Shown here: one piece after another, positions 1-64,000 of the stretch
How the letters are laid out: the number at the start of each line of letters is the position of its first letter
Numbering within the stretch: the stretch's first letter is position 1
The notes under the pieces: model-generated
Database searches by the model: none
What the model was told of the DNA's origin: nothing
Seen by the model: the letters and a program-made list of their open reading frames with translations, nothing else
Assembly (NCBI RefSeq): GCF_014596445.1
Contig: NZ_MECL01000002.1
Location: forward strand, 62,001-126,000
Direction: 5' to 3'
DNA: 64,000 nucleotides
Source: Streptomyces sp. CBMA29
Lineage (GTDB): Bacteria > Actinomycetota > Actinomycetes > Streptomycetales > Streptomycetaceae
Translations under genes and position numbers: made by a program

Positions 1-23
1 CTCCGCGCTGCGGGAGGCCCGCC

Positions 24-326
24 GTGGCTAGCGGCTCTCACGGCGGTGAACTGCGTTCCTGGAGCCGCCGACGCGTCCTGACCGGCTACCGGCCGGGCGA
101 GTCCGACTCCTGGGAAGAGGCGTGGGAGGACATCCGCAACGGGTGGTCGGAGTCCGACTTTCAGGCACTGCTCGCCGAGCTGGACGCGGACGGCATCCAC
201 CAGCCGATTCTGCTCACCCACGACGGAGTGGTCCTGGACGGCCACGTCGCTCTGTGGTGGGCCGTGAGAAAGGATGTTGAGATCGTGCCGGTGGAAATCC
301 TGCCGCCGCCCCCGGAACCCGCGTGA
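24..326 (+). CDS. ParB/sulfiredoxin-fold small protein
   Basis: The 100-residue product has a C-terminal half resembling the ParB N-terminal fold: an I-x-x-P-I strand, then a short turn and the pattern VLDGHVALWWA, which matches the family's D-G-x-H/R-x-x-A-A helix, and finally a VPVEI strand. Such domains bind or hydrolyse nucleotides. The protein lacks the helix-turn-helix of true plasmid ParB, so partitioning is not implied. The GTG start lies near the window edge and an upstream start cannot be excluded. The fold is recognised by pattern only and the function is unknown. Confidence 0.6.
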   Translation: MASGSHGGELRSWSRRRVLTGYRPGESDSWEEAWEDIRNGWSESDFQALLAELDADGIHQPILLTHDGVVLDGHVALWWAVRKDVEIVPVEILPPPPEPA

Positions 327-437
327 ACCGGCCCGATGACCCCTACCGGGTCGACCTGGTCCGCGCGGACGCGTCCATCCGCACGCAGCGCTGGCGGATC
401 TGCCAACCGACGTACAGAAAGGGCTCGGAGCCAGACA

Positions 438-848
438 ATGAGGTACATGACGACCTACATACCCGACGGCGCCGAGATCCTCGCGGACGATGCGTGGCTA
501 CAGCGCCGAACGCACGGCGGTCACACCGTCGTCACCATCGGCGGGGAAATCGACGTGTACAGCGCTCCCTCCTTTCGCGACCGGATGCGGGAAATCATCG
601 ACGCCGGTGACGCTGACATCGTCCTCGACGTGGGCGCTGTTGATTTTTTCGACTCAACGGCGCTCGGGGTGCTCGTCGGCTGCCTCAAGCACCTCCGCAA
701 ATCACCGGGCAGGTACATCCGCGTTGCGTCGCCCCCCGAGGGGACAGTCCGGCACACGTTCCATGTATGCGGCCTTGACAGGGTCATCGCCTGCTACCCG
801 GACACGGCCTCCGCACTCGCCGGAGCAGACGACGAGCAGCGGATCTGA
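438..848 (+). CDS. STAS-domain anti-anti-sigma factor-like protein
   Basis: The 136-residue protein is a single STAS domain of the SpoIIAA/RsbV type. Visible are the beta strand HTVVTIGGEIDVYSAP, a helix FRDRMREII, the strand DIVLDVGAVDF and the phosphorylation-loop pattern DSTALG, with Ser73 at the position normally phosphorylated by an RsbW-type kinase. The ATG at 438 is chosen because GGAG sits 7 nt upstream; a longer in-frame reading begins with low-complexity basic residues and lacks such a site. In Streptomyces these proteins switch anti-sigma partners. An RsbW-like ATPase is encoded about 5 kb downstream, but partnership is only inferred. Confidence 0.8.
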   Translation: MRYMTTYIPDGAEILADDAWLQRRTHGGHTVVTIGGEIDVYSAPSFRDRMREIIDAGDADIVLDVGAVDFFDSTALGVLVGCLKHLRKSPGRYIRVASPPEGTVRHTFHVCGLDRVIACYPDTASALAGADDEQRI

Positions 849-852
849 AGCC

Positions 853-892
853 GACGTCCCCGGCTCCTTCCGCCTAAAGGGCCGGGGACGTC
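853..892 (+). terminator. Hairpin after STAS gene
   Basis: A perfect 12-bp inverted repeat (GACGTCCCCGGC with GCCGGGGACGTC) with a 16-nt loop lies 5 nt after the stop codon. No U-tract follows, as is common for actinobacterial terminators. Confidence 0.6.
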
Positions 893-1025
893 TCAACCGC
901 GGTACAAGCGAGCACCGTGACACCGGGTGAGCACGTACGCGCCGAATCGGCATCAGACGGACGGTCCGATACCGGACAACTTAGACAACCCCACCGGCGG
1001 GCACGTACACAGAGAGTGAGATCTT

Positions 1026-1793
1026 GTGATCAGGTATTACGGTGCAGACGGCCAGCCGCTCGCACCGGACGACGTCGAGGCATTTCTGAACGACCTGGCC
1101 GCCCGCCGGATCGGGCTGGACAACGTCACCGCCCCGGACGGCGCCCGCTGGGAGATCAGCACCATTCATACCGTGGTGGACTACCAGGCCGTCCCCGGCG
1201 GACCGCCGGTCACACGGGAGACCATGGTCACCTACGCTCCGGCCGCAGGACCCGACTGGAGATGCATCCAGCGCCATTCGGGTCAGGAGACCGCAGTCGC
1301 GGTGCACGCCCTGGCCCTCGACGCCGCGAACGCCCACGTCCGGGAACGGCGCGAGTTCCAGCGGCGCATGTCGCTGGACCCCAGCGCCGGGCAGGAATGC
1401 GTACTCGATCTGAACGGTGTGCCCGTCCCGTACGTCTACGGGCTGGACGGAAAGCCGACCGACCTCATGACAGGCGCCAGCCTCTTCGAGGACATCGAGA
1501 AACGCACCCTGCGATCCGACACCGTGCAGACAGCCGAAGGCCCCTGCCAGGTCCGCACCGTCTTTTTCGTCTACGACGACGCCGCCGCCGTCTGCCAGCC
1601 GGACCCGCTCGGCCCGAAACTGTGGGGGACGGCGCTCGTCATCGCGAACAACGTTCTGCGGCCCATCGCGGAGTACCGGAGCCCGCAGGCCGCCGACAGC
1701 GGCCACGCCCAGGCGGTCGCGCGGCTGCGCGGCGGCGAACTCCCGTCCCACCTACGACTGCTGAAAGGCGCCCGCCGTGCCCTCTGTCCGTGA
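1026..1793 (+). CDS. Hypothetical protein, 255 aa
   Basis: No family is recognised. The protein is soluble, without signal peptide or membrane segment, and has an even mix of strands and helices; around residues 140-160 it carries a YVYGLDGKPTDLMTG segment. A GTG start at 1026 follows a purine-rich GAGAGTGAG. Its end overlaps the Nudix-like gene by 17 nt, so the two are probably co-translated and may act together. Confidence 0.7.
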   Translation: MIRYYGADGQPLAPDDVEAFLNDLAARRIGLDNVTAPDGARWEISTIHTVVDYQAVPGGPPVTRETMVTYAPAAGPDWRCIQRHSGQETAVAVHALALDAANAHVRERREFQRRMSLDPSAGQECVLDLNGVPVPYVYGLDGKPTDLMTGASLFEDIEKRTLRSDTVQTAEGPCQVRTVFFVYDDAAAVCQPDPLGPKLWGTALVIANNVLRPIAEYRSPQAADSGHAQAVARLRGGELPSHLRLLKGARRALCP

Positions 1794-2331
1794 GTCCCTC
1801 ATCGACGCCTACGCGCTGTATGTCACCGCCTACCCGCGCGAAATGCCGCGCCTGAGGACGCTGACCTCCACTCTCCTGTACAGCCAGGAGGACCCCACGG
1901 ACCCCGCTGTGGAACCCGCGCACGTCACCGCCAGCGCGGTCCTCCTTGGCCCCGACAACCGGGTGCTCCTCGCGGCCGACCTCGGCCGGTGGGTACTCCC
2001 GGGCGGCCACGCCGACCCCGAGGACGGCACGCTCCTCGACACCGCGCGCCGACACCTCGCCGAGGTGACAGGACTGCCTGAACACAGCTTCGTCACCGCG
2101 CACCTCCACGGCTCCGTCCCCCTCCACTACCACGAGATGGACGTGAGAGCACCGGACGGAGACCACCTCCACCGCGCCTTCGTGTACCTTTTCCGGCTGA
2201 GTGCGATGTTCGGCCAGGCGAGCGGGCGCAGGATCGACGGGCGTCCGGAGGATTTCCGGTGGTCCGACCCTGTGATCTTCCGCGACGACGAAATCCTCTA
2301 CACCAAGCTTGCCGAGGTGGCCGCCGCATGA
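1777..2331 (+). CDS. Nudix-fold hydrolase-like protein
   Basis: The 184-residue protein has the Nudix architecture: a strand TASAVLLG, the strand VLLAADLGRWVLPGG and a loop-helix corresponding to the Nudix box at about residues 76-100. The box is degenerate: Glu96 is retained, but the adjacent metal-binding Glu is Val97 and the preceding R-E pair is R-H. Catalysis is therefore doubtful and it may be a binding or regulatory Nudix domain. It overlaps the preceding gene by 17 nt and the following one by 4 nt, forming a tight three-gene unit. Confidence 0.7.
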   Translation: MPSVRESLIDAYALYVTAYPREMPRLRTLTSTLLYSQEDPTDPAVEPAHVTASAVLLGPDNRVLLAADLGRWVLPGGHADPEDGTLLDTARRHLAEVTGLPEHSFVTAHLHGSVPLHYHEMDVRAPDGDHLHRAFVYLFRLSAMFGQASGRRIDGRPEDFRWSDPVIFRDDEILYTKLAEVAAA

Positions 2332-2660
2332 CCGCGTATTTCGGTGAGCCCTGGGATTCAGAACTCTGCGACAGCGGGCTGCACGTCGCCACTCCCCTAG
2401 GAACCCAGTGCGCCAACTGCGACCTCCCTGTCCAGATGGGCGATCAAGGCGTCCTCATTTCCGGCTACGACGGAACCGGTGTGATCACGACGGCATGGCA
2501 TCTCGACTGCCACCTCCGGTCCATCATGGGGTGCCCGGCGCACATTCGCGGCGAGGGTACATGCGCGGACGGTCACGGAGGAGCCGTAAGTGCGCCCCGC
2601 ACACCGGAAGAGAAACGGGCCGAGGCATTGCAGGTCTGGGATCTCCTGCACGCCCGTTAG
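2328..2660 (+). CDS. Small Cys/His-rich protein
   Basis: The 110-residue product starts at an ATG overlapping the previous stop (ATGA). It has a CANC pair near residue 29 and a WHLDCHL segment about 35 residues later, a spacing compatible with one treble-clef or LIM-like zinc site. No catalytic motif is seen and the function is unknown. Its last 4 bases overlap the convergent minus-strand gene. Confidence 0.6.
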   Translation: MTAYFGEPWDSELCDSGLHVATPLGTQCANCDLPVQMGDQGVLISGYDGTGVITTAWHLDCHLRSIMGCPAHIRGEGTCADGHGGAVSAPRTPEEKRAEALQVWDLLHAR

Positions 2661-3013
2661 TCGTCTGTCGGCCCGCCGTCCTCACGCGGCCGGGCCCAGC
2701 GCCATTCCTCCCCGTCGAACAGCAGGTCGTTCACGGGGCTCCTGTGGTGCGGGCAGGCGAGCCTAGTGCCCGCTGTTTTCTGGCCGGGGTGCAGTGCCTC
2801 CCAACTGACGATCGCGCCCGTGCAGCAGCGCATCAGATCTCCCTGGCGGATGCTCGGGACGTACTCGGGGTCGCCCAGGACGACAGCGGTGTAGGCGTAG
2901 CAAGTGTCGCAATAGCCGAATTCGGCGTAGTGCGGCGTGCTGAACGGGTTTTTGCAGTCCGGGCATACGGCACCGGACTCCTGCGTCTGATCCATTGCGG
3001 AATAGTAAGGCAT
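2657..3013 (-). CDS. Zinc-ribbon-type hypothetical protein
   Basis: The 118-residue protein has CPDC near residue 17 and CDTC about 18 residues later, a likely zinc ribbon, followed by a CC pair and a CPHH motif near residue 87. These four paired ligand sets suggest a metal-binding structural domain. The ATG at 3013 is preceded by a weak GGTGAAAG; an internal ATG at 2995 is an alternative. Function is unknown. Confidence 0.6.
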   Translation of the reverse strand: MPYYSAMDQTQESGAVCPDCKNPFSTPHYAEFGYCDTCYAYTAVVLGDPEYVPSIRQGDLMRCCTGAIVSWEALHPGQKTAGTRLACPHHRSPVNDLLFDGEEWRWARPREDGGPTDD

Positions 3014-3100
3014 CTTTCACCCGCGCCAAGCCGGTGCGATAAAACGATGAGAGATGGCTATGTACACCGTACGGCCTAACGACTCACCGTTTCGAGTGAC

Positions 3101-3433
3101 ATGAATCAGCCCGACTCAGCTACAGGGCCTACACTCCCCGCCATGCCTCAGAAGAACAAGCCGCGCACGACGCGCCCGTCACCCCCACTGCCGCCCCAGC
3201 CGCCCCTGATTGACCGGGTAGTCAATTGCCTTCACGAATCCGGAGTGGCGGCGCTCGCACTTCGCGATATCGCCCGCATCCTGAACGTTCGTATTACGGC
3301 GGTCGACAAAGCAGTTCTCGAACTCAGGAAAAGCCGCATCGTCAACGGAACGCTGGATGCCCTGTACCTCACCAAGCACGGCGAGGCGTACGCACAGCGC
3401 AACCGGGGCAGCATCACCGGACTCCGCACGTGA
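3101..3433 (+). CDS. Small winged-helix-like DNA-binding protein
   Basis: After a proline-rich N-terminus the protein has a compact helical region (DRVVNCLHESGVAALALRD, IARILNVRITAVDKAVLEL) ending in a short wing-like segment (IVNGTLDALYLTKHG). This reads as a winged helix-turn-helix. The start is uncertain. ATG 3101 gives 110 aa; ATG 3143 gives 96 aa and lies 7 nt after TACACT (3130-3135), a plausible -10 for a leaderless transcript. The downstream gene overlaps its stop by 4 nt. Confidence 0.6.
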   Translation: MNQPDSATGPTLPAMPQKNKPRTTRPSPPLPPQPPLIDRVVNCLHESGVAALALRDIARILNVRITAVDKAVLELRKSRIVNGTLDALYLTKHGEAYAQRNRGSITGLRT

Positions 3434-3810
3434 GCGACTGCGTCGCGACCGGCACTGAGCAGCTCCTGGCCGACGTCCTGGCCGCACTCATCACCCACCA
3501 GCACCAGCTCCCGCCCGACATCGTCGGACGCGTTTTCCTTGCCGCAGGGCCCGGCCTGCTCCACCGCGTGCCGCCCGGCCGCGTCGACACGCCCCTGCTG
3601 CACGGCGGCCCCACCGCCGCCACCGCGCAGACGCACGTGTGGTGGGACGGTCCCGCCCCCTACGCCGGAACCGGCGTCCGCCGCGACCTCGTGGAGGGCG
3701 TCCGCGCAGGATGGCGCAGGATATGGCCGGAGGCCAGCCCTCGCTACGCCAGCGTCGCGGCCTGGGTCGCCGCATGCGATGTCGCCAAAATCCTCGACGC
3801 CGAAAAATGA
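3430..3810 (+). CDS. Hypothetical protein, 126 aa
   Basis: The gene starts at a GTG overlapping the upstream stop (GTGA), so it is translationally coupled to the winged-helix gene. The product is mostly helical with a Trp-rich C-terminal half (WWDG, GWRRIWPEASP). No family is recognised. Confidence 0.55.
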   Translation: MSDCVATGTEQLLADVLAALITHQHQLPPDIVGRVFLAAGPGLLHRVPPGRVDTPLLHGGPTAATAQTHVWWDGPAPYAGTGVRRDLVEGVRAGWRRIWPEASPRYASVAAWVAACDVAKILDAEK

Positions 3811-3856
3811 CCGGCATTATCGGCGTGGCCGGATCATAGGGAAGGAGGAGGTTCTC

Positions 3857-4129
3857 ATGCCCCTGGTACAGCCGCGCCGGACCGGCGGGTGGACGGACGC
3901 CCGCCATACGCCCACGCCCACGCCCACGCATGCGCACACCACACTCGACCGCGCGTGGCCGACCGAGCTGCCGTCCGCCGACCAGCTTCCACGCCGACAG
4001 CCGGACGCCCCCGGCACGCAGCCGGTACGCGGTTGGCCCACGCGCGGCGCTCTCGGTCTCAGCGCGGCCGTCACCGGCAATCCCGCCAACGCCGACGGCA
4101 GAGCCTCGGTCTACGGCATCCCCGGCTGA
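3857..4129 (+). CDS. Small proline-rich hypothetical protein
   Basis: The 90-residue product is preceded by a strong AAGGAGGAGG site 5 nt before ATG 3857. It is rich in Pro, Thr, Arg and His, including an alternating Thr-Pro tract followed by HAH, and looks disordered. No family is recognised. A strong hairpin follows at 4142-4178. Confidence 0.5.
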   Translation: MPLVQPRRTGGWTDARHTPTPTPTHAHTTLDRAWPTELPSADQLPRRQPDAPGTQPVRGWPTRGALGLSAAVTGNPANADGRASVYGIPG

Positions 4130-4141
4130 CCGCAGTCAGGA

Positions 4142-4178
4142 CGAAGGGCCCGGCCTCCGGGAGAGGTCGGGCTCTTCG
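4142..4178. terminator. Bidirectional terminator hairpin
   Basis: A 15-bp stem with two G-U pairs and a 7-nt loop lies between convergent genes ending at 4129 (+) and 4188 (-). Confidence 0.7.
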
Positions 4179-4187
4179 CCGTTGCGC

Positions 4188-4409
4188 CTAGACGCTCTTC
4201 TGCCCCGCGAATTCGGCGAACGCCGTCCAGGCGTCCGCCGAGAACCGCAGCACCGGTCCCTGTGGGTCCTTGGAGTCACGCACTGCCATACCGGCGGTGT
4301 GCCCGTCGGCAACGAGCGGCGTCACCTCTACACATGCCTGCTGGGCGTCCTGGCTGGCGCTGGCCTTGAACCAAGCCGCGTCAGTCAGGTCAATGGTTTC
4401 GAGTCTCAT
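4188..4409 (-). CDS. DUF397 protein
   Basis: This 73-residue protein shows the full DUF397 pattern: W-F-K-A-S-A-S, then CVEVTPL, VAVRDSK-like AVRDSKDPQGP, VLRFSADAW and AFAEF. DUF397 proteins of Streptomyces are typically encoded directly after an XRE/DUF5753 regulator and are thought to be its partner or antagonist. Here the gene follows such a regulator with only 1 nt between stop and start, so the two form one operon. Confidence 0.9.
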   Translation of the reverse strand: MRLETIDLTDAAWFKASASQDAQQACVEVTPLVADGHTAGMAVRDSKDPQGPVLRFSADAWTAFAEFAGQKSV

Positions 4410-4410
4410 G

Positions 4411-5274
4411 TCACAGTCCCTTACGAATTTCTTCTAGAAGTGCCAGCGAGTCGTCGCTGTCCAGAGCCGCTCCGGAAAGAGCCGAGAAACGGCGCTGTCC
4501 TAGCGCGACTTCCTCTCTCTTCTCCTCGAAGGAGATAGCGTCGCCAACGTCGGAGTGCAGAACCGTCGGCCGCGTGTCTCCAAATTCGAGGATTGAGAAA
4601 TCACCGCACAGCGCGGTGGCTGCCCCCGCCGAGAAGGGCAGGATCTGAAATGTCACGTCCTTCCGGAGAGCTGCCCAGCGTAGATGCGCGAGCTGGCCCT
4701 GCATCGCCTGGGTACCGCCCACCACTGTACGCAGGACACCTTCCGTGATCAGGACGTGGACGCCGAGTAGCGCGGGCTGGCTGAACAGCTCTTCCCCTCT
4801 GCGCTGTCGAACCTCGATCAGCGCAGAGGTACGGTCGGTGCCCCGCTCCTCCACGCGGAACGCGAAGAGCGCCTCCGTGTAGGCACGCGTCTGCAACCAG
4901 CCGGGCACTGCGCTGCTAGACGCGGTGCAGATGTGTTCGACCATGCTTTCGTAGTCGATGAGCTGCTCCAGGCTCCTCGACATGTACGCCAGATACGAGT
5001 CCCACCAAGCGCCACCGGCCCGTTTCCCGTCAGCGATCAATTGACGAAACGCGTCGCGATTCTCCGCAGCCACCGTGTAGAGGTCGAGCATCGCTGTAAG
5101 TTCGTCGTCGGACGGCCATCCCCGGCCGCGTTCCAGGTACGACAGTCGGTGCCGCCCGGTAAATCCCAGCCGCTCGGCTGCGGTCGGTTGGTCGAGACCT
5201 GTCGCAGCACGCAGTTGCTTGAGCAGAACAGCGAAGGCGCTCATCGCCCGCACCTCAGCGGTCTTGACGGGCAT
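4411..5274 (-). CDS. XRE-family regulator with DUF5753 domain
   Basis: The 287-residue protein has an N-terminal helix-turn-helix (about residues 14-70: LLKQLRAATGLDQPTAAERLG and LSYLERGRGWPS) and a long C-terminal DUF5753 domain, marked by EHICTASSSAVPGWLQT, YTEALF and LRVV-type segments. This is the standard Streptomyces regulator paired with DUF397. An internal ATG at 5244 is an alternative start that better fits the domain boundary. It is divergent from the RsbW-like gene across a 274-bp spacer. Confidence 0.9.
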   Translation of the reverse strand: MPVKTAEVRAMSAFAVLLKQLRAATGLDQPTAAERLGFTGRHRLSYLERGRGWPSDDELTAMLDLYTVAAENRDAFRQLIADGKRAGGAWWDSYLAYMSRSLEQLIDYESMVEHICTASSSAVPGWLQTRAYTEALFAFRVEERGTDRTSALIEVRQRRGEELFSQPALLGVHVLITEGVLRTVVGGTQAMQGQLAHLRWAALRKDVTFQILPFSAGAATALCGDFSILEFGDTRPTVLHSDVGDAISFEEKREEVALGQRRFSALSGAALDSDDSLALLEEIRKGL

Positions 5275-5435
5275 GACTCTCCCTGGGCGGCTGGCAGATT
5301 GGCATATGTAGCAGGGTAGCTTGCCGCACTGGAGTCAACAGCGCGGCAGGTCTGATCAACGGCCCGGCGTAGCACAGGTCTTGAGACGCTGTCACTCGTG
5401 CGGGGCCTCTTGACCGGAACATTTCGCGTTGGGGT

Positions 5436-5456
5436 TGCGCGCGCAGTGCGCGCGCA
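5436..5456. repeat. Tandem 10-bp palindromes
   Basis: Two copies of the self-complementary TGCGCGCGCA are separated by one G. They lie between the divergent XRE regulator and the RsbW-like gene, so they may be an operator, but this is inference from position and symmetry only. Confidence 0.4.
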
Positions 5457-5548
5457 CTCACACTAGCCGGTACGCGACTCTGCGCGTCGGGCACGTGACG
5501 AATTGCTAGATGTGCCGTGGGGCGCGCTCTGCACAGGAGGTCAGATCC

Positions 5549-5998
5549 GTGATCAGCGCCACCACTGAGTCACCCCCACCCACAGAGGCCCCTCGCCCGT
5601 GCGGCCCGCTCTACGCCGCGTGCGGTTTCCCCCCGGAGCTGGCGTCGGTCCCCCACTGCCGCGTCTGGTTGGCCAAGCGTTTATCCGAGCTGCGGGTCGT
5701 GGGGGAGCCGGTCGATGTGCTCCTCCTCATCGCGGACGAGCTTGCGGCGAACGCCGTCCGCCACGGTTGTGGGGAGTTCGAGATCCTGTGCTATCAGCCG
5801 TACGGCGGGTGTGTGCGCATCGCGGTCCGTGACTGGGAGCCCAGGCAACCGAAGCTCCGTGAGGCGACGGAGGACGCGGAGACCGGCCGGGGCCTGCACC
5901 TGGTAGCCGCATTGTCGGAGTGGTGGGGTTTTCAGCCGCTTCCGACCGGCAAGGTCGTGATGGCCGACGCGCGGGCGACCGACGTGCGAGTGGCCTGA
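5549..5998 (+). CDS. RsbW-like ATP-binding regulatory protein
   Basis: The 149-residue protein is a HATPase_c domain of the Streptomyces anti-sigma/regulator kinase type. The N-box is visible as LLIADELAANAVRHG, with the Glu and Asn that bind Mg-ATP. The G-box is TGRGLHLVAALSEWWG. The GTG at 5549 is chosen because AGGAGG stands 8 nt upstream; an ATG at 5510 has no such site. Such proteins bind sigma factors or STAS antagonists, but no target is encoded next to it. Confidence 0.85.
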   Translation: MISATTESPPPTEAPRPCGPLYAACGFPPELASVPHCRVWLAKRLSELRVVGEPVDVLLLIADELAANAVRHGCGEFEILCYQPYGGCVRIAVRDWEPRQPKLREATEDAETGRGLHLVAALSEWWGFQPLPTGKVVMADARATDVRVA

Positions 5999-6402
5999 TG
6001 TCCCCGCACCCCGTAAGCGAGCGCGTGGCGTTCCGGATTCTCGAAATCCGCGACGGCGACGACGAGTACGACGTGCAGGTGCGCGGCACCCACCTGGCCG
6101 AGCTGGCTCTCCAGGTACTCCCCCATCTGACGACTCGTGAGCTGGCGGTCCTTGGCATCGCGGTCCTGCGAAGGACACGTGGTGCCGATCCGGGGGCCGC
6201 CGACCTGCTGACGTACCTCTCGGGCATATCGGCTATGCCCGACGTGCCCGCCGCGCACCCGAGCGTCTCCCCCTTTGACGCTCGGGCCGCGCTGGCGGCA
6301 ACGACTCCCGCGCTGGCGGCTGCGGCTCAGCCCGCCGGTGCGGAAGGTCTGGCGGCGGCTGCGTCATCTGCCCCAGACGCTCCGGTGCCAACGCCGGAGT
6401 AA
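5998..6402 (+). CDS. Hypothetical protein coupled to RsbW-like gene
   Basis: The ATG overlaps the preceding stop (TGATG), implying translational coupling. The 134-residue product has a folded N-terminal half of strands and helices (FRILEIRDGDDEYDVQVRG, LAELALQVLPHL) and an Ala/Pro-rich disordered tail. No family is recognised; it may be an accessory to the ATP-binding protein. Confidence 0.65.
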   Translation: MSPHPVSERVAFRILEIRDGDDEYDVQVRGTHLAELALQVLPHLTTRELAVLGIAVLRRTRGADPGAADLLTYLSGISAMPDVPAAHPSVSPFDARAALAATTPALAAAAQPAGAEGLAAAASSAPDAPVPTPE

Positions 6403-6404
6403 CC

Positions 6405-6453
6405 GGACCTCCCCGGCCGTCCCTTCAGGAGACGGGCGTGGCCGGGGAGGTCC
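6405..6453 (+). terminator. Strong terminator hairpin
   Basis: A perfect 14-bp inverted repeat (GGACCTCCCCGGCC with GGCCGGGGAGGTCC) begins 3 nt after the preceding stop codon and has a 21-nt loop. There is no U-tract. Confidence 0.75.
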
Positions 6454-6713
6454 CGGTCCCCGAATACGGCTTTCCCTAACGCCCTAGCGAGGAATGCTGG
6501 CCTGAAGCGCCTGTGACTGCACACTGAGCACGGTTACCGGATTGGCTTTTACCATTTCAGCCAGTCCGGAAATTCTCATGCCTCCAAGAATAACGGCACG
6601 CATTGAATTGAGCCAATAACTGCGGCAGCCTTCCAATTTGTCTTCCAGCGGGTCTAGCCTCGTTTTCAGCGGCCCGCACGGTCGCTGAACGAGTCTCCCA
6701 GAAGGGCGTTTCT
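6454..6713 (+). other. Intergenic leader region before DUF397-like gene
   Basis: Together with the terminator this is a stretch of just over 300 bp without a gene, less GC-rich than its flanks. It contains an 11-bp inverted repeat at 6537-6569 (one G-U pair) and TAGCCT at 6655-6660, which could be a -10 element for the gene at 6714. No tRNA or coding frame with a ribosome site is seen. Confidence 0.45.
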
Positions 6714-6968
6714 ATGAGCACGAACAACAACCACACCGCGAGGGTCCTGTCCGAATTCACCGTCGAGGGGTTCGACGGCGTGACGTGGGTCAAGTCATCC
6801 GCGTCGACCCCCGGCACCCTGGACGACTCCGTGGCACTGGCCAAGCTGCCCGACGGTGACATCGCGCTGGCCGACACCAAGACCGGCGCCGCGCTGACGT
6901 TCAACCCCGGCGAGCTGGCTGCGTGGATCGAGGGCGCCAAGAACGGCGAGTTCGACCACCTGATCTGA
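6714..6968 (+). CDS. DUF397-like small protein
   Basis: The 84-residue product matches the DUF397 pattern loosely: GVTWVKSSAS, a strand SVALAKL, the segment IALADTKTG in place of the usual AVRDSKDP, and ALTFNPGELAAW. The family's conserved CVEVA cysteine is missing. No XRE partner is adjacent. The next gene encodes a JmjC oxygenase, separated by a hairpin. The small size, hairpin and oxygenase together resemble a precursor-and-modifier arrangement, which is a hypothesis. AGAAGGG precedes the ATG. Confidence 0.75.
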   Translation: MSTNNNHTARVLSEFTVEGFDGVTWVKSSASTPGTLDDSVALAKLPDGDIALADTKTGAALTFNPGELAAWIEGAKNGEFDHLI

Positions 6969-6992
6969 CCGAGCAGCACCACCCCGCAGACC

Positions 6993-7027
6993 GGCGGCCT
7001 CCCCGGAAACCCCGTGGGGAGGCCGCC
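6993..7027 (+). terminator. Hairpin between DUF397-like and JmjC genes
   Basis: A perfect 12-bp stem (GGCGGCCTCCCC with GGGGAGGCCGCC) with an 11-nt loop lies 24 nt after the DUF397-like stop. It could attenuate transcription into the JmjC gene and so keep the small protein in excess. Confidence 0.6.
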
Positions 7028-7058
7028 GCCGCATTCCCCCGTACGAACGGAGACATTC

Positions 7059-7904
7059 GTGTCAGCCATTTCCGAACTCACCGGCCACGGCGGCACCTTC
7101 GCCGACGGCTGGCCCGCTACGCCGCAGGTCTACACCGCCTCCATGGACCTGTCGAGCCTGTTCTCCCCTGAGGCGGCCCGAACCGTCCTCACCGACCCGC
7201 AGTACCGGCCCAAGTCGATGGGCATGGTCCGCGACGGCGCCCTGACCGGCGAGCCGAGCGACGCCGAGCACGACAAGAGCACCCTCGGGCTCAACGGCAT
7301 GCACGTGGCGTGGCCGCCGATCGCCGAGTTCGCCAGCCGCTTGTCGGTGGAGCTGGGGCACCCGATGACCGGCAACGTCTACCGGACGCCCCCGAACAGC
7401 CGGGGGTACGGCCCTCACTGGGACACCCATCATGTCTTCCTCGCCCAGGTGACCGGGCTGAAGCACTGGCACCTGTTCGAGCCCGTGTTCCCGACCCCCG
7501 GCGAGGAGCACAACTGGGTGTCGGTCGGCATCACCGACGAGCAGCGTAAGCACTTCCTCAACGACAGCCCGGACATCTCGGTCGGCCTCCGCGCCGGGCA
7601 GGTGCTGTACATACCGCGCGGCTGGATTCACTTCGGGGACACCAGCGACGAGCAGAGCCTGCACGTCACCCTGGGCGCGCACCTCACCGACCGCTCTTGG
7701 CTGCTCGGGCAATTGCTGGACGCGGCCCGCGTCGACCCTTCGATCCGCGTCGAGCTGCCGCCGCTGCTCGGCGAGAGCGACTTCGAAGATCACGTGGGCG
7801 ACGCGGCCTCCGCGTTCCTGGAGTGGCTCGGCACTCCGGCCGGGGCCGAGGCCGTCCGCTCGCTGGCACAGCGCAGCAGTGACCGGGCTCGGACGACGCA
7901 GTGA
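7059..7904 (+). CDS. JmjC/cupin-4 2-oxoglutarate-dependent oxygenase
   Basis: The 281-residue protein belongs to the cupin_4/JmjC hydroxylase class (ribosomal oxygenase RoxA/YcfD-like). The iron-binding HxD is seen as His120-Trp-Asp122 in GYGPHWDTHHVF, and the distal His is probably His191 in YIPRGWIHFG. The GTG at 7059 has CGGAG 7 nt upstream. These enzymes hydroxylate protein or peptide side chains using Fe(II), oxygen and 2-oxoglutarate. The adjacent DUF397-like protein is the obvious candidate substrate by position only. Confidence 0.85.
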   Translation: MSAISELTGHGGTFADGWPATPQVYTASMDLSSLFSPEAARTVLTDPQYRPKSMGMVRDGALTGEPSDAEHDKSTLGLNGMHVAWPPIAEFASRLSVELGHPMTGNVYRTPPNSRGYGPHWDTHHVFLAQVTGLKHWHLFEPVFPTPGEEHNWVSVGITDEQRKHFLNDSPDISVGLRAGQVLYIPRGWIHFGDTSDEQSLHVTLGAHLTDRSWLLGQLLDAARVDPSIRVELPPLLGESDFEDHVGDAASAFLEWLGTPAGAEAVRSLAQRSSDRARTTQ

Positions 7905-7948
7905 CGGAGAAGCCCGGCTAGGCTGGACCCCATCGGAGGCAGGACGGC

Positions 7949-8350
7949 GTGCCTATGGATCGAGACGGCAGCGAGGCCATGGCGGGACGACATCGGCGTG
8001 ACACCCGGCAGCGGTGCAACTTCTGCGGCGCGATTGAGGGTGATCCGCTGCCTCGTCATCAGACGGAATTCCCCATTCCTAACGCTAGATCTTGGTTTCC
8101 GGACATGGTCACGCTGATCCAGGATCTGGAGGAATACGCTGATCGCGATCGTATTTTCCAGGGTGAACGGGGCCCGAACAACCCGCTGAATAATTTCCTT
8201 GTCTGGTGTCTTTCCTGCGCGATAGCAATGGACGAGGCCGGGGACGGGATCGTTAGTTTCAGGGAATTCGGCTGGGAGCAGAGTCCCGACGAGGGCCCCT
8301 ACTCTCGTTACCTCGCGGGAAAGCAGACGGTGAAGAAGCCGCCGCCGTGA
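7949..8350 (+). CDS. Cys-pair hypothetical protein
   Basis: The 133-residue product has a CNFCG pair near residue 25 and a WCLSC pair near residue 90, a spacing typical of a zinc site that closes an HNH-like or treble-clef fold. No HNH catalytic triad is clear. GTG 7949 and ATG 7955 are both possible behind CGGAGG. It converges with the minus-strand phage-side block, so the element boundary may lie just downstream. Confidence 0.55.
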   Translation: MPMDRDGSEAMAGRHRRDTRQRCNFCGAIEGDPLPRHQTEFPIPNARSWFPDMVTLIQDLEEYADRDRIFQGERGPNNPLNNFLVWCLSCAIAMDEAGDGIVSFREFGWEQSPDEGPYSRYLAGKQTVKKPPP

Positions 8351-8357
8351 TATTGAG

Positions 8358-8621
8358 TCAGATCTTCCGCGCGGACGACGACCGGTTGCTGCGCTGGTCT
8401 AGTTCTTCGAGGATGGCCACGAGGCTGACAATATCGGTACGGGCCTCGGAAAGCGCCAGGATGTCCTGGGTCCTCTCGTACGCCTCCCGCATCCGCTGGG
8501 AGGCGTAGAGCGTGGTTTCCCACCAGGCGAGCAGGTCGGCCTCAGGGAGGCGCTGTACGCGCTTCTGGGCCTTCGTCCAGGCCATGTGTTCGGCCAGCCG
8601 TTGACGGACGTTAGGGAGCAT
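8358..8621 (-). CDS. Small helical hypothetical protein
   Basis: The 87-residue product is almost entirely alpha-helical and highly charged (RQRLAEHMAWTKAQKRVQRL, LYASQRMREAYERTQDILAL), suggesting a short coiled-coil. Its start overlaps the end of the upstream minus-strand gene by 11 nt. No family is recognised. Confidence 0.6.
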   Translation of the reverse strand: MLPNVRQRLAEHMAWTKAQKRVQRLPEADLLAWWETTLYASQRMREAYERTQDILALSEARTDIVSLVAILEELDQRSNRSSSARKI

Positions 8622-8889
8622 CCGGGCCCCTCCGGAAGTGCGGCAGTAGCGCCCCGTCGTCGCCGAGGGCGCTACTGCCGCCGTTGCGCGTCAGCCCGAG
8701 CGCAAAGCGAATCGCGGTCGTCTCGTCGGAAACTGTGCCCGTCCACCGGCCGATGACGATGCCGTGCCGGTGGAGTCGGATCACGAGCGCGCGGTCGCAT
8801 TGGCGGTAGGGGGGTTCCACTTCCTGGTGGTAGGTCGTGTAGAGGCGGGGCCAGCCGCGCAGGCAGCGGGTCGTGGTCAGCAGGGGCAT
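8611..8889 (-). CDS. Hypothetical protein, 92 aa
   Basis: The ATG at 8889 is preceded by GAGCTGGTG; a longer reading adds a basic low-complexity leader and is less likely. The product has a conserved-looking strand pair (RALVIRLHRHGIVIGRWTG) followed by a helix. It lies 2 nt after the KTSC gene, in one operon with it. No family is recognised. Confidence 0.6.
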   Translation of the reverse strand: MPLLTTTRCLRGWPRLYTTYHQEVEPPYRQCDRALVIRLHRHGIVIGRWTGTVSDETTAIRFALGLTRNGGSSALGDDGALLPHFRRGPDAP

Positions 8890-8891
8890 TG

Positions 8892-9431
8892 TCACCAGCT
8901 CGCCGGGGTGTAGTTCTTGCTGTTGAGGACAGCGTTGATGTATTTGCCGGGTGACGGGCCGTCGCGGACCGTGCGCCATTCGGAGCGGGTCACGCCGTAA
9001 TACTCGTAGCCGATGCCGTCTTCGTATTGTCCGGGTGCGATTTTCTGTCCCCGGAATCGAATGAAGAGCGTTTTCGACTGCGAATCCCAGCCCGCTGCCA
9101 GGGTTCGGGGCCTCGGCGGGTTGGAGGTGTTCGTCGGCCGGGTGGTCAGCAGGAGTGAGTCGTCTCCGGCGAATGCGCGGCGCAGGGCCTCTGCCTTGCC
9201 CTGGGACATCCGCTGTGTGGCCCGGTCGATCGCGCTGTCCAGCTCCTGCCGGTCGGCAGGGTTGGAGTGCACGGTCGGCGGGGCGGGCTCCGGAATCAGG
9301 TGCCCGAACATCGCGCGCTCGTAGCGGCTCAGTCCGCCTGCGCCGGTGTTCTCCTGGCGGCCGGAGTGGGGCTGCTCGGGCGGCTGTGCGCCGCCGCCGG
9401 GGCCGAGCGGGCGCCTGTGGTGGGGTGGCAT
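8892..9431 (-). CDS. KTSC-domain protein
   Basis: The 179-residue protein has a disordered N-terminus (about 1-95) and a C-terminal KTSC domain. The domain is visible as AAGWDSQSKTLFIRFRGQ, then YEYYGVTRSEWRTVRDGPSP and GKYINAVLNSKNYTP, matching the short beta-rich domain found at the ends of phage and lysyl-tRNA-synthetase-like proteins. ATG 9431 has GGAGGG 7 nt upstream. The role is unknown; it lies between the integrase and two small genes on the same strand. Confidence 0.75.
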   Translation of the reverse strand: MPPHHRRPLGPGGGAQPPEQPHSGRQENTGAGGLSRYERAMFGHLIPEPAPPTVHSNPADRQELDSAIDRATQRMSQGKAEALRRAFAGDDSLLLTTRPTNTSNPPRPRTLAAGWDSQSKTLFIRFRGQKIAPGQYEDGIGYEYYGVTRSEWRTVRDGPSPGKYINAVLNSKNYTPASW

Positions 9432-9436
9432 GGAAA

Positions 9437-9483
9437 GGCCCTCCGTTTCTCTCGCCGATGTCTCACGGTAGGAGCGGAGGGTC
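9437..9483 (-). terminator. Hairpin downstream of integrase
   Basis: A 9-bp stem with one G-U pair lies between the integrase stop and the KTSC start. One arm contains the KTSC ribosome-binding GGAGGG, so pairing could also limit its translation. Confidence 0.4.
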
Positions 9484-9499
9484 TGTTCCTGATATTGAC

Positions 9500-10594
9500 T
9501 CAGCCCTTGATGGTTTCCCCTTGGGTTGACCAGTCGATTCCGAGCGGGTTTGTGGCGCCACGTGGCAGGCGCTTGGCGCGGTTGGCGTATCCCAGGGTCG
9601 TGTTTGTGTTGCGGTGCCCGTAGTAGTCGCTGACCTGGTGGTCCTTGGCGTCGGGGTGCCGGAGGGAGTAGATAATGGACGTGTATCGCAGAAGGTGCGG
9701 GTGCAGTTTTTCGCCCCGTACACCGGATACGACTCCGAGTTCCTTCACAATGGTGCGGAGTGTGACGGAGCTGACCCCGCCGCGCTCCAGTTCGCCGGTC
9801 TCCGGGTTTCTCCGCTGGCGCCCGTCGCTGACGATGAGCGGACCAGTTTTCCGGTCGCCGATGTATGCGAGGAGTACCGGTGCTACCGCGTAGGGGACGT
9901 CGATGGTGGTCCAACGCCAATTCTTTCGCTGGAAGCGCAGCCGCATCTGATTTTTGTCGTGCCAGCGGAGATTTTCGACGCGTGCTTTCTCCAGCTCTTC
10001 GCAACGCAGTCCCATTCCCACAAATATGGCGAAGACCGCCAAGCTTCGCTGAGTGGGAACGGTGAGGCGTACTTCTCCTGTGGCTCCGCCTTTGGCGATT
10101 CTGCGGATGGCTTCGATCTCGTGCGGCAGCAGGGTCTCCTTGATGACCTCTTCGCCCTCGTCTCCTGAGGGCTGCCGTCCGCGCCTCCTAGTGACAGGGT
10201 TGTGCCGTACAGGGCAGCCGGGGCGTTCGACGCAGTAGGAGTAAAAGGACGATATCGCAGCCCTTTTGACTGCGATCGTTTTTGCCTTGTAAGGAAGCGT
10301 CCCGGACTTGCACTCCAATACGCAGCTTCCGGGGTGTCCGTCCCAGTGTTTCGAGGACAGGTACACCTCGTACTCGCGGAAATCCTCCGGCGCCACGTCG
10401 AGAAGATCGACCTCCGGATAATATCTGCGCATCCACACCATGAACTGTCCGATGTTCACGCGGTAGTCGTGCTGGGTGTCGCCTTTGTATTCGGCGAGGA
10501 AATCAGCGAGCCAGTCGGCGGCGTCTTTATCCGAGTTGCGAGGGCGGCTCCGCCGGGCCCAGGAGGGGGCGGTGCTTGTGGAGGTCTCATCCAT
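9500..10594 (-). CDS. Tyrosine-family phage integrase
   Basis: The 364-residue protein has an N-terminal SAM-like DNA-binding domain (about 20-125) and a C-terminal tyrosine-recombinase domain. The catalytic residues are visible: Arg197 in GMGLRCEE, His300 and Arg303 in HPHLLR, His327 in YYGHRN and nucleophile Tyr336 in LGYANR. It would integrate and, with an excisionase, excise the phage genome. The ATG stands 6 nt after a TAGGGT hexamer with no ribosome site, suggesting leaderless translation. It is divergent from the terminase gene. Confidence 0.95.
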   Translation of the reverse strand: MDETSTSTAPSWARRSRPRNSDKDAADWLADFLAEYKGDTQHDYRVNIGQFMVWMRRYYPEVDLLDVAPEDFREYEVYLSSKHWDGHPGSCVLECKSGTLPYKAKTIAVKRAAISSFYSYCVERPGCPVRHNPVTRRRGRQPSGDEGEEVIKETLLPHEIEAIRRIAKGGATGEVRLTVPTQRSLAVFAIFVGMGLRCEELEKARVENLRWHDKNQMRLRFQRKNWRWTTIDVPYAVAPVLLAYIGDRKTGPLIVSDGRQRRNPETGELERGGVSSVTLRTIVKELGVVSGVRGEKLHPHLLRYTSIIYSLRHPDAKDHQVSDYYGHRNTNTTLGYANRAKRLPRGATNPLGIDWSTQGETIKG

Positions 10595-10620
10595 AGCCGG
10601 ACCCTAGCACCTTACTTGCG
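10595..10620 (-). promoter_or_regulatory. Leaderless integrase promoter
   Basis: On the minus strand the -10-like TAGGGT (10606 to 10601) lies 6 nt before the integrase ATG. That spacing would put the transcript start at the ATG. A T-rich TTTTTTCGC lies just upstream, but no clear -35 is seen. Confidence 0.45.
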
Positions 10621-10671
10621 AAAAAACCGAGATTGCCGAAAGTCAAGCGGCCCATACGTCATTATCTGTCC

Positions 10672-10698
10672 CATTTTGTTCCGCTTTAGCCTGCGCAG
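10672..10698 (+). promoter_or_regulatory. Leaderless terminase promoter
   Basis: TAGCCT (10687-10692) ends 6 nt before the terminase ATG, and there is no ribosome-binding site. The preceding ATTTT and CCGCT match a pattern seen upstream of three other phage genes (49527, 53802, 63281). Confidence 0.45.
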
Positions 10699-12234
10699 AT
10701 GCAGACACCAGCAGCAGCGGACATCAGCATCGGCACGGCTCCGGCCGCCGACGCCACCCCCCTGCGCCGTGTCGCCCAGGTCGCCGACATCATCGAAAAG
10801 ATTCTGCTCGTCATCGATGAGCTGTCGGGGCACCCTCTGCGGCCCTACCAGAAGCCGCTGGCATACAGGATTCTGGAAAGCCTCATCATCGAGGACAACA
10901 GCAAAATCACGGCGCTGTGGTCCCGGCAGAGCGGAAAATCCGAGACGGTTGCAGACACCGTCGCCGGTGCCGCCATCATGCTCCCCATCCTCGCGAAAAT
11001 GTTTCCCGACTTGCTGGGGAAATTCAAAGAGGGGCTCTGGGTCGGCGTATTCGCTCCTACGGATGACATGAGTGACACGCTTTTCTCCCGCATCGTCTAC
11101 CGGATGACATCGGAGCGCGCGCAGGAGATCCTCAACGACCCGGAGATCGATGAGCGCCTGGACGGGCGCGGAAAGCTGATCCGCCTCAAAAAATCCGGCA
11201 GTCTGATCCGCAAGCAGACCGCCCACCCCAAGGCGAAAATTGAGGGCCAGACGTACCACCTGGTCGTCATTGACGAGTCACAGGACGCGGACGACCGCGT
11301 GGTGAACAAGTCCATCGCGCCCATGCTCGCCGCGACGGCCGGAACGCTGGTGATGACGGGCACCCCCTCGTACACCAAAAGTGGCTTCTACTCCCAGATC
11401 CAGATCAACAAGCGCGCAGGCACCAAGCGCGGCGCGGCGCGGAATCACTTCGAGGTGGACTGGAAGACGGTCGCCAAGTATTTCCCGCAATACGGTAAGT
11501 CCGTGCGCGGCGAAATGGAGCGCCTAGGCGAGGACTCGGACGAATTCAAATTGTCCTACCGCCTGATCTGGCTCCTCGACAGGGGCATGCTCATCACCGC
11601 CGACCGTTTCGATTCCCTCGGCGACACCACCATGCAGACGATCCCCGACTGGTACCGCACGCCCGTCGTGGTCGGCATCGACCCGGCACGCAAAAAGGAC
11701 TCCACCATCGTCACGGCTTGCTGGGTCAACTGGGATTATCCGAATCGCCATGGGCAGTACGAACACCGCGTACTCAACTGGCTCGATCTCCAGGGCCAGG
11801 AATGGGAGTCCCAGTATTACCGCATCGTGGACTTCCTCTCCCACTACAACGTCCTCGCCGTCGGCATCGACGTCGGCGGCCTCGGCGATGTTGTCGCATC
11901 CCGACTGAAGGTACTCATGCCGGAAACGAACATCGTGGAACTCAAGAGCGACCGCACGAATCAGACGAAGCGCTGGAGCCACATGATGGACCTGCTCAAC
12001 AAACAACTCGTCGTGTGGCCCGCCCACGCCCGCACCCGCAGTCGGAAAACGTGGCAGCGCTTCCGCGCACAGATGGAGGACGCGGAACTGACGTACCAGG
12101 GCCCGCATATTCTCGTCGCCGCGCCCGACACGGAGGCGGCACACGACGATTACGTGGACTCACTGGCCAACGCCCTGTACCTCACGGCGGACCTGCAACT
12201 GCCGGAGGCCGAAATGGTCAACACGCCATGGTGA
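10699..12234 (+). CDS. terL: Terminase large subunit
   Basis: The 511-residue protein is a phage DNA-packaging motor ATPase and nuclease. The Walker A-like motif is WSRQSGKS at residues 74-81 and Walker B is LVVIDES at 188-194. The C-terminal RNase H-fold nuclease begins at VVVGIDPARKKDST, with its first acidic residue near 322, and continues to GIDVGGLGD and DDYVDSLANAL. It would dock on the portal and cut concatemeric DNA. No small terminase subunit is recognisable nearby. The gene opens the long rightward late operon. Confidence 0.95.
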   Translation: MQTPAAADISIGTAPAADATPLRRVAQVADIIEKILLVIDELSGHPLRPYQKPLAYRILESLIIEDNSKITALWSRQSGKSETVADTVAGAAIMLPILAKMFPDLLGKFKEGLWVGVFAPTDDMSDTLFSRIVYRMTSERAQEILNDPEIDERLDGRGKLIRLKKSGSLIRKQTAHPKAKIEGQTYHLVVIDESQDADDRVVNKSIAPMLAATAGTLVMTGTPSYTKSGFYSQIQINKRAGTKRGAARNHFEVDWKTVAKYFPQYGKSVRGEMERLGEDSDEFKLSYRLIWLLDRGMLITADRFDSLGDTTMQTIPDWYRTPVVVGIDPARKKDSTIVTACWVNWDYPNRHGQYEHRVLNWLDLQGQEWESQYYRIVDFLSHYNVLAVGIDVGGLGDVVASRLKVLMPETNIVELKSDRTNQTKRWSHMMDLLNKQLVVWPAHARTRSRKTWQRFRAQMEDAELTYQGPHILVAAPDTEAAHDDYVDSLANALYLTADLQLPEAEMVNTPW

Positions 12235-12449
12235 TCCCCTACCCGATGTGCGACTGGTGCGGGGAATGCATTTGCTGCCCCGCTCACACCTGCGCCGACT
12301 GTCAGGCGGAAACCGGACCCCTGGAGCGGGCAATTATCACCCCTGAAAATGAGCGGCTTAGCGTCGTGGCTGAGACGTCTCACCTTTCAGGAGGCCGCCA
12401 TGGCGACCAGCCCGCTCGCGCCCGATCCGGAATTCTCGGAGACCGCTGA
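12228..12449 (+). CDS. Small Cys-rich protein overlapping terminase end
   Basis: The 73-residue product begins MVIPYPMCDWCGECICCPAH and contains seven cysteines within 25 residues, likely one or two zinc sites. It overlaps the terminase end by 7 nt and the next gene by 50 nt in another frame. The overlap with the downstream gene makes its full length uncertain. No family is recognised. Confidence 0.45.
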   Translation: MVIPYPMCDWCGECICCPAHTCADCQAETGPLERAIITPENERLSVVAETSHLSGGRHGDQPARARSGILGDR

Positions 12450-12798
12450 CCGCGCCTACGAACAGCGCACCGCTCCGAACACAGCCCGAAAAGGCCCGCT
12501 GCGCTTTCAGGAAGGTATCGTCACCGACACCGACGTGCCCAACGAATTCTCTCGCGGCGTGACGCAGGGATACGTGACACCTCCGGGACGCCCGAACCAA
12601 AATTCGAATGTCTTCGAAAAGCCCGCCGAAGAGACCACCCGCGAGCGCGCCCACATGGGAAGCGCCTCGTGGGTCGAGGCCCCCACCTACCTCGGAGCAT
12701 TCGCCGGGGGCGCCGGTCCCGAGGCCGAGCAGAGGTTCATCCGTGACACACGCAACGGCGGCCGGTACGAACGCCGCAACTACGCGCGGATCGACTGA
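12400..12798 (+). CDS. Hypothetical protein of head module
   Basis: ATG 12400 follows TTTCAGGAGG with 5 nt spacing. The 132-residue product is hydrophilic and Gly/Pro/Asn-rich, probably partly disordered, with no recognised domain. Its place between terminase and portal suggests a minor virion or packaging accessory role. Confidence 0.65.
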   Translation: MATSPLAPDPEFSETADRAYEQRTAPNTARKGPLRFQEGIVTDTDVPNEFSRGVTQGYVTPPGRPNQNSNVFEKPAEETTRERAHMGSASWVEAPTYLGAFAGGAGPEAEQRFIRDTRNGGRYERRNYARID

Positions 12799-12799
12799 C

Positions 12800-13405
12800 G
12801 TGGGCAGCACGAGCTACGCGGGAATCCCGTACCCGGAACTGCCGAACACCCCCAACGTGCCCGCAGACATGCAGGCCCTGGCCGCGAGGCTCGACACGGT
12901 CCTGTCCAGCCTCATCGGCGGCGGCACGCTGCCCGGCACCCCGCTGAACCTGGGCCAGGTGCCGGGGCAGATCAGCACTCTCAATGCCCGGCCGGTCGTC
13001 CAGCAGGCATTCGTGGCCCGTCGCAGCGACGCCTACACAATCACCAGCAACCAGAACCAGACCGAGCGAACCCTTCAGACGCTCACGATTGCGTCGCAGC
13101 CGTACCTGCGAATGATGCTCGTCTACGCGGCAAGCAGTTTCGACTATCTCACCGCCACCACGGACTATCTGAGCAGCCGCATCCTGATCGGGGGCCAGGA
13201 AGGCGCATCGGCCGCGATGTCCGGGCGTACCGCCGCTTTCAGCAGTTTCTGCATGCAGACACTCGCGTCCGGTACAGGCGTGACTCTCTCGCAGACGGTC
13301 CAGGCGGATGCGACCACCGCCACCAATCACACGGCAACGCTGGAAAAGCCCGCAGTTCTGTACGCGCTCCTTTTGCCGTGGTTCGGCACGGCATTCGCTG
13401 GCTAA
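12800..13405 (+). CDS. Putative virion structural protein
   Basis: The 201-residue protein begins with YPELPNTPNVPADMQALAAR, a segment typical of the N-terminal part of actinophage minor structural proteins and fibres. It continues into a beta-rich region with many Thr/Ser (IASQPYLRMMLVYAASS). GTG 12800 follows the previous stop by 1 nt. An exact role is not assigned. Confidence 0.6.
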   Translation: MGSTSYAGIPYPELPNTPNVPADMQALAARLDTVLSSLIGGGTLPGTPLNLGQVPGQISTLNARPVVQQAFVARRSDAYTITSNQNQTERTLQTLTIASQPYLRMMLVYAASSFDYLTATTDYLSSRILIGGQEGASAAMSGRTAAFSSFCMQTLASGTGVTLSQTVQADATTATNHTATLEKPAVLYALLLPWFGTAFAG

Positions 13406-13439
13406 TCCCTCTCGTGCCTTCGAGAGGAGGTGACGCCCC

Positions 13440-15143
13440 ATGTCCGTCAATTTCGTGTCACCGTCGATGCGTGCCGCTGCCAGCGATCTGACGATCTCCG
13501 TCAGCCCGCTCGGCCTGGTAGAGCTTGCCGACGAGGAATTCGAGGTCCACGGACCACGCCTGACCCGGTATGCCAACGCGTTCGCTTTCTATTTGGGGCA
13601 TCACTGGGCGTACAAGCGGGAGGCCGGAGAGCCCGCCGTCACGATCAATTACGTTGGCGCGCTCTCCCGGTACCTGAACAATTTCTGTTTCGGACGTGGG
13701 GTCCAGTTCGCCGTCGAGGAGAAGTACGAGCACATCACGCCCTCGCTGCTCGACCGCATCTGGAACACCGACAATGACAAACAGACCGTTCTCTGGCAGA
13801 TGGCGGAGAACGGCGGCGTCACCGGTGACAGCTTCGTGAAGGTTGCGTACGAAGGGCCGTGGGTGGATTCCATCAACGTCTACCACCCAGGACGTGTACG
13901 CATCCTGCCGCTGAACTCGGCCCAGGTGTTTCCCGAGTATCACCCCCATGACCGCGACCGGTTGCTTCGCGTGAAGATCCGCTACAAGTTCTGGGGAACC
14001 AGTCTTGAGGGCACGCGGCAGGTTTACACCTACACGGAGATCATCACGGATTCCTGGATCGAGGAATACGTCAACGATGAACTCCTCGACGCCCGCGAGA
14101 ATCCGGCCGGTGAGATCCCGGTCGTTCACATCCCGAATGTCAGCGTCTCGGGGTCGCCGTGGGGCCTGTCCGACATCACCGACCTGATCCCGCTCAACCG
14201 CGAGTTCAACGAGCAGGCCACGAACATCTCCGACATCATCTCGTACCACGCTGCCCCGGTCACCATCATCACGGGCGCCAAGGCATCGAACCTGGAGAAG
14301 GGGCCCCGGAAGATCTGGGGAGGACTGCCCAAGGACAGTCAGGTATTCAATTTGGAGAATGGCGTTGATCTCCAGTGGCCGATCGAGTACCTGAACTTTC
14401 TCAAGCGGTCCATGCACGAGATCTCCGGCGTCCCGGAGAGTGCCCTCGGCCAGATGCAGCCGATCTCCAACACTTCGGGGGTTGCCCTGGCCATCATGTA
14501 TCTGCCGGTGGTCCAAAAGAGCAAGGTCAAACACCAGCAGTACGGCAAGGGCCTACGCAAGATCAACGAGCTGGCTCTCAAAACGCTTTTCATCTACGAG
14601 CCGCTGGCCATGCTGTACAACCCCGACTCCGAGGGAATCGTCACCGACCCGGAGACGCAGCCCCTGGTCCTGGATTTCGCCGACCCCGCCGTCTACCAGG
14701 TGTCCTGCGAATGGCCCCAGCCACTGCCGGTCGACGTCCTGGTCAAGTTGAATGAACTGCAAGCCAAAATGGCACTCGGCCTTGAGTCCCGTCGCGGGGC
14801 TCTGCGAGAGCTGGGTGTGGAGTTCGTGGACGAGAAGATGCAGGAGATCTTTGACGAGCGTCTGCTCGAAGCACGCGAGGACGCGGCCCTGCAATTTATT
14901 AAGGCCAAATTCAACTCTGTTATCTTGCAGTCGACGGGAATCCTGCCTGAGGGCAGCGAAGCGGCCCCGCCTTCACCGAATGCCGGTTCTGATCCGGATG
15001 GCGCGAGCACAGCCGGTCCTCTCCCTGGTCTTCCTGGGATGGGAACGGCGGACAGCAACTCGGTCCTGAGTGAACTCGTGACTCTCTCCGCAGGCACCAA
15101 ATTGGCGCAGCGGAGAAATCCGGACAAAGACTCGAACGACTAG
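13440..15143 (+). CDS. Portal protein
   Basis: The 567-residue protein has the features of a phage portal. It is long and mixed alpha/beta, with a conserved core AENGGVTGDSFVKVAYEG, IPVVHIPNV and the stem/clip-region LIPLNREFNEQATNISDIIS. The helix near 300-350 (KRSMHEISGVPESALGQMQ, SGVALAIMYLPVVQKSK) is characteristic of SPP1-like portals. It forms the dodecameric channel at the head vertex. A strong AGAGGAGGTGA precedes the ATG, and the scaffold gene follows directly. Confidence 0.9.
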   Translation: MSVNFVSPSMRAAASDLTISVSPLGLVELADEEFEVHGPRLTRYANAFAFYLGHHWAYKREAGEPAVTINYVGALSRYLNNFCFGRGVQFAVEEKYEHITPSLLDRIWNTDNDKQTVLWQMAENGGVTGDSFVKVAYEGPWVDSINVYHPGRVRILPLNSAQVFPEYHPHDRDRLLRVKIRYKFWGTSLEGTRQVYTYTEIITDSWIEEYVNDELLDARENPAGEIPVVHIPNVSVSGSPWGLSDITDLIPLNREFNEQATNISDIISYHAAPVTIITGAKASNLEKGPRKIWGGLPKDSQVFNLENGVDLQWPIEYLNFLKRSMHEISGVPESALGQMQPISNTSGVALAIMYLPVVQKSKVKHQQYGKGLRKINELALKTLFIYEPLAMLYNPDSEGIVTDPETQPLVLDFADPAVYQVSCEWPQPLPVDVLVKLNELQAKMALGLESRRGALRELGVEFVDEKMQEIFDERLLEAREDAALQFIKAKFNSVILQSTGILPEGSEAAPPSPNAGSDPDGASTAGPLPGLPGMGTADSNSVLSELVTLSAGTKLAQRRNPDKDSND

Positions 15144-15159
15144 CACGAGGTAAAGGCGC

Positions 15160-15981
15160 ATGACAATTCCGGTAGTGACTCCCGCCGGTCCGGCAGACCC
15201 GACAACGACGACGCCGGGCCAGGCCCCGGTCGGAGAAAGCGTCCGCGTCCAGGAACCGGCCGCTGAGCCCGCCAAGCCCGGCCCGGCCACCGGCGAGCCC
15301 CAGTTCACCGCCGAGCAGATCGAGGCCGCCCGCCGCCAGGAGAAGGACAAGCTCAACCGCCTGGAACAGGGGGACACGGAGCGCAAGGCCCTCCTGGAGG
15401 AGCTGTCCACACTGCGTGCGGAGCGCGAGGAGCGCGCCGCCGCAGAAGCCAAGCGGGAGGCCGAGGCCGAGGATGCGGCCAAGGCGAAGCGCGAGGCGGA
15501 CATGTCCGCCAAGAGCCTGCTGGAGCAGCGCACCCAGGAGTGGGAGGAACGTTTCGCCACCATGGAGCGCGAGCGCGCGACGGAGCGGGAAACCCTTGCG
15601 AAAGAGGCGGAATACAACCGGCTCCGCGCCTATGCCCAGGAGCGCGTCTCCGCTGAGCGGGACAGCATCGCGCCGGAGCTGCACGACCTCATCAACGGCA
15701 ATACGCAGGAGGAGATCGACGCCAGCGTAGAGCTGATGAAGTCCAAAACTCAGGCGATTCTGGATTCGGTCCAGCAGGCACAGACGGCCGCGCGCTCCCA
15801 GATGCGCGGAGTGTCGGCGACCGGGTTCACCTCTCAGGGCCCCCTGGACAGCGACGGGGGTTATCGGAATCTCTCGGCCGAGGACATCAAGAACATGCCC
15901 ATGGCGGAGTACCAGAAATATCGTTCACAGCTACTCGGAGCTGCGTCAGAGCAACACCGCCAGCGCGGGATCTTCGGCTGA
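15160..15981 (+). CDS. Capsid scaffolding protein
   Basis: The 273-residue protein is acidic, with a disordered Pro/Thr N-terminus (1-45), a long coiled-coil from about 55 to 155 (dense Glu/Lys/Ala/Arg heptads such as AERE, KREAEAEDAAKAKREADM) and a short C-terminal segment ending in QRGIFG. This composition, and its position between portal and major capsid protein, are typical of an internal scaffold. It would guide procapsid assembly. Confidence 0.85.
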   Translation: MTIPVVTPAGPADPTTTTPGQAPVGESVRVQEPAAEPAKPGPATGEPQFTAEQIEAARRQEKDKLNRLEQGDTERKALLEELSTLRAEREERAAAEAKREAEAEDAAKAKREADMSAKSLLEQRTQEWEERFATMERERATERETLAKEAEYNRLRAYAQERVSAERDSIAPELHDLINGNTQEEIDASVELMKSKTQAILDSVQQAQTAARSQMRGVSATGFTSQGPLDSDGGYRNLSAEDIKNMPMAEYQKYRSQLLGAASEQHRQRGIFG

Positions 15982-16017
15982 CGCCGACCGCCGCGATAAG
16001 ACTCCGAGAGGCTCACC

Positions 16018-17441
16018 ATGGCATCCGGTATCACCGGCACTCCCGTACTGAGTGCCACCCCCACGGCGTATGACAACGCCTCCTCGTCCCGGCTGACTCC
16101 GGCAATCCAGACCATCTGGTCGAAGGAGGTGCTATTCCAGGCCATGCCTGTTCTCCGGTCGTGGGCCGCCTGACAGAGCAATCTGTCAGTGAAAAACCCG
16201 AGAATTGCTGGGATCTCCCGCTAGACCGCAGCACCACAACGTGGGGCGAAAGCCCGAGCGTGATGGTTCGAAAAGCTGAGGGTAGGGACAATCAGCAGCC
16301 GAGCCCGCCTGGCGCAAGTCGACGGGAAGGTTCACAGACTATGTACGGGTTGCCCCACGCGGGCAAAGATATAGTCGGGTCTCACGTGAGAGCGTGAGAG
16401 CCAGGCAGAAATGACCTGGCCCCGCAGCCAGCGGGTAACATAAACGTCGAGCAGTTCATGGTGAAGAAAACCGAATTGGGTACCGCGCCCGGTCTCGCCG
16501 TGAATTTCATGAGGTATCGCAGCCTCGAAGGCGCGCGCCAGCTCGTTGAGGGCGTCCGCATGGAAACCCACGCCCTCAGTGCCGAGATGATCACCATCAC
16601 CGTAGCTGAGCACGGATTCGCCATTTCCGTCACCGAATTGCTCCTGAACGCGAGCTTCGATGACGTCATGGCGTCTGGTGCGCGGCTTCTCGGCCGCAAT
16701 ATGGCGCTGTACCTGGACGGGCAGTGCCGCGACGTTCTCATGCAGGCCCCGAGCGTTATCTACGGCTACGACAAGCTGTCGAACTGGGCCGCCGGAAACG
16801 CCCGCACTCCGATCTCTCCGTACGACCGTGGAATGCATGCGGACAACGAGACGACGATGTCCACCAACGGCGGTTTCTTCTACACGTCCGCGCTGGTCAA
16901 GGACGCTGTGGAGACCCTCGCGACCAAGAACGTCCCGCGTCTCGGGGAAACGTACGTGTCTTTCGTACACCCGCATCAGAGCCGTCGGCTGCGCGATGAT
17001 AGTGAATTCATCGAAGTCACAAAGTATGCGGCTCCCGGCAACTTCATGCTGGGTGAAATCGGTCGTCTGAACGACGTCGTCTTCATCGAGACGACGCAGG
17101 TGTATCAGGGCGCTGCGGGCACCGTGCAGCAGTCCTCGACCATTCCCACGGGGACGAACCAGGGATGGGACGGGCAGGCTGCCCGTGCTTCCTCGGGCAC
17201 GACTCCGGCAATCGGCGCGGTGACTCCGAGCCCGGTAGTTCCCGCGACTCCCGGCCCGTACCAGCTCTACCGTGGTTTGGTAATCGGTGACAACGCGGCG
17301 GGTCACGCCATTTCCCTTCCCGTCGAACTGAGGGATGGCGGCGTGCTCGATTTCGGCCGCGAACACGCCCTTTGTTGGTATGGGGTGTGGGGCTTGGGCT
17401 TGATTACGGATTATGCCGTGGTCCAGACCATCACCAACTGA
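16018..17441 (+). CDS. Major capsid protein (N4-gp56 family), split by intron
   Basis: The coding sequence is join(16018..16159, 16447..17441), giving 378 residues. Exon 1 ends ...AMPVLR plus the first base of a Phe codon. Exon 2 supplies the other two bases and continues EQFMVKKTELG, a segment diagnostic of the N4-gp56 capsid family. Without splicing, translation stops at TGA 16171-16173 after about 51 residues, and the second part would have to start at ATG 16458. The spliced protein includes a core (THALSAEMITITVAEHGFA, ISVTELLLNA) and a C-terminal domain. GAGAGG precedes the start. The family assignment is from pattern recognition. Confidence 0.9.
16160..16446 (+). ncRNA. Group I intron in major capsid gene
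   Basis: A 287-nt self-splicing-type intron. P1: exon CGGU 16156-16159 pairs with GCCG 16165-16168, with the splice-site U16159 opposite G16165. P2: 16170-16177 with 16182-16189, closed by a GCAA loop. P3: AACCCG 16195-16200 with CGGGTT 16346-16351. P4: TGCTG 16206-16210 with CAGCA 16293-16297. A GAAA-capped stem lies at 16244-16255. P7: GACTAT 16337-16342 with ATAGTC 16371-16376. P8: GCCC 16352-16355 with GGGC 16361-16364. P9-type stems lie at 16400-16420 and 16421-16435. The intron ends in G16446. The AAAGATATAGTC segment is the usual phage group I P7 signature. No endonuclease ORF is present. Confidence 0.93.
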
Positions 17442-17456
17442 GTGGTACCTGAAACT

Positions 17457-17488
17457 GCCGAGGCGGTTCCCTTCTCTGCCGCCTCGGC
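17457..17488 (+). terminator. Hairpin after major capsid gene
   Basis: A perfect 10-bp stem (GCCGAGGCGG with CCGCCTCGGC), 12-nt loop, lies 15 nt after the capsid stop. It may act as a partial terminator that keeps capsid mRNA above downstream messages. Confidence 0.6.
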
Positions 17489-17519
17489 CACCCCCTTCCA
17501 ATTTCCACTGGAGACACGC

Positions 17520-17906
17520 ATGCCTGCACCTCGGACGAAGACCAATCCGCGTGACTACACCGGCCGTCAGAAGCAGCTACTGGCCGAGAAGGCGGCGGCC
17601 GAGCGGGAAAAGCGCCAGGACGAGATCACCATGATCGACTCCCAGGTGCGGGCGGCGAAGAACGTCCCGATCGAACTCGACTCCAGCGGCCGGGAAATGC
17701 CTCGCGCGGCGGAGATCACCGAGCAGGAGCCGGTGCCCGTCCAGGTCGCCCCAGAATTCGCCACCATCAGGGTCAATTGCGACCTGGAGAAGGTGACGAT
17801 CGGGCAGGACAACCATTTCGATTTCGCCGAGGGCCAGGTGTACCGGGTGCCGTATCACGTCGCCCTGCATCTGGAATCCCTGGGCTACATCTGGCAGTGG
17901 CTCTAG
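17520..17906 (+). CDS. Hypothetical head-tail connector region protein
   Basis: The 128-residue protein has a charged helical N-terminal half (RQKQLLAEKAAAEREKRQDE) and a beta-rich C-terminal domain with QDNHFDFAEGQVYRVPYHVA and LESLGYIWQWL. No family is recognised with certainty. The position directly after the capsid gene suggests a capsid accessory or connector component. Confidence 0.65.
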   Translation: MPAPRTKTNPRDYTGRQKQLLAEKAAAEREKRQDEITMIDSQVRAAKNVPIELDSSGREMPRAAEITEQEPVPVQVAPEFATIRVNCDLEKVTIGQDNHFDFAEGQVYRVPYHVALHLESLGYIWQWL

Positions 17907-17913
17907 GCGGGCA

Positions 17914-18300
17914 GTGGCCGTGACCGAGGACGGGAATTCGAATGGAAACGCTGAGGGCGTGGATTTTGCGGCTGTGGAACCGGTGGCTGAGCCGGTACCG
18001 GAATCAGCCGCCCAGTGGCCCGCCCACTGGTACCGCCTGACCGTCGATTTCGGCGAGGGCGTCGGAATGATCCCCGAGGGCACGTGCGTCCGCGTCCTGG
18101 ACGTGTACGCGCCGGGCACACCGGGCATCGGCGCCGACGTCGAGGACAGCCCGGTCGTGCAGTGGCTGGCGCGGGCGCCTTCGGGCCGGTGGGTGCCGCG
18201 CAATGTGCATTTCGCGGCGGAGGCGTTCCGGCGACTTTTCGTGGTGGCCGAGGAGCCGCCGCAGTGGCAGGAGTGGTTGGACCAGCAGGGCGGGGGCTGA
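17914..18300 (+). CDS. Hypothetical structural-module protein
   Basis: The 128-residue product has an acidic disordered N-terminus and a compact domain of about 85 residues rich in Val, Trp and Pro (HWYRLTVDFGEGVG, RVLDVYAPGTPG, WLARAPSGRWVPRNVHF). Two close GTG codons (17914, 17920) could start it. No family is recognised. Confidence 0.6.
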   Translation: MAVTEDGNSNGNAEGVDFAAVEPVAEPVPESAAQWPAHWYRLTVDFGEGVGMIPEGTCVRVLDVYAPGTPGIGADVEDSPVVQWLARAPSGRWVPRNVHFAAEAFRRLFVVAEEPPQWQEWLDQQGGG

Positions 18301-18304
18301 GGCA

Positions 18305-18772
18305 GTGGCCGGGTATGTGGCGTCGAGCGCCGCTGTGAGCATGCTGGATTTCGTCGTCGGCCATTCCACGGCCATGGCGACGGAGTGGGCGCGGAAATCG
18401 GCGGCGGGTGACGCCAATCCTCTGGCCACGTATCTGATGCTGCTGAATCAGACGATCACCGATGCGCAGACCTCCATGGGCACCGTCGCCGCGATGGAGG
18501 TTTCCGGTACCGGATATGCGCGGCAGCAGGTGCTGTGGTCGGCCGCCTCAACCCGTGCCATCGCGAATTCTGATGCCCTGTCGTTCGGTCCATTCGCGGA
18601 CGCGAGTGGCCTTTCCGCTCCGGTGGTGAGTGCCTGTCTGGTGACGACGCTGACGGGGAATCTCGGTCTGGTCCTGATGAACTGGACGCTGACGTCTCCG
18701 ATTACGACGGTGCAGAATCAGGCTCTGCAAATCGCGGCGGGCTCGCTGTCGATGTCGCTGGGGGTTTCCTGA
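18305..18772 (+). CDS. Putative tail/connector structural protein
   Basis: GTG 18305 lies 4 nt after the previous stop. The 155-residue protein has the pattern of phage small tail-fibre-like domains: helix LATYLMLLNQTITDAQT, then VSGTGYARQQVLWSAAST and a strand FGPFADASG leading to ITTVQNQALQIAAGSLSM. The GTGYARQ segment recurs in actinophage minor structural proteins. The exact role is not assigned. Confidence 0.6.
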   Translation: MAGYVASSAAVSMLDFVVGHSTAMATEWARKSAAGDANPLATYLMLLNQTITDAQTSMGTVAAMEVSGTGYARQQVLWSAASTRAIANSDALSFGPFADASGLSAPVVSACLVTTLTGNLGLVLMNWTLTSPITTVQNQALQIAAGSLSMSLGVS

Positions 18773-19599
18773 TGGCGGAGCTGGCGGGGATCATCGCGCG
18801 TGTTCGGTCGGAGATCGGCGATTTCGGTTCGCCATTCCGGGACGATTTCACGGGCGGCTCTGAGCTGTCGGTTTTCGATCTGTCCGAGACGAATGTGGAT
18901 GCGTCCTCGCTGTCGGTGCTGCTGGTGGTGGTCGACGGGGACGTCACGGAGCTGGTGGCGGGCGTCGACTACCGGGTGGACACCCGTGAGGGGCGTCTGG
19001 TGCTGCTTGGCGTGCGCGGGCCGCTGGCGCACGGCCAGGCCCTCGTCGTGTCCGGCACCGGTCAGGGAATGTTCAGTGACGAGGAGCTGGCCCAGTACGT
19101 GGGTGACGCGCTGAGCCAGCACGGGTACGGCCGCACGGTGCAGATGAGGTACCGGGACAGTCTGGGTTTCATCCGGTACACGGACGACGCAATCACGTTG
19201 TCGAACCTGCCACCGGTCGAGGACCCGTTGCTGGCGTACCTGGCGGTCACGAACGTGTTGTGGACGCTGGCGACGGACGCCGCGAGCGACGCGAGTATCT
19301 CCACGGCCGAGGGCACGAATGTGGATCGGGCGGGACGCTACCGGCAGTTGATGGAGCACATCGACACCGTTCAGAGCCGGTATAACGCGCTGGCGCAGCA
19401 GCTCAATGTGGGCCTGGGGCGTATTGAGCAGCTCACGCTGCGGCGGGTCAGCCGGACCACGAACCGCCTGGTGCCGATTTATAAGGAACGCGAATTCGAT
19501 GACGCCGCGTACCCGCAGCGGCTGATTCCGCGTATTGATGAGCCGGACCCTGACGAGTCGGGTATTCCGTCGCCGTTCTATCCCGGTGTCTGGGGCTGA
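18772..19599 (+). CDS. Putative head completion/connector protein
   Basis: The ATG overlaps the previous stop (TGATG). The 275-residue protein begins with a helix MAELAGIIARVRSEIGDFG, then a beta domain containing VAGVDYRVDTREGRLVLL, a helical bundle (DPLLAYLAVTNVLWTLATDA) and a C-terminal tail ending PFYPGVWG. The helical part resembles head-tail adaptor folds, but the assignment rests on position and architecture. Confidence 0.6.
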   Translation: MAELAGIIARVRSEIGDFGSPFRDDFTGGSELSVFDLSETNVDASSLSVLLVVVDGDVTELVAGVDYRVDTREGRLVLLGVRGPLAHGQALVVSGTGQGMFSDEELAQYVGDALSQHGYGRTVQMRYRDSLGFIRYTDDAITLSNLPPVEDPLLAYLAVTNVLWTLATDAASDASISTAEGTNVDRAGRYRQLMEHIDTVQSRYNALAQQLNVGLGRIEQLTLRRVSRTTNRLVPIYKEREFDDAAYPQRLIPRIDEPDPDESGIPSPFYPGVWG

Positions 19600-19600
19600 C

Positions 19601-20167
19601 ATGTGGTCGCGCCTGGACTGGAAACGGGGTCGTTTCAATGTGAACGCCGAGACGACGCTGATTCACCGTGCTCTGCGCGGATATCAGCGTCAGGTCGGCG
19701 ACAGCATGACGTACTGGCGTTTCGCCTACAACGAGTCCGAAATGGACGATGTGTACGACGAGGCGGCCGGTACGGGCCGGGCGTACTACGGGCCGTGGCA
19801 GATTCCGGTGATTCACGTCAATCACGGGGAGGCCGGTGACACCAACCCTCGGGACAGTGGCCTGTACGTACGGGACACGCTCTTCATAATCGCGGAGTTC
19901 AATCAGATCTCCCGCGCCGGTCTCACCGACGCGGATATCAAGCACGCCACTTATCAGCGGGACCGGGTGGCGTACAACAATTCGCTCTTCGCCGTGACGC
20001 ACATGGATATTCAGGGGCAGATCCGTCGGCGCGACATCATCGTTTCGTTGACCTGCGAACAGCTCCGTGACGACGAACTGGTGGACGACCCTCAGTTCGA
20101 GGCGTATGTGACGACGGATTACACGCGGCTTCAGCAGGGGTTCTCGCCCCGCAGAGACGGCGAGTGA
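19601..20167 (+). CDS. Putative head-tail joining protein
   Basis: The 188-residue protein starts 1 nt after the previous stop. It has ERL-like strands (WQIPVIHVNHGEAG, DTLFIIAEFNQISRAGL, RDRVAYNNSLFAVTHMDIQG) and a C-terminal region with YVTTDYTRLQQG. Position before the tail genes suggests a neck or joining role. No family is recognised with certainty. Confidence 0.55.
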   Translation: MWSRLDWKRGRFNVNAETTLIHRALRGYQRQVGDSMTYWRFAYNESEMDDVYDEAAGTGRAYYGPWQIPVIHVNHGEAGDTNPRDSGLYVRDTLFIIAEFNQISRAGLTDADIKHATYQRDRVAYNNSLFAVTHMDIQGQIRRRDIIVSLTCEQLRDDELVDDPQFEAYVTTDYTRLQQGFSPRRDGE

Positions 20168-20168
20168 C

Positions 20169-22523
20169 ATGCCTGATATTCCTGAGGGTATTCCTACGAC
20201 GGTTTTGAGGGGCCGGTTGCTGCACCCGGACGGTACTCCGGGAATCGGGTCGATCACATTTGTCGGTCCGCGCACCGTGGTGCTGTCCGATGCCCACACC
20301 ATCGTCGTCGGCGCGGCTTCGGCGGCCCTCGACGCGGACGGCGTCTTCTCAGTGCTGCTGGTGGCCACCGACACCGCGCACATGAGTCCGACCGGGTGGA
20401 CATACACCGTGGTGGAGCGGCTGCGTGCTGTCGCGGCACGGACCTATTCCATATTTCTGCCGTACTCCCCGTCTCCGGTCGACCTGGCTGACCTGGCGCC
20501 CGCGACGGAGACCAGCGGGACCTACCTGCCGGTTGTAGGGCCTGCGGGGCCGCCGGGGGCGCCCGGAGAGCAGGGGCCTGCCGGAGTCGACGGCGCACCT
20601 GGCGCGGACGGCGCTCCCGGCCCTGCGGGAGCTGACGGCGCGGACGGTGGGCAAGGGCCAGCCGGAGTCGACGGCGCACCCGGAGCTGCGGGCACGGACG
20701 GTGCGCCTGGCGTCGCGGGTGAGCGGGGCCCGCAGGGCGACCCGACGACAGTCAACGGGAAAATGGGCGCGTCCATCACCCTGACGGCCGCCGACGTGCA
20801 CGCGGACCCGGAGGGCTCGGCCGCCGACGTGCAGACATACGCGGAGGCCGGGCTGGCCGACGAGGCCGCCCGCGCGGAGGCCGCGTACCTGCCGAAAACC
20901 GACCCGGCGGTCACCGACAGCAGGCCGCCTCGCGGGACCGCAGGGGGTGCCCTGTCCGGCACCTACCCCAGCCCCACGCTGTCGGCAGGGACGGTCGCCG
21001 CGTTCGATCCGGCAGGAGCGGCCACCAGCGCCCAGAACGGGGCGCAGGCATACACGGACAGCGCTGTGGCCGCTGAGGCCGTTCGGGCGGACGGCGCCTA
21101 TCTGCCGGTGGATGACCCGGCGGTGACCGACTCCCGTGTGCCGCGTGGCGCGGCCGGTGGCGTGCTGGCGGGCAGCTACCCGGACCCCACGCTGTCGGCC
21201 GGGACGGTGGCGTCTTTCGATCCGGCGGGAGCGGCGGACGCGGCGCAGGTGGCCGCCGCCGGGGATGCCACGGTGAAGGTGACCGCGCACACCGGCGCCG
21301 TCGACCCGCATGGTGACCGGGCCAGCGCCGCAGACCTGTACGCCCGCCGGGATGCCAATCTGTCCGACCTGGTCGACGCGGAGGCCGCACGGGCCGCGCT
21401 GGGGCTCGGTGACTCCGCTACACGCGCGGTGGGCATCAGCGCCGGGACAGTGGCCGCAGGCGATGATGTGCGGCTGTCGGATCTCAGAATTCCTACCGCG
21501 CACGCGGCCACGCACGCGGCTGGGCAGAGCGATCAGCTCACCCCCTTTGCCATCGGCGCTTACACGCAGAGCGCGGGTGACGCGGTGACCGCGCGGGTGC
21601 TGAGCGTCGAGGGTGTCACGTCCGACCTGAATGTCCTGGTGACGGACGCGGAGACGCGGGTGGCGGGTGTCGAGACCCGTACGGCGGCGCTGGAGACGGC
21701 CAGCGCGACGTACGCCCGGAGGGCCGACGTGCAGGTTTTCACCGCGAGCGGGACGTGGACCCAGCCGACCGGCGCCGTCCTGGTCCACGTGCATCTCCTC
21801 GGCGGCGGCGGTGGTGGCGGCTCGGGCCGCCGGGGCGCTGCGGGCACCGTGCGCTGCGGAGGCGGGGCCGGGGCGGGCGGCAGCGTCTACCAGGCGACGC
21901 TCCAGGCATCGGCGCTCCCCGGCACGGTGGCGGTCTCGGTCGGGGCGGGCGGTCAGGGCGGGGCGTCCAGGACCACGGACGACACCGACGGCGCGGCGGG
22001 CGCGGCGGGCGGTGCCACCTCGTTCGACGCGGTGGGCCGGGTCGGCACGGCCGGAGCGGGCGCGGGAGGCAGCGCGACGGCGGGCGCCGGGGGCAGCGCG
22101 GGAACCGGAACGGTCGCCGGAGGCGGGGGCGGCGCGGCGAGCGGGATCGGCGGCCCCGGAAACGCGGGCGGTGCGGGCGTGCTGGCAGGTCCGGGTGGTG
22201 GCAGCGGTGGCGGCATCACCTCGGGGAATGTCAGCGCTGCGGGCACCGGCGGGGGCAGTAACGGCGGCCTGGTCTCCGGCTCGGGCGGGCCGGTGGGCGG
22301 GGCCGCACCGGTGCCCGCAGCGGACTCCCCTACCGGGTCGGGGCTGTCCGGCGGAGGCGGAGGCGGGGGCGCGGCCAGCACGATGACGGCCGCGCAAGCG
22401 GGAGCGGCGGGTGCCCTGTACGGGGCGGGAGGCGGCGGGGGCGGGGCCAGCGTCAACGGCAACTCTTCCGGCGCGGGCGGTAACGGCTCACCGGGCATTG
22501 CCGTGATCATCACCTATTTCTAG
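20169..22523 (+). CDS. Tail fibre with collagen-like and Gly-rich domains
   Basis: The 784-residue fibre has four parts: an N-terminal attachment domain (1-115), a Gly-X-Y collagen-like stretch (about 123-193), a middle region with two imperfect 50-residue repeats containing PAVTDSRxPRG and TLSAGTVA (about 238-360), and a C-terminal glycine-rich adhesin domain (about 520-784) introduced by FTASGTWTQPTGAVLVHVHL. That last module is known in phage fibre tips. The N-terminal domain is paralogous to the whole product of the gene at 22548. It probably recognises the host surface. Confidence 0.85.
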   Translation: MPDIPEGIPTTVLRGRLLHPDGTPGIGSITFVGPRTVVLSDAHTIVVGAASAALDADGVFSVLLVATDTAHMSPTGWTYTVVERLRAVAARTYSIFLPYSPSPVDLADLAPATETSGTYLPVVGPAGPPGAPGEQGPAGVDGAPGADGAPGPAGADGADGGQGPAGVDGAPGAAGTDGAPGVAGERGPQGDPTTVNGKMGASITLTAADVHADPEGSAADVQTYAEAGLADEAARAEAAYLPKTDPAVTDSRPPRGTAGGALSGTYPSPTLSAGTVAAFDPAGAATSAQNGAQAYTDSAVAAEAVRADGAYLPVDDPAVTDSRVPRGAAGGVLAGSYPDPTLSAGTVASFDPAGAADAAQVAAAGDATVKVTAHTGAVDPHGDRASAADLYARRDANLSDLVDAEAARAALGLGDSATRAVGISAGTVAAGDDVRLSDLRIPTAHAATHAAGQSDQLTPFAIGAYTQSAGDAVTARVLSVEGVTSDLNVLVTDAETRVAGVETRTAALETASATYARRADVQVFTASGTWTQPTGAVLVHVHLLGGGGGGGSGRRGAAGTVRCGGGAGAGGSVYQATLQASALPGTVAVSVGAGGQGGASRTTDDTDGAAGAAGGATSFDAVGRVGTAGAGAGGSATAGAGGSAGTGTVAGGGGGAASGIGGPGNAGGAGVLAGPGGGSGGGITSGNVSAAGTGGGSNGGLVSGSGGPVGGAAPVPAADSPTGSGLSGGGGGGGAASTMTAAQAGAAGALYGAGGGGGGASVNGNSSGAGGNGSPGIAVIITYF
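20881..21250 (+). repeat. Tandem repeat units within fibre gene
   Basis: Two imperfect units begin at about 20881 and 21097, encoding AYLPxxDPAVTDSRxPRGxA and TLSAGTVAxFDPAGA. They mark repeat modules of the fibre shaft. Confidence 0.7.
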
Positions 22524-22547
22524 GCGGTTCCTTCAGCGGAGGCAGTT

Positions 22548-22898
22548 ATGGGCAGCCCGGTATTTCCGGACGGGGTAAAGACCGTCACACTCACCGGCCG
22601 GTACATCCACGCGGACGGATCGGCTTTTACGGGCTGGCTGGACATTGTTACGCCCACGCTGCTCACGATGCCGTCGGCCTACACGATCGTGGGCGGAAAG
22701 ATCAAGGTTCCACTCACGCCGCAGGGCCGTTTCTCCGTGGTGCTCGTTGCGACCGACAACACGAATACGAATCCGGTCACCTGGACGTACCAGGTGGCGG
22801 AGAGGTTCCAGGACGTCCCGATCCGCAGCTACTCCGTCGCGCTGCCGTACACGCCTGACCCTGTCGACATCGCCGCTATCCCGCATTTGCTCCCCTGA
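22548..22898 (+). CDS. Stand-alone fibre N-terminal domain protein
   Basis: The 116-residue protein aligns end to end with the first 115 residues of the large fibre upstream. Both have a GRYIHADG/GRLLHPDG start, SAYTIVGG/DAHTIVVG, GRFSVVLVATDN/GVFSVLLVATDT, TWTYQVAERF/GWTYTVVERL and ALPYTPDPVDIA/FLPYSPSPVDLA. It lacks the collagen and Gly-rich parts. It may occupy the same attachment site, as an adaptor or cap, and looks like a domain duplication. Confidence 0.75.
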   Translation: MGSPVFPDGVKTVTLTGRYIHADGSAFTGWLDIVTPTLLTMPSAYTIVGGKIKVPLTPQGRFSVVLVATDNTNTNPVTWTYQVAERFQDVPIRSYSVALPYTPDPVDIAAIPHLLP

Positions 22899-22976
22899 CG
22901 CGGAGAATTATCGGACGGAAAATGTGCCGTGCGATTGTGGGTGTGCGCTGGACATTCGCCCATATCGGAGGACACC

Positions 22977-23624
22977 GTGCCGTTCCTCAGGAACGAAGAT
23001 GCGGCCCTGAAGCAAAAGCTGACGGGCCTCGTTGTGCACGACGCCACTTCCGGTACGGGCGGACGCAGGGTCGCAGCGCGTTTCCGGTCCCCCGAGTACG
23101 AGTTGGCCGATGCAACGTATCCGCTGGCCATTATCGAGCACACGCGGGTCGCCCGCGATCCCGAGCGGGAAATGCGCGGCCACATCAAGGTCGGGTACTC
23201 GCCGGAAGGCTACCCGGCGTGGGTGGACTACGCGGACCGGGCCGCTTCACCGTACTACTCCGAGTCGCCGATTCCGCTGAACATCGACTACGAGGTGAAT
23301 TTCTACACCCGTAAGTCCCAGCACCTGATCGAGCTGACTGCCGCTCTGATGGGATTCGACCGGCTCTCCGAGCGATTCGGCTATCTGGAGATCCCGCAGG
23401 ATTCCACCGTGCGCCGCCTGGACGTGCTCGGCGGCCCTGATTTCTCCGAATCGCAGGACGAACTCGGCAAGCGCCTGTTCGCGGCCACGTACGTGCTGCG
23501 GATCTCTTCCGAATATTTCTGGGACGACATCCTCACCGCGCCTTACACCGTGCGGGAGGTTTTCGTTGATGTGCTCCCGCCCTTTTACGACCAGCGCCCC
23601 ATGCAGGCCCAGGAGACATTGTGA
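22977..23624 (+). CDS. Putative tail terminator/neck protein
   Basis: The 215-residue protein starts at GTG 22977 behind CGGAGG, and its stop overlaps the sheath start by 4 nt. It contains ARFRSPEYELADATYPLAII, IDYEVNFYTRKSQHLIELTA and FAATYVLRISSEYFWDDI. These segments fit a T4 gp15/tail-terminator-like or neck protein, and the tight coupling to the sheath supports a tail role. The assignment is by context. Confidence 0.55.
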   Translation: MPFLRNEDAALKQKLTGLVVHDATSGTGGRRVAARFRSPEYELADATYPLAIIEHTRVARDPEREMRGHIKVGYSPEGYPAWVDYADRAASPYYSESPIPLNIDYEVNFYTRKSQHLIELTAALMGFDRLSERFGYLEIPQDSTVRRLDVLGGPDFSESQDELGKRLFAATYVLRISSEYFWDDILTAPYTVREVFVDVLPPFYDQRPMQAQETL

Positions 23625-25573
23625 CGACTCCCGCCACCGCCCCGTATAAGCGCCCCGGCGTCTACGTGCGCGAAACTTTGAATCCGCTGCCGACGCCTAC
23701 GGTGACGCCGGGTGTGTCGCTCGCGGCGTTCGTCGGGCCGCACAGCGCCGGTCCGACGCGCCCGCAGATCATCAGTTCCTGGACCGAATTTCAGACGCTC
23801 TACCGTGGATTCGGCAACGGCACGAGCTATCTGCCTTTCGCTGCGTATCAGTATTTCGCCAATGGCGGGCGCCAGGCGGCGATTGTCCGGGCCGTTCCCT
23901 CGGATTCGGTCGCGGCCACCCTCACCGTGAAAAACCGGCCGATCCTGCCCGCGCAGCTCCTGGTGCCGACCGTCTCCACGGCGCTGGGCACCGGCGGTGT
24001 GGCGCCAACGGTCGCCGTGGCCAATATCCGGGCCGGGACCGGTGCGGGCGTAGAGGAGACAGGCATCACCGTGCTCTGGGACGCGCCCACCAGCGTCCCG
24101 GACTTCTACCAGCTCACGTGGGTCGTCCAGGGCCAGACCACCCCGGTGGGCGGCCCCGTCAATGTCGCCGCGCCCGCCACCCAGGCCGTCATCACCGGCC
24201 TGACCCCCGGCACCGCCTACGCGGTGACCGTGGCCCAGGTCAAGGGCGCCGCCGTCCAGACCGCCAATCTGGGCACCGGAACCGTGACCACGAAGTCCGG
24301 CCCGGCGGCGGTCGACGCGCTCAAGGTCACGGCACTCGGCGCGGGCGCGTACGGGAATTCGATCTACGTCGACATCACGCCGTCGTGGGATTCCGCCACG
24401 AACCGATTCCACCTTTTCGTCAAGGACGGCACTGCGGCGGCCGGTTCCATTGTCGAGCGCTGGCAGGACGTCTCGCTCGACCCGGCGGATTCCCGTTACG
24501 CGATCGGCCTCGTCAATTCGCCGAACGCCGGGTCGAAGTACATTTCGCTGACGAATCTGCTTCCGCCGGGGAGTCCTGTCAGCGGTACCGGACAGACCCC
24601 GGACGCCTCGTGGTACCCGGTGCCCACCACGGCCGCCCCGCTGATCAACGGCGCCGACGGTGTGGCGACGATCAGCATCCCGGACGCGGTCGCCACCCTC
24701 GACAGCCTCGACGCGATGCTCGTCCTCAACGCGCCCGCCGTCAGTGACGCGACCGTCGTCAACGCCCTGCTGGCGTGGGCCGAGGCCAGGGGCAACGCGT
24801 TCGTGATGGTCGATCCCCCGGCCACCACCGCCTCGGACCCGGCCACGGCCGTCGCCTCGTACCTGGCGCTCATGCCCGCCTCCACCGTCACCGGCCCCAC
24901 CCCGTACGCGGCCAGCAGCTACGGCGCGGTCTACGGCCCGTGGCTCCAGGCCAGTGACCCGGCCGGTACATCCGTCTCCGCCACGCGGCTGCTGCCCCCC
25001 GGCGGAGCGATGGCCGGACGGTACGCCGCCGCCGACCTGGCTGAGGGCCCGCACGTACCGGCCGCCGGGGTGGACTACCCGCTCATCGGCGTCCTGGGTG
25101 TGGAGCACCTGCTAACCGCGACCCAGCTCGATGATCTCAACGAGGCCGGATTCAATGTCGTCCGGCCGCTCCCGCAGGCCGGAATCTGCGCCATGGGAGT
25201 CCGCACACCGCGTCCCGGTATGCCGGACCGCTACATTCCCGTTCGCCGGACGCTCATCCACGTCAAGAGCCTCTTGGTCGACGCCACGCGTTTCTCGGTT
25301 TTCAAGCCCAATGGCCCGGATCTGTGGTCCACGCTGACGGCGATCGTCCAGCAGCAGTGTGACGCCTTCCTGGCCGCAGGGCTCCTCAAGGGCGCGACCG
25401 CAGGCGACGCGTATTTCGTCCTGTGCGACGAGACCAACAATCCGCCCAACACGGTCGCGAATGGCGAGGTGCACATCCAGGTCGGTGTGGCTGTGGCGTC
25501 CCCGGCCGAATTCGTCATCCTCGATATCGGCCAGTACCAGGGCGGTGCCACCACGTCCGAGACCGGCCTGTAG
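23621..25573 (+). CDS. Contractile tail sheath protein with FN3 insertion
   Basis: The 650-residue protein begins with the typical sheath N-terminus (RPGVYVRETLN, SLAAFVGPHSAGPTRPQIIS, WTEFQTLYRGFG) and ends in the conserved C-terminal sheath domain (YIPVRRTLIHVKSLL, CDETNNPPNTVANGEVHIQV, EFVILDIGQYQGG). Between about residues 130 and 226 lies a fibronectin type III domain (TVLWDAPTSVPDFYQLTWVV, ITGLTPGTAYAVTVAQV) that should project from the sheath surface. Sheath contraction drives the tube through the cell wall. Confidence 0.95.
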   Translation: MTTPATAPYKRPGVYVRETLNPLPTPTVTPGVSLAAFVGPHSAGPTRPQIISSWTEFQTLYRGFGNGTSYLPFAAYQYFANGGRQAAIVRAVPSDSVAATLTVKNRPILPAQLLVPTVSTALGTGGVAPTVAVANIRAGTGAGVEETGITVLWDAPTSVPDFYQLTWVVQGQTTPVGGPVNVAAPATQAVITGLTPGTAYAVTVAQVKGAAVQTANLGTGTVTTKSGPAAVDALKVTALGAGAYGNSIYVDITPSWDSATNRFHLFVKDGTAAAGSIVERWQDVSLDPADSRYAIGLVNSPNAGSKYISLTNLLPPGSPVSGTGQTPDASWYPVPTTAAPLINGADGVATISIPDAVATLDSLDAMLVLNAPAVSDATVVNALLAWAEARGNAFVMVDPPATTASDPATAVASYLALMPASTVTGPTPYAASSYGAVYGPWLQASDPAGTSVSATRLLPPGGAMAGRYAAADLAEGPHVPAAGVDYPLIGVLGVEHLLTATQLDDLNEAGFNVVRPLPQAGICAMGVRTPRPGMPDRYIPVRRTLIHVKSLLVDATRFSVFKPNGPDLWSTLTAIVQQQCDAFLAAGLLKGATAGDAYFVLCDETNNPPNTVANGEVHIQVGVAVASPAEFVILDIGQYQGGATTSETGL

Positions 25574-25617
25574 CCCCTTCGGTAACCGAATCCGCGCATT
25601 GCCGCATCGTCACTCAC

Positions 25618-25649
25618 TCGTATCCACGCGGCGCACACCCCAGATACGA
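25618..25649 (+). promoter_or_regulatory. Hairpin before tail tube gene
   Basis: A 7-bp inverted repeat (TCGTATC with GATACGA) directly precedes and partly overlaps the GAGGTGA ribosome site of the tube gene. It could set the sheath-to-tube ratio. Confidence 0.35.
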
Positions 25650-25657
25650 GGTGACCC

Positions 25658-26236
25658 ATGGCCCTGACACCCGTCACACAGCAGTCCACACTGGCCAAGA
25701 TCTCCACGGACCCGATCAGGAATTTCAAATTCCATGTGAAGATCTATCACCCCGGACTTCAGGACAAGTACCCGCAGCTCGGTTTCATGTCCGTGTCCGG
25801 CTTGTCCGTTACCACCGATGTCGTGGTGTACCGGCAAGGCGGACATAACACCACAACACAGAAGATGCCCGGACAAAGCGACTTCGCCCCGATCACGCTG
25901 TCCCGTGGACTCATTCCGGGTGACAGCAACATCTATGCGTGGCTCCAGCAGATTTTTCAGGTGATCCAGGGAACGGGTGGAACTGACGGCTCCAAGGAAT
26001 TCCGTTCAACCATGGACATCATGCTCGTGGACCACCCGGTCACCACCACCAAGGCGGCCGTAAAAGCGGCGTGGCGTGTCTACAATTGCTGGCCCACTTC
26101 CATCGCTTTCGGTGACCTCGACGCGGGGGCCAATGGTGTCGAGCTTCAGCAGATCACCCTGGCCCACGAGGGATTCGATTTCAAGATCGCCAGTAAGGGC
26201 GGCAATGGCCCCGGCGGCGGCGTTTCCTTCGCCTGA
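25658..26236 (+). CDS. Tail tube protein (T4 gp19-like)
   Basis: The 192-residue protein follows the sheath and has the tube-family pattern: DPIRNFKFHVKIYHPGL, SVSGLSVTTDVVVYRQGG, ITLSRGLIPGDSNIYAWLQQ and VYNCWPTSIAFGDLDAGANG followed by EGFDFKIAS. It polymerises into the inner tube. GAGGTGA lies 4 nt before the ATG. Confidence 0.92.
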   Translation: MALTPVTQQSTLAKISTDPIRNFKFHVKIYHPGLQDKYPQLGFMSVSGLSVTTDVVVYRQGGHNTTTQKMPGQSDFAPITLSRGLIPGDSNIYAWLQQIFQVIQGTGGTDGSKEFRSTMDIMLVDHPVTTTKAAVKAAWRVYNCWPTSIAFGDLDAGANGVELQQITLAHEGFDFKIASKGGNGPGGGVSFA

Positions 26237-26262
26237 CACATCTCACAAGGGAATTCACTGGC

Positions 26263-27126
26263 ATGACGACTCGTACGGAATACGACGCCGATTTCGACAC
26301 CCTCGGCGGCGACACCATAAGCGCCCTGGAGCGTCCGGAGGAGGCCACCCAGGCGAGCGCCGCCGTGCTAGCGGCCGACCAGGTCTCGGGCAGGCCCGTC
26401 ATCGACGCGCCCCCGGACACCCGCGTCCGCCTCGCGCGTGGCATCCGGCGTGACGGTGTCGCGCACCGCGACGCCGAGGTCCGGGAGCTGACCGGTACCG
26501 ATGAGGAGATGCTGGCACGGGCCGGGGCCGACTGGCCGCGATTCCTGGCGACGCTGGTGGAGCGCGGCACCGTCCACGTCGGCGGCGAGCCCATGACCGC
26601 AGACCTCGCCAAGGAGCTGCTCATCGGGGACCGGGAGGCACTCATCCTCGCCATCCGGCGTGCCACTTTCGGCACCGACGTCGAATTCACCGAGTACGAA
26701 TGCCCCTACTGCGGCGAGTCCACCGACCTCACGCTGCATCTGGATTCAGTGCCGTACCGGGGGCTGGCCCAGGAGCACGACGAGCACACCGTGCTGCTGC
26801 GCGAAGGCCGTACCGCAATCGTCCGTCTCCCTACGGCGGGCGACCAGGACGCAGTGCTCGGGCAGGCGTCAAAGCTGACGGCGGCAGAGCAGAATTCAGA
26901 AATGCTCTCCCGCTGCGTTCTGCGGCTTCCCAACGCCGTCGGAAACTCCTACCAGGAGGGAAACCGGGAGCAGGTCCGGGATCTCGGCATGGCGGACCGA
27001 CGCGCCATTCTGCGGTACCTGGACGAAGCTCAGCCGGGCCCCCGCTACAACGAGGTCTCCTTCAAGCACGACGCGTGCGGGCGGGAGGTTCCGCTTCCGA
27101 TCTCGGTGGCGGGTCTTTTTCTCTGA
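26263..27126 (+). CDS. Tail assembly chaperone / T4 gp26-type protein
   Basis: The 287-residue zero-frame product lies between tube and tape measure, the standard position of tail assembly chaperones. It contains a CPYC zinc pair with a later DACG, as in T4 baseplate gp26/gp51-type proteins. The zero frame stops at 27124-27126 directly after a run of five T. In the +1 (equivalently -2) frame, an open stretch continues from TCT 27122 to TAG 27269-27271. It encodes about 49 residues ending ERRHWLRRAAWEIERR, typical of the family's C-terminus. No start codon opens that stretch. Confidence 0.8.
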   Translation: MTTRTEYDADFDTLGGDTISALERPEEATQASAAVLAADQVSGRPVIDAPPDTRVRLARGIRRDGVAHRDAEVRELTGTDEEMLARAGADWPRFLATLVERGTVHVGGEPMTADLAKELLIGDREALILAIRRATFGTDVEFTEYECPYCGESTDLTLHLDSVPYRGLAQEHDEHTVLLREGRTAIVRLPTAGDQDAVLGQASKLTAAEQNSEMLSRCVLRLPNAVGNSYQEGNREQVRDLGMADRRAILRYLDEAQPGPRYNEVSFKHDACGREVPLPISVAGLFL

Positions 27127-27271
27127 ATTCGATTACGCGGGCGGTTTCACCGAAATCGAACTGCTCGCGACGCAATATCCGGGATGGACACTGACAGAAA
27201 TCAAGCAGCTTGGCGTCCGTGAGCGGCGGCACTGGCTGCGCCGCGCGGCGTGGGAGATTGAGCGGAGGTAG
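27112..27271 (+). other. Frameshift site and chaperone extension frame
   Basis: The zero-frame codons GGT CTT TTT CTC TGA (27112-27126) are followed in the +1/-2 frame by GAATTCGATTAC and onward to TAG 27269, 2 nt before the tape-measure GTG. Fusion by programmed frameshifting, as with gpG/gpGT chaperones, would add about 49 residues. An indel in the T-run of the assembly would look the same. Confidence 0.6.
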
Positions 27272-27273
27272 CC

Positions 27274-30200
27274 GTGGCTACGCCACCACCACCGGCCGGG
27301 CCTTCAGGTCCCGGCTCTGGCCGGGTGACCGGCGCGAACTCTCTCCAGTCGTCCATTGACGCCCTGACGCGGGCCATGACGGCGTCCAGCAGCTCGTGGG
27401 TGCGGCTGCTGGGCGGGGTGTCCCGCTCCGCCGGAGGCAGCAGCAGCGGCAGCGCGGGGCACGGGGGCGCCCCGACGATGGGCATGTCCGCCAGCGCCCA
27501 GGCCCAGTGGCAGTACCGGCGCGATCAGCAGCAGCGCATGTATACCTCGGGCCTGGCCGACGCCCAGAACGCGCACACCTCCGCCCGTGCCGCCGCGCAG
27601 CGTGCGCACGGCCTGGCGGAGGCTCGCTGGCAGAACCAGCAGGCCACCTATTCCCGGCAGCTCTCGGCACGCGGAATGACCCAGGCCCGCGCCGACGCGA
27701 TCAACGCGCGCGCGAATATCTCCAACCTGCAATACCGGGCATCAACCGATTTGCGTGACCAGCGCGTCTCGGCGGCCGACGCCACATTCACGCGCAGCCG
27801 GGACGCGCTCAACGCCCAGCGCGACCGGCTGGATTTCCAGTACCGGAATTCCCTGGACCGTATCGCCGAACGGCAGGCCACCAGCGGCACTCCGAGCGCC
27901 GCCGCTCTGCGAGCGCAGACGAAACCGATCAGGGCAGCCGCTGCGGCGGCGGCAACGACCGTCACCGGAGCCATGGGCCGGTACGGCACGTCGATCCGTG
28001 ATTTCAATTCCGGTGTCGACCAGTACGGGCGCCTGGTCAGCCTGTACGGCGGATTCGGCACCGGCTCTTTCACCGGACGTTACGGAGACCGCGCGGAGCG
28101 CGCCACGGGGCAGGGCTTCAGATCCGGGTTCCAGAATGTCGCCACCTCGGACTCCGACCTCTTCACGGGAATGGCGGCACTGTACCGGCAGAACAGTTTC
28201 TCGAATATGCCGACGATGCAGCGTGCGGCAGCCGCGTCGGCGCTGGTGAGTCCCGAGATGGGTATCGCCGGTGCCGCGCAGCTCCAGGCTCAGATGGGCA
28301 CGGCACGGGCCTATTACGCGGGGCAGATGTTCGGCCTGGCCCCGTCGATCTCTCCCGGCGGAGGGAAAGCAACTCCGCAGCAGACGTTCGCGTCGCTCTT
28401 CTCCCAAGTGTCGCCGAGGAATCTGGGGCAGCTCACGACGGAGCAGATGAAAGCGATGCTGGCCCAGGGCGGCAGCCTTCAGACCACGCTGGAGAATTAC
28501 GGGAACGCGGCCGGTATCGGCAGCGAGGGAATTCAGAGCGCCGCCGACTATCTGACGCTGTCCAACCGGCTGCGCACGAAGAACAAGAACATGTCGCAGT
28601 CTGATGTGGATACGCTCCTGGCCAACGCGGCGAAATCCGGGAAGACCGGTGACAAGGCGCGGGACACCCTCAAGGACGCGGCGCCGGGCGTCGCGGAATC
28701 CTATCTGGACGCGCAGCGCCGGGCCGAGGGTGCCAAACGTGAAGGGAAGCTGGACTCCTCGGCGTCGTACATCACGGCTGCGATTTCCTCCGCGAATACG
28801 CTCATTGACATCCGTGAACTGCTCAAGCCGGTCATGGAGCCTCTCAGGAAGTTCTTGGCCCAGTTCTCCGGCGCCTTGGAGGGCGGCGGCCCGCTGGGGC
28901 TCGCCAACCAGGTCGGGCATTACGTTCCCGGATACGACGGCACGAAATCCGCGCTGAAATGGACGGGTAGTGCGATCAGCGGAATCTTCGGCGGTGACTC
29001 CGGCGCCCCGAAATCCCGTCAGGGCGGTTCAGGTCCGCAGGTGTCGGCGTCCGGCTCGGGATCACCGCAGGCGGCTCAGGCCATTGGGTTCGCGGAAAAG
29101 CAGCTCGGGAAGCCGTACGTTTTCGGCGCCGAGGGCCCCGACAGTTGGGATTGCTCCAGTCTGACGCAGGCGGCGTACCGCTCCATCGGCGTGAACATTC
29201 CGCGCACCACCTATCGGCAGATCAATTCCGGAAAGGAAGTGCCGGTCAAGGACGCCCTGCCCGGCGACCTGCTTTTCTACCCCGACCTGTCCCATGTCGT
29301 GATGGCCATCGGCGGCGGCCAGGTCATTCAGGCGCCGCACAGCGGCGACGTCGTCAAGATCAGCGCTCTCGACCCGAATCTCTACGGCCGTGCCCGGCGG
29401 ATCGTCGGCAGCGTCGGCACCCTCGCCGACACCCTCTCGGACTCCTCCGGTGACCGGGCCGGTACGCAGACCTCGACCGGTACGCAGACCTCGGCCACCG
29501 GGGCTGGCGGGGCCTACGGCAGCACAGAGGAGATCGACGCCCTGGCCGCCGCGCTCGCCGGAGGCGGCGGCAGCGTCCAGCAGACGACGTCGACTGGCGC
29601 GTCACCGTCCACCCAGAACACCGTGAGCAAGGGCGCCAGCATCCCGGCAGGGCCGTCCAACCCCAAGGGGAATCAGGCCCTCGGGAAAAGCCTGGCGGCG
29701 AGCGTGTACGGCTGGACCGGCAGGGAGTGGGACGCGCTCTACCAGCTCTGGGAGCACGAGAGCGGCTGGAATGAGAAGGCGGTCAATCCCAGTTCCCAGG
29801 CATGGGGGATTCCGCAGGCACTGCCGGGATCAAAAATGGCGTCCGCCGGGCCCGACTGGAAAACCAGCGCCGCCACACAGATCCGGTGGGGACTCGGATA
29901 CATCCACGACCGGTACGGGGACCCCGAGAAGGCGTGGGCTTTCTGGCAGAACCCGAAGGGATCTCCGGCCGGTTCGTCCGTGCACTGGTACCGCTCGGGT
30001 GCTTTTGAGATCCCGGACGACCAGGACGCCCGGCTGCACAAGGGCGAAATGGTTCTGGAGAAGAACACGGCGCACACTGTGCGGCAGGCGCTTTTGAAGG
30101 ATTCGCTGCGCACCTCTGATCCGGCTGCCCGTAATTCCGGCGGCGGTACGGGGAGCAGTGCGGTTCACTTGAATTTCGATGCCGGATCTATCGTGATCAC

Positions 30201-30306
30201 GATGCAGCCTGGTGCAACCGCGAGCGGGGCCCGGCAGGCTGCCACGCAGTTCGTTGATTTCGTCACCGCCGATGACCGTGTGCGGAAAATGATGGGAGGG
30301 TACTGA
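27274..30306 (+). CDS. Tape measure protein with NlpC/P60 and SLT domains
   Basis: The 1010-residue protein is rich in Ala/Gln/Arg helices up to about residue 590, the length-determining part. Residues about 601-709 form an NlpC/P60 peptidase (GKPYVFGAEGPDSWDCSSL, nucleophile Cys627, then PGDLLFYPDLSHVVMAIG). Residues about 808-893 form a lytic-transglycosylase-like domain with Glu829 in ESGW. A C-terminal tail GEMVLEKNTAHTVRQAL follows. The GTG is preceded by GGAGGT overlapping the chaperone extension. The enzymes would open the peptidoglycan during injection. Its SLT segment shares 78 identical bases with the gene at 63367. Confidence 0.92.
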   Translation: MATPPPPAGPSGPGSGRVTGANSLQSSIDALTRAMTASSSSWVRLLGGVSRSAGGSSSGSAGHGGAPTMGMSASAQAQWQYRRDQQQRMYTSGLADAQNAHTSARAAAQRAHGLAEARWQNQQATYSRQLSARGMTQARADAINARANISNLQYRASTDLRDQRVSAADATFTRSRDALNAQRDRLDFQYRNSLDRIAERQATSGTPSAAALRAQTKPIRAAAAAAATTVTGAMGRYGTSIRDFNSGVDQYGRLVSLYGGFGTGSFTGRYGDRAERATGQGFRSGFQNVATSDSDLFTGMAALYRQNSFSNMPTMQRAAAASALVSPEMGIAGAAQLQAQMGTARAYYAGQMFGLAPSISPGGGKATPQQTFASLFSQVSPRNLGQLTTEQMKAMLAQGGSLQTTLENYGNAAGIGSEGIQSAADYLTLSNRLRTKNKNMSQSDVDTLLANAAKSGKTGDKARDTLKDAAPGVAESYLDAQRRAEGAKREGKLDSSASYITAAISSANTLIDIRELLKPVMEPLRKFLAQFSGALEGGGPLGLANQVGHYVPGYDGTKSALKWTGSAISGIFGGDSGAPKSRQGGSGPQVSASGSGSPQAAQAIGFAEKQLGKPYVFGAEGPDSWDCSSLTQAAYRSIGVNIPRTTYRQINSGKEVPVKDALPGDLLFYPDLSHVVMAIGGGQVIQAPHSGDVVKISALDPNLYGRARRIVGSVGTLADTLSDSSGDRAGTQTSTGTQTSATGAGGAYGSTEEIDALAAALAGGGGSVQQTTSTGASPSTQNTVSKGASIPAGPSNPKGNQALGKSLAASVYGWTGREWDALYQLWEHESGWNEKAVNPSSQAWGIPQALPGSKMASAGPDWKTSAATQIRWGLGYIHDRYGDPEKAWAFWQNPKGSPAGSSVHWYRSGAFEIPDDQDARLHKGEMVLEKNTAHTVRQALLKDSLRTSDPAARNSGGGTGSSAVHLNFDAGSIVITMQPGATASGARQAATQFVDFVTADDRVRKMMGGY
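29814..29891 (+). repeat. 78-bp perfect repeat, copy 1
   Basis: This segment of the tape-measure SLT domain is identical base for base to 63852-63929, 34,038 bp away. Flanking bases diverge at once on both sides. Confidence 0.95.
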
Positions 30307-31091
30307 TGGCGTCATCGGTAATCACCAACCCGGCGTTCGACAAGCGTATCCTGCGTCTCAGCCAGGTTCACGGCTCCCAGACCACGGCATTCCAGCGCGG
30401 TTTCCTTCAGACTGCCACACGTCGTAATCCCAGTACGGGCAGCCGGGGCGCCAAGCGCTACAGGGTCAATTTCCTGTACAACCCGTCGGATCTGTCCGAG
30501 TCGCGGTCGGTGAACATCAATGACAATGCGACGGCGCTGCCGACCGAGTTGAAATCCGATGCCGATACCGGCCAGGTTCTCGGGATCACCGGTGCGAGCA
30601 TCAGTTTCTCACTGCTTTTCGACCGCACGTACGAGGTGGCGAACCCGCAGATCTGGAACAGGCCCGAAGCCGCCATGGGCTGCTATTCCGACATCACCGC
30701 GATTTTCGGTCTCGTGGGTATCTCGCAGGCGACGCTGCGGCCGTCCGCGACGCAGGTTCCCTACGCACCGGGGCAAGGGCCGAACAACTCCGGGGTCACT
30801 ACGACGCTGGGGCCGGGGCCGACGACCAGTTCCACCACCACGGCCAACGCGAATCCGGAGCAGACGTACGGCGTCATGAAACTGAACCCGGTTTTCGCTG
30901 TTTTCTGCCCGGTGCGCACCCTGGACCCTTCCGGTTTCAATACCGGGGTGAGCATGATGCGCTACTACGGGTACATCAACACGCTGGGAATCCAGTACAC
31001 GCACTGGACGCAGCGCATGATTCCCGTGCGGTGTGTGGTCAACGTTTCCATGGCGCTGCTGATGACCGACCGGAATCTGGTGGAGCCCTGA
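30306..31091 (+). CDS. Baseplate hub-associated protein
   Basis: The 261-residue protein starts at TGATG on the tape-measure stop and itself ends at TGATG on the LysM gene. It contains RYRVNFLYNPSDLSESRSVN and ISFSLLFDRTYEV, a pattern seen in hub-proximal tail proteins that come just before the LysM protein in contractile systems (T4 gp53/Afp7 neighbourhood). A Thr/Gly/Pro-rich linker interrupts the middle. Specific function is inferred from gene order. Confidence 0.7.
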   Translation: MASSVITNPAFDKRILRLSQVHGSQTTAFQRGFLQTATRRNPSTGSRGAKRYRVNFLYNPSDLSESRSVNINDNATALPTELKSDADTGQVLGITGASISFSLLFDRTYEVANPQIWNRPEAAMGCYSDITAIFGLVGISQATLRPSATQVPYAPGQGPNNSGVTTTLGPGPTTSSTTTANANPEQTYGVMKLNPVFAVFCPVRTLDPSGFNTGVSMMRYYGYINTLGIQYTHWTQRMIPVRCVVNVSMALLMTDRNLVEP

Positions 31092-31372
31092 TGCTCATTT
31101 CGCGGACTTCGCGCTACCAGCGGAATGTGACGGCGCTCGTCCAGGACCGCAACGGCGCCACGCAGCAGTACATCGTGCACCGGGTACCGACGGCGATGAC
31201 GCTGCAAGTCAACGACTATTTGTGGCAGCAGGGTGACCGGGTCGACTCTCTCGCGGCCGACTATTACGGCTCCGAGTCGAGCTGGTGGATGATCGCGGAA
31301 GCGAATCCGCACGTCCTCGACTGGGCGGACGTCGCCCCCGGCACGCATATCAGGATTCCCCGTGTGGCGTAG
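31091..31372 (+). CDS. LysM tail protein
   Basis: The 93-residue protein has one LysM-type module: MTLQVNDYLWQQGDRVDSLA, ADYYGSESSWWMIAEANP and VAPGTHIRIPRV. In contractile tails (P2 gpX and relatives) this protein links the hub and tube end. It overlaps the following hub gene by 11 nt. Confidence 0.88.
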   Translation: MLISRTSRYQRNVTALVQDRNGATQQYIVHRVPTAMTLQVNDYLWQQGDRVDSLAADYYGSESSWWMIAEANPHVLDWADVAPGTHIRIPRVA

Positions 31373-32558
31373 CACCGTAGCGCCGACGGCCGATATGGCG
31401 ACCCCGGTCATCGATCCGGGGTCGTGGATCAGCGACGTCACGCTGTATCTCGCGCAGAGCAGTCACCCCGTGGCGGTGATCACCGTCATGACCAATCTTC
31501 AGCGGGCTTTCCCCTCGCAGTCCTGGCGGACCCCGGCCGGTGCCCTGTGGGAGGAGAATACGCCGGTGCATTTCCGGTACCGCTGGTACACCGACGACCC
31601 CGGTGACTTTTACGGCTATGTGGCGTCGTCCAGGGTGCTCGCCACGGAATCCGACCCCCGGTATGCCGGGCTCACACTGGTGCCGGTGCAGTACACCTGC
31701 GTCGGTGCGTCCATGCCGATGCAGAGCCACGCCAACCGGCTGTGGCAGGACAATTCGTGCTCCTACATGGCGCGCACCGTTTCTCAGGAGAACTGTCTGC
31801 TGCCCTGGGTCGAAATCTCCGACGAGCATTTCAGTCAGCGTATGCAGTCCGGCAGCGACTGGCAGTTCCTGGTCGACCTGGCGGATCGATGCTCCTACCG
31901 TCTGAATCTGGACGGCACGACCATGCATTTCGTGCGGGAGTCGACATACCTGCCGACGAGCGACGGAAGTCTGCCGCAATTCTGGATGCGGAAAATTCCG
32001 GGTCTCATCGACGGCCTGCGCGCGTTCTCGGGCGTGACGGGTGAAACCGACCCGGCCGGAGGTGTCCGTTCCCGGCTGACCACCACCGCGCTCAACACGC
32101 AGTCACAGAAGCTGAGCACCGCGACATTCACCTCCGCGCGCACCGACCGGCTCGGGCGCCCGGTGCGCGCGGCACTGGACCAGCAGTATTCGCAGCTCCC
32201 CGTGGCGGACTACTCCGAGGGTGAGCGGCTGCTGTCCAGCGCCAGCACTTTCCTGTGGGTCCAGGCGCAGGCGGTGACCAACGGCGACACACGGCTGAAG
32301 CCCGGCGCGCTGGTGGATCTGCGCGGCGACGGAATCTCCGAGTCGCACCAGGGCACGTGGATGGTCCGGGAGGCAACACATACGCTCACCATCGACCATT
32401 TCTCCGCCTCACGCACCGACTACACCACCACGCTCCTGCTCGGCAGAAACGGTGCCGACGCTCTGGACCTTCCCGCCCAGTCCATCGCTCCCCCCGGCAG
32501 CTACGGCAGCAATTTGGTGAACGGCCGCTGGCGGGCGGTCTCGGTGGGGGCGATATGA
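31362..32558 (+). CDS. Baseplate hub protein (gpD-like)
   Basis: The 398-residue protein lies between the LysM and OB-fold spike genes, where P2 gpD/T4 gp27-type hubs are encoded. It has hub-like beta segments (VHFRYRWYTDDPGDFYGYVA, WQFLVDLADRCSYRLNLDGT, MHFVRESTYLP) and a C-terminal part with DLRGDGISESHQGTWMVREA. It would form the trimeric ring holding the spike. GTG 31362 overlaps the LysM end. Confidence 0.82.
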   Translation: MWRSTVAPTADMATPVIDPGSWISDVTLYLAQSSHPVAVITVMTNLQRAFPSQSWRTPAGALWEENTPVHFRYRWYTDDPGDFYGYVASSRVLATESDPRYAGLTLVPVQYTCVGASMPMQSHANRLWQDNSCSYMARTVSQENCLLPWVEISDEHFSQRMQSGSDWQFLVDLADRCSYRLNLDGTTMHFVRESTYLPTSDGSLPQFWMRKIPGLIDGLRAFSGVTGETDPAGGVRSRLTTTALNTQSQKLSTATFTSARTDRLGRPVRAALDQQYSQLPVADYSEGERLLSSASTFLWVQAQAVTNGDTRLKPGALVDLRGDGISESHQGTWMVREATHTLTIDHFSASRTDYTTTLLLGRNGADALDLPAQSIAPPGSYGSNLVNGRWRAVSVGAI

Positions 32559-33535
32559 GCCAGGGGCTCTTCTACGACGCGATCGTGGCCGACACGGCCG
32601 ACCCTTCCGGGCAGGGCCGCGCGCGGTTGAGGATTCCGCAGGTATCGGGGAGCGCGGTCACCGGCTGGGCCCGTCCCATGCAGGCCGGTTTCGTGCGGTC
32701 CGGGGATCTCGTATTCGCCGCTTTCCGGGGTGGCGACCCGAACTTCCCGATCTTCCTGCCGAATCTGAACCCGAATCCCTGGGCGCCGGTCACGCTCGCG
32801 GCCGGGTGGAGCGGCGGGACCGCTCCTGACGGTCCGCCGGTGTGCCGCCTGCGGATGGACGGCATCCTCGAATTCGACGGCCTCGCCGTGGCTGCGTCGC
32901 CCCCGGCGACCGGCGTCGCCGTGCCGTTCGCGTCCCTGCCCGGCGGCGTGCCGACGCCGCTGTACACCGGCTACCAGATCGGTGCGTCGAATCTGGTGAC
33001 GGCGTACGGCGCCCAGGCGGTGACCGCGATGCAGACCGACCCCGGCACGACGACCTCGACCGCCTTCACCGCGTCGCTCACCGGCTCGACCGCAGGCCCG
33101 GTCATGAACTTCGTGGCGCCCGGAACCGGCCAGGTCATCGTCACACTGGGAGCGCAGACGTCGTCGTCGGGATCGGCGAATTCCGCGACCATGTCCGCCC
33201 GGATCACACAGGGCGCGACCACGGTCCTGGCCGAGTCCGCCGACCGGGCGCTTCTGAGCACGGGCACCGCTCGCGTCTCGCCTTTCACCGCTTTCGCCGT
33301 CACGGGCCTGAATCCCGGAACCACATACACGGCGACGGCGATGTTCCGGTCGGACAGTGCCGCAAGTACGGCGAATTTCCGGTCCGTGCTTATCGCCGTG
33401 GAGCCGGTGCGGCCTTTTTCCAGCCCGCTGGCGCGGGTCAGCGTTGCCGTGGACCGTACCCTGAACGCTGTTTTCCCGCACGGGTCTGCGGGTACTACCG
33501 TGCATTTGGCGGGACTCACCGCCCGGATCGCATAG
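32555..33535 (+). CDS. Baseplate spike protein with OB-fold
   Basis: The 326-residue protein opens with a gp5/gpV-type OB-fold (LFYDAIVADTADPSGQGRAR, ARPMQAGFVRSGDLVFAAF, FPIFLPNLNP). The beyond-200 region is beta-rich with an FN3-like segment (AVTGLNPGTTYTATAMFRSD) instead of a clear beta-helix needle. The ATG overlaps the hub stop. It is the central spike that contacts the cell envelope first. Confidence 0.82.
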   Translation: MSQGLFYDAIVADTADPSGQGRARLRIPQVSGSAVTGWARPMQAGFVRSGDLVFAAFRGGDPNFPIFLPNLNPNPWAPVTLAAGWSGGTAPDGPPVCRLRMDGILEFDGLAVAASPPATGVAVPFASLPGGVPTPLYTGYQIGASNLVTAYGAQAVTAMQTDPGTTTSTAFTASLTGSTAGPVMNFVAPGTGQVIVTLGAQTSSSGSANSATMSARITQGATTVLAESADRALLSTGTARVSPFTAFAVTGLNPGTTYTATAMFRSDSAASTANFRSVLIAVEPVRPFSSPLARVSVAVDRTLNAVFPHGSAGTTVHLAGLTARIA

Positions 33536-33544
33536 GAGGAATCC

Positions 33545-34633
33545 GTGCCGGACACCTACCCCAATTTCGCTGCACTTGCGGCGGCCAATACACCGGGAGT
33601 GGATTACGAGATCGCGTCCCGGCCGACATCGGGCCCCGGCCAGCTCATCCACCTGGCCATTCACGGGGGCGCCATCGAACCGCCCACTACGCAGCTCGCG
33701 CAGTATTGCGCGGGTACCGGGGGCGCTTTCTACACGTTCAGTGCGGTGAGGACGTCCGGGAATTCCGAACTTCACATCACGGCCGCGAATTTCGATGCGC
33801 CGACCGCGCTGGCGCTGACGGCGGCCAGCAGTTTCACGGTGAGCTGGCACGGCCGGGCGGGCGCTTCTCCCCTCACGTACGTGGGCGGCCTGGACACCTA
33901 CAGCGCGGCGCTGGTCCGCCAGGAGCTGGAGGCCGCCGGTTTCCGCTGCGAGGCGCCTCCCGCGAGCAGTGCCGGGACCGAGCCGTCGAACATCGCCAAC
34001 CACAATGCGCGCGGTGCCGGAGTGGAGCTTTCCCTGTCCACCGCGCTGCGGCAGGCGATGTACCTCGACGCGGATCTCAGCCTGACCAGTGTGGCCCAGC
34101 CCGCCAGGCGGACCCAGACGTTCTACGCGTACGCCCAGGCCGTGGTCACGGCACTCGTGGTGGCGATGGCACCGGCCGGGCCGACAGTGGGCCCCGGTGC
34201 CCCGCGCCCCACGGCGAGGCGAACGGGGCAGCCGGTGCAGATGGCCATCCCTTTCGCGCTGGCCGCCGACGGGTCACTGGCGGTCGTCCAGGACCCGGCG
34301 AAGGCCACCAGCGACCGAGTACGGGCGCTGGTGGGCACGCTCCCAGGACAGCGGCCCATGCGGGCGACCTACGGTGTGCCGACCAGCGAGGTGCTCTTCG
34401 CACCCGACCCGGAGGTGGCCAGCGCCGAGCTGCAACTCATGGTGCGCGACGCCGTCACCGAATTCGAGCCGTCCGCCGTCATTACCACCGTGACACCGAC
34501 GATCGATTTCGGGCTCGGCCTGGTCACGGTGGATGTCGGCGTGGGGCGTGCGGACGTGCCCAGCGCTGAGCTGGACCGCTATCAGACGGTGTCGGTGGCC
34601 GTGGGAGGGGAGGTCGCCGTGACGGTCAGCTAA
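33545..34633 (+). CDS. Poly-gamma-glutamate hydrolase-like / gp25 wedge fusion
   Basis: The 362-residue protein joins two families. Residues 1 to about 190 match the zinc-dependent poly-gamma-glutamate hydrolase/YjqB family: YPNFAALAAANTPGVDYEI, HLAIHGGAIEPPTTQLAQ, ELHITAANFDAP, SWHGRAG, VGGLD and NIANHNARGAGVELSLSTAL. Residues about 230-362 match the gp25/gpW baseplate-wedge family (VQDPAKATSDRVRALVGTLP, GQRPMRATYGVPTSEVLF, FGLGLVTVDVGVGRADVP). The wedge would place an amidohydrolase on the baseplate, perhaps to degrade a surface polymer. GGAGGA precedes the GTG. Substrate is inference. Confidence 0.82.
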   Translation: MPDTYPNFAALAAANTPGVDYEIASRPTSGPGQLIHLAIHGGAIEPPTTQLAQYCAGTGGAFYTFSAVRTSGNSELHITAANFDAPTALALTAASSFTVSWHGRAGASPLTYVGGLDTYSAALVRQELEAAGFRCEAPPASSAGTEPSNIANHNARGAGVELSLSTALRQAMYLDADLSLTSVAQPARRTQTFYAYAQAVVTALVVAMAPAGPTVGPGAPRPTARRTGQPVQMAIPFALAADGSLAVVQDPAKATSDRVRALVGTLPGQRPMRATYGVPTSEVLFAPDPEVASAELQLMVRDAVTEFEPSAVITTVTPTIDFGLGLVTVDVGVGRADVPSAELDRYQTVSVAVGGEVAVTVS

Positions 34634-34730
34634 TTACCGGGCGGCACTATGCGCAGCCATAGAATCGGTACATCGACGTCCAGCAATTGACTATTACTCG
34701 GCCCCGCTGGCACACCGGAAGGAATGCCCT
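34634..34730 (+). other. Intergenic spacer before J-type wedge gene
   Basis: This 97-bp AT-richer gap interrupts an otherwise overlapping tail operon. TAGAAT near 34670 and TTGACT near 34686 are isolated promoter-like hexamers without proper partners. GGAAGGA ahead of GTG 34731 is the ribosome site. Confidence 0.35.
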
Positions 34731-36236
34731 GTGGCCGACAGCACTCTCACTGCCCAGATCGATTACACCGCCCGTGATTTCACCGGCTACCGGGACGCCC
34801 TCTTCCAGCACGCTTCGAGGGTCTTTCCAGAATGGACGTCACGGTCGGCCGCCGATTTCGGTGTCGTCCTCGTAGAGATGCTCTCCTACCTCGGGGACAT
34901 TTCCAGTTTCTACCAGGACCGTGTGGCGGACGAGGCGTTTCTCAGCACGGCGACTCAGCGCTCCTCCGTTCTCGCCATCGCCAGCACTCTCGGGTACACC
35001 CCCTACGCCGCTCTGGCAGCGATCGGCTCTGTGACGTTCCAGACCCTGGTGACGCAGACCGTGCCGGTGACCGTTCCCGCCGGAATTAAGATCATCACCG
35101 ATTTCAATTACGATCTGGACCGGCCGGTCATCTATGAGACGGATTCCAGTATCACGGTGCCCGCGTCCGGCGGAACGGCCTCCGTGACCTGCACCGAGGG
35201 CCTCACACAGGGCACCCGAGAGATCCAACTCGTGGAGAGCAGCGGTCAGCTCGGCACGCTCACCGTGGAGGATCTGGGAATTTCCACCGGAGAGGCGGGG
35301 CAGCTGTTCGTCCTTTCCGCCAGCCCGCTGCTCGCGGACACCCTGCGGGTCGTGGTCGAAGCCGCCGACGGCGCCACGGAATGGCAGTACGTCACGAGTC
35401 TGGCGAACGCGTCCGGCGCCGACCAGGTGTACGCCACCGACGTGGATGACGCCGGTGTCGTCACCGTGCAATTCGGTGACACGGTCCATGGGGCGATCCC
35501 CGCGACGGGGCTAAGCATCGCCGCCGCGTATCGGGTCGGGGGCGGCGCGTACGGCAATATCCCGGCCAATTCGATCCGCGATCTCGCGACGACTGTCGTC
35601 GGCGTCACGGTGGCGGCGTCCAGCGCCATGACCGGGGGCGCCGATCAGGAGCCGATCGGGCTCATCCGGGCAAACGCGCCGCGAATGTACCGCACCCGCG
35701 ACCGTGCGGTGGCACGGCGGGATTACGCGGACCTGGCTTTGGCAATTCCGGGAATCGCCAAAGCCTCGGCCGTGTCCCAGTCCGCGACGTCGGTCGCCTT
35801 GTACGTCATGGGTCCATCCAATAACGCGCCGTCCCAGATTCAACGCGACCAGGTGACCGCGTACGTCCGCGACCGCGCGGTGGCAGGAACGCAAGTTCTC
35901 GTCTATACCGGGACGCTCGTGCCGGTGAATTTCGGGACCGCCTCCGCACCGCTGCTGATCGGAGTCAATTCCCGGCACCGGCGCGCGGAGACCCTGCTTG
36001 CCTGCCGTCAGGCCGTGCAGAATCTCCTGGCACCGGATTCCACTGACTTCGGGAAACGCCTCCCGTTGTCCGCCGTATACGGCGCCTTGGTGGCGGTGCC
36101 CGGAGTCGACTACGCACAAATCACCATGATGGCGCGCGCCGATCTCGCTCAGACCGGCACCGCCGACATCGTCTGCCGCCCCTGGGAGATTCCCGTGGTC
36201 GGCACCCTCAGCGCCAACGCCGTCGGCGGAATCTAG
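34731..36236 (+). CDS. Baseplate wedge protein J-like
   Basis: The 501-residue protein has the gpJ/T4 gp6 signature: IDYTARDFTGYRDALFQHAS, FGVVLVEMLSYLGDISSFYQ, LSTATQRSSVLAIASTLGYT, then RTRDRAVARRDYADLALAIPG and the C-terminal FGKRLPLSAVYGALVAVPGV. Two copies dimerise to form the wedge arms that trigger sheath contraction. The order gp25, J, gpI-like is conserved in contractile tails. Confidence 0.92.
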   Translation: MADSTLTAQIDYTARDFTGYRDALFQHASRVFPEWTSRSAADFGVVLVEMLSYLGDISSFYQDRVADEAFLSTATQRSSVLAIASTLGYTPYAALAAIGSVTFQTLVTQTVPVTVPAGIKIITDFNYDLDRPVIYETDSSITVPASGGTASVTCTEGLTQGTREIQLVESSGQLGTLTVEDLGISTGEAGQLFVLSASPLLADTLRVVVEAADGATEWQYVTSLANASGADQVYATDVDDAGVVTVQFGDTVHGAIPATGLSIAAAYRVGGGAYGNIPANSIRDLATTVVGVTVAASSAMTGGADQEPIGLIRANAPRMYRTRDRAVARRDYADLALAIPGIAKASAVSQSATSVALYVMGPSNNAPSQIQRDQVTAYVRDRAVAGTQVLVYTGTLVPVNFGTASAPLLIGVNSRHRRAETLLACRQAVQNLLAPDSTDFGKRLPLSAVYGALVAVPGVDYAQITMMARADLAQTGTADIVCRPWEIPVVGTLSANAVGGI

Positions 36237-36244
36237 GAGCAGCC

Positions 36245-36994
36245 GTGACAGCCCTGTACCCGGTGTCCGTGCACACCTATACCGCGCACCGTGACGCCGT
36301 CGAATACGTTCTCGCCGACCACGTCAACTCCCTCCAGGACGAGGTCACCGCGATCGAGCAGGCCGTCGGTGCGAATCCGAATACGTGGACGTACACCGGT
36401 GACGCGAATTTCAGCAACCTCGGGGACCTGGCGGCACACACCACGTGGAATTCGGTCAAGGACCGTCTGGATTCGCTCCAGGCCCACGTTGTACGCCTGG
36501 AGCGCCGCCAGCCACCGGCCGTCACCACGTTGCCCGGTCAGGTCCCCGGTGGTGTGCGTTTGCCGCCCGTTTTGCAGGTCCGTAATTCCGGCCAGTTGAT
36601 CCCACAGAGTGCTGTGCGCTGGTCCACCTACGATCTGTCCACGGCGGATTTCGACAGTGACAGTATTTTCACCGGCGGAAGTTCCGTGGTATGCCCGCGC
36701 ACCGGGTGGTGGAATATCACGGCCAGCACCTGGACCGATGTGCCGACCGGTAATTCCACCGTGCTCCACTCGGCGACCAACCGTATCCTCGTGGCCGGTA
36801 CGGAGGTGGCTGCCCACACCAGCAGCCTCCCCCTCGGATCGGCCAACCCCCACCGTGTGAATCTCCTTTACAGCGGGAGCTGGTCCCAGGGAGATCCGCT
36901 CCTGGTGCAGAGCCAGCAGGGCCCGACCCCGGATTCCGGCAGCGTGTGGAGCCAGATGCGGCTGTCCGTCACATTCGTACGGGAGACCGTGTAA
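36245..36994 (+). CDS. Short tail fibre / C1q-like protein
   Basis: The 249-residue protein has an N-terminal helix region (AVEYVLADHVNSLQDEVTAI, SLQAHVVRLERR) likely to trimerise, and a C-terminal beta domain of C1q/TNF-like pattern (CPRTGWWNITASTWTDVP, RILVAGTEVAAHTSS, GDPLLVQSQQG, MRLSVTFV). Such globular heads decorate phage fibres. Its stop directly abuts the next start. Confidence 0.7.
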   Translation: MTALYPVSVHTYTAHRDAVEYVLADHVNSLQDEVTAIEQAVGANPNTWTYTGDANFSNLGDLAAHTTWNSVKDRLDSLQAHVVRLERRQPPAVTTLPGQVPGGVRLPPVLQVRNSGQLIPQSAVRWSTYDLSTADFDSDSIFTGGSSVVCPRTGWWNITASTWTDVPTGNSTVLHSATNRILVAGTEVAAHTSSLPLGSANPHRVNLLYSGSWSQGDPLLVQSQQGPTPDSGSVWSQMRLSVTFVRETV

Positions 36995-39856
36995 ATGGCC
37001 GTCTACGGAATCGACCTCTACGGAAAAGCTGTTTACGGTGCGACTGTGCCGGTGGAATTCTCCGCCGGGACGATGGCGGCCGAGCAATGGGATTACGGCG
37101 TTCTGCACGTCACCTGGTCCACACCGCAGCAGGCCGCGACGGCCCCGGCTCCCGGCGCAAAGGGCTGGACGCAGCTCCGGCTCATCCGCAGTTCCTACGG
37201 CATCCCCGCCGACGAAAGTGACGGCCTGGTCCTGGTGGACGAGGCCGCCACCGGCGGCACCACCGCCCACATCGACACCCGCTGCACACCGGGCCGCTAC
37301 TACTACTACGCGCTCTACGTCGCCACGCCCAATGACCCCTACCAGGCGGCGTACACCTACACCCAGGGCGACCTGGCCAGCTACGCCGGGCTCGACTACC
37401 AGGCGATCCAGCCCTCGACCGGGCAGGCCCCGGATGTCAGCCCGCTGTACTGGACACGGAGCTACGCCACCACACCGTGGGTCCGCGTCGGCGGCGCGGT
37501 CGGGCTCGCCCCGCAGGAATGGGGCAACTCCGGGCGCATGTACGACCTTGTGCCCCGCCCCTACCGCGTCCAGGACACCGAGACGACGGCCACCGACGTC
37601 CCGGTGAATTCCGCACTGGAGAAATTCATGGCGGTGCTGGGGTTCTATCTCGACGTCATGCGCACGGAGAACCGGAGGCTGCTGTGGCTGAACGACACCG
37701 AGCACATGAGCGACGCGCAATTGCAGCGCCGCGCGGCGGACATCGGCATCGCGCGTGACCTCCCGGCGCTGCCGCATCTGCGCCGCAGGTACGTCGCACG
37801 TGCCGCAGAACTGGCGGACAGTCGCGGTTCGGCCTCCGGTGTGGCCGAGCTGGTGAATTCACTCACCGGCTGGACGGCCGATGTATCCATTGGCTACAAC
37901 CGCATGCTCGACGTCGATCAGGCGCAATTCCAGAGCCCCGTCTATCCCGTGTGGGACAAGGACACCCCGTACCTGGTCGGCGACTACGTCACCTCCAACG
38001 GATTCCTGTATCAGGCCGCGAGCGGCCCGAGCACCCGGTACTACGCCACGAATCTCACGATTCCGTCCGGCTCGGCCGTTTCGCCGGGCGGCAGTGTCAT
38101 CAAACAGAGCTTCGCGGTTCTGTCCGGCGGCTCCCACTACCTGATGACCAGCAGTGCCCAGGGCCAGTGGATGGAGCTAACCTTCTCCGTCGCCACCTCT
38201 GGCGTCTACGACATTTCCTTCGCGTCGCTCATGGCGACCGACTACGCGACCGTCACGGTGACCCTGAACGGGTCGGGGATTCCGGGCGTGAGCTGGCCCC
38301 TGGATTTCTACAGCAAAACTCTCCAGGAGTCACCCGCCGTCTATCTGGGCCAGCTCCCCCTGTTCTCGGGCAATAACGTTCTCCGTTTCACCGCAACCGG
38401 CAAAAACCCGGTGTCCGGCGGCTACAAAATGAGCGCCGACTACTGGGTCATCAGCCAGGTGGGAGTGCTGACGGCCGGACACGCTCCGACCGGCTCCGCC
38501 ACCAGCAACAGCTTCTGGACCTACATCGCGCCCGGCGCCGTCACCCTGGGCGCCACCAGCCCGGAGTGGAATCCGCTCACCGGCGGCCAGAGCACTTGGT
38601 ACACCGCCGCCGTCTCCCCGGTGACCGCCCCTCAGAGCAGCCAGAGCATCGCCCTGGCGGGCGCCGCAGTCGGCCGCCAGGGCGAGGGGCTGCGCAACGC
38701 CCTGCGGGTCACCACCGGGGGCACCGGAACGGGCGACCTCACACTCCAGTCCCTGGGGCCGCCGGTGGCCACGGCCTGGAACGCCACCACGGCCTACCCC
38801 CAGGGCACACTGGTCACCTACGCCGGGCAGAGCTACCGGGCCTTGGTGCCGACCACCGCAGACCAGCCGGACACGGCACCCACCCGATGGGCACGCACAC
38901 AGCTCACCACCTCCACCAGCCCGGACCCGCAGATGGTCCAGCACTACGGCATCCCGCTGCCGTCCACTCCCCCCTGGAGCGGCTCGGCGCCCTACGCGGT
39001 CGGCGCGGTCACCGCCTGGCGCGGCCACCAGTACGAGGCCACGCTGACCGTCCCCGCCGGGCAGGCTCCCACCGGGTACGCGACGGACAATCTGTGGTGG
39101 GCCTGGACAGGCCGGGACGTCACCAATCTCACGTTCAGCATGTGGCAATACCGGAGCGCCACGGCCACCGGACAATATGTGCGGGCGTTCATCGAATGGT
39201 TCAACGAATTCGGAGTTCTCCTGGCCTCGTCGGTCACCACGGACACCCCGGCATTCCTGGACCGGTTCGAGGTCGACCAGACCTATCCGAGGTCCACCGG
39301 ATCGGCACCGCCGGGAACCGCCGTCGCAGCATTCCAGCAAACGGGTGTACCCATTCCGTGGAATACCAGCATCGGTGACTGGACGGCGGTCGACGCCATC
39401 GCCCGCCCCACATCGTGGTACGACGACAGCGCCGCCTCGCGGAAAGTCGGGCGGATGCTGTGGTTCAACCGCTCGTGGGTGGCGACGCTCACCACGGGCG
39501 ACGAGATCTACGCGACGTTCATTTCCGGCCCTGCGGACGCCACGTATGAACAGGGCGTCGTCTTCCGGTTCGGCGGCGGCACATACCTACTGGCATCCCG
39601 TACCCGGCTCACCAAATGCGTCTACACCACCAGCGGCGGCGCGGTCACGGGGTCCACGATCACCGCTCTCGGCACCTATACCGGCGGATTCACCTTCACC
39701 AATGGAATGCGCATCCGTGTCGTGGTGACCCCGACGAGTATCAGCGTGTACAACGTCACCGGAAAGGGCCCCGCACTTGACACCCTGCTCCTGACCGTGG
39801 CGAATACCGACAACGCCACGCAATACGGCGTAGGCGTGCTGGAACGGAGTCCGTGA
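36995..39856 (+). CDS. gpI-like baseplate protein with carbohydrate-binding modules
   Basis: The 953-residue protein combines a baseplate domain with adhesion modules. A gpI-like region (about 209-299) is seen as KFMAVLGFYLDVMRTENRRL, RRAADIGIARDLPALPHLRR and RGSASGVAELVNSLTGW. Around it lie four short chitin-binding-type-3-like modules with the pattern Y-x-x-G-x-x-x-x-Y-x-G-x-x-Y (about 117-158, 319-344, 594-620, 659-684) and a C-terminal concanavalin-like domain. It probably attaches fibres to the wedge and binds cell-wall glycans. Confidence 0.78.
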   Translation: MAVYGIDLYGKAVYGATVPVEFSAGTMAAEQWDYGVLHVTWSTPQQAATAPAPGAKGWTQLRLIRSSYGIPADESDGLVLVDEAATGGTTAHIDTRCTPGRYYYYALYVATPNDPYQAAYTYTQGDLASYAGLDYQAIQPSTGQAPDVSPLYWTRSYATTPWVRVGGAVGLAPQEWGNSGRMYDLVPRPYRVQDTETTATDVPVNSALEKFMAVLGFYLDVMRTENRRLLWLNDTEHMSDAQLQRRAADIGIARDLPALPHLRRRYVARAAELADSRGSASGVAELVNSLTGWTADVSIGYNRMLDVDQAQFQSPVYPVWDKDTPYLVGDYVTSNGFLYQAASGPSTRYYATNLTIPSGSAVSPGGSVIKQSFAVLSGGSHYLMTSSAQGQWMELTFSVATSGVYDISFASLMATDYATVTVTLNGSGIPGVSWPLDFYSKTLQESPAVYLGQLPLFSGNNVLRFTATGKNPVSGGYKMSADYWVISQVGVLTAGHAPTGSATSNSFWTYIAPGAVTLGATSPEWNPLTGGQSTWYTAAVSPVTAPQSSQSIALAGAAVGRQGEGLRNALRVTTGGTGTGDLTLQSLGPPVATAWNATTAYPQGTLVTYAGQSYRALVPTTADQPDTAPTRWARTQLTTSTSPDPQMVQHYGIPLPSTPPWSGSAPYAVGAVTAWRGHQYEATLTVPAGQAPTGYATDNLWWAWTGRDVTNLTFSMWQYRSATATGQYVRAFIEWFNEFGVLLASSVTTDTPAFLDRFEVDQTYPRSTGSAPPGTAVAAFQQTGVPIPWNTSIGDWTAVDAIARPTSWYDDSAASRKVGRMLWFNRSWVATLTTGDEIYATFISGPADATYEQGVVFRFGGGTYLLASRTRLTKCVYTTSGGAVTGSTITALGTYTGGFTFTNGMRIRVVVTPTSISVYNVTGKGPALDTLLLTVANTDNATQYGVGVLERSP

Positions 39857-41895
39857 TGTCCACCCCCATTTCACTCAGTGGGACGAGCGGGACCGGCGGC
39901 TCACTCACGCCAGTCGTCATCACCAACACCGCGCTCCCGCTTTCCGGAACATCCACATCCTCAGGTGCCGCGAGCATGGCCTCGGTCGGACTCCCAGGGG
40001 CATTCGCAGATTTCGGAGTCGTGCCCTACAAGGCCGCCGCCTATTACGACCCCGCGATGGCCTACGTGAACTCCCAGAGCATCCGCCCGGCGACCCCGGA
40101 CGGCACGACGCCGGGATGGTTCCGGGCCAGTATCACCGGCGCAGCGCCCACGGAATACGCGCCGGGCCCCGCCGGGAAACTCTGGGGCCGCGCCGCTTTC
40201 GCGCGGGTCGGAATCCTCTCCAACTCCGCCAGCGCCGCCACCGGCTACGGATTCGACCGCGCCCAGATGGAAAGGACCCGCACCGGAAATCTCCTCACCG
40301 TCGAGCAGTCCAGCTACGAAGGCCGCATGTGCTACACCACGGCCGTCGCCGGGGCGAGCTACAGCCGGTCGACTGACACGGTGGTGACGGGGCGGTACTC
40401 AGGGAAATACCTCTACCAGCTCCCGCCGGTCAGTAATTCTTATGACCTGGTGCGCAGTTTCGGCACCTATCAGAACGTCAGGGATCTGCGGCAGAACTAT
40501 GCGCAGCTCCTGACCAACCCGCCTCTGCCCGGCGAACAGGCATTCCCGACCCCGCCCCCGGTCGGCACCGGGCCCACCATTTTCACGGTGTCGCCCAACC
40601 TTCTCGGCCTGGTGGCCGTAGTGGGCGGCACGCCGGTCAGCGCGTCAATCGGCATCGCGGCCCAGTCCGCCGGACTCACACTGCGCTGCGACGTGCTGCG
40701 GTACGACGCGGCCTTCAACCTGCTGTCGGCGTCCGCTGTCACGTACGTAGATGTGACCTCGACGGCGGGATTTCACTGGCAGACGCCCGCCGCGCGTCTG
40801 ACCCTGGAAGCGACCGCCGCGTGGGCGGCCGTCGTTCCCGTAGTGATCGCTGGCAGTGCGCAGAGCAGCATGGCGTTCTACGCAGACCAGCACCGCATCT
40901 CCACCCCTACGACGGTCAATCCAGCCGTCCATCCGGCGTCACCGGCCCGCACTTGGCAGGAACCCCGCAAAATCGTCGTGAAGGTGCGCGCTGACCGGGT
41001 CAACCTCGCGACGAACCCCGGTTTCATGGCGGGTATCGGCGGCTGGTCGCCCGTCGTCACATCCGGCCTGCCCAACACCCTCACGACGAAATCCGTCACA
41101 GGATACAGTGGAAACACCGTGACGGTTCTTTCGCACACGATTCCCGCGGTCACCACTTCCAGTCTCATCGCAGACGGATGGTACGGCGCCACGACCGCAG
41201 GAATGCTCTCCGGGCCCACCGGGAACACCGTCGCCGTCACGGGCCTCAAGCCGGGCACCACGTACACCGCGTCGGTATGGGTAAAGGCGTTTCTCGGGCA
41301 AGCTCCTGTGACGTGCTGGTTCTACGACGGTACGCAGTACGTACGCGGAACGCGCACGGGATACGTGGGTCTCGGCGTGCCCAGAACCTGGGAGCGTCTT
41401 TCGGTCACTTTCACGACCAGCCGTACATTCAGCGGCGACGGAATTCTCCGGGTCGGCTGGTCCGCCGATGACATGAGTTTCGTCTACAGCAATGTTTCGC
41501 CGTCCGATCTGGCACCGGAGCACTGGCGCCGGACGGACGCCGTGGCCACCCGCGACCCGTGGGTGTCCGGCATGCCGTACTCCACCGGGGACGTCGTTCC
41601 GGATGCGTCCGGTCAGAATTGGTACGCGATTCTGCCGTCCGGCGTCCGCGTCACCCTGACCAGCTCTTGGGAAATGTACGTGTATGGCGTCCTGGTCGAG
41701 GAGGGCGCTGCTCTCCTGCCGTATTTCGACGGTAACTCGCCGGGGTCAGAGTATCTCTGGGAGAACAGCACGGTGAATGCCCGCAGCCATTACTACCGGG
41801 GGCTCAACCTGCTCCGGTACCGTCTGGACCAGGCTGTTCGGCACTACCTCCCGCAAGGGTCCTCGTACCAGATCCTCTATGCGTCCGCGCTCTAG
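39856..41895 (+). CDS. Large tail fibre-like protein
   Basis: The 679-residue protein begins Ser/Thr/Gly-rich (about 1-40), then has a structured region with YYDPAMAYVNSQSIRPATPD. From about residue 383 there is a CBM_4_9-like carbohydrate-binding domain (NLATNPGFMAGIGGWSPVV, GLKPGTTYTASVWVKAF). The C-terminal segment with Tyr/Arg (RGLNLLRYRLDQAVRHYLPQ) may be a trimerisation or tip domain. The ATG overlaps the previous stop (TGATG). Likely a host-binding fibre. Confidence 0.7.
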   Translation: MSTPISLSGTSGTGGSLTPVVITNTALPLSGTSTSSGAASMASVGLPGAFADFGVVPYKAAAYYDPAMAYVNSQSIRPATPDGTTPGWFRASITGAAPTEYAPGPAGKLWGRAAFARVGILSNSASAATGYGFDRAQMERTRTGNLLTVEQSSYEGRMCYTTAVAGASYSRSTDTVVTGRYSGKYLYQLPPVSNSYDLVRSFGTYQNVRDLRQNYAQLLTNPPLPGEQAFPTPPPVGTGPTIFTVSPNLLGLVAVVGGTPVSASIGIAAQSAGLTLRCDVLRYDAAFNLLSASAVTYVDVTSTAGFHWQTPAARLTLEATAAWAAVVPVVIAGSAQSSMAFYADQHRISTPTTVNPAVHPASPARTWQEPRKIVVKVRADRVNLATNPGFMAGIGGWSPVVTSGLPNTLTTKSVTGYSGNTVTVLSHTIPAVTTSSLIADGWYGATTAGMLSGPTGNTVAVTGLKPGTTYTASVWVKAFLGQAPVTCWFYDGTQYVRGTRTGYVGLGVPRTWERLSVTFTTSRTFSGDGILRVGWSADDMSFVYSNVSPSDLAPEHWRRTDAVATRDPWVSGMPYSTGDVVPDASGQNWYAILPSGVRVTLTSSWEMYVYGVLVEEGAALLPYFDGNSPGSEYLWENSTVNARSHYYRGLNLLRYRLDQAVRHYLPQGSSYQILYASAL

Positions 41896-41899
41896 GAAA

Positions 41900-42103
41900 A
41901 TGATGCCGCACGACAGGATCACCAAAGAATTGGCGCTGTTCTCCGCGACGGAGGAAATAGTCGCCGTGCTGAAGCAGCGTGGGGCGTCGCGGGAAGAAGC
42001 CTGGGCGCATCTGCGCGCCTTGTCGGCCGGGGCGGGTACTGAATCCCTGCTGCCTGTGGCCAAAGCACAGTTCGATCTCGTATGGCCGGAGGGTACCCCA
42101 TGA
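41900..42103 (+). CDS. Small helical hypothetical protein
   Basis: The 67-residue product is helical and acidic (ITKELALFSATEEIVAVLKQ, SREEAWAHLRALSAG). Two adjacent ATG codons (41900, 41903) follow AGGAAA. Its stop overlaps the start of the membrane protein, suggesting a coupled pair at the end of the tail module. No family is recognised. Confidence 0.55.
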   Translation: MMPHDRITKELALFSATEEIVAVLKQRGASREEAWAHLRALSAGAGTESLLPVAKAQFDLVWPEGTP

Positions 42104-42399
42104 CCATCACCGCGTTCCTCATCTACGCGTTCGCCGTTTTCCTTCTCTGGGCGGGAATTATCTATCCCCTGCTCTCCCCGTGGGTGGGGGGCGTCGCACG
42201 TCCGGTTCTCTTCGCGCTCATCGTCAGCGCTCTGGCGTATCTCTTCGTCACCTACCACCACCCCAAGGTGTATGCCGTACTGGCCGTCGCCGGTGCTGTC
42301 GCCCTGCTCCAGCGTTGGAGTGCCGGTACCGCCGAAGACTCCCCGGCGGTCACCGTCGTACGCAACCGGCGCGACCGCACTCCGCCGAACGGGGTCTGA
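42100..42399 (+). CDS. Small membrane protein, possible holin
   Basis: The 99-residue protein has a first membrane helix (FLIYAFAVFLLWAGIIYPLL), a second (PVLFALIVSALAYLFV), a third hydrophobic helix (VYAVLAVAGAVALL) and a charged C-terminal tail. Size and topology fit a holin. It lies 20 kb from the endolysin, so holin activity is inferred from topology only. The ATG overlaps the upstream stop. Confidence 0.6.
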   Translation: MTITAFLIYAFAVFLLWAGIIYPLLSPWVGGVARPVLFALIVSALAYLFVTYHHPKVYAVLAVAGAVALLQRWSAGTAEDSPAVTVVRNRRDRTPPNGV

Positions 42400-42537
42400 T
42401 TTTCTGCGATTCGTTGTATCGGATGGCTTACGAATTAGTGCGTCTGAGTGAACTCGGGTCAACACGCTGAGATCCATTTTCACCCTCCTGGGACAGCGGC
42501 GCAGGATCGACCCCCCGACCCCTCAAGGAGGTAGGCC
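42400..42537 (+). promoter_or_regulatory. Spacer between tail and replication modules
   Basis: This 138-bp gap separates the virion genes from the replication genes, so a promoter is expected. TTGTAT near 42415 and TACGAAT near 42429 are the only promoter-like elements, and their spacing is too short for a standard site. A strong CAAGGAGGTAGGCC ribosome site ends the region. Confidence 0.35.
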
Positions 42538-43476
42538 ATGAGTCTGCGACAGGTGACGGTGGGAGTCGTCGGCGACGGAACCGTGCGCGACACCCTCGTC
42601 TGCGACGCCCTGAATGAGCATTTCGGCTACGGCCCCGAGGACGCGGAGGGCTATTTCGCGAAGTCGCGAGAGTTCGACGTCCATCTCGTATTCCCGGTCG
42701 GGGAGCGCCTTTTCACCGCCGGAGTCGAGGCCGTTTGGCAGTGGGCGGTCCGCACCGAGAACGCTTTCCTCGCTCTCGCCGATGACAGCCCGTTCGAGGC
42801 GGAGGAGGCGATCCGGGCCACGCTGCTGGACCCGGACGACTGGCAGGTCAGCCCGAACCCCTCGGAGGATCTGCTGACGGTTTTGACCGGCGGGCCCAAT
42901 CCGATGCTGCTGGTCATCACCTCCGACGGTCAGTACGGCGACGAGCTGCGCGTGCTGGCCAGCGAGGCGCTCGCCGCCGGAATCCCGGTGTACGACCTCG
43001 CCCGCGCTCTGCTGGAGCAGACGTGGTCGGACCTCGGCCTCGAAAAGCCCGAACCGGCCGAGCCTGCACCCGTCGAGGCCGTGCCTGCCGCGACGGGACG
43101 CACGAGCGACGTCGTCGCGCTCACCGAGGCCGACTACGACGACGTCGTGGACTTCTTCGGCCGCGCCTTCAACCTCCTGACGGAGCTTCAGCAGGTGGCC
43201 GCCGGTATCGAGAACCTGCGGGCCGCGCTCGTCCGCACGGAGCGGACGCTGGTCTCTGCCCGTGCCGCCGCCGCGACCGCGCTCGCGTCGCTACCCCGCG
43301 CGGAGACGGCCGTCGCGGTGCCGTCCGACAGCGAGGAGCAGGAGCCCGTCGAGCAGCAGAGGTCCGCATCTGGACGTATGCGGACCGAGGTCTACGACGA
43401 GACCAGCGGCCAGTGGCGTCCGGCAGGCCGGGGGCGCCCCAGGGCGGGGGCCCGCACGCGCCGGGTACCCCGGTAG
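42538..43476 (+). CDS. Hypothetical protein, 312 aa, Rossmann-like
   Basis: The N-terminal 150 residues alternate strands and helices (VTVGVVGDGTVRDTLVCDAL, VHLVFPVG, NPMLLVITSDGQYGDELRVL), suggesting a Rossmann-type fold. The middle is a helix (FNLLTELQQVAAGIENLRAA) and the C-terminus is basic and disordered. No catalytic motif is recognised. It opens the replication module. Confidence 0.65.
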   Translation: MSLRQVTVGVVGDGTVRDTLVCDALNEHFGYGPEDAEGYFAKSREFDVHLVFPVGERLFTAGVEAVWQWAVRTENAFLALADDSPFEAEEAIRATLLDPDDWQVSPNPSEDLLTVLTGGPNPMLLVITSDGQYGDELRVLASEALAAGIPVYDLARALLEQTWSDLGLEKPEPAEPAPVEAVPAATGRTSDVVALTEADYDDVVDFFGRAFNLLTELQQVAAGIENLRAALVRTERTLVSARAAAATALASLPRAETAVAVPSDSEEQEPVEQQRSASGRMRTEVYDETSGQWRPAGRGRPRAGARTRRVPR

Positions 43477-43489
43477 CGGAGGCACCCCC

Positions 43490-43933
43490 GTGGACCAACC
43501 GGTCGTCCCCGTGTCCGCGATTCTCCGGCGGCTGCCCCAGCGGGCCCGCGACGTCTATGCGGGCTACCTGCGGCATCCCGACACCCAGCACGACCCGGTC
43601 ACGGGATGGAGCTACGCCTACGTCCCCCAGGACGCCGTGGCGCACCACCTGGGATGCGCGCTGCGCACCGTCAGCCGCGCCGTGGCCGATCTGCGAGGTG
43701 TCGGGGTGCTGCGCGTGCTCTCGTGGCCCGGTGCCGACACCGAGACGTCCCTGCGCCGAGGCGACGTCAATGTCACCACCTCGGTCTTCGGTCCGGTGCA
43801 AATGGTGCAGCTCGCTGAAATGCACCCGGAATCGGCGGTGGATCTGGCCGTCGCGAAGCTGCTCCAGGAATACGACCAGATCCTCTGGGATATCGAGCTG
43901 GCCTATGTCGGTAACCCGGACGGCCCACCGTGA
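43490..43933 (+). CDS. Winged-helix protein, possible replication initiator
   Basis: The 147-residue protein has a winged helix-turn-helix (RARDVYAGYLRHP, VPQDAVAHHLGCALRTVSRA, VADLRGVGVLRVL) like the DNA-binding domains of phage replication initiators and DnaD-type proteins. Two 12-bp direct repeats begin 3 nt after its stop, and helicase loader and helicase genes follow. This context suggests origin binding, but a transcription factor role is possible. GTG 43490 follows GCGGAGGC. Confidence 0.65.
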   Translation: MDQPVVPVSAILRRLPQRARDVYAGYLRHPDTQHDPVTGWSYAYVPQDAVAHHLGCALRTVSRAVADLRGVGVLRVLSWPGADTETSLRRGDVNVTTSVFGPVQMVQLAEMHPESAVDLAVAKLLQEYDQILWDIELAYVGNPDGPP

Positions 43934-43936
43934 TCG

Positions 43937-43960
43937 GACGCCGCAACTGACGCCGCAACT
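43937..43960 (+). repeat. Two tandem 12-bp direct repeats (iteron-like)
   Basis: GACGCCGCAACT occurs twice in perfect head-to-tail order immediately downstream of the winged-helix gene. The position is compatible with origin iterons. Confidence 0.6.
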
Positions 43961-44017
43961 TTGGCGTATCGAGTACACGCAGTACGAACCGCACACGCCT
44001 GCGCTAGCGACTAACTC

Positions 44018-44064
44018 GTACAGATACTTCGTATCTGTACTCGGCGGCGCCCCTGACGGGGCGC
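44018..44064 (+). promoter_or_regulatory. Tandem inverted repeats in putative origin region
   Basis: A perfect 10-bp inverted repeat (GTACAGATAC, 3-nt loop, 44018-44040) is followed by a 7-bp GC-rich hairpin (GCGCCCC with GGGGCGC, 44047-44064). The first may be an operator or origin element. The second may be a terminator for the winged-helix message. Confidence 0.55.
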
Positions 44065-44080
44065 GGCCCGAGAAATAGGG

Positions 44081-44596
44081 GTGAATGTGAAAAAGCGATC
44101 TCTCCCCGTGGATGAGGACGCCAGCCGCGATCCGGCCAATGCCGAGATCTTCGCAGCCCTCCACACGGCAGCCGAACCGCTTGCGGACGAGTCGACACCC
44201 GCCGTCCGCCGACGCAGGGCACCCCGAAGGGCCCCCGGCCCCGACTCGAACATGGGCCTGGCCCAGTATTTCAACCACCTCTGCCCCGCGCCCAGTTGGA
44301 CGCACGGCATGCAGATGAATTCACAAACCGGCCTCGCCGCGATGTGCCGTGAAATGCGCGAGCACGGCATGGATGCCGACCAGATCCGCGCCTTGATGGA
44401 CTTGTATTTCGACCGGCTCGGCGACCGGGAACCGCGCGGCCCTTACTGGCTCGATTTCAAAGGGCGCCGGTGGGCGCTCCTGCGCCAGCTCGACCAGTCC
44501 GGCGCGGTCCTCACAAGCCACGACTACCAGCCCTGGGCAGGTCCGGCCGCCGAGACAGCCGACACCGCGTTCGCCGACGGCTGGCGGACACCGTGA
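44081..44596 (+). CDS. Hypothetical protein upstream of helicase loader
   Basis: The 171-residue protein has a disordered basic N-terminus (1-55) and a helical domain (GLAQYFNHLCPAPSWTHGMQ, MCREMREHGMDADQIRALMD, GPYWLDFKGRRWALLRQL). Its stop overlaps the loader start, and this arrangement resembles accessory replication proteins of the DnaD/primosome type. No family is confirmed. GTG 44081 and GTG 44087 both follow AGGGG. Confidence 0.6.
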   Translation: MNVKKRSLPVDEDASRDPANAEIFAALHTAAEPLADESTPAVRRRRAPRRAPGPDSNMGLAQYFNHLCPAPSWTHGMQMNSQTGLAAMCREMREHGMDADQIRALMDLYFDRLGDREPRGPYWLDFKGRRWALLRQLDQSGAVLTSHDYQPWAGPAAETADTAFADGWRTP

Positions 44597-45246
44597 CCGA
44601 TGACACGGCTCAGACCGGGTTCCTGTGGATCGGCACCGGGCTGCCCCGCCGCACCCACGGACTGGTCCTGGACGTACTGCGCGAGGACGACCGCGCCCCC
44701 GACGCCCTGGACGCCGTCGCGTCCTGGCTCCACGGACTGGCCGCGCAGCAGCGCGTCGACCAGGCGCACATCCCCGTCTTTCCCGGGGAGTTCGGACGCG
44801 GGCTGCTTCTGACCGGTATGCCCGGCACGGGAAAGACGACGGCCGCCGCCGCAGCCGCGTGCGAGGTCCGGCGCAGCGGGAAGAGCGTGTATTTCACCCG
44901 GTGGGCCGACCACGTAGACCGCGCCAGAGACCTGCACAGCCGACTCCTGCGGGACGCCAATCCTGAGGAGGTGTCCGCCGCGATGCGTGCCGTCCAACGC
45001 GTTCAGGAGGCGTTTCTCGCCGTCCTGGACGATGTAGGCCAGGAGCGTGTGACCGACACCGGTTTCGGCGTCGAGCTGCTGGAATCCACGCTGCGCGGAC
45101 GGTACGACGCCGGAAAACCCACCATCGTCACCTCCAACCTCTCCTCCGCCCGATGGACGTCGCGTTACTCCAGCCCGTTGCGGTCCTTCATCACCCAGGC
45201 GTGCCGGATCGTGGTCTTCGACGGACCGGTTCTGAGGGCCGTGTGA
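44593..45246 (+). CDS. DnaC-like AAA+ helicase loader
   Basis: The 217-residue protein is a DnaC/IstB-type AAA+ ATPase. Walker A is GMPGTGKT (75-82) and Walker B LAVLDD ends at Asp146-Asp147. Sensor-1 Asn is in TIVTSNLSS and the arginine region follows as SPLRSFITQACRIV. It would load the DnaB-like helicase encoded two genes downstream. Start and stop overlap both neighbours. Confidence 0.88.
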   Translation: MTDDTAQTGFLWIGTGLPRRTHGLVLDVLREDDRAPDALDAVASWLHGLAAQQRVDQAHIPVFPGEFGRGLLLTGMPGTGKTTAAAAAACEVRRSGKSVYFTRWADHVDRARDLHSRLLRDANPEEVSAAMRAVQRVQEAFLAVLDDVGQERVTDTGFGVELLESTLRGRYDAGKPTIVTSNLSSARWTSRYSSPLRSFITQACRIVVFDGPVLRAV

Positions 45247-45698
45247 TGGAAAAAGGCGATCTCGCCGCGAGCGAGCCCGAGCCGCAGGCATTCGTGGTGT
45301 ACGAGGGCCTCGTGGCAGTAGCGGGACCGAAATTCACGCAGAATCGTTTCGCCCGGCGAATCCGCATGCACCGCTACCGCGCGGCCCTGGATCTGCTGGC
45401 CTACAACGAGGCCGCGCTGATGGCGCTGTGGAATCTGTGGATGGCTTCGCGGCCCGTCTGCCTGATCACCTATCTGCCGCCCGAAATGATGCCCGCCATA
45501 CAGCAGCATCTTGACGAACACGGCGTGCCGCATCTGCGGACCCTCCACGTCACCGAAACCGGAATGGCCCGCACCATTGCGATGCGCCGCGACGCGGCGA
45601 TGGTTTTCGACGCCGACCCCGACCGGGCGCTGATGTACGGGCCCAAGGGCCGCATAATCCCGCCCGAGCACGCGGCAGCCATGGAGAAATTCCTGTGA
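45246..45698 (+). CDS. Conserved phage hypothetical, HAD/Rossmann-like
   Basis: The 150-residue protein has alternating strands and helices (VCLITYLPPEMMPAIQQHLD, HGVPHLRTLHV, DAAMVFDADPDRALMYGPKG) consistent with a small alpha/beta fold. It sits between loader and helicase, overlapping both by 3-4 nt, so a replication-accessory role is likely. The catalytic identity is unknown. Confidence 0.6.
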   Translation: MEKGDLAASEPEPQAFVVYEGLVAVAGPKFTQNRFARRIRMHRYRAALDLLAYNEAALMALWNLWMASRPVCLITYLPPEMMPAIQQHLDEHGVPHLRTLHVTETGMARTIAMRRDAAMVFDADPDRALMYGPKGRIIPPEHAAAMEKFL

Positions 45699-46933
45699 GC
45701 ACCATCGAGGAGGAGCTGATCTCCTACGTCACACTGACGGGCGACCTGGTGGAGGTTACGTCCGCAGGAATCACCACCGAACATTTCCAGGACCCCGACA
45801 ACCGCTCCGTTTACGAAACGGTCCTGCGACACAGGGACGCCTACGGCGAGGTGCCCACTCCGGACGTCGTGCTCCGCAGCCATCCCGGCTACCCGCTCAC
45901 TGACGAATTCTCCGGGTCGGCGGAATACCTCATCGCCGAGCTGCACCGCGCCGCCCGTCGAACCCTGCTCGACATGGGTGTGGACGCGGTCGCCACGGCA
46001 CTGGAAAAAGACGACGTCGACGGCGCCATGTCGCTGCTGCAAATCACGCTCCAACGGGTCGCGGTCACCCAGACCAGCAGCCGCGATGTTGACCACGCCG
46101 CGACAGCCCCAGACCGGCTGGAGCGCTACCGCAATGCGCGGGACAACGAGAGCCAACTTTTGGGCATCCCCACCGGTTTCGAATGCCTGGACGAGGCAAC
46201 TCTTGGAATCCAGCCGCAGCAGATGATCGTGCTGACGGGCCTCGCGAAATCGTGCAAAACGACAATTATGCTCCGCATGGTCCGCGCGGTGCACGACCAC
46301 GGCCGCGCACCTCTGGTCGTGAGTTTCGAAATGCCCGAACCAGAAATCAGCAGGCGCCTGGACGGATTCGTCGCCGGAATCAATCCCAAATCCCTCCAGA
46401 CCGGGCAGATTTCGGAGGCCGAGTGGCGGAAACTCGAACAGGCCCTCCTGCGGCCCGAACCCACGCACCCCCTGGTCATCACCGAGGACCGTGGCGCCGT
46501 CATGACGCTGTCGGGACTCCAGGCAAAAATCGACGTGCTCCAGCCCGGCGCACTTTTCGTGGACGGCGCCTATTTCCTCCAGGACGAACTTTCCCGAGAG
46601 ACCGGCACCCCACTGGCATTGACCAACGTCAGCCGTGGCCTGAAACAACTCGCCCTCCGCAACGAACTACCGGTCATCGTCACCACCCAGTCCCTGCCCC
46701 ACAAGGTCGGCGCACGGGGCCTGACCGCCAACTCGCTTGGCTACACCAGCGCCTGGGTGCAGGACGCGGACGTCGTGATCGGCACCGAGGCGACCGAGGA
46801 GGAATTCCACTACATTCTCAAAATCCTCGCCAGCCGCAATTGTCCGCCGCAGGAAACCGTGATCTCCATTCACTGGGAGCCGCCGGGATTCGAGGAGGAG
46901 CGGTATGGCCCGGACGCGGACCTCCCGTATTAG
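45695..46933 (+). CDS. DnaB-like replicative helicase
   Basis: The 412-residue protein has a DnaB-type N-terminal domain (about 1-105) and a RecA-like motor. The P-loop reads GLAKSCKTT at 182-190, with Cys187 where the canonical Gly of GKT normally is. Walker B is in LFVDGAYFL, and motif H4-like Gln is in VIVTTQSLPHK. It unwinds DNA at the fork with the adjacent loader and primase. GTG 45695 overlaps the previous stop. Confidence 0.85.
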   Translation: MSTIEEELISYVTLTGDLVEVTSAGITTEHFQDPDNRSVYETVLRHRDAYGEVPTPDVVLRSHPGYPLTDEFSGSAEYLIAELHRAARRTLLDMGVDAVATALEKDDVDGAMSLLQITLQRVAVTQTSSRDVDHAATAPDRLERYRNARDNESQLLGIPTGFECLDEATLGIQPQQMIVLTGLAKSCKTTIMLRMVRAVHDHGRAPLVVSFEMPEPEISRRLDGFVAGINPKSLQTGQISEAEWRKLEQALLRPEPTHPLVITEDRGAVMTLSGLQAKIDVLQPGALFVDGAYFLQDELSRETGTPLALTNVSRGLKQLALRNELPVIVTTQSLPHKVGARGLTANSLGYTSAWVQDADVVIGTEATEEEFHYILKILASRNCPPQETVISIHWEPPGFEEERYGPDADLPY

Positions 46934-47879
46934 CGGATGGGACCTGGTGGAGGCCCACTCCAACCCGGTCCCCAGCAACCTCCCCGGCGCCCTGGCCGAC
47001 CTTGGCGTCACCGTCATCCGCACGACCACCGGCGTGGAAGCTGACGAGCACCTGGTGCGCTGTCCCCAGCACGAGCAGCGCACCGGCAAACGGGACCGGC
47101 GGCCGAGCTGTTGGGTAAATGACGAGACCGGCGCTTTCATCTGTTTCTCCTGCGGCTACAGCGGCCCTTTCGTAGAGCTGGTGGCCGACGCCCTGGGCGT
47201 GGACCGTGTCCAGGCCGCCCGCTGGGTGTTGCGCACCGGGACGCGCCGTGTGCGCGAGGACCGGCCTACAAGGGCGGTCGAGCCCCAGCCAGCCCTTACC
47301 GAGGCGGTGTTGGCGCTGTACGTGCCTCCCCCGGCCGAGGCGCTGGCCGACCGGCGGCTGACCGCCGCCGCCTGCGCGGACTACGGCGTTCTGTGGGACG
47401 CGGCACATCGCCGGTGGATCATCCCCATCCGCTGTGTCTCAGGGCGGCTCATGGGGTGGCAGGAGAAGGGGAGGCATGTTTTCCGCAACCGCCCCACCGG
47501 CGTGAAGAAATCTCAGACGCTCTTTGGCGCCCACCTCCTGGACGGCGGTCCCGCCGCACTCGTGGAATCGCCCCTGGACGCCGTACTCATCCGCAGCCTC
47601 GGGATACCCGTAACCGCTGTTTCCTCCTACGGGGCTTTCGTCTCCGACGCGCAGATGCGCATTATCAAAAGGAACTCAAGCGGGCTCATTGTTGCGCTGG
47701 ACAACGACATTGCTGGCATCAAGGGCCGTGACGACGTCTACACCCGCTGGCGGCCACGCGGTATTCCCATGCTGTTTTTCAACTACGGCTCCGCCGCCGG
47801 AAAAGACCCCGGCGATATGCGCGATACGGACGTCAGGCGCGCGATGGAGACGGCCCATCTGCCGTCAAGGAAAAGGTGA
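46905..47879 (+). CDS. DnaG-type primase
   Basis: The 324-residue protein carries a CHC2-type zinc finger (Cys53, His56, Cys80, Cys83) and a TOPRIM-like domain (AALVESPLDAVLIRSLGIPV, SSGLIVALDNDIAGIKG with DND acidic residues). It is short compared with bacterial DnaG and lacks the helicase-binding C-terminus. It overlaps the helicase gene by 29 nt. Confidence 0.85.
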   Translation: MARTRTSRISGWDLVEAHSNPVPSNLPGALADLGVTVIRTTTGVEADEHLVRCPQHEQRTGKRDRRPSCWVNDETGAFICFSCGYSGPFVELVADALGVDRVQAARWVLRTGTRRVREDRPTRAVEPQPALTEAVLALYVPPPAEALADRRLTAAACADYGVLWDAAHRRWIIPIRCVSGRLMGWQEKGRHVFRNRPTGVKKSQTLFGAHLLDGGPAALVESPLDAVLIRSLGIPVTAVSSYGAFVSDAQMRIIKRNSSGLIVALDNDIAGIKGRDDVYTRWRPRGIPMLFFNYGSAAGKDPGDMRDTDVRRAMETAHLPSRKR

Positions 47880-47882
47880 CCC

Positions 47883-49490
47883 GTGTTCACTGGCCAACTC
47901 CACCCGTATCAGGTCGAGGCCGTCGAGACGGTCATCGCCGACCGCGCTCTGCTGGTCGCCTACTCCATGGGCACCGGAAAAACCGTTCTCACGATTGCCG
48001 CGCTGGAAGAACTTTTCGGCAAGGGCGACATCTCCTGCGGCGTCATCCTCGTCCCGGCGACCGTCAAATGGCAATGGGCCAAGGCCATCGCGGCATTCAC
48101 CGACACCCCGACGCGCACCCTGAAAATCCGGGGTACCGAGATCACCGTCCCGGATGAATCCGTGTGCGTCGTGATCAATGGGAAAAAGGAAAAGCGTCGG
48201 GAGCAGTGGCGTCTGGCCCAGACCGGGCAGGCGGACTACGTCATCGCCTCGTACTCCGCGATCCTCCACGACTGGCGTGACCTGTGCCAGGTACCGGCGG
48301 ACGCCCTGGTTCTTGACGAGGCCGCAGCGATCAAGAATTTCTCCTCGCAGACCTCCCAGCGGGTCAAGAAACTCACTCCCCCGGTACGCGTCGCACTTAC
48401 CGGAACCCCCGTAGAGAACAGGCCGGAGGACGTTTTCTCCATCATGGAGTGGGTCGACCATACCGTCCTCGGCCGGTGGGACACCTTCGAGAAGTCCTTC
48501 ATCGTTCGAAATGACTGGGGCGTCGTGGTGCGCTACAAGAATTTGCACCTTCTGCACGACCGACTCCGCGCACGCATGATCCGCAAATCGCGTACCGACC
48601 CCGACGTCGCCCCCTATCTCCCCACCGTCGCCGAGACCACCCGCACGGTCCGGCTCGACGCCGCCACCCGCACGGTCTACCGGAGAATCCAGAAGGATCT
48701 GCTCGACGCGTTGGCGGACCTGTCCGAGGCCGGGAGCAATTTCGACCTGGCCGCGTACTACCACGGTGACGACACCGGCGGCGAGTACACGGCGCAGGGC
48801 CGCGTCATGGCCAGGCTCCTCGCGGCCAGAATGCTCCTGGACCACCCCGGCCTGCTCATGGACAGCGCGGTCGAATTTCACCAGGGCAACGGCCGGGGAT
48901 CTCAGTACATCGCGGATTTCCTCGGCACGTACCAGGACGCGGCTGATCTCCAGGCCACACCGAAACTGCACGAACTGGGCCGCAACGTCGATGCCATTCT
49001 CGAAGACGATCCGAGTGCGAAAATCGCCGTTTTCACCGATTTCCGCCGCATGCTGCCCTACCTCACCGAGCGCCTCGACCGGCACGGCGCCATCGCCCAG
49101 TACCACGGCGGCCTCAACGCGGACCAGAAGGCGGCCGTAAAGGAGAGATTCTCCAGCGACCCGGAATGCCACGTGTTCCTGTCGACCAACGCGGGCGGCG
49201 TCGGCCTGGATCTGCCCGAGGCCCAGTACCTCATCAATTACGACCTGCCGTATTCCGGTGGCATCTTGGCACAGCGGAACTCCCGGCATGTGCGCGCGTC
49301 GTCAACACATAGTTGCGTCTTCATCGTGAACCTGATCGCGGAGGACACCGTAGAGGAGCGCAACCTGGCGACTCTCCAGCTCCGCTCCCGCGTGGCGGAC
49401 GCGATCCTCGACGGTACGGGGAACACGGTCGTTCCGAACACCGTGGACAGCCTCACCGCGCATCTGGAAAAGAACTTTTCCCCGCAATAA
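47883..49490 (+). CDS. SNF2/DEAD-like superfamily 2 helicase
   Basis: The 535-residue protein has the SF2 motifs: motif I SMGTGKTVLT with Lys33, motif II DEAA at 145-148, motif III LTGTPVENRP, and motifs V-VI STNAGGVGLDLPEAQ and LAQRNSRHVRASS. It is of the SNF2-like phage helicase type found in replication modules and may remodel DNA or remove proteins during replication. GTG 47883 lies 3 nt after the primase stop. Confidence 0.9.
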   Translation: MFTGQLHPYQVEAVETVIADRALLVAYSMGTGKTVLTIAALEELFGKGDISCGVILVPATVKWQWAKAIAAFTDTPTRTLKIRGTEITVPDESVCVVINGKKEKRREQWRLAQTGQADYVIASYSAILHDWRDLCQVPADALVLDEAAAIKNFSSQTSQRVKKLTPPVRVALTGTPVENRPEDVFSIMEWVDHTVLGRWDTFEKSFIVRNDWGVVVRYKNLHLLHDRLRARMIRKSRTDPDVAPYLPTVAETTRTVRLDAATRTVYRRIQKDLLDALADLSEAGSNFDLAAYYHGDDTGGEYTAQGRVMARLLAARMLLDHPGLLMDSAVEFHQGNGRGSQYIADFLGTYQDAADLQATPKLHELGRNVDAILEDDPSAKIAVFTDFRRMLPYLTERLDRHGAIAQYHGGLNADQKAAVKERFSSDPECHVFLSTNAGGVGLDLPEAQYLINYDLPYSGGILAQRNSRHVRASSTHSCVFIVNLIAEDTVEERNLATLQLRSRVADAILDGTGNTVVPNTVDSLTAHLEKNFSPQ

Positions 49491-49526
49491 ACCGCGCCCG
49501 CACCCACCGGTCGGCCTACAGACAGG

Positions 49527-49550
49527 CATTTTTCGCCCGCTTAGCGTTGG
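49527..49550 (+). promoter_or_regulatory. Putative phage promoter element
   Basis: CATTTTTCGCCCGCTTAGCG resembles sites before the terminase, at 53802 and at 63281. TAGCGT (49542-49547) would be the -10. Confidence 0.35.
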
Positions 49551-49600
49551 CGTCACCCATCCATCGCAGCAACTCCGTAAATGCCGGAGGAGGGTGTGCA

Positions 49601-50050
49601 ATGTCTGAACCCGATCAGTCGGCCCCGAGCCATGTGCCGGTGGACCCGGTGGTGCCGAGATTCCGAGAATGGGCTATTCTCCGCGCCCAGTACGCGGATG
49701 TGTCCAAACGCATGAATCTGCTGCGCGACAGCATCAACCGTGATGTCGAGGCGCGCGGTGTCCGCGATCACAAGGGGAATCAGTTCATCGATCTCCCGTT
49801 TCCCCTCACCGTCGGCGATACGACGTACAGCCGCATCAAACGGGAGCGTCGCGTCACCGTGATCGCGGACGACGATGCGGCCGAACGTATCACCCGCGCT
49901 CACGGCTGCTACGACCGCGCTTTCCCGCCGGTGCGTGTCCTCGATCCCGAGGAGTTGTACGTCCTGCACCAGGAAGGGCGTCTCGGCCAGGAAGAACTGG
50001 ACGAGATCTTCCAGCCTCGGGAGACATTCGCCTTCAAGGGCGTTTCGTGA
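49601..50050 (+). CDS. Hypothetical protein of replication module
   Basis: The 149-residue protein has a helical start (FREWAILRAQYADVSKRMNL) then strands (FPLTVGDTTYSRIKRERRVT) and an acidic C-terminal helix (EELYVLHQEGRLGQEELDEI). GGAGGAGGG lies 5 nt before the ATG. No family is recognised; the spacing and composition resemble nuclease-accessory or host-takeover proteins, without proof. Confidence 0.6.
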   Translation: MSEPDQSAPSHVPVDPVVPRFREWAILRAQYADVSKRMNLLRDSINRDVEARGVRDHKGNQFIDLPFPLTVGDTTYSRIKRERRVTVIADDDAAERITRAHGCYDRAFPPVRVLDPEELYVLHQEGRLGQEELDEIFQPRETFAFKGVS

Positions 50051-50418
50051 CGCGTCTCCTCGTGGACGGGGTCGACATTACCGCCATCGTCCCGCGCTAT
50101 TCGAACCGCCTCATCCACGAGGACTCCTTCGCCCGGCTGCTGTCCCGTAAGCGCCTGTCGGTCGCCGAACTGTGCCAGGAATCCGGCGTCACTCAGAAAT
50201 CATTGTGGCGATTCCGCAGGCACCAGCGGGTGCTTCCCGTTGCCGCCGGGTGGCGCATGACATCCGCTCTGCACTGCCGTATCGGCGACTTCACCGTCCA
50301 GGTCGCCAACGCGCATTCCGTGGCGCGAATCCAGACCATCATCTGGGAGGCACGCGAGCTGAGCGCCCAGGAGCGAACCGAACTGGTCGTGTCCCTGTCC
50401 GGGGGGAGCAATGGATGA
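50047..50418 (+). CDS. Hypothetical protein with HTH-like segment
   Basis: The 123-residue protein begins with a short strand pair then a helix-turn-helix-like segment (LLSRKRLSVAELCQESGVTQ, KSLWRFRRHQRV), followed by a beta region. GTG 50047 overlaps the previous stop and its end overlaps the next start. Probable DNA-binding protein. Confidence 0.55.
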   Translation: MTRLLVDGVDITAIVPRYSNRLIHEDSFARLLSRKRLSVAELCQESGVTQKSLWRFRRHQRVLPVAAGWRMTSALHCRIGDFTVQVANAHSVARIQTIIWEARELSAQERTELVVSLSGGSNG

Positions 50419-50872
50419 GCGCCTCCCGCCCCTGCGCGCGGACGTCTACCCCGGCACCACCCGGCCGGTCGGTCCTCCGGCGGCGCGGACGCCTGAGCCC
50501 GGCGACGTCAACGGCTGGGACGCCCACCCCACGTACCAGTATCTCCAGGGCGCCCGCCGCGAGTTCTACGGGATCGGACATCTCGCTCTCGCCATCTGCC
50601 GCTCCACGAAAACGATCTACAAATGGGAGGCTCGCGGACATTTCCCGCGCGCCACCTTCATCCTGAACGGTAGTTCCAAGAACGGTCGCCGCCGACTCTA
50701 CACACGGCAGCAGATCACCGGAGTCATCGAAATCGCGGTAGACGAAGGCATTCTGACCGGTCACCAGCGATTCATCGGAAACACACAATTCCCGGCCCGC
50801 TGCGCAGAACTTTTCCAGCGCACCCGGTCGGTACTCCCTCCGCCCATCGCTGATTGGACCCACGATGCCTGA
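50411..50872 (+). CDS. MerR-like HTH protein
   Basis: The 153-residue protein has a MerR-type helix-turn-helix: FYGIGHLALAICRSTKTIYK then WEARGHFPRATFILNG, and KNGRRRLYTRQQITGVIEIA as in MerR second helix-wing. No effector domain follows. It may regulate phage genes or aid replication. It overlaps both neighbours by 8 nt. Confidence 0.7.
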   Translation: MDERLPPLRADVYPGTTRPVGPPAARTPEPGDVNGWDAHPTYQYLQGARREFYGIGHLALAICRSTKTIYKWEARGHFPRATFILNGSSKNGRRRLYTRQQITGVIEIAVDEGILTGHQRFIGNTQFPARCAELFQRTRSVLPPPIADWTHDA

Positions 50873-51635
50873 GCACCAGTTCGGCCGCCGCCGCTCCCTG
50901 CCCACCTCGACCGCCAAGCCCGCCGCACCGGCACCCACGGAACGCACCCGTGCCCTCGGACGCCTCGCCGCCGACGCCCGCGCCCCCGAGGGCGAGCGGG
51001 CCGCCGCCGTGGACCGGGTACGGGCCGCCACCGTCGCCACCAGCGCCACCGCCGGGTGGGACGGATTCGACAAGGTCGCCGAGGAGATGAGCGACTTTGC
51101 GAATTTCCTCAAGGTCACCGAGGAGCCCCAGGTCGTCAAAATCCTCGATTCCGAGCCCGTGGATGTCTACGTGTGCCACTGGATTGATGAAATTGAGGAA
51201 GGCACGAAGTCCTTCCGGTGCCCTGGTCAGGCCAACTGCCCTTTGTGTGCCATCGGGGACAAGGCCCGGAAATTCTCCGCCTGCTTCAACGTCATCACGC
51301 TCGAAGACCCCCAGGACCCGGTGCTGCGCATCTGGGAATGCGGAGTGAAGATTGCCCGCCAACTCAAGGACATCGCGACCGACGACAAGCGAGGACCGCT
51401 TGACCGGCCCGACCTGTACTTCTCCATCGTGAAGAAGGCGAAGACAGCCAAGAACGTCGAATACACCCTGGAACGCATCCGCGCACGCGATCTCCAGGAA
51501 GAATTCGGCATCACCCCGCTCACGGACACCGAGATCGCCCGTTTCCTGGCCGACCGGTACACCGACGAGATCAAGTCCGCACTGCCGGAGGAGGAGCTGG
51601 AAAAGATCGCGTCCTTCATCGTGGACGGCGCCTGA
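50865..51635 (+). CDS. Phage ssDNA-binding protein (gp32-like)
   Basis: The 256-residue protein resembles T4 gp32-type SSBs. A disordered N-terminus is followed by an OB-like core with a zinc-binding segment (VYVCHWIDEIEEG, FRCPGQANCPLCAIGDKARK), then IWECGVKIARQLKDIATD and an acidic C-terminal region (EEELEKIASFIVD). Position between regulators and the DNA polymerase fits. It would coat single strands at the fork. Confidence 0.75.
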   Translation: MPEHQFGRRRSLPTSTAKPAAPAPTERTRALGRLAADARAPEGERAAAVDRVRAATVATSATAGWDGFDKVAEEMSDFANFLKVTEEPQVVKILDSEPVDVYVCHWIDEIEEGTKSFRCPGQANCPLCAIGDKARKFSACFNVITLEDPQDPVLRIWECGVKIARQLKDIATDDKRGPLDRPDLYFSIVKKAKTAKNVEYTLERIRARDLQEEFGITPLTDTEIARFLADRYTDEIKSALPEEELEKIASFIVDGA

Positions 51636-51636
51636 C

Positions 51637-51825
51637 ATGCCCGCACCGCCCGCGTTCTACACGCCCGTCGAGGTCGCTCAGATGCTCCGGGTGTCCCGCA
51701 TGACGGTGTACCGGCTGATCGACACCGGCGAACTCGAAGCGGTCCGCGTCGGACGCCTCCTGCGCGTCCCCGCCAGCGCGTTGGAGACGTTCTATTCCCG
51801 GCCGACTGCCGTATCCCTCACCTGA
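51637..51825 (+). CDS. Excisionase-family HTH protein
   Basis: The 62-residue product is a single excisionase/AlpA-type helix-turn-helix: FYTPVEVAQMLRVSRMTVYR, LIDTGELEAVRVGRLLRVPA. This family includes phage Xis proteins. Its integrase is about 41 kb away, so it could be the excisionase or just a small repressor. ATG 51637 follows the SSB stop by 1 nt, and a terminator hairpin follows. Confidence 0.8.
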   Translation: MPAPPAFYTPVEVAQMLRVSRMTVYRLIDTGELEAVRVGRLLRVPASALETFYSRPTAVSLT

Positions 51826-51833
51826 CGGCATAA

Positions 51834-51873
51834 GAGTGCGCCTCCCGAGCCGGAGATTCCGGAAGGCGCACTC
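51834..51873 (+). terminator. Terminator hairpin before DNA polymerase
   Basis: A 10-bp outer stem (GAGTGCGCCT with AGGCGCACTC) with further inner pairing lies between the excisionase-like gene and the polymerase gene. No U-tract follows. Confidence 0.65.
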
Positions 51874-51898
51874 CCACATTTGATCACGGGGTGCTGCC

Positions 51899-53803
51899 AT
51901 GCCCATTCCCAAAGTGGTGACGACGCGCCGTCAGCTCAAAGAGGCCATCGCTTTCATCGGAGACCGCGAGGAATTCGCTTTCGACGTCGAAACGTCGGGT
52001 GAGCACCGGGGTGTTCCCGCACTCAACCGCGTCACCTGGATCTCTCTGGCGTCACGGGGCGGCACCACTGTTATTCCCATGGGCCACCCCAACGGGTACC
52101 AGACGATCAGCAAAGCGACCCGACGCAAAGACCGCGCTACGGGAAAGTTCATTCCTGTCCCCGCTGTGTTCTCCCCGCCCCCGGATCAGCTCACCCCGGC
52201 CGAGGTTTTCCAGGAACTCCAGCCCCTTTTTTTCTCGGGACGCACGAAGATCGCGCACAACGCCGTTTTCGACTTGGTATCCGTCGCCAAGTATTTCGGC
52301 CAGATCCCCCCGCCGCCGTACGGGGACAGCATCGTCGCGGCGTGGCTGATTGACGAAAACCGCCCGGCCCTCGGCCTCAAACCGCTGGTGGAGGCCCGGT
52401 ACGGCCTGCGCTACGACCAGGAGGGCGTCGGCAAACGCGTCGAGGCACACCCTTTCGGGACGGTGGCCGACTACGCGTGGATGGACGCCTGGACGACATG
52501 GCTGCTGTACACCCATCTGCGACCGCAGATCACCGCCGCAGGGCTGGACGGGGTCTGGAGCCTGGAGATGGACGTCCTGGAGGCCCTGTTGCCCATGCGG
52601 GCCGCAGGCGCCCCGGTCGACGTCGCCGCCCTGGAGCGCCTCCGCGACGACCTGCGCACACGCATCGTCGGCGCTGAGGCCGAGGTCTACCGCGCCGCCG
52701 GACGCGTTTTCAATCTGGCCAGCAACCCGCAGCGGCAGCAGGTGCTCTACGGGCCGCGCCCTGCCGGACAGGGCCTCAAACCGAAAAAGACGACCAAGAC
52801 CGGTGCAGCCAGCACGGACGCGCAGGCACTGTCGACGTACCAGGGCAAGAACGCCGTCGTTGACCGTCTGCTGGAATACCAGGAGCTGTCCAAGATCCTC
52901 TCCACCTACGTGGAGGGATACCTCGGAAACGAGGAGAGCGGAAAAGCCTCCCGGATTTACAACGGCAGGATCTATCCCACGTTCGCCCAGTACGGAACTG
53001 TCACCGGCCGTTTCAGCAGCTACGACCCCAATATCCAGAACTGGCCGAGGTCCGACAGTGACATCGGCAAAGCCATCCGCGACATCATCGAACCTCCTCC
53101 CGGTTTCGCTCTGCTCGTCGCGGACTACGCGCAGATCGAGCTGCGCATCCTCGCGCATTTCGCGAAGGAGGGCGCTCTCTGGCAGGGCTTCTGGGACGGC
53201 CTCGACGCCCACGTGGCGACGGCCTCGACCATTTTCGGGATTGCCCCGGAGGACGTCGACCGGGCCGCACGGCAGATCGCGAAGGGAATGGCCTACGCCA
53301 TTCTCTACGGTGCAGGTGCCCAGAAACTGGCCGACATGGCGCACATCTCGCTCCCGAAGGCGTCCCATTTCATGCGCGTCCACGAGCGGGCCTTCCCCGA
53401 AATCTACGCCTACAAGGACGATCTGCTGCGCACCGCCCGCCGCCGCAGGCCGGTGCCCTATATCAAGACGCTCCTCGGCCGCCACCGGCGGCTGCCGGAT
53501 CTGCGCAGTCACGCCGAGGGCCTGCGCAAGCGCGCGGAGAGGCAGCTCGTCAATTCCCACATTCAGGGAACCAACGCCGACATCACCAAGCTGGCGATGA
53601 CCCGTTTCGACAGAACACGTCTGGACGGCATGCAGATGCTGCTGACCGTCCACGATGAAATCGCCGTCCTATGCCCGCAGGAGATCGCACAGGAGGGGGC
53701 GGCCGTCCTGTACGACGCCATGGCTGGCCCCGAAATGCAGCTCTTGAGTGTGCCGCTGACGACTGACGTGAAAATCGTCAATCGGTGGTCGGAGGCGAAG
53801 TGA
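51899..53803 (+). CDS. Family A DNA polymerase with 3'-5' exonuclease
   Basis: The 634-residue polymerase has an N-terminal DEDD exonuclease (FAFDVETSG, HNAVFDLVSVAKYF, DYAWMDAWTTW). The polymerase domain shows motif A VADYAQIELRILAHF with Asp409, motif B RQIAKGMAYAILYG with Lys462, and motif C TVHDEIAV with Asp586. No 5' nuclease domain is present. It is the phage replicative polymerase. Confidence 0.95.
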   Translation: MPIPKVVTTRRQLKEAIAFIGDREEFAFDVETSGEHRGVPALNRVTWISLASRGGTTVIPMGHPNGYQTISKATRRKDRATGKFIPVPAVFSPPPDQLTPAEVFQELQPLFFSGRTKIAHNAVFDLVSVAKYFGQIPPPPYGDSIVAAWLIDENRPALGLKPLVEARYGLRYDQEGVGKRVEAHPFGTVADYAWMDAWTTWLLYTHLRPQITAAGLDGVWSLEMDVLEALLPMRAAGAPVDVAALERLRDDLRTRIVGAEAEVYRAAGRVFNLASNPQRQQVLYGPRPAGQGLKPKKTTKTGAASTDAQALSTYQGKNAVVDRLLEYQELSKILSTYVEGYLGNEESGKASRIYNGRIYPTFAQYGTVTGRFSSYDPNIQNWPRSDSDIGKAIRDIIEPPPGFALLVADYAQIELRILAHFAKEGALWQGFWDGLDAHVATASTIFGIAPEDVDRAARQIAKGMAYAILYGAGAQKLADMAHISLPKASHFMRVHERAFPEIYAYKDDLLRTARRRRPVPYIKTLLGRHRRLPDLRSHAEGLRKRAERQLVNSHIQGTNADITKLAMTRFDRTRLDGMQMLLTVHDEIAVLCPQEIAQEGAAVLYDAMAGPEMQLLSVPLTTDVKIVNRWSEAK

Positions 53804-53824
53804 ATTTTCGTCCCGTTACATTGG
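53802..53824 (+). promoter_or_regulatory. Putative phage promoter element
   Basis: GAATTTTCGTCCCGTTACAT matches the pattern at 10672, 49527 and 63281. TACATT (53817-53822) would be the -10 for the gene at 53853. Confidence 0.35.
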
Positions 53825-53852
53825 AACCGACCGGAGAGAAGGAGTTCCGCCC

Positions 53853-54191
53853 ATGCAGCTCGACGCCACCGCCCAGCAGATGCTCCGCGATATTGTGCCG
53901 TGCCCGGAGTACCGCAGCATTATCAGCGCGCTCGGATGTGTGCCTCCAGGTCCGGAGGTGGACGAGAAGGAGCACTACGCGAGCCATATGCGATTGAAGG
54001 CGGCGCTGCCGCTGCATGCGGCGGTGCGCGCGAAAGCGAATTCCGTCGCCGACGTCTTCATCGCCATGTGGTCCAGCGAGAGCGACGGGAGCACCCACGC
54101 GGATGCCTCGGAAATGCGGGCGCTGTGCCGCGCCACCGGGCATCTCGTCGTCACACACCTGATCGCCGCCGGTCTTATCAATGTCGCCTGA
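53853..54191 (+). CDS. Hypothetical protein, 112 aa
   Basis: The product is mostly helical (TAQQMLRDIVPCPEYRSIIS, HYASHMRLKAALPLHAAVRA, RALCRATGHLVVTHLIAAGL) with no recognised domain. AAGGAG lies 8 nt before the ATG and a promoter-like element lies 31 nt upstream. Confidence 0.6.
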   Translation: MQLDATAQQMLRDIVPCPEYRSIISALGCVPPGPEVDEKEHYASHMRLKAALPLHAAVRAKANSVADVFIAMWSSESDGSTHADASEMRALCRATGHLVVTHLIAAGLINVA

Positions 54192-54206
54192 GAGGGGAAA
54201 CGAGAG

Positions 54207-54605
54207 ATGAGTTTCTGGGCCGACAAGCTCAACAGCGGGGCGGCGTCCGCTCCCGCGCCTCCCCCGCGTGCGGCGGCGTCCGGCGCCTGGTGGGCCCCTC
54301 AGCACGCATCGGTACCCGCCGGGCCTCCTGTGCCGCAGTACCAGCCGGAGCCGCCGTACGTTCCCACCACCACGCCCCTGCACCAACGCAAGGAGAGCAG
54401 GTGCCTGGAATGCAGCGGCGATAACACTTTCGAAATCGACGCCCGTCAGGGGCCGCGATGCTATGACTGTGGCGCCACCACCGGTAGCCGCACACGCAAT
54501 TCCACGCAGGGCGCCCCCACTATTGGCACCAAGGGCCCGTCACGTGCGGCCCGGCAGATTACGGGAGCCGGATATCGTCCCGACATTATCGTGGGCTCCC
54601 TCTAG
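54207..54605 (+). CDS. Small zinc-ribbon protein
   Basis: The 132-residue product has a Pro/Ala-rich N-terminus and a zinc ribbon made of CLEC near residue 70 and CYDCG about 19 residues later. A Ser/Gly/Arg-rich tail follows. Such ribbons occur in phage recombination or transcription accessory proteins. Function is unknown. Confidence 0.6.
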   Translation: MSFWADKLNSGAASAPAPPPRAAASGAWWAPQHASVPAGPPVPQYQPEPPYVPTTTPLHQRKESRCLECSGDNTFEIDARQGPRCYDCGATTGSRTRNSTQGAPTIGTKGPSRAARQITGAGYRPDIIVGSL

Positions 54606-54700
54606 CGTCTTTTCGCACCACTCTTTCAGCGGATAGCAGGTCATTTTTTTGCTTCTTAGTGTGGTGGGACTCGTAACGCTCGTGGACGGCGGTAGTAGCG
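54606..54700 (+). other. Spacer before RecA gene
   Basis: A 95-bp gap includes TTTTCGCACC at about 54610, partly resembling the phage promoter-like motif, and a run of seven T near 54645. No convincing terminator or hexamer pair is seen. Confidence 0.35.
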
Positions 54701-55744
54701 ATGCTCGACGCCGATGCGGCGGCCCTCATGGCCACCATCAACAAGAAATACGGTCCCGGCACCGTTGTTATCGCGTCCGCCATGCCGCCGATTCCCCGAT
54801 TCACCTCCGGCTCCCTCGGCCTCGACCTCATTCTCGGAGGCGGCTGGCCCGGCAACCAGTGGAGCGAGATCATCGGTTCCGAGTCTTCCGGTAAAACCAC
54901 GCTGGTCCACAAGACCATCGCGGCAAACCAGCGCGAGAACCCGGAATTCTCCACCCTGTGGATCGCGGCCGAGGGCTACGACCACGACTGGGCGAAAACG
55001 CTGGGGGTCGACACCGACCGTGTAGCGGTCGTGGACACCAACGCAATGGAAGCCGCTTACAGCGTCATGCTCCAGGCCGCAGAGTCGCGCGCATTCGACG
55101 CGGTCATCCTCGACTCCTATCCGGCGCTCGTGCCGGATGCCGAGGACGAGAAAGAGATGGACGAGTACACCATCAGCGCCGGTGCCCGCGTCACCGGGAA
55201 ATTCTTCCGGAAAGTCGGAAAGCCCACCAAGCGCAGCCTGATAGGTGACGACAAGCCTCTCCTCCCGATCGTCATCAACCAGTGGCGGGACAAGGTCGGC
55301 GCCTTCTCCCCGCATGGCACCCCCAAAACCACCCCCGGTGGCAACGCCAAGAATTACGCTTACTACACCAGGCTCGAAGTGAGCCGTGGTGAGTGGATCG
55401 ATGAGAAGCGCCCTCCCAAAGGCACCGCCCGCGTCGGGCAGAAGATCAAGTTCCGAACGCTGAAGAACAAGACGACGAGCCCCGAGCAGCTCGCCAGCGT
55501 GAACTTCTACTTCGCCGACACGCTGCGCGACGGCCACCGTGCCGGAGATTTCGACACGGGCGCTGAATTCGCCACCCTCGCCGTATTCCACGACATCGTC
55601 TCGGCCGCCAGCAATGGCTACATCAAATACGGCGACCGCTCCTGGCGCTCCCTCGACAAATTCACAGCATCCCTGCGCGAAGACGTCGAACTGAGCGCCG
55701 ACATCGCGGCGGCCGTCATGAGCACGGCCTTCGGAAAGTCGTAG
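54701..55744 (+). CDS. recA: Phage RecA recombinase
   Basis: The 347-residue protein is a RecA/UvsX-type strand-exchange ATPase. Walker A GSESSGKTT is at 59-67, Walker B AVILDSYPAL lies around 130, and loop regions include VINQWRDKVGAF. It is distinct from the host RecA in its N- and C-termini. It would act in phage recombination-dependent replication and repair, alongside two resolvases encoded next door. A weak ribosome site precedes ATG 54701. Confidence 0.9.
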   Translation: MLDADAAALMATINKKYGPGTVVIASAMPPIPRFTSGSLGLDLILGGGWPGNQWSEIIGSESSGKTTLVHKTIAANQRENPEFSTLWIAAEGYDHDWAKTLGVDTDRVAVVDTNAMEAAYSVMLQAAESRAFDAVILDSYPALVPDAEDEKEMDEYTISAGARVTGKFFRKVGKPTKRSLIGDDKPLLPIVINQWRDKVGAFSPHGTPKTTPGGNAKNYAYYTRLEVSRGEWIDEKRPPKGTARVGQKIKFRTLKNKTTSPEQLASVNFYFADTLRDGHRAGDFDTGAEFATLAVFHDIVSAASNGYIKYGDRSWRSLDKFTASLREDVELSADIAAAVMSTAFGKS

Positions 55745-55749
55745 CCGCT

Positions 55750-56061
55750 TTGGACAGGCGCATCAGAAACTCCCGCTCCCAGGAACGACGCGTGGCCGCC
55801 GATCTCGGGGGCCGCGTAACTCCTGGGAGCGGGAACCAATGGCACACGAAAAACGATGTCATCGCGCCCGGCTGGTCCGTCGAATGCAAAACCACCGGGG
55901 CCAAGTCATTCAGCCTCAAGGCGGACGATTTGCGTACCGCCGAGCGCAACGCGTTGATCGATGGACGGGAAGTGCTGTTCGTGGTCGACATGCAGGGCCG
56001 GTCATGGGCGGTTCTGCCCTATCACACGTTTCTCGCGCTGCTGCCGGACCCGGAGGCGTGA
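55750..56061 (+). CDS. Hjc/RecU-like Holliday junction resolvase
   Basis: The 103-residue protein matches the small PD-(D/E)XK resolvase pattern: SRSQERRVAADLGGRVTPGS, then GNQWHTKNDVIAPGWSVECK with the D..ECK catalytic set, and AERNALIDGREVLFVV. A TTG start at 55750 is the only in-frame option near the previous stop. It ends at TGATG on the WhiB gene. It would cut Holliday junctions made by the adjacent RecA. Confidence 0.82.
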   Translation: MDRRIRNSRSQERRVAADLGGRVTPGSGNQWHTKNDVIAPGWSVECKTTGAKSFSLKADDLRTAERNALIDGREVLFVVDMQGRSWAVLPYHTFLALLPDPEA

Positions 56062-56417
56062 TGACGCTACGGCCGCACGCTGCCCCCGACTGGTCGGAGC
56101 ACCACTACCGGGGCCCCGCGAAATGCAGGGAAATCCCGCAGCCCGTGCGTGATCACGACCCGTTCTTCGACTCCCCGCTGCGGGCGATGGACGTCTGCAA
56201 CGGCACGCGGGACGGCGTTGTCTGTCCGCGCCGCATCGAATGCCTGCGGGCCGCGATGCACAATTCTGAGCCGTACGGCGTCTGGGGCGGCATGACGGCC
56301 TATGACCGCCTACAGCTCCGTCTGCGGTATCCGGGAATGCCCGAGCGCTGGACATGGCATCCCCACCGGCAGCCCACACAGCAGGAAGAGGAAACGCCGT
56401 GTCAAAAAGCGTCGTGA
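56061..56417 (+). CDS. WhiB-family protein with altered Cys spacing
   Basis: The 118-residue protein has the WhiB layout with cysteines at 22, 46, 55 and 61 and the GVWGGMTAYDR turn. Canonical WhiB has C-Xn-C-X2-C-X5-C. Here the middle spacing is X8 (CNGTRDGVVC), an insertion of six residues, so the iron-sulfur cluster geometry may be changed. WhiB-like proteins bind sigma-A and alter host transcription, and phage WhiB homologues can interfere with host WhiB. The start overlaps the resolvase stop. Confidence 0.85.
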   Translation: MTLRPHAAPDWSEHHYRGPAKCREIPQPVRDHDPFFDSPLRAMDVCNGTRDGVVCPRRIECLRAAMHNSEPYGVWGGMTAYDRLQLRLRYPGMPERWTWHPHRQPTQQEEETPCQKAS

Positions 56418-57283
56418 AACGCACGCCGGGACTCGCCGCCTACCTAGACTCCGTCAAGGAGAGCAACGCGCTCTTCGGTGACATCAGCCGTCACGTCCTC
56501 AGCAAAGCGGCCCGGCCCAACAGCCACCGCAGCGACGTCATCTACCCCAGTGAGGTCGTCAAGGCCCAGTGGTGCCAGCGCGCCACCTATCTGCGGATCG
56601 TCAACGGGCGCGTACCTGAGCGCACGTCATTCCGTATGCAGAACATTTTCGAGGAAGGCAACCGGACACACGAAAAGTGGCAGGACTGGCTGGCCGAGAT
56701 GCGGCGCCTGGAAGGGGACTGGGGCTGTCAGGGATGCGGCAATCAGTTCTACGCCAGGGGCCCGGAGAAGTGCCCGCGCTGCCACGGGTCGCGTTTTAAG
56801 TATCGCGAACTCCGGCTGATCGCATCCGATCTGATGCTTTCCGGACGGTGCGACGGCTACCTGCCCGCAGACGGCTGCCTGATCGAAATCAAGACCCTGG
56901 GGCTCGGCAGTCTGCGCTACGAAAGCCCCGGATTCGTCGCCCGCTACGAAGTCGAGACACCGCGCGGCACCGTGATCGATCTTGAACGCATGTGGAAAGA
57001 CTTGCGTCGCCCGCTCGGCTCGGCCGTCAAGCAGGGAATTCTCTACCTGCACCTGGCACGCGAGTACGTCGGCTTGGACGTCGACCGCTGCGAATTCCTC
57101 TACGATTTCAAAGCCACCCAGGAAACCAAGGCGTTCACCGTCATGTACGACGAAGCGAAAGCGGACGCGCTCATCGGCAGTATCCGGCAGATGGCGAACT
57201 GCGTGATCGCCCGCGAGATCCCGGACTGCCCGGTGTCGTCCGACGGCTGCCGCGACTGCAAGCCGTACCAGGCCGCGTCATGA
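56399..57283 (+). CDS. RecB/Cas4-like PD-(D/E)XK nuclease
   Basis: The 294-residue protein has a Cys at CQRATYLR, an internal zinc ribbon (CQGCGNQFYARG, CPRCHG), and the nuclease core DLMLSGRCDGYLPADG followed by LIEIKTLGLG, which gives the D...E-x-K triad. A Cys pair CRDC near the end may complete an iron-sulfur site as in Cas4/AddB-type nucleases. It probably processes DNA ends for recombination or packaging. GTG 56399 has AGGAAGAGG upstream. Confidence 0.85.
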   Translation: MSKSVVKRTPGLAAYLDSVKESNALFGDISRHVLSKAARPNSHRSDVIYPSEVVKAQWCQRATYLRIVNGRVPERTSFRMQNIFEEGNRTHEKWQDWLAEMRRLEGDWGCQGCGNQFYARGPEKCPRCHGSRFKYRELRLIASDLMLSGRCDGYLPADGCLIEIKTLGLGSLRYESPGFVARYEVETPRGTVIDLERMWKDLRRPLGSAVKQGILYLHLAREYVGLDVDRCEFLYDFKATQETKAFTVMYDEAKADALIGSIRQMANCVIAREIPDCPVSSDGCRDCKPYQAAS

Positions 57284-57759
57284 GCGGCATCGCCGCCCTG
57301 ACTTGGGACGCCCTGGCCCCCCTGGGGTTCGAGCCAGAAGAGCGCCCGGCCTCCGGACGCATGCCCACGCTGCCCGCCGACGTCACGGAGCTGCCGGAGG
57401 CGGATCTCATGATCCTCTTCACCGAGCTGACCGAGTGGGCCTGCTACGCCGCCACCCAACTCGCCGACGCCGCCAGCCGCGAGCGCAGCGCCGAGCAGGA
57501 TCTCGCCGCCGCCCAGGCCGCCGCGTCCGTCCGCGCCAGCACCGAGCGCACCGTAGCCGCCCAGAAGGCCCGCGCCGCCGCCGACCCGGCCGTCCAGGAC
57601 GAAGGGGACGCCCTGCTCACCATCAGCGCGTACCGGCGGGCACTGGACGCCGTCACTGGCAATGCCGAGCGCCGCGCCCAGCTCGTGTCGCGGGAACTGT
57701 CGCGGCGGATCGCCCGCAGCGACCGCTCCGCCCGCGCCAGCCGCTGGGGCGGTGCCTGA
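57280..57759 (+). CDS. Coiled-coil hypothetical protein
   Basis: The 159-residue protein is dominated by a long coiled-coil (about 50-130, RERSAEQDLAAAQAAASVRA, TERTVAAQKARAAADP). It overlaps both the nuclease and the RuvC-like gene by 1-4 nt, so it is probably an accessory of the recombination enzymes. No family is recognised. Confidence 0.6.
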   Translation: MSGIAALTWDALAPLGFEPEERPASGRMPTLPADVTELPEADLMILFTELTEWACYAATQLADAASRERSAEQDLAAAQAAASVRASTERTVAAQKARAAADPAVQDEGDALLTISAYRRALDAVTGNAERRAQLVSRELSRRIARSDRSARASRWGGA

Positions 57760-58352
57760 TGGCCGGGTACGGCGAGCTACCGCTGTGGATGGGCATCGAC
57801 CCGTCCTACGCAGGATTCGCGTGGGTCGGCATCGTGGAGAGCGATTCCATCCCCGGCGGGCTCGGCACCCTGGACGCCCGCGAGGACTACTCCGCCGCGA
57901 CCGCTGGAAAGGGCGCGGCCCGTCTGGAGCTGATCTACAGGAACCTCAGCAGATTCCTTGTCTCACTGACCCAGCACTACCGCGTAAAAGGGATCGCGAT
58001 CGAGGGGTACGCACCCGGCGCGAAATTCAACCGCGAGGCGCTTGGCGAACTCGGCGGCGTCACACGGCTCGCGGTTCATCAGGCTCTGTCGGACGTGTGC
58101 CCGCCCGCGCTCATCGTGCCGCCGATGAGCGTCAAGAAATTCGCCACCGGCAAAGGCACCGCCCCTAAGGACAATGTGCTGCTCGCCGTGTACAAAAAAT
58201 GGGGCATCGAATTCCAGTCCAACGATCTGGCCGACGCCTACACCATCGCGCGTATCGCCCGCGCCGTGGACCGGGGCGCGGACCTGGAGTACGAGCAAGA
58301 GGTGCTGCGGCGCCTCTCTCCGGCCCGGGAGAGGGGAGGAGGGGCGCCGTGA
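57759..58352 (+). CDS. RuvC-like Holliday junction resolvase
   Basis: The 197-residue protein has the RNase H-fold resolvase layout: Asp14 in MGIDPSYAGFAWVG, Glu82 in GIAIEGYAPG, and the C-terminal Asp pair Asp156/Asp159 in NDLADAY. Together with the Hjc-like enzyme 2 kb upstream the phage has two unrelated resolvases. The start overlaps the coiled-coil gene (TGATG). Confidence 0.85.
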   Translation: MAGYGELPLWMGIDPSYAGFAWVGIVESDSIPGGLGTLDAREDYSAATAGKGAARLELIYRNLSRFLVSLTQHYRVKGIAIEGYAPGAKFNREALGELGGVTRLAVHQALSDVCPPALIVPPMSVKKFATGKGTAPKDNVLLAVYKKWGIEFQSNDLADAYTIARIARAVDRGADLEYEQEVLRRLSPARERGGGAP

Positions 58353-58591
58353 TGCCGGGCTGGCACGAGCTGTACGAAGTGGGGTGGCTCTGCGGAACCG
58401 GACGCCCGGCGGCCGACGAGGAACAGCGGGCGCTCGACACCGTGCAGCGTATCGGCGACCCGTACGGCTGGGTCGAGGGCCCGTTCATCCGGCACAGCGG
58501 ATACAGGTCGGTCACAGACCCCGACGACTGCGCGTGGGGAATCTGGGGCATCTTGCACAGAAAGCCTAGCTGGCCCTCTCTTACCGGGTAA
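58352..58591 (+). CDS. Small Trp-rich hypothetical protein
   Basis: The 79-residue product starts at TGATG on the resolvase stop. It is rich in Trp and Gly (GWHELYEVGWLCGTGRP, DDCAWGIWGILHRKPSW). No family is recognised. Confidence 0.5.
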   Translation: MPGWHELYEVGWLCGTGRPAADEEQRALDTVQRIGDPYGWVEGPFIRHSGYRSVTDPDDCAWGIWGILHRKPSWPSLTG

Positions 58592-58642
58592 TTTTTCGCT
58601 GCGCGTACGCTCCGAGTCATATCGGATAACGAGGAGCGTTTC

Positions 58643-58933
58643 GTGGACACCCAGGTCACACAACCGGCTGAGGAGCGCGTTTTCCGCGTCCGCTCCTCTA
58701 CTCCGTCCAATGACCTGGGGTCCGCCATCGCGCACGCCGTCATGGACGGCCGGACCGTCGTACTGCGCGCTGTGGGCGCCGGTGCCATCAATCAAGCCGT
58801 CAAAGCGCTCCCGATCGCCAAAGGATTTGTCGTCGGGTACGGCGTCCGGCTCTATTTCGACGCGAATTTCTTTCACGGTCAGGCCGTGGAGGGCGAGATC
58901 CTCGGTATCGCGATCAGCGTGTTCCGCGACTGA
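58643..58933 (+). CDS. spoVS: SpoVS-like protein
   Basis: The 96-residue protein matches the SpoVS (stage V sporulation protein S, Alba-like) family across its length: STPSNDLGSAIAHAVMDGRT, VGAGAINQAVKALPIAKGFV, then a strand GVRLYFDANFF and EILGIAISVF. The GAGAxNQAVKA signature is diagnostic. SpoVS homologues affect sporulation and septation timing and may bind nucleic acid. A phage copy beside WhiB suggests manipulation of host development. GAGGAGCG precedes the GTG. Confidence 0.88.
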   Translation: MDTQVTQPAEERVFRVRSSTPSNDLGSAIAHAVMDGRTVVLRAVGAGAINQAVKALPIAKGFVVGYGVRLYFDANFFHGQAVEGEILGIAISVFRD

Positions 58934-59051
58934 AAATTAGCGGGCCGCTGCACGGTCGGCCTAGACTCCTTTCAGGACTCCGGATTTTATTCGTGCACTC
59001 ACTCGGGATTCATACGGCGGGGAGTCCCCTGCGCGCGAGTGGAGGCACACC
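58934..59051 (+). promoter_or_regulatory. Spacer before small virion-like gene cluster
   Basis: A 118-bp gap separates the recombination genes from the next cluster. It holds TAGACT (about 58963), a plausible -10, and an 8-bp AGGACTCC/GGAGTCC inverted repeat. A standard -35 is not seen. Confidence 0.35.
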
Positions 59052-59396
59052 ATGGCTCACTGGACCCCGCCGAACCGGGGCGTCACATCGGCTCTCACGG
59101 CCATCCCGACCACCAGCTCCTTCCCCCTCATGGGCACCGAGATGCGCCACGCCACCGCCGCGTCGACCGACGGCGGCACGCCGGTGTCCCGCAGCGGGAT
59201 GTCCAAGAGCGGCAATCCCACAGCAGGCGGCAAGGGGCTGCGCCGCAACATCCTGGCCGAGCGGGGCGGCCCCTGCGGCGCGGTGCAGGTCATGCGCCGC
59301 TACGACCCCTACCCGGCCACCGGTGGCAGCGTTTACACCGTCCCGTCCGTGTCCGGAGCGAGCGGCGAATTCCGTGCCGCAGCCGGACGCGCCTGA
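59052..59396 (+). CDS. Hypothetical protein, 114 aa
   Basis: The product is Ser/Thr/Gly-rich with a GKGLRRNILAERGGPCGAVQ segment and no recognised domain. It opens a run of seven small genes that sit between the recombination and lysis modules and precede a virion-like FN3 protein. GGAGG precedes the ATG. Confidence 0.55.
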   Translation: MAHWTPPNRGVTSALTAIPTTSSFPLMGTEMRHATAASTDGGTPVSRSGMSKSGNPTAGGKGLRRNILAERGGPCGAVQVMRRYDPYPATGGSVYTVPSVSGASGEFRAAAGRA

Positions 59397-59411
59397 GCGA
59401 AGGGGACTCCC

Positions 59412-59642
59412 ATGGCCATGTTTCTTCCGGTCGCCGCCGAGGCCGCCGAAGGCGGTACCGCCGCGCTGGCCGGTGCGGGCGGCGCCGGGGCCGGGGCCGA
59501 AGGTGCCGCCGGGGGCAGCCGCATGCTGTCCGGTCTGCAATTCGGCAAGGGCCTCGGCTCCCTTTTCGGCGGAGGCGGTAAGGGTGACGCGGATAAGGGC
59601 CCGGACATCCTGAGCGCGGGCGCCGACTGGGAGCGCTCATGA
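59412..59642 (+). CDS. Small Ala/Gly-rich hypothetical protein
   Basis: The 76-residue product is rich in Ala and Gly, with a hydrophobic N-terminal stretch (MFLPVAAEAAEGG) and a GLGSLFGGGG segment. It may be membrane-active or a virion component. Its stop overlaps the next ATG. Confidence 0.5.
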   Translation: MAMFLPVAAEAAEGGTAALAGAGGAGAGAEGAAGGSRMLSGLQFGKGLGSLFGGGGKGDADKGPDILSAGADWERS

Positions 59643-59983
59643 TTCCCCCCTCGCCGGGCAATTCCGTGAATCTGGACGAATTCAATCAGCCGCCCCCCAA
59701 CCCACCGCCCCTTAACGGCGCCCAGTTCCCCGCGCCACCCAGCTCGCCCCCGCCGGTTCCTGCCCACCCGCCGGTACCCCCGTCGGCCCCGCTGGCGGGA
59801 AGCGCCACCGCACCAGCACCAGCACCCGCGTCTGCGGGCGCCACCACCCTCGGTCCCCAGTTCGGGGTCACCACCGTCCACGCCGCAGCCGTCGCCGCCC
59901 ACAAGATCGGCACCCGCCAGTCCGCCACCGGGGCGGCCCCGAAGCCGCAGATTCGCCAGACGCAGGGATGGAGCCGTTCGTGA
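59639..59983 (+). CDS. Proline-rich hypothetical protein
   Basis: The 114-residue product is a nearly pure Pro/Ala/Ser disordered chain (about 20-75) with a basic C-terminus. No domain is recognised. It overlaps genes on both sides by 4 nt. Confidence 0.5.
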   Translation: MIPPSPGNSVNLDEFNQPPPNPPPLNGAQFPAPPSSPPPVPAHPPVPPSAPLAGSATAPAPAPASAGATTLGPQFGVTTVHAAAVAAHKIGTRQSATGAAPKPQIRQTQGWSRS

Positions 59984-60519
59984 GCACCGCGAATATCAGC
60001 TACAACCCGCCCTACCAGATTCCGGTCGGCGGGTCGGTGACCTATACCGGCGGGACCGGCGGAATGCTGATCTCCGGTGCCCGCGACATCCTGGACGCCC
60101 GACGGATGATGGATACCGGCCGTGTGCCGACGGCGCAGTACCCGGACGGTTATCTCGGCACGATTGAGTCCCGGCGCGGGGACAGACTGATGAACCGGGT
60201 CGGCACCCGGCAGAATCAGCGCAGCTACCAAAGGGGCGTGCATAAGGGGGAGCGGATCGATCCGGCGGACTACTACTGGCCGGACGATTTCAACCCGTCC
60301 ACCGGCCTGGAATTCGAGGCGCGCGGTGAGCGCTGGACCGCCCAGGGGTCAATGATCGGCTCCCCGCTCGTGAATGACGGGAAATCGGCATCGGCTCTTT
60401 CTCAGGACCGGTTCGCGACGGCCGCACGGGTCTACACCCAAGAGATCACACCCCCCTACACGAATGTGGACGAGCAGCGCCGCGCCCAGCTCCAGCGATT
60501 CCGCCCGGCGTGGAGGTGA
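59980..60519 (+). CDS. Hypothetical protein, 179 aa
   Basis: GTG 59980 overlaps the previous stop and has GGAG 6 nt upstream. The product contains YNPPYQIPVGGSVTYTGG, a charged helix and DYYWPDDFNPSTGLEFEARG, then a Tyr/Pro-rich C-terminus. It may be a minor virion protein. No family is recognised. Confidence 0.55.
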   Translation: MSTANISYNPPYQIPVGGSVTYTGGTGGMLISGARDILDARRMMDTGRVPTAQYPDGYLGTIESRRGDRLMNRVGTRQNQRSYQRGVHKGERIDPADYYWPDDFNPSTGLEFEARGERWTAQGSMIGSPLVNDGKSASALSQDRFATAARVYTQEITPPYTNVDEQRRAQLQRFRPAWR

Positions 60520-60522
60520 CTG

Positions 60523-60816
60523 GTGTACACCCAGGACTCCGTATACGCCCGCCGCCCGTGGTCGTCGCTTCAGGAGCAGCAGGTCACCAATTACCTGGCG
60601 CAGTGGACGGACCTACCGGCGGACGCGGTGCGGAATATCGCGCCGCCGATTCCGAACATCGGCCGGACACCTCCGCGTTTCGGGTACAGCTCCTATGTGC
60701 CGGGAATCGCGGACATCGTCCGCCTGGACGAGCTTTACCCCGGTTCACGGATCGACTACTCGCAGTCTCAGTCCGGATTCTCCGGAACCTTTTTTCCCGC
60801 GCTTGGAGTGATGTGA
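60523..60816 (+). CDS. Hypothetical protein, 97 aa
   Basis: The product is Pro/Tyr-rich (YTQDSVYARRPWSSLQEQQV, GRTPPRFGYSSYVPGIADIV). GTG 60523 follows GGAGGTGA. No family is recognised; it is part of the small-gene cluster. Confidence 0.55.
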   Translation: MYTQDSVYARRPWSSLQEQQVTNYLAQWTDLPADAVRNIAPPIPNIGRTPPRFGYSSYVPGIADIVRLDELYPGSRIDYSQSQSGFSGTFFPALGVM

Positions 60817-61068
60817 ATGCCGCGTGCCACGCGCAATACCGATTTGCGTCGCTCCGGTCGGGGAGACAACACGCCCGGCGTCGTCCACGGAAAGTCCAAT
60901 CTCCAGGACCAGCGTACGAAGGGCCGTTACGCGCCTGCCGCGCCGTCGTCGGGATCGGAGTTCTCCGCCGGTGTGAGCGCCGGTCGGCCGATGTCGGCGG
61001 GAGCTGATGTCGGCAAGGGGTCGACGCGTTCCGTGGGCCGGGTCGCCAAGCTCGGCGGAAAGGACTGA
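60817..61068 (+). CDS. Small basic hypothetical protein
   Basis: The 83-residue product is basic and Gly/Ser-rich (MPRATRNTDLRRSGRGDNTP) and looks disordered. It may bind DNA or coat. No family is recognised. Confidence 0.5.
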   Translation: MPRATRNTDLRRSGRGDNTPGVVHGKSNLQDQRTKGRYAPAAPSSGSEFSAGVSAGRPMSAGADVGKGSTRSVGRVAKLGGKD

Positions 61069-61072
61069 ACGA

Positions 61073-61312
61073 ATGTATGCAGCACCGCGCCGTATGAGTG
61101 CCGAACTCGCCGAGGGAATGACGGACGGCACCTGGAAGAAGGCCGTCCGCGAACGCGGCGGAATCGTGGAGCCGACCACGTACCGGGCGCGTGAGGATCT
61201 CGCCCCGGTCTGGTACGGCATTGCCGAGGCTCAGACCAAGACCGACCCGTTCGGCCGGACCGTCCGCACCCCCAACGCCGTGGCCACGCGCCTCGCCTAT
61301 CTCGTCGTCTAA
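61073..61312 (+). CDS. Hypothetical protein, 79 aa
   Basis: ATG 61073 follows AAAGGA. The product contains MSAELAEGMTDGTWKKAVRE and REDLAPVWYGIAEAQTKTDP. No family is recognised. Confidence 0.5.
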   Translation: MYAAPRRMSAELAEGMTDGTWKKAVRERGGIVEPTTYRAREDLAPVWYGIAEAQTKTDPFGRTVRTPNAVATRLAYLVV

Positions 61313-61321
61313 GGAGCCACC

Positions 61322-62311
61322 GTGGCCGCCACCGCAAATCGCTGGAATTTGGAGACGAATTCCGACCTCACCTCCGAGCCGGTCCTGCCCGCCGACCCGG
61401 TCAACCTGCCGCCGCTCGATGTGCCGACCCGGCTGACCAATCGCGGAACGCTGCCCGGCCCGGCCGCTCCGGCCGCCCCCACCGGCCTGGCGGCCATGCG
61501 CGTGGGCGACCGGGAGGTCGAGCTGTACTGGGACGCCGCCTCGGGTGTGTCCCAGTGGGGGCCGCTCTCGTACAGCCTCTACACCGGCAGCGGCGGCTCC
61601 CCCACCCTGGTCGCCCAGGTCGGCGGCAGCCGCCACACCTGGACGCTCACCAAGCTCACCCCCGGCACCTCGTACACGATCCGGGTCACCGCAGTCGGAC
61701 CCGGCGGCGAGAGCGCCCTGTCGACCGCCCTGGTGGTCACCACCCTGGCCGCCCAGACGGTGCCCGCCATCCCCCCGAACTCGGCCACGGGCCTGGTAGA
61801 GATCACTGGCGCCGCCGACGGCGTCCTCAGCCTGCGCTGGAACGCGGTCGGCGCGACCCCGCCCGTCACCTCCTACAAGGTGCTGGACGGCATCACCGTG
61901 AAGACCACGGTCAACGCGCCGACGACCACGGGCACCGTCAATGTCCCGCCCGGCGCCGCCTTCGCGGTCACCGTCCGCGCTGTCAACTCGGCCGGGGACG
62001 GGCCGCCGTCCAACCCGGCGCTGACCGGCGTCATGCCCGGCGCCACCACCGTCCCCGCCAAGATCACCGGACTGGCGCTCAACGGGGCGGCGACCACCAC
62101 CACCGTCCCGATCCAGTGGACCGCCGACCCCAAGGCCAGCTCCTACAAGGTCTACGACGGCGGCACCTTGAAGGCCACCGTCCCGGCCCCGGCCACCAGC
62201 ACGACGCTGACCGGCTACACCACCGGCACCGCCTACTCGATCACCGTCAAGGGCTCCAACGCGGTCGGCGACGGCGCCGCGTCCAACGCGCTGACCGGCT
62301 CCACCGCATAA
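61322..62311 (+). CDS. Three-FN3-domain protein, possible capsid decoration
   Basis: The 329-residue protein has a short N-terminal linker (1-45) and three fibronectin type III domains at about 47-142, 153-238 and 243-329, each with the W-x-A/S-x core and a T-x-Y-x-I-T-V-like strand pair (GTSYTIRVTAVGPGGES, GTAYSITVKGSNAVGDG). Hoc-type phage head decorations and tail-surface proteins have this architecture. TAAGGAG precedes the GTG. It may bind host glycans or stabilise virions. Confidence 0.8.
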   Translation: MAATANRWNLETNSDLTSEPVLPADPVNLPPLDVPTRLTNRGTLPGPAAPAAPTGLAAMRVGDREVELYWDAASGVSQWGPLSYSLYTGSGGSPTLVAQVGGSRHTWTLTKLTPGTSYTIRVTAVGPGGESALSTALVVTTLAAQTVPAIPPNSATGLVEITGAADGVLSLRWNAVGATPPVTSYKVLDGITVKTTVNAPTTTGTVNVPPGAAFAVTVRAVNSAGDGPPSNPALTGVMPGATTVPAKITGLALNGAATTTTVPIQWTADPKASSYKVYDGGTLKATVPAPATSTTLTGYTTGTAYSITVKGSNAVGDGAASNALTGSTA

Positions 62312-62358
62312 CTCCCGCCCACGCAGAGCCCATTCGTCACCCCGACACGGCACTCCCG

Positions 62359-62412
62359 AAAGCGCCGGGGACACCTCGTCCCTGGCGCTTTTGTCGTTCC
62401 CGAGGTGTCCCC
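62359..62412 (+). promoter_or_regulatory. Mutually exclusive hairpins before endolysin
   Basis: AAAGCGCC (62359-62366) pairs with GGCGCTTT (62384-62391), followed by one more T and then G, a terminator-like stem. GGGGACACCTCG (62367-62378) pairs with CGAGGTGTCCCC (62401-62412). The first and second arms of each helix interleave, so they cannot form together with no linker between the left arms. This resembles a terminator/antiterminator switch. Confidence 0.55.
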
Positions 62413-62444
62413 GTCCTTTCAGTATTTTCCCGAGAGGACATCGC

Positions 62445-63251
62445 ATGGCTATCATGCCGGGCGCCACAGTGCGCCTCGTACCCAACTGCACCAAGGGCGG
62501 ACAGGAATCCGTCCAGGGCGTCATTCTGCACATCATGCAGGGCACTTTGGACGGTTCCGATTCGTGGTTCCGCAATCCGATCTCCCAGGCGTCCGCGCAT
62601 TTCGGCGTCGGAAAGACCGGCACGATTTACCAGTGGGTCGATACCCAGGATCGCGCGTGGGCGCAGGCCGCCGGAAACCGCACGTGGCTCTCCGTCGAAC
62701 ACGAAGGATACGCCGGAACCGCCCTGACAGCGGCGCAGCTCGCCGCCACCGCGAAAATCATCGCGTGGGCCCAGGGCCTGTACAAATTCCCGCTCCAGTC
62801 CACGGATTCCGTGACCGGAAAGGGCATCGGCTGGCACGGCATGGGCGGAGCGGCGTGGGGAGGACACACCGGCTGCCCCGGCGACCCCATCACGGCGCAG
62901 CGGCCCGCGATCATCGCCGCCGCCAAGGACATTCTCACGCCGCCGACCAATTCGAGCTACACCGTGAAAAAGGGCGACACCCTCTCCTCCGTCGCCCAGG
63001 ACCACGGCGTCACCCTCGCCGCGCTTCTCGCCGCGAATCCCTCCTACAAGTCCCACCCGGACGACATCAAGCCCGGCGACAAACTCGCCATCCCGCCCAC
63101 GGCCGCCGTGTGGGTCGTGGTGACGAAGGGCGACACGCTCAGCGGGATCGGCGCGACGCATCACCTCACGCTGGCGCAGATCGTGGGCCTGAATCCGCAG
63201 ATCAAGGACCCGGACACGATCAATCCCGGCGACAGGGTCCGCGTCGCCTGA
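62445..63251 (+). CDS. Endolysin: PGRP/amidase_2 plus two LysM
   Basis: The 268-residue protein has an N-terminal N-acetylmuramoyl-L-alanine amidase/PGRP domain (about 1-165) with His29 in VILHIMQG, His141 and Cys144 in GGHTGCPGD as probable zinc ligands, followed by two LysM modules (YTVKKGDTLSSVAQDHGVTL, VVTKGDTLSGIGATHHLTL). It would degrade host peptidoglycan at lysis. GAGAGGA precedes the ATG. There is no signal peptide, so export would need a holin. Confidence 0.92.
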   Translation: MAIMPGATVRLVPNCTKGGQESVQGVILHIMQGTLDGSDSWFRNPISQASAHFGVGKTGTIYQWVDTQDRAWAQAAGNRTWLSVEHEGYAGTALTAAQLAATAKIIAWAQGLYKFPLQSTDSVTGKGIGWHGMGGAAWGGHTGCPGDPITAQRPAIIAAAKDILTPPTNSSYTVKKGDTLSSVAQDHGVTLAALLAANPSYKSHPDDIKPGDKLAIPPTAAVWVVVTKGDTLSGIGATHHLTLAQIVGLNPQIKDPDTINPGDRVRVA

Positions 63252-63280
63252 CGCTTCCCCCCAATGGCCGGTACCGGATG

Positions 63281-63305
63281 CATTTTCGCACCCGCTACCG
63301 TGAGG
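63281..63305 (+). promoter_or_regulatory. Putative phage promoter element
   Basis: CATTTTCGCACCCGCTACCG matches the pattern at 10672, 49527 and 53802. TACCGT (63296-63301) would be the -10 for the gene at 63367. Confidence 0.35.
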
Positions 63306-63366
63306 GCCGCCGAATTGCCGTGCACGGATGGTCGGCCCGCCCTGTCCCCCAGGAACGGACCTCCCC

Positions 63367-64000
63367 GTGTCTCCCGTGCACCGCAAGCGCTGGCTGCCGC
63401 TGCTTCTCGCCCTGGCGCTCCTCGCGCTGGCCACCGCCGCCGCCATCACCCGGCACCACCGCACCCGCCCGGCACACCCCGCCAGCGTCACCCTGGCAGC
63501 CCCCACCGCGCGCCACACCCCCTCCGCCGCGCCCACACCCCTCCCCCCCGCCCCGGAGCCGCGCGCCACACCGTCCCCACCGCGCCCGACGGTCTCCCGC
63601 CCCGCCACGGCGTCCGCCGCCCCCACCGCGCCGCCCACCGCCGAGGCCCGCGTCGAGGCGGAGCGGGACGCATCGCAGGCAGCCAACCGTGACTACACAC
63701 GCCGCGCCACCACCAGCTCCGGCAGCGCCCAGGACTACGCCCGCTCCCTCATGAGCAGCCCCAATTTCTCGTGCTTCTCCGCCGTGGTGGAGCGCGAGAG
63801 CGGCTGGTCGGTCACCGCGCAGAATCCCTCCTCCGGCGCCTACGGCCTCATGCAGGCACTGCCGGGATCAAAAATGGCGTCCGCCGGGCCCGACTGGAAA
63901 ACCAGCGCCGCCACACAGATCCGGTGGGGTCTGGGCTATATGAACAGCCGCTACGGAAGCCCCTGCGGCGCCTGGTCGTTCTGGCAAGCACACGGCTGGT
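63367..64000 (+). CDS. Membrane-anchored SLT lysozyme-like protein (3' end outside window)
   Basis: The gene runs off the window after 211 codons. The product has a short basic start and one membrane or signal-anchor helix (LPLLLALALLALATAAAI), a Pro/Thr-rich linker (about 32-110) and a transglycosylase-like domain (VVERESGWSVTAQNPSSGAY, then LMQALPGSKMASAGPDWKTS). The catalytic Glu is in ESGW. Seventy-eight bases of this domain are identical to the tape measure. It may act outside the membrane in lysis. Confidence 0.8.
   Translation, partial: MSPVHRKRWLPLLLALALLALATAAAITRHHRTRPAHPASVTLAAPTARHTPSAAPTPLPPAPEPRATPSPPRPTVSRPATASAAPTAPPTAEARVEAERDASQAANRDYTRRATTSSGSAQDYARSLMSSPNFSCFSAVVERESGWSVTAQNPSSGAYGLMQALPGSKMASAGPDWKTSAATQIRWGLGYMNSRYGSPCGAWSFWQAHGW
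63852..63929 (+). repeat. 78-bp perfect repeat, copy 2
   Basis: This part of the membrane-anchored lysozyme gene is identical to 29814-29891 in the tape measure gene. Confidence 0.95.

Follow-up and report, generated by a model that had tools for sequence, protein, structure and literature searches.

The described introns closest to the element analysed here reside in virion genes of actinophages. In the accessible part of PMC3706429, the insertion in the major capsid protein (MCP) gene of phage LittleE is reported as spliced, on the evidence of RT-PCR, and is considered by its authors to be most likely a group I intron; the lactococcal phage Tuc2009 is also named there. RNAweasel assigns the LittleE intron to group I, according to the available text of PMC11855218. 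The minor tail gene of the cluster J mycobacteriophages BAKA and Optimus carries another intron; that of BAKA is 265 bp long and free of a homing endonuclease gene (HEG), and its splicing was demonstrated by RT-PCR (accessible part of PMC3706429). These systems resemble the present one in that introns interrupt actinophage virion genes, one of them the MCP gene, and are homologous to the second of the two intron families defined below. They differ in having one intron per gene and, in the case of LittleE, in an insertion of 819 bp with an endonuclease ORF (same part of PMC3706429).

Several introns in one phage gene have also been described. A title cited in PMC11878797 attributes three introns to one gene of phage Twort, and the available portion of PMC12363816 describes numerous group I introns from huge phages of the gut, where terL is broken up into two to three pieces. 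Twort, as far as that title goes, shares with the genes analysed here the presence of several group I introns in a single phage gene; in the present case the MCP gene contains as many as five, and there are indications that introns changed site. In fungal rDNA, related group I introns at different sites were read as ectopic spread by reverse splicing (PMC1299323, available part). Kinship between introns at different sites of one gene is the common feature, whereas the fungal introns lie in rRNA genes and those described here in a phage protein gene. In the open-licence literature, surveyed by titles and the beginnings of abstracts, we found no case of several group I introns in one phage MCP gene.

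The first-pass annotation of the present locus had called an intron in an actinophage capsid gene unusual, which is too strong in view of the LittleE precedent published in PMC3706429. The more unusual feature, missed by that annotation, is the number of introns in the same gene of relatives. We propose, with high confidence, that a HEG-less group I intron removes itself from the capsid mRNA and that its kin colonised the gene repeatedly through ectopic movement and recombination.

Results

Anatomy of the intron

The window, i.e., the whole 64-kb stretch of DNA analysed, was compared with 4227 Rfam families using cmscan. The sole match at gathering level was to RF00028, at 16142-16398 on the forward strand (56.6 bits, gathering score 50, E 1.1e-11); applied to the whole 8.48-Mb assembly, the same Rfam search yielded RF00028 only once. 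The first-pass annotation had claimed that a group I intron splits the MCP gene and had proposed an Rfam covariance search as a check; the claim is borne out by this match and by covariation. The coordinates of the features are collected in Table 1, together with the insertion sites of related introns.

Table 1. Features of the interrupted MCP gene in the window, and insertion sites in the MCP family
Feature	Location	Strand	Details
Exon 1 of MCP gene	16018..16159	+	47 codons and 1 base, 3' end CTC CGG T; translation
Group I intron (predicted to splice)	16160..16446	+	287 nt, last base G; RF00028, covariation, MFE z-score -4.27
Exon 2 of MCP gene	16447..17441	+	reaches stop codon; translation, PHROG and Pfam matches
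Internal guide sequence GCCG	16165..16168	+	pairs with 5' exon CGGU to form P1, 4 bp, U.G at splice site
P2 hairpin, GCAA loop	16170..16189	+	98% of cells paired; double-sided change in 6/8 pairs
P3 5' strand, 5 pairs	16196..16200	+	3' strand 16346-16350; each pair formed in 17/17 introns
P4 5' strand	16206..16211	+	3' strand 16292-16297; intron alignment
P7 5' strand GACTA	16337..16341	+	3' strand 16372-16376, TAGTC; intron alignment
P8 hairpin	16351..16365	+	99% of cells paired; double-sided change in 4/5 pairs
P9 hairpin	16381..16398	+	outermost pair 16380-16399 standard in 5/17 introns only
P9.1 hairpin	16400..16420	+	intron alignment
P9.2 hairpin	16421..16435	+	second pair standard in 3/17 introns only (17-intron alignment)
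Site J	codon ~34		L243
Site F	codon ~39		L218
Site A	codon ~48		window, L008, L196
Site B	codon ~53		L009, L093, L095
Site I	codon ~130		L196
Site C	codon ~139		L093, L218
Site G	codon ~238		L218
Site H	codon ~259		L218
Site E	codon ~309 of 336 in L095		L095, L196
Site D	codon ~361		L008, L009, L093, L218, L249, L171

None of 200 shuffled sequences was as stable as the fold of the intron. The Rfam alignment, the fold and the sequence of the window itself supplied the helices, which were then compared across the 17 introns of family 1, to which the window intron belongs. In the 64 pairs of twelve helices, 94.6% of the cells pair, a figure biased in favour of the structure because the latter was derived from one of the 17 sequences, and 32 of the 64 pairs show double-sided change. 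Six controls with the 3' partner displaced by 1 to 3 bases in either direction give 30-44% paired cells and 6-10 pairs that change on both sides. The paired fraction is 99% for P4, 98% for P7 and 99% for P8, and 84% for P3 when it is counted with six pairs. Double-sided changes are found in two pairs of P3, two of P7 and four of P8, and in none of P4, which hardly varies. Three of the 64 pairs mostly fail, i.e., the outer pair of P3 (standard in 1/17 introns), the outer pair of P9 and one pair of P9.2. It should be noted that base 16351 is counted twice, in the outer pair of P3 and in that of P8, and that the outer P3 pair is unsupported.

All structural elements named in the first-pass annotation are present: P1 of four base pairs with a U.G at the splice site, formed with the guide GCCG; P2 with its GCAA loop, P3, P4, P7, P8 and P9-type stems, most pairs of which are kept across the 17 introns; and the terminal G. 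We take P7 to be the guanosine-binding helix, a role assigned by homology. Subgroup IA is recognised by P7.1/P7.2 between P7 and P3; none was seen between these helices in the window intron, and it is therefore unlikely to belong to this subgroup. According to the ORF list, one forward frame lies within the intron (16161-16397, 78 aa), and the minus-strand frames overlapping it mostly run through the exons; an intron of 287 nt has no room for the usual HEG of a mobile group I intron. Given the match to the core model, the U.G in P1 and the terminal G, the maintained helices P3, P4, P7 and P8 and the in-frame exon join, the element is, as far as anatomy, covariation and frame can be read from sequence, a group I intron that is predicted to splice.

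Host gene and prophage

The MCP gene starts at the ATG at 16018, with a ribosome-site-like stretch, GAGAGG, upstream. Joining the exons at 16159/16447, the boundaries given in the first-pass annotation, restores both the frame and the junction of intronless relatives: a Phe codon split after its first base is completed, the translated junction reads VLR-FEQFMVKKTELG, and the 378 codons of the joined exons contain no internal stop. Without splicing, translation reaches a stop after 51 codons, in agreement with the product of about 51 residues predicted earlier. The exon-2 ORF from 16458 matches the major head protein PHROG 1357 (E 1.2e-50) and also Pfam PF13252 and PF25209. In six Streptomyces phage records (LuckySocke, Alone3, BRock twice, GiJojo and pSt2308), the MCP is in one piece and 58.5-59.8% identical over residues 1-378; the assignment of the host gene as a major capsid gene holds on both counts. 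The peptide LRFEQF across the junction is unchanged in the alignment of the window protein, four of the six intronless phages and L006 (relatives are designated by L numbers), and L46-F51 is invariant in six aligned sequences.

The open frame at 16458-17441 (327 aa) would also permit an arrangement with no splicing, in which exon 1 encodes a small peptide and translation of the capsid protein begins within exon 2, at ATG 16458. This is extremely improbable, because no ribosome-binding-like stretch precedes 16458, whereas GAGAGG precedes 16018, and the residues missing from such a product are for the most part conserved. Furthermore, exon 2 of the relatives often begins in mid-codon, and their introns lie deep in the gene at sites C, G, H, E and D. 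Under the preferred reading, the intron would excise itself from the MCP mRNA of the prophage, and the normal 378-aa capsid protein would be made.

A portal match (13440-15143) is followed by an ORF in the scaffold position (15160-15981), which has no family match, and then by the MCP gene. This order matches that of annotated relatives, of which BRock has a hypothetical protein in the scaffold position; together with the full-length similarity of the MCP, it identifies a Borockvirus-like capsid family. The MCP gene is preceded by the large terminase and portal genes and followed by genes for tail sheath, baseplate, helicase and DNA polymerase; accordingly, a contractile tail is expected. The minus strand carries an integrase match within 9500-10594. 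A 370-aa ORF with a KTSC domain (PF13619) at 8892-10004, minus strand, overlaps the integrase ORF in another frame, and the overlapping stretch probably encodes protein in no more than one of the two.

The contig, C2, is 183,939 bp long. Its GC content is 71.2% in the first 20 kb and 62.9-68.6% in the 8-kb blocks of the window. Among ORFs with GC3 above 0.75, the only ones taken into this comparison, GC3 is at least 0.87 in 16/20 in the first 20 kb and in 0/12 at 42-62 kb of the contig, and such ORFs recur from about 135.6 kb. The region looks like a large actinobacterial prophage in integrated form; the GC pattern is compatible with this, and no bacterial flanking gene was identified. An actinobacterial host is suggested by G148, a genome of the same family whose match positions coincide with those in the genome of L093 (Saccharothrix sp. 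ST-888). In another genome (G124, contig C1), two uninterrupted MCP relatives with equal scores, at 4574171-4575154 and 4683842-4684825, are 109.7 kb apart, approximately the genome size of the related phages; these are possibly tandem prophages.

Introns in related capsid genes

The sample of exon-2 relatives comprised 93 loci: from viral contigs the best 80 among at least 600, and from genome contigs another 13. Four of the 93 are interrupted according to tblastn (L008, L009, L093 from Saccharothrix sp. ST-888 and L095 from S. rimosus NRRL WC-3904), a share that is no population estimate in view of this selection from the viral contigs. The 89 uninterrupted relatives include L017, L036, L071 and L097, whose match starts after residue 20, so that their first residues are unseen. 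The interruptions in the four genes gave nine RF00028 matches, seven of them above the gathering score. Pattern and profile searches added L196 (three introns), L218 (five), L249 (one), L171 (one) and L243 (one in its MCP gene), and RF00028 matches all of these eleven introns except those at site H of L218 and site J of L243.

The MCP family comprises 21 introns of 266-321 nt in 10 genes at 10 sites, the window's included (Table 1); 19 of them match RF00028 at E<=0.1 and 15 at the gathering score. The largest number of introns in one gene is five, on a 4.8-kb metagenome contig (L218), and the maximum for an isolate is three (L093). After removal of the predicted introns, nine of the ten genes are open to the stop codon (328-381 aa), and L243 is open over 224 codons to the end of the fetched stretch. 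Redundant loci were left out of the count. L173 shares its contig with L008, and L156 does not differ from L196 along 2585 bases. Agreement of the match scores led us to treat L245 and L247 as the viruses of L095 and L093, respectively, and the contigs of L247 and L093 are also equal in length. L194, a short piece, was taken as a copy of L196 by its RF00028 score, which equals that of L196 site E. L001, L099, L101, L108, L230-L241 and L251 were also dropped as copies.

At family level, RF00028 was detected in 2/394 genomes (the window's and G148), each time confined to the MCP gene, and at class level in 4/394, including the window's; the filters of this genome survey are strict, and weak matches may be lost. 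The family-1 pattern occurs in 1/391 order-level genomes, the window's own, although it misses some family-1 introns, e.g., that of L009 at site D. A 16-base core pattern matches at least 120 stretches and is too general for a family count. Among 77 records of named phages (29 Mycobacterium and 2 Streptomyces phages included), none matches the window intron over 80% of its length; the best among the matches listed covers 39% of the query (E 0.02). The nucleotide search against plasmids gave no match. For the site-G intron of L218, a wider search yielded 294 records, none of them covering 80%, with at most 46% among the 60 matches listed.

Insertion sites

Splice sites were placed by requiring a T at the end of exon 1, a G at the end of the intron and a matching protein, and the guide was identified as the stretch complementary to the final bases of the exon; because they served as selection criteria, the T/G ends and the guide are not independent findings. 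The nine introns of L008, L009, L093 and L095 and the window's, ten in all, as well as that of L218 at site H, were set by eye. For the ten other introns, an automatic boundary search gave the same result in 6/10 cases. Its top-ranking boundaries were shifted for L218 G and L196 I, and it did not succeed at site D in either L249 or L218; these four were likewise placed by eye. The names of the sites were fixed before the construction of trees.

The 3' ends of the ten sites are GGT (GGU in the RNA) in eight cases and CCT in two; the guide is GCC for the GGT sites and GGG for the CCT sites. The background frequency of GGT is 183/1963 T positions (9.3%), and the binomial probability of at least 8/10 is 2e-7 in a test that was conceived after the sites were seen. 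This bias demonstrates a fit between guide and sites, either at insertion or through the persistence of introns able to splice. It is no proof of reverse splicing because splicing with that guide also needs GGT.

The pairing P10 was considered as a pointer to the direction of movement and was rejected. The arm of L218_G pairs over 4 bp at site B and over 2 bp at its own site, but site I suits it as well as site B does, and L093_C and L218_C likewise have arms that match B and I more closely than the site they occupy. At site F of L218, P10 has 0 bp.

Relationships among the introns

The introns of L093 at site B and of L218 at site G are 94% identical, with 69/71, 67/72, 71/72 and 64/72 in successive quarters, compared with 85% identity between the exons of the two genes; L218 is empty at site B, and L093 is empty at site G. 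In the tree of family 1, these two introns form a clade (98/93), as do the introns of L095 at sites B and E (98/99). The two site-A introns group together (99/99), and so do five of the six site-D introns (100/100). AU tests reject the monophyly of the site-B introns (p 0.0023) and of the site-E introns (p 0.0092). Strict descent of one intron per site is ruled out for sites B and E by the AU tests, and at site A, L196 has a family-2 intron. Thus, the trees, as read from the aligned sequences, do not strictly follow position. The 94% identity combined with the empty reciprocal sites suggests that a family-1 intron changed site within the MCP gene, or arrived from a third source, between close relatives.

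Site change is not the whole story. The introns L171_D and L196_E are alike in one quarter (73/76 columns) and unlike in the rest, a pattern that appears to be the mark of recombination between introns. Four introns (L196_A, L218_F, L218_H and L243_J) constitute family 2, the core of which has 44-58% identity to family 1 in the joint alignment. Site A harbours family 1 in the window and L008 and family 2 in L196; yet the first 14 intron bases are common to L196_A (L196:3649-3918, minus strand) and L008_A. Because these bases are shared despite different cores, the comparison suggests an exchange of modules, L196_A being a putative chimera.

Both the mosaic pair L171_D/L196_E and the presence of the first 14 bases of L008_A on the family-2 core of L196_A are compatible with gene conversion, whereby many early introns were lost in a lineage-specific manner and recombination made introns at different sites alike. 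We consider this explanation unlikely, because L093_B and L218_G are alike in every quarter while L218 has no site-B intron. In addition, 89 of the 93 fetched relatives (by tblastn, with the first residues of L017, L036, L071 and L097 unseen) and the six phage records are uninterrupted, so that an ancestor with many introns needs many exact losses. In the preferred explanation, the related introns would have colonised the MCP gene repeatedly, with up to five per gene and ten sites so far, spreading by movement between non-allelic sites and by recombination among introns.

The LittleE and BAKA introns side with family 2. The family-2 profile matches the BAKA intron at E 1.2e-37 and the LittleE intron at E 8.2e-32 (120.9 and 101.7 bits), compared to 33.1 and 28.7 bits with the family-1 profile, which matches them in the P9 region only; the window's family is not that of the LittleE/BAKA introns.

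Related introns in other genes and the role of endonucleases

Four loci (L135, L162, L167 and L198) contain introns of the same sequence family as the window's, with 175-178 bits for the 5' part (nhmmer). They differ from it in an inserted stop-to-stop ORF of 223-245 aa in the P8 region, and the host gene of L135 belongs to another Pfam family (PF05065, Phage_capsid). The ORF of L167, the only one scanned, is an Endonuclease_7 (PF02945, E 1.3e-21). These sister introns favour spread driven by a homing enzyme, encoded by HEG-bearing sisters or acting in trans, which would have cut the sites so that HEG-less copies were repaired in; homing by endonucleases is a described DNA-based route (PMC3984707, available part). 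Such a history is possible, if somewhat doubtful. None of the 21 capsid introns (266-321 nt) is roomy enough for a usual HEG, and no such ORF was seen in L166, whose match is split like those of the four sisters. Homing is allelic, but the ten sites differ in their flanks. Of the four endonuclease families searched in the window's genome, PF02945 was found once, PF01844 five times, PF01541 once and PF00961 not at all, with none on the prophage contig C2.

The flanks of related introns were viewed at 21 loci, and eight host proteins were scanned, a sample that is no census of host genes. These hosts are PF05065 capsid proteins in four cases (L188, L221, L250 and L135), a major tail protein (L161), a portal protein (L243) and two proteins of an unassigned PHROG (L122 and L213). 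The portal gene of L243 contains at least one intron, of family 1 (L243:2904-3155), and a further partial match at 2383-2475; the same contig also has an MCP intron. On each of seven contigs (L169, L179, L189, L203, L216, L244 and L246), several related intron matches lie close together, and other genes may be as crowded with introns as the MCP gene.

Discussion

The leading explanation for the route of movement, which we put forward tentatively, is reverse splicing guided by the internal guide sequence and not by an endonuclease: HEG-less introns with a near-constant GCC guide may insert at GGU sites of the capsid mRNA and be copied back to DNA, a scenario that we find plausible and still quite uncertain. 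The match between guide and sites is as expected from reverse splicing, for which the capsid mRNA should be an abundant target. A search of the window's genome for an RVT_1 reverse transcriptase gave no match, and a review states, in its available part, that direct evidence for the reverse-splicing pathway is missing (PMC3984707). We infer both that the intron actually splices in this phage and that reverse splicing is the route.

While an intron in an actinophage capsid gene was already known, a crowded gene with introns that seem to change site goes further. Capsid mRNA has to yield very many protein copies, and with up to five ribozymes in it splicing must be efficient; therefore, an intron-crowded capsid gene is a hard test of the tolerance of a host gene for introns. 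Automatic annotation may call such capsid genes truncated or missing. Close phage relatives with different intron sites would offer a tractable bacterial system for the question of how introns move. If the proposed explanation is true, site B of L093 and site G of L218 would record, between close relatives, the transposition of a group I intron within a protein-coding gene of a phage.
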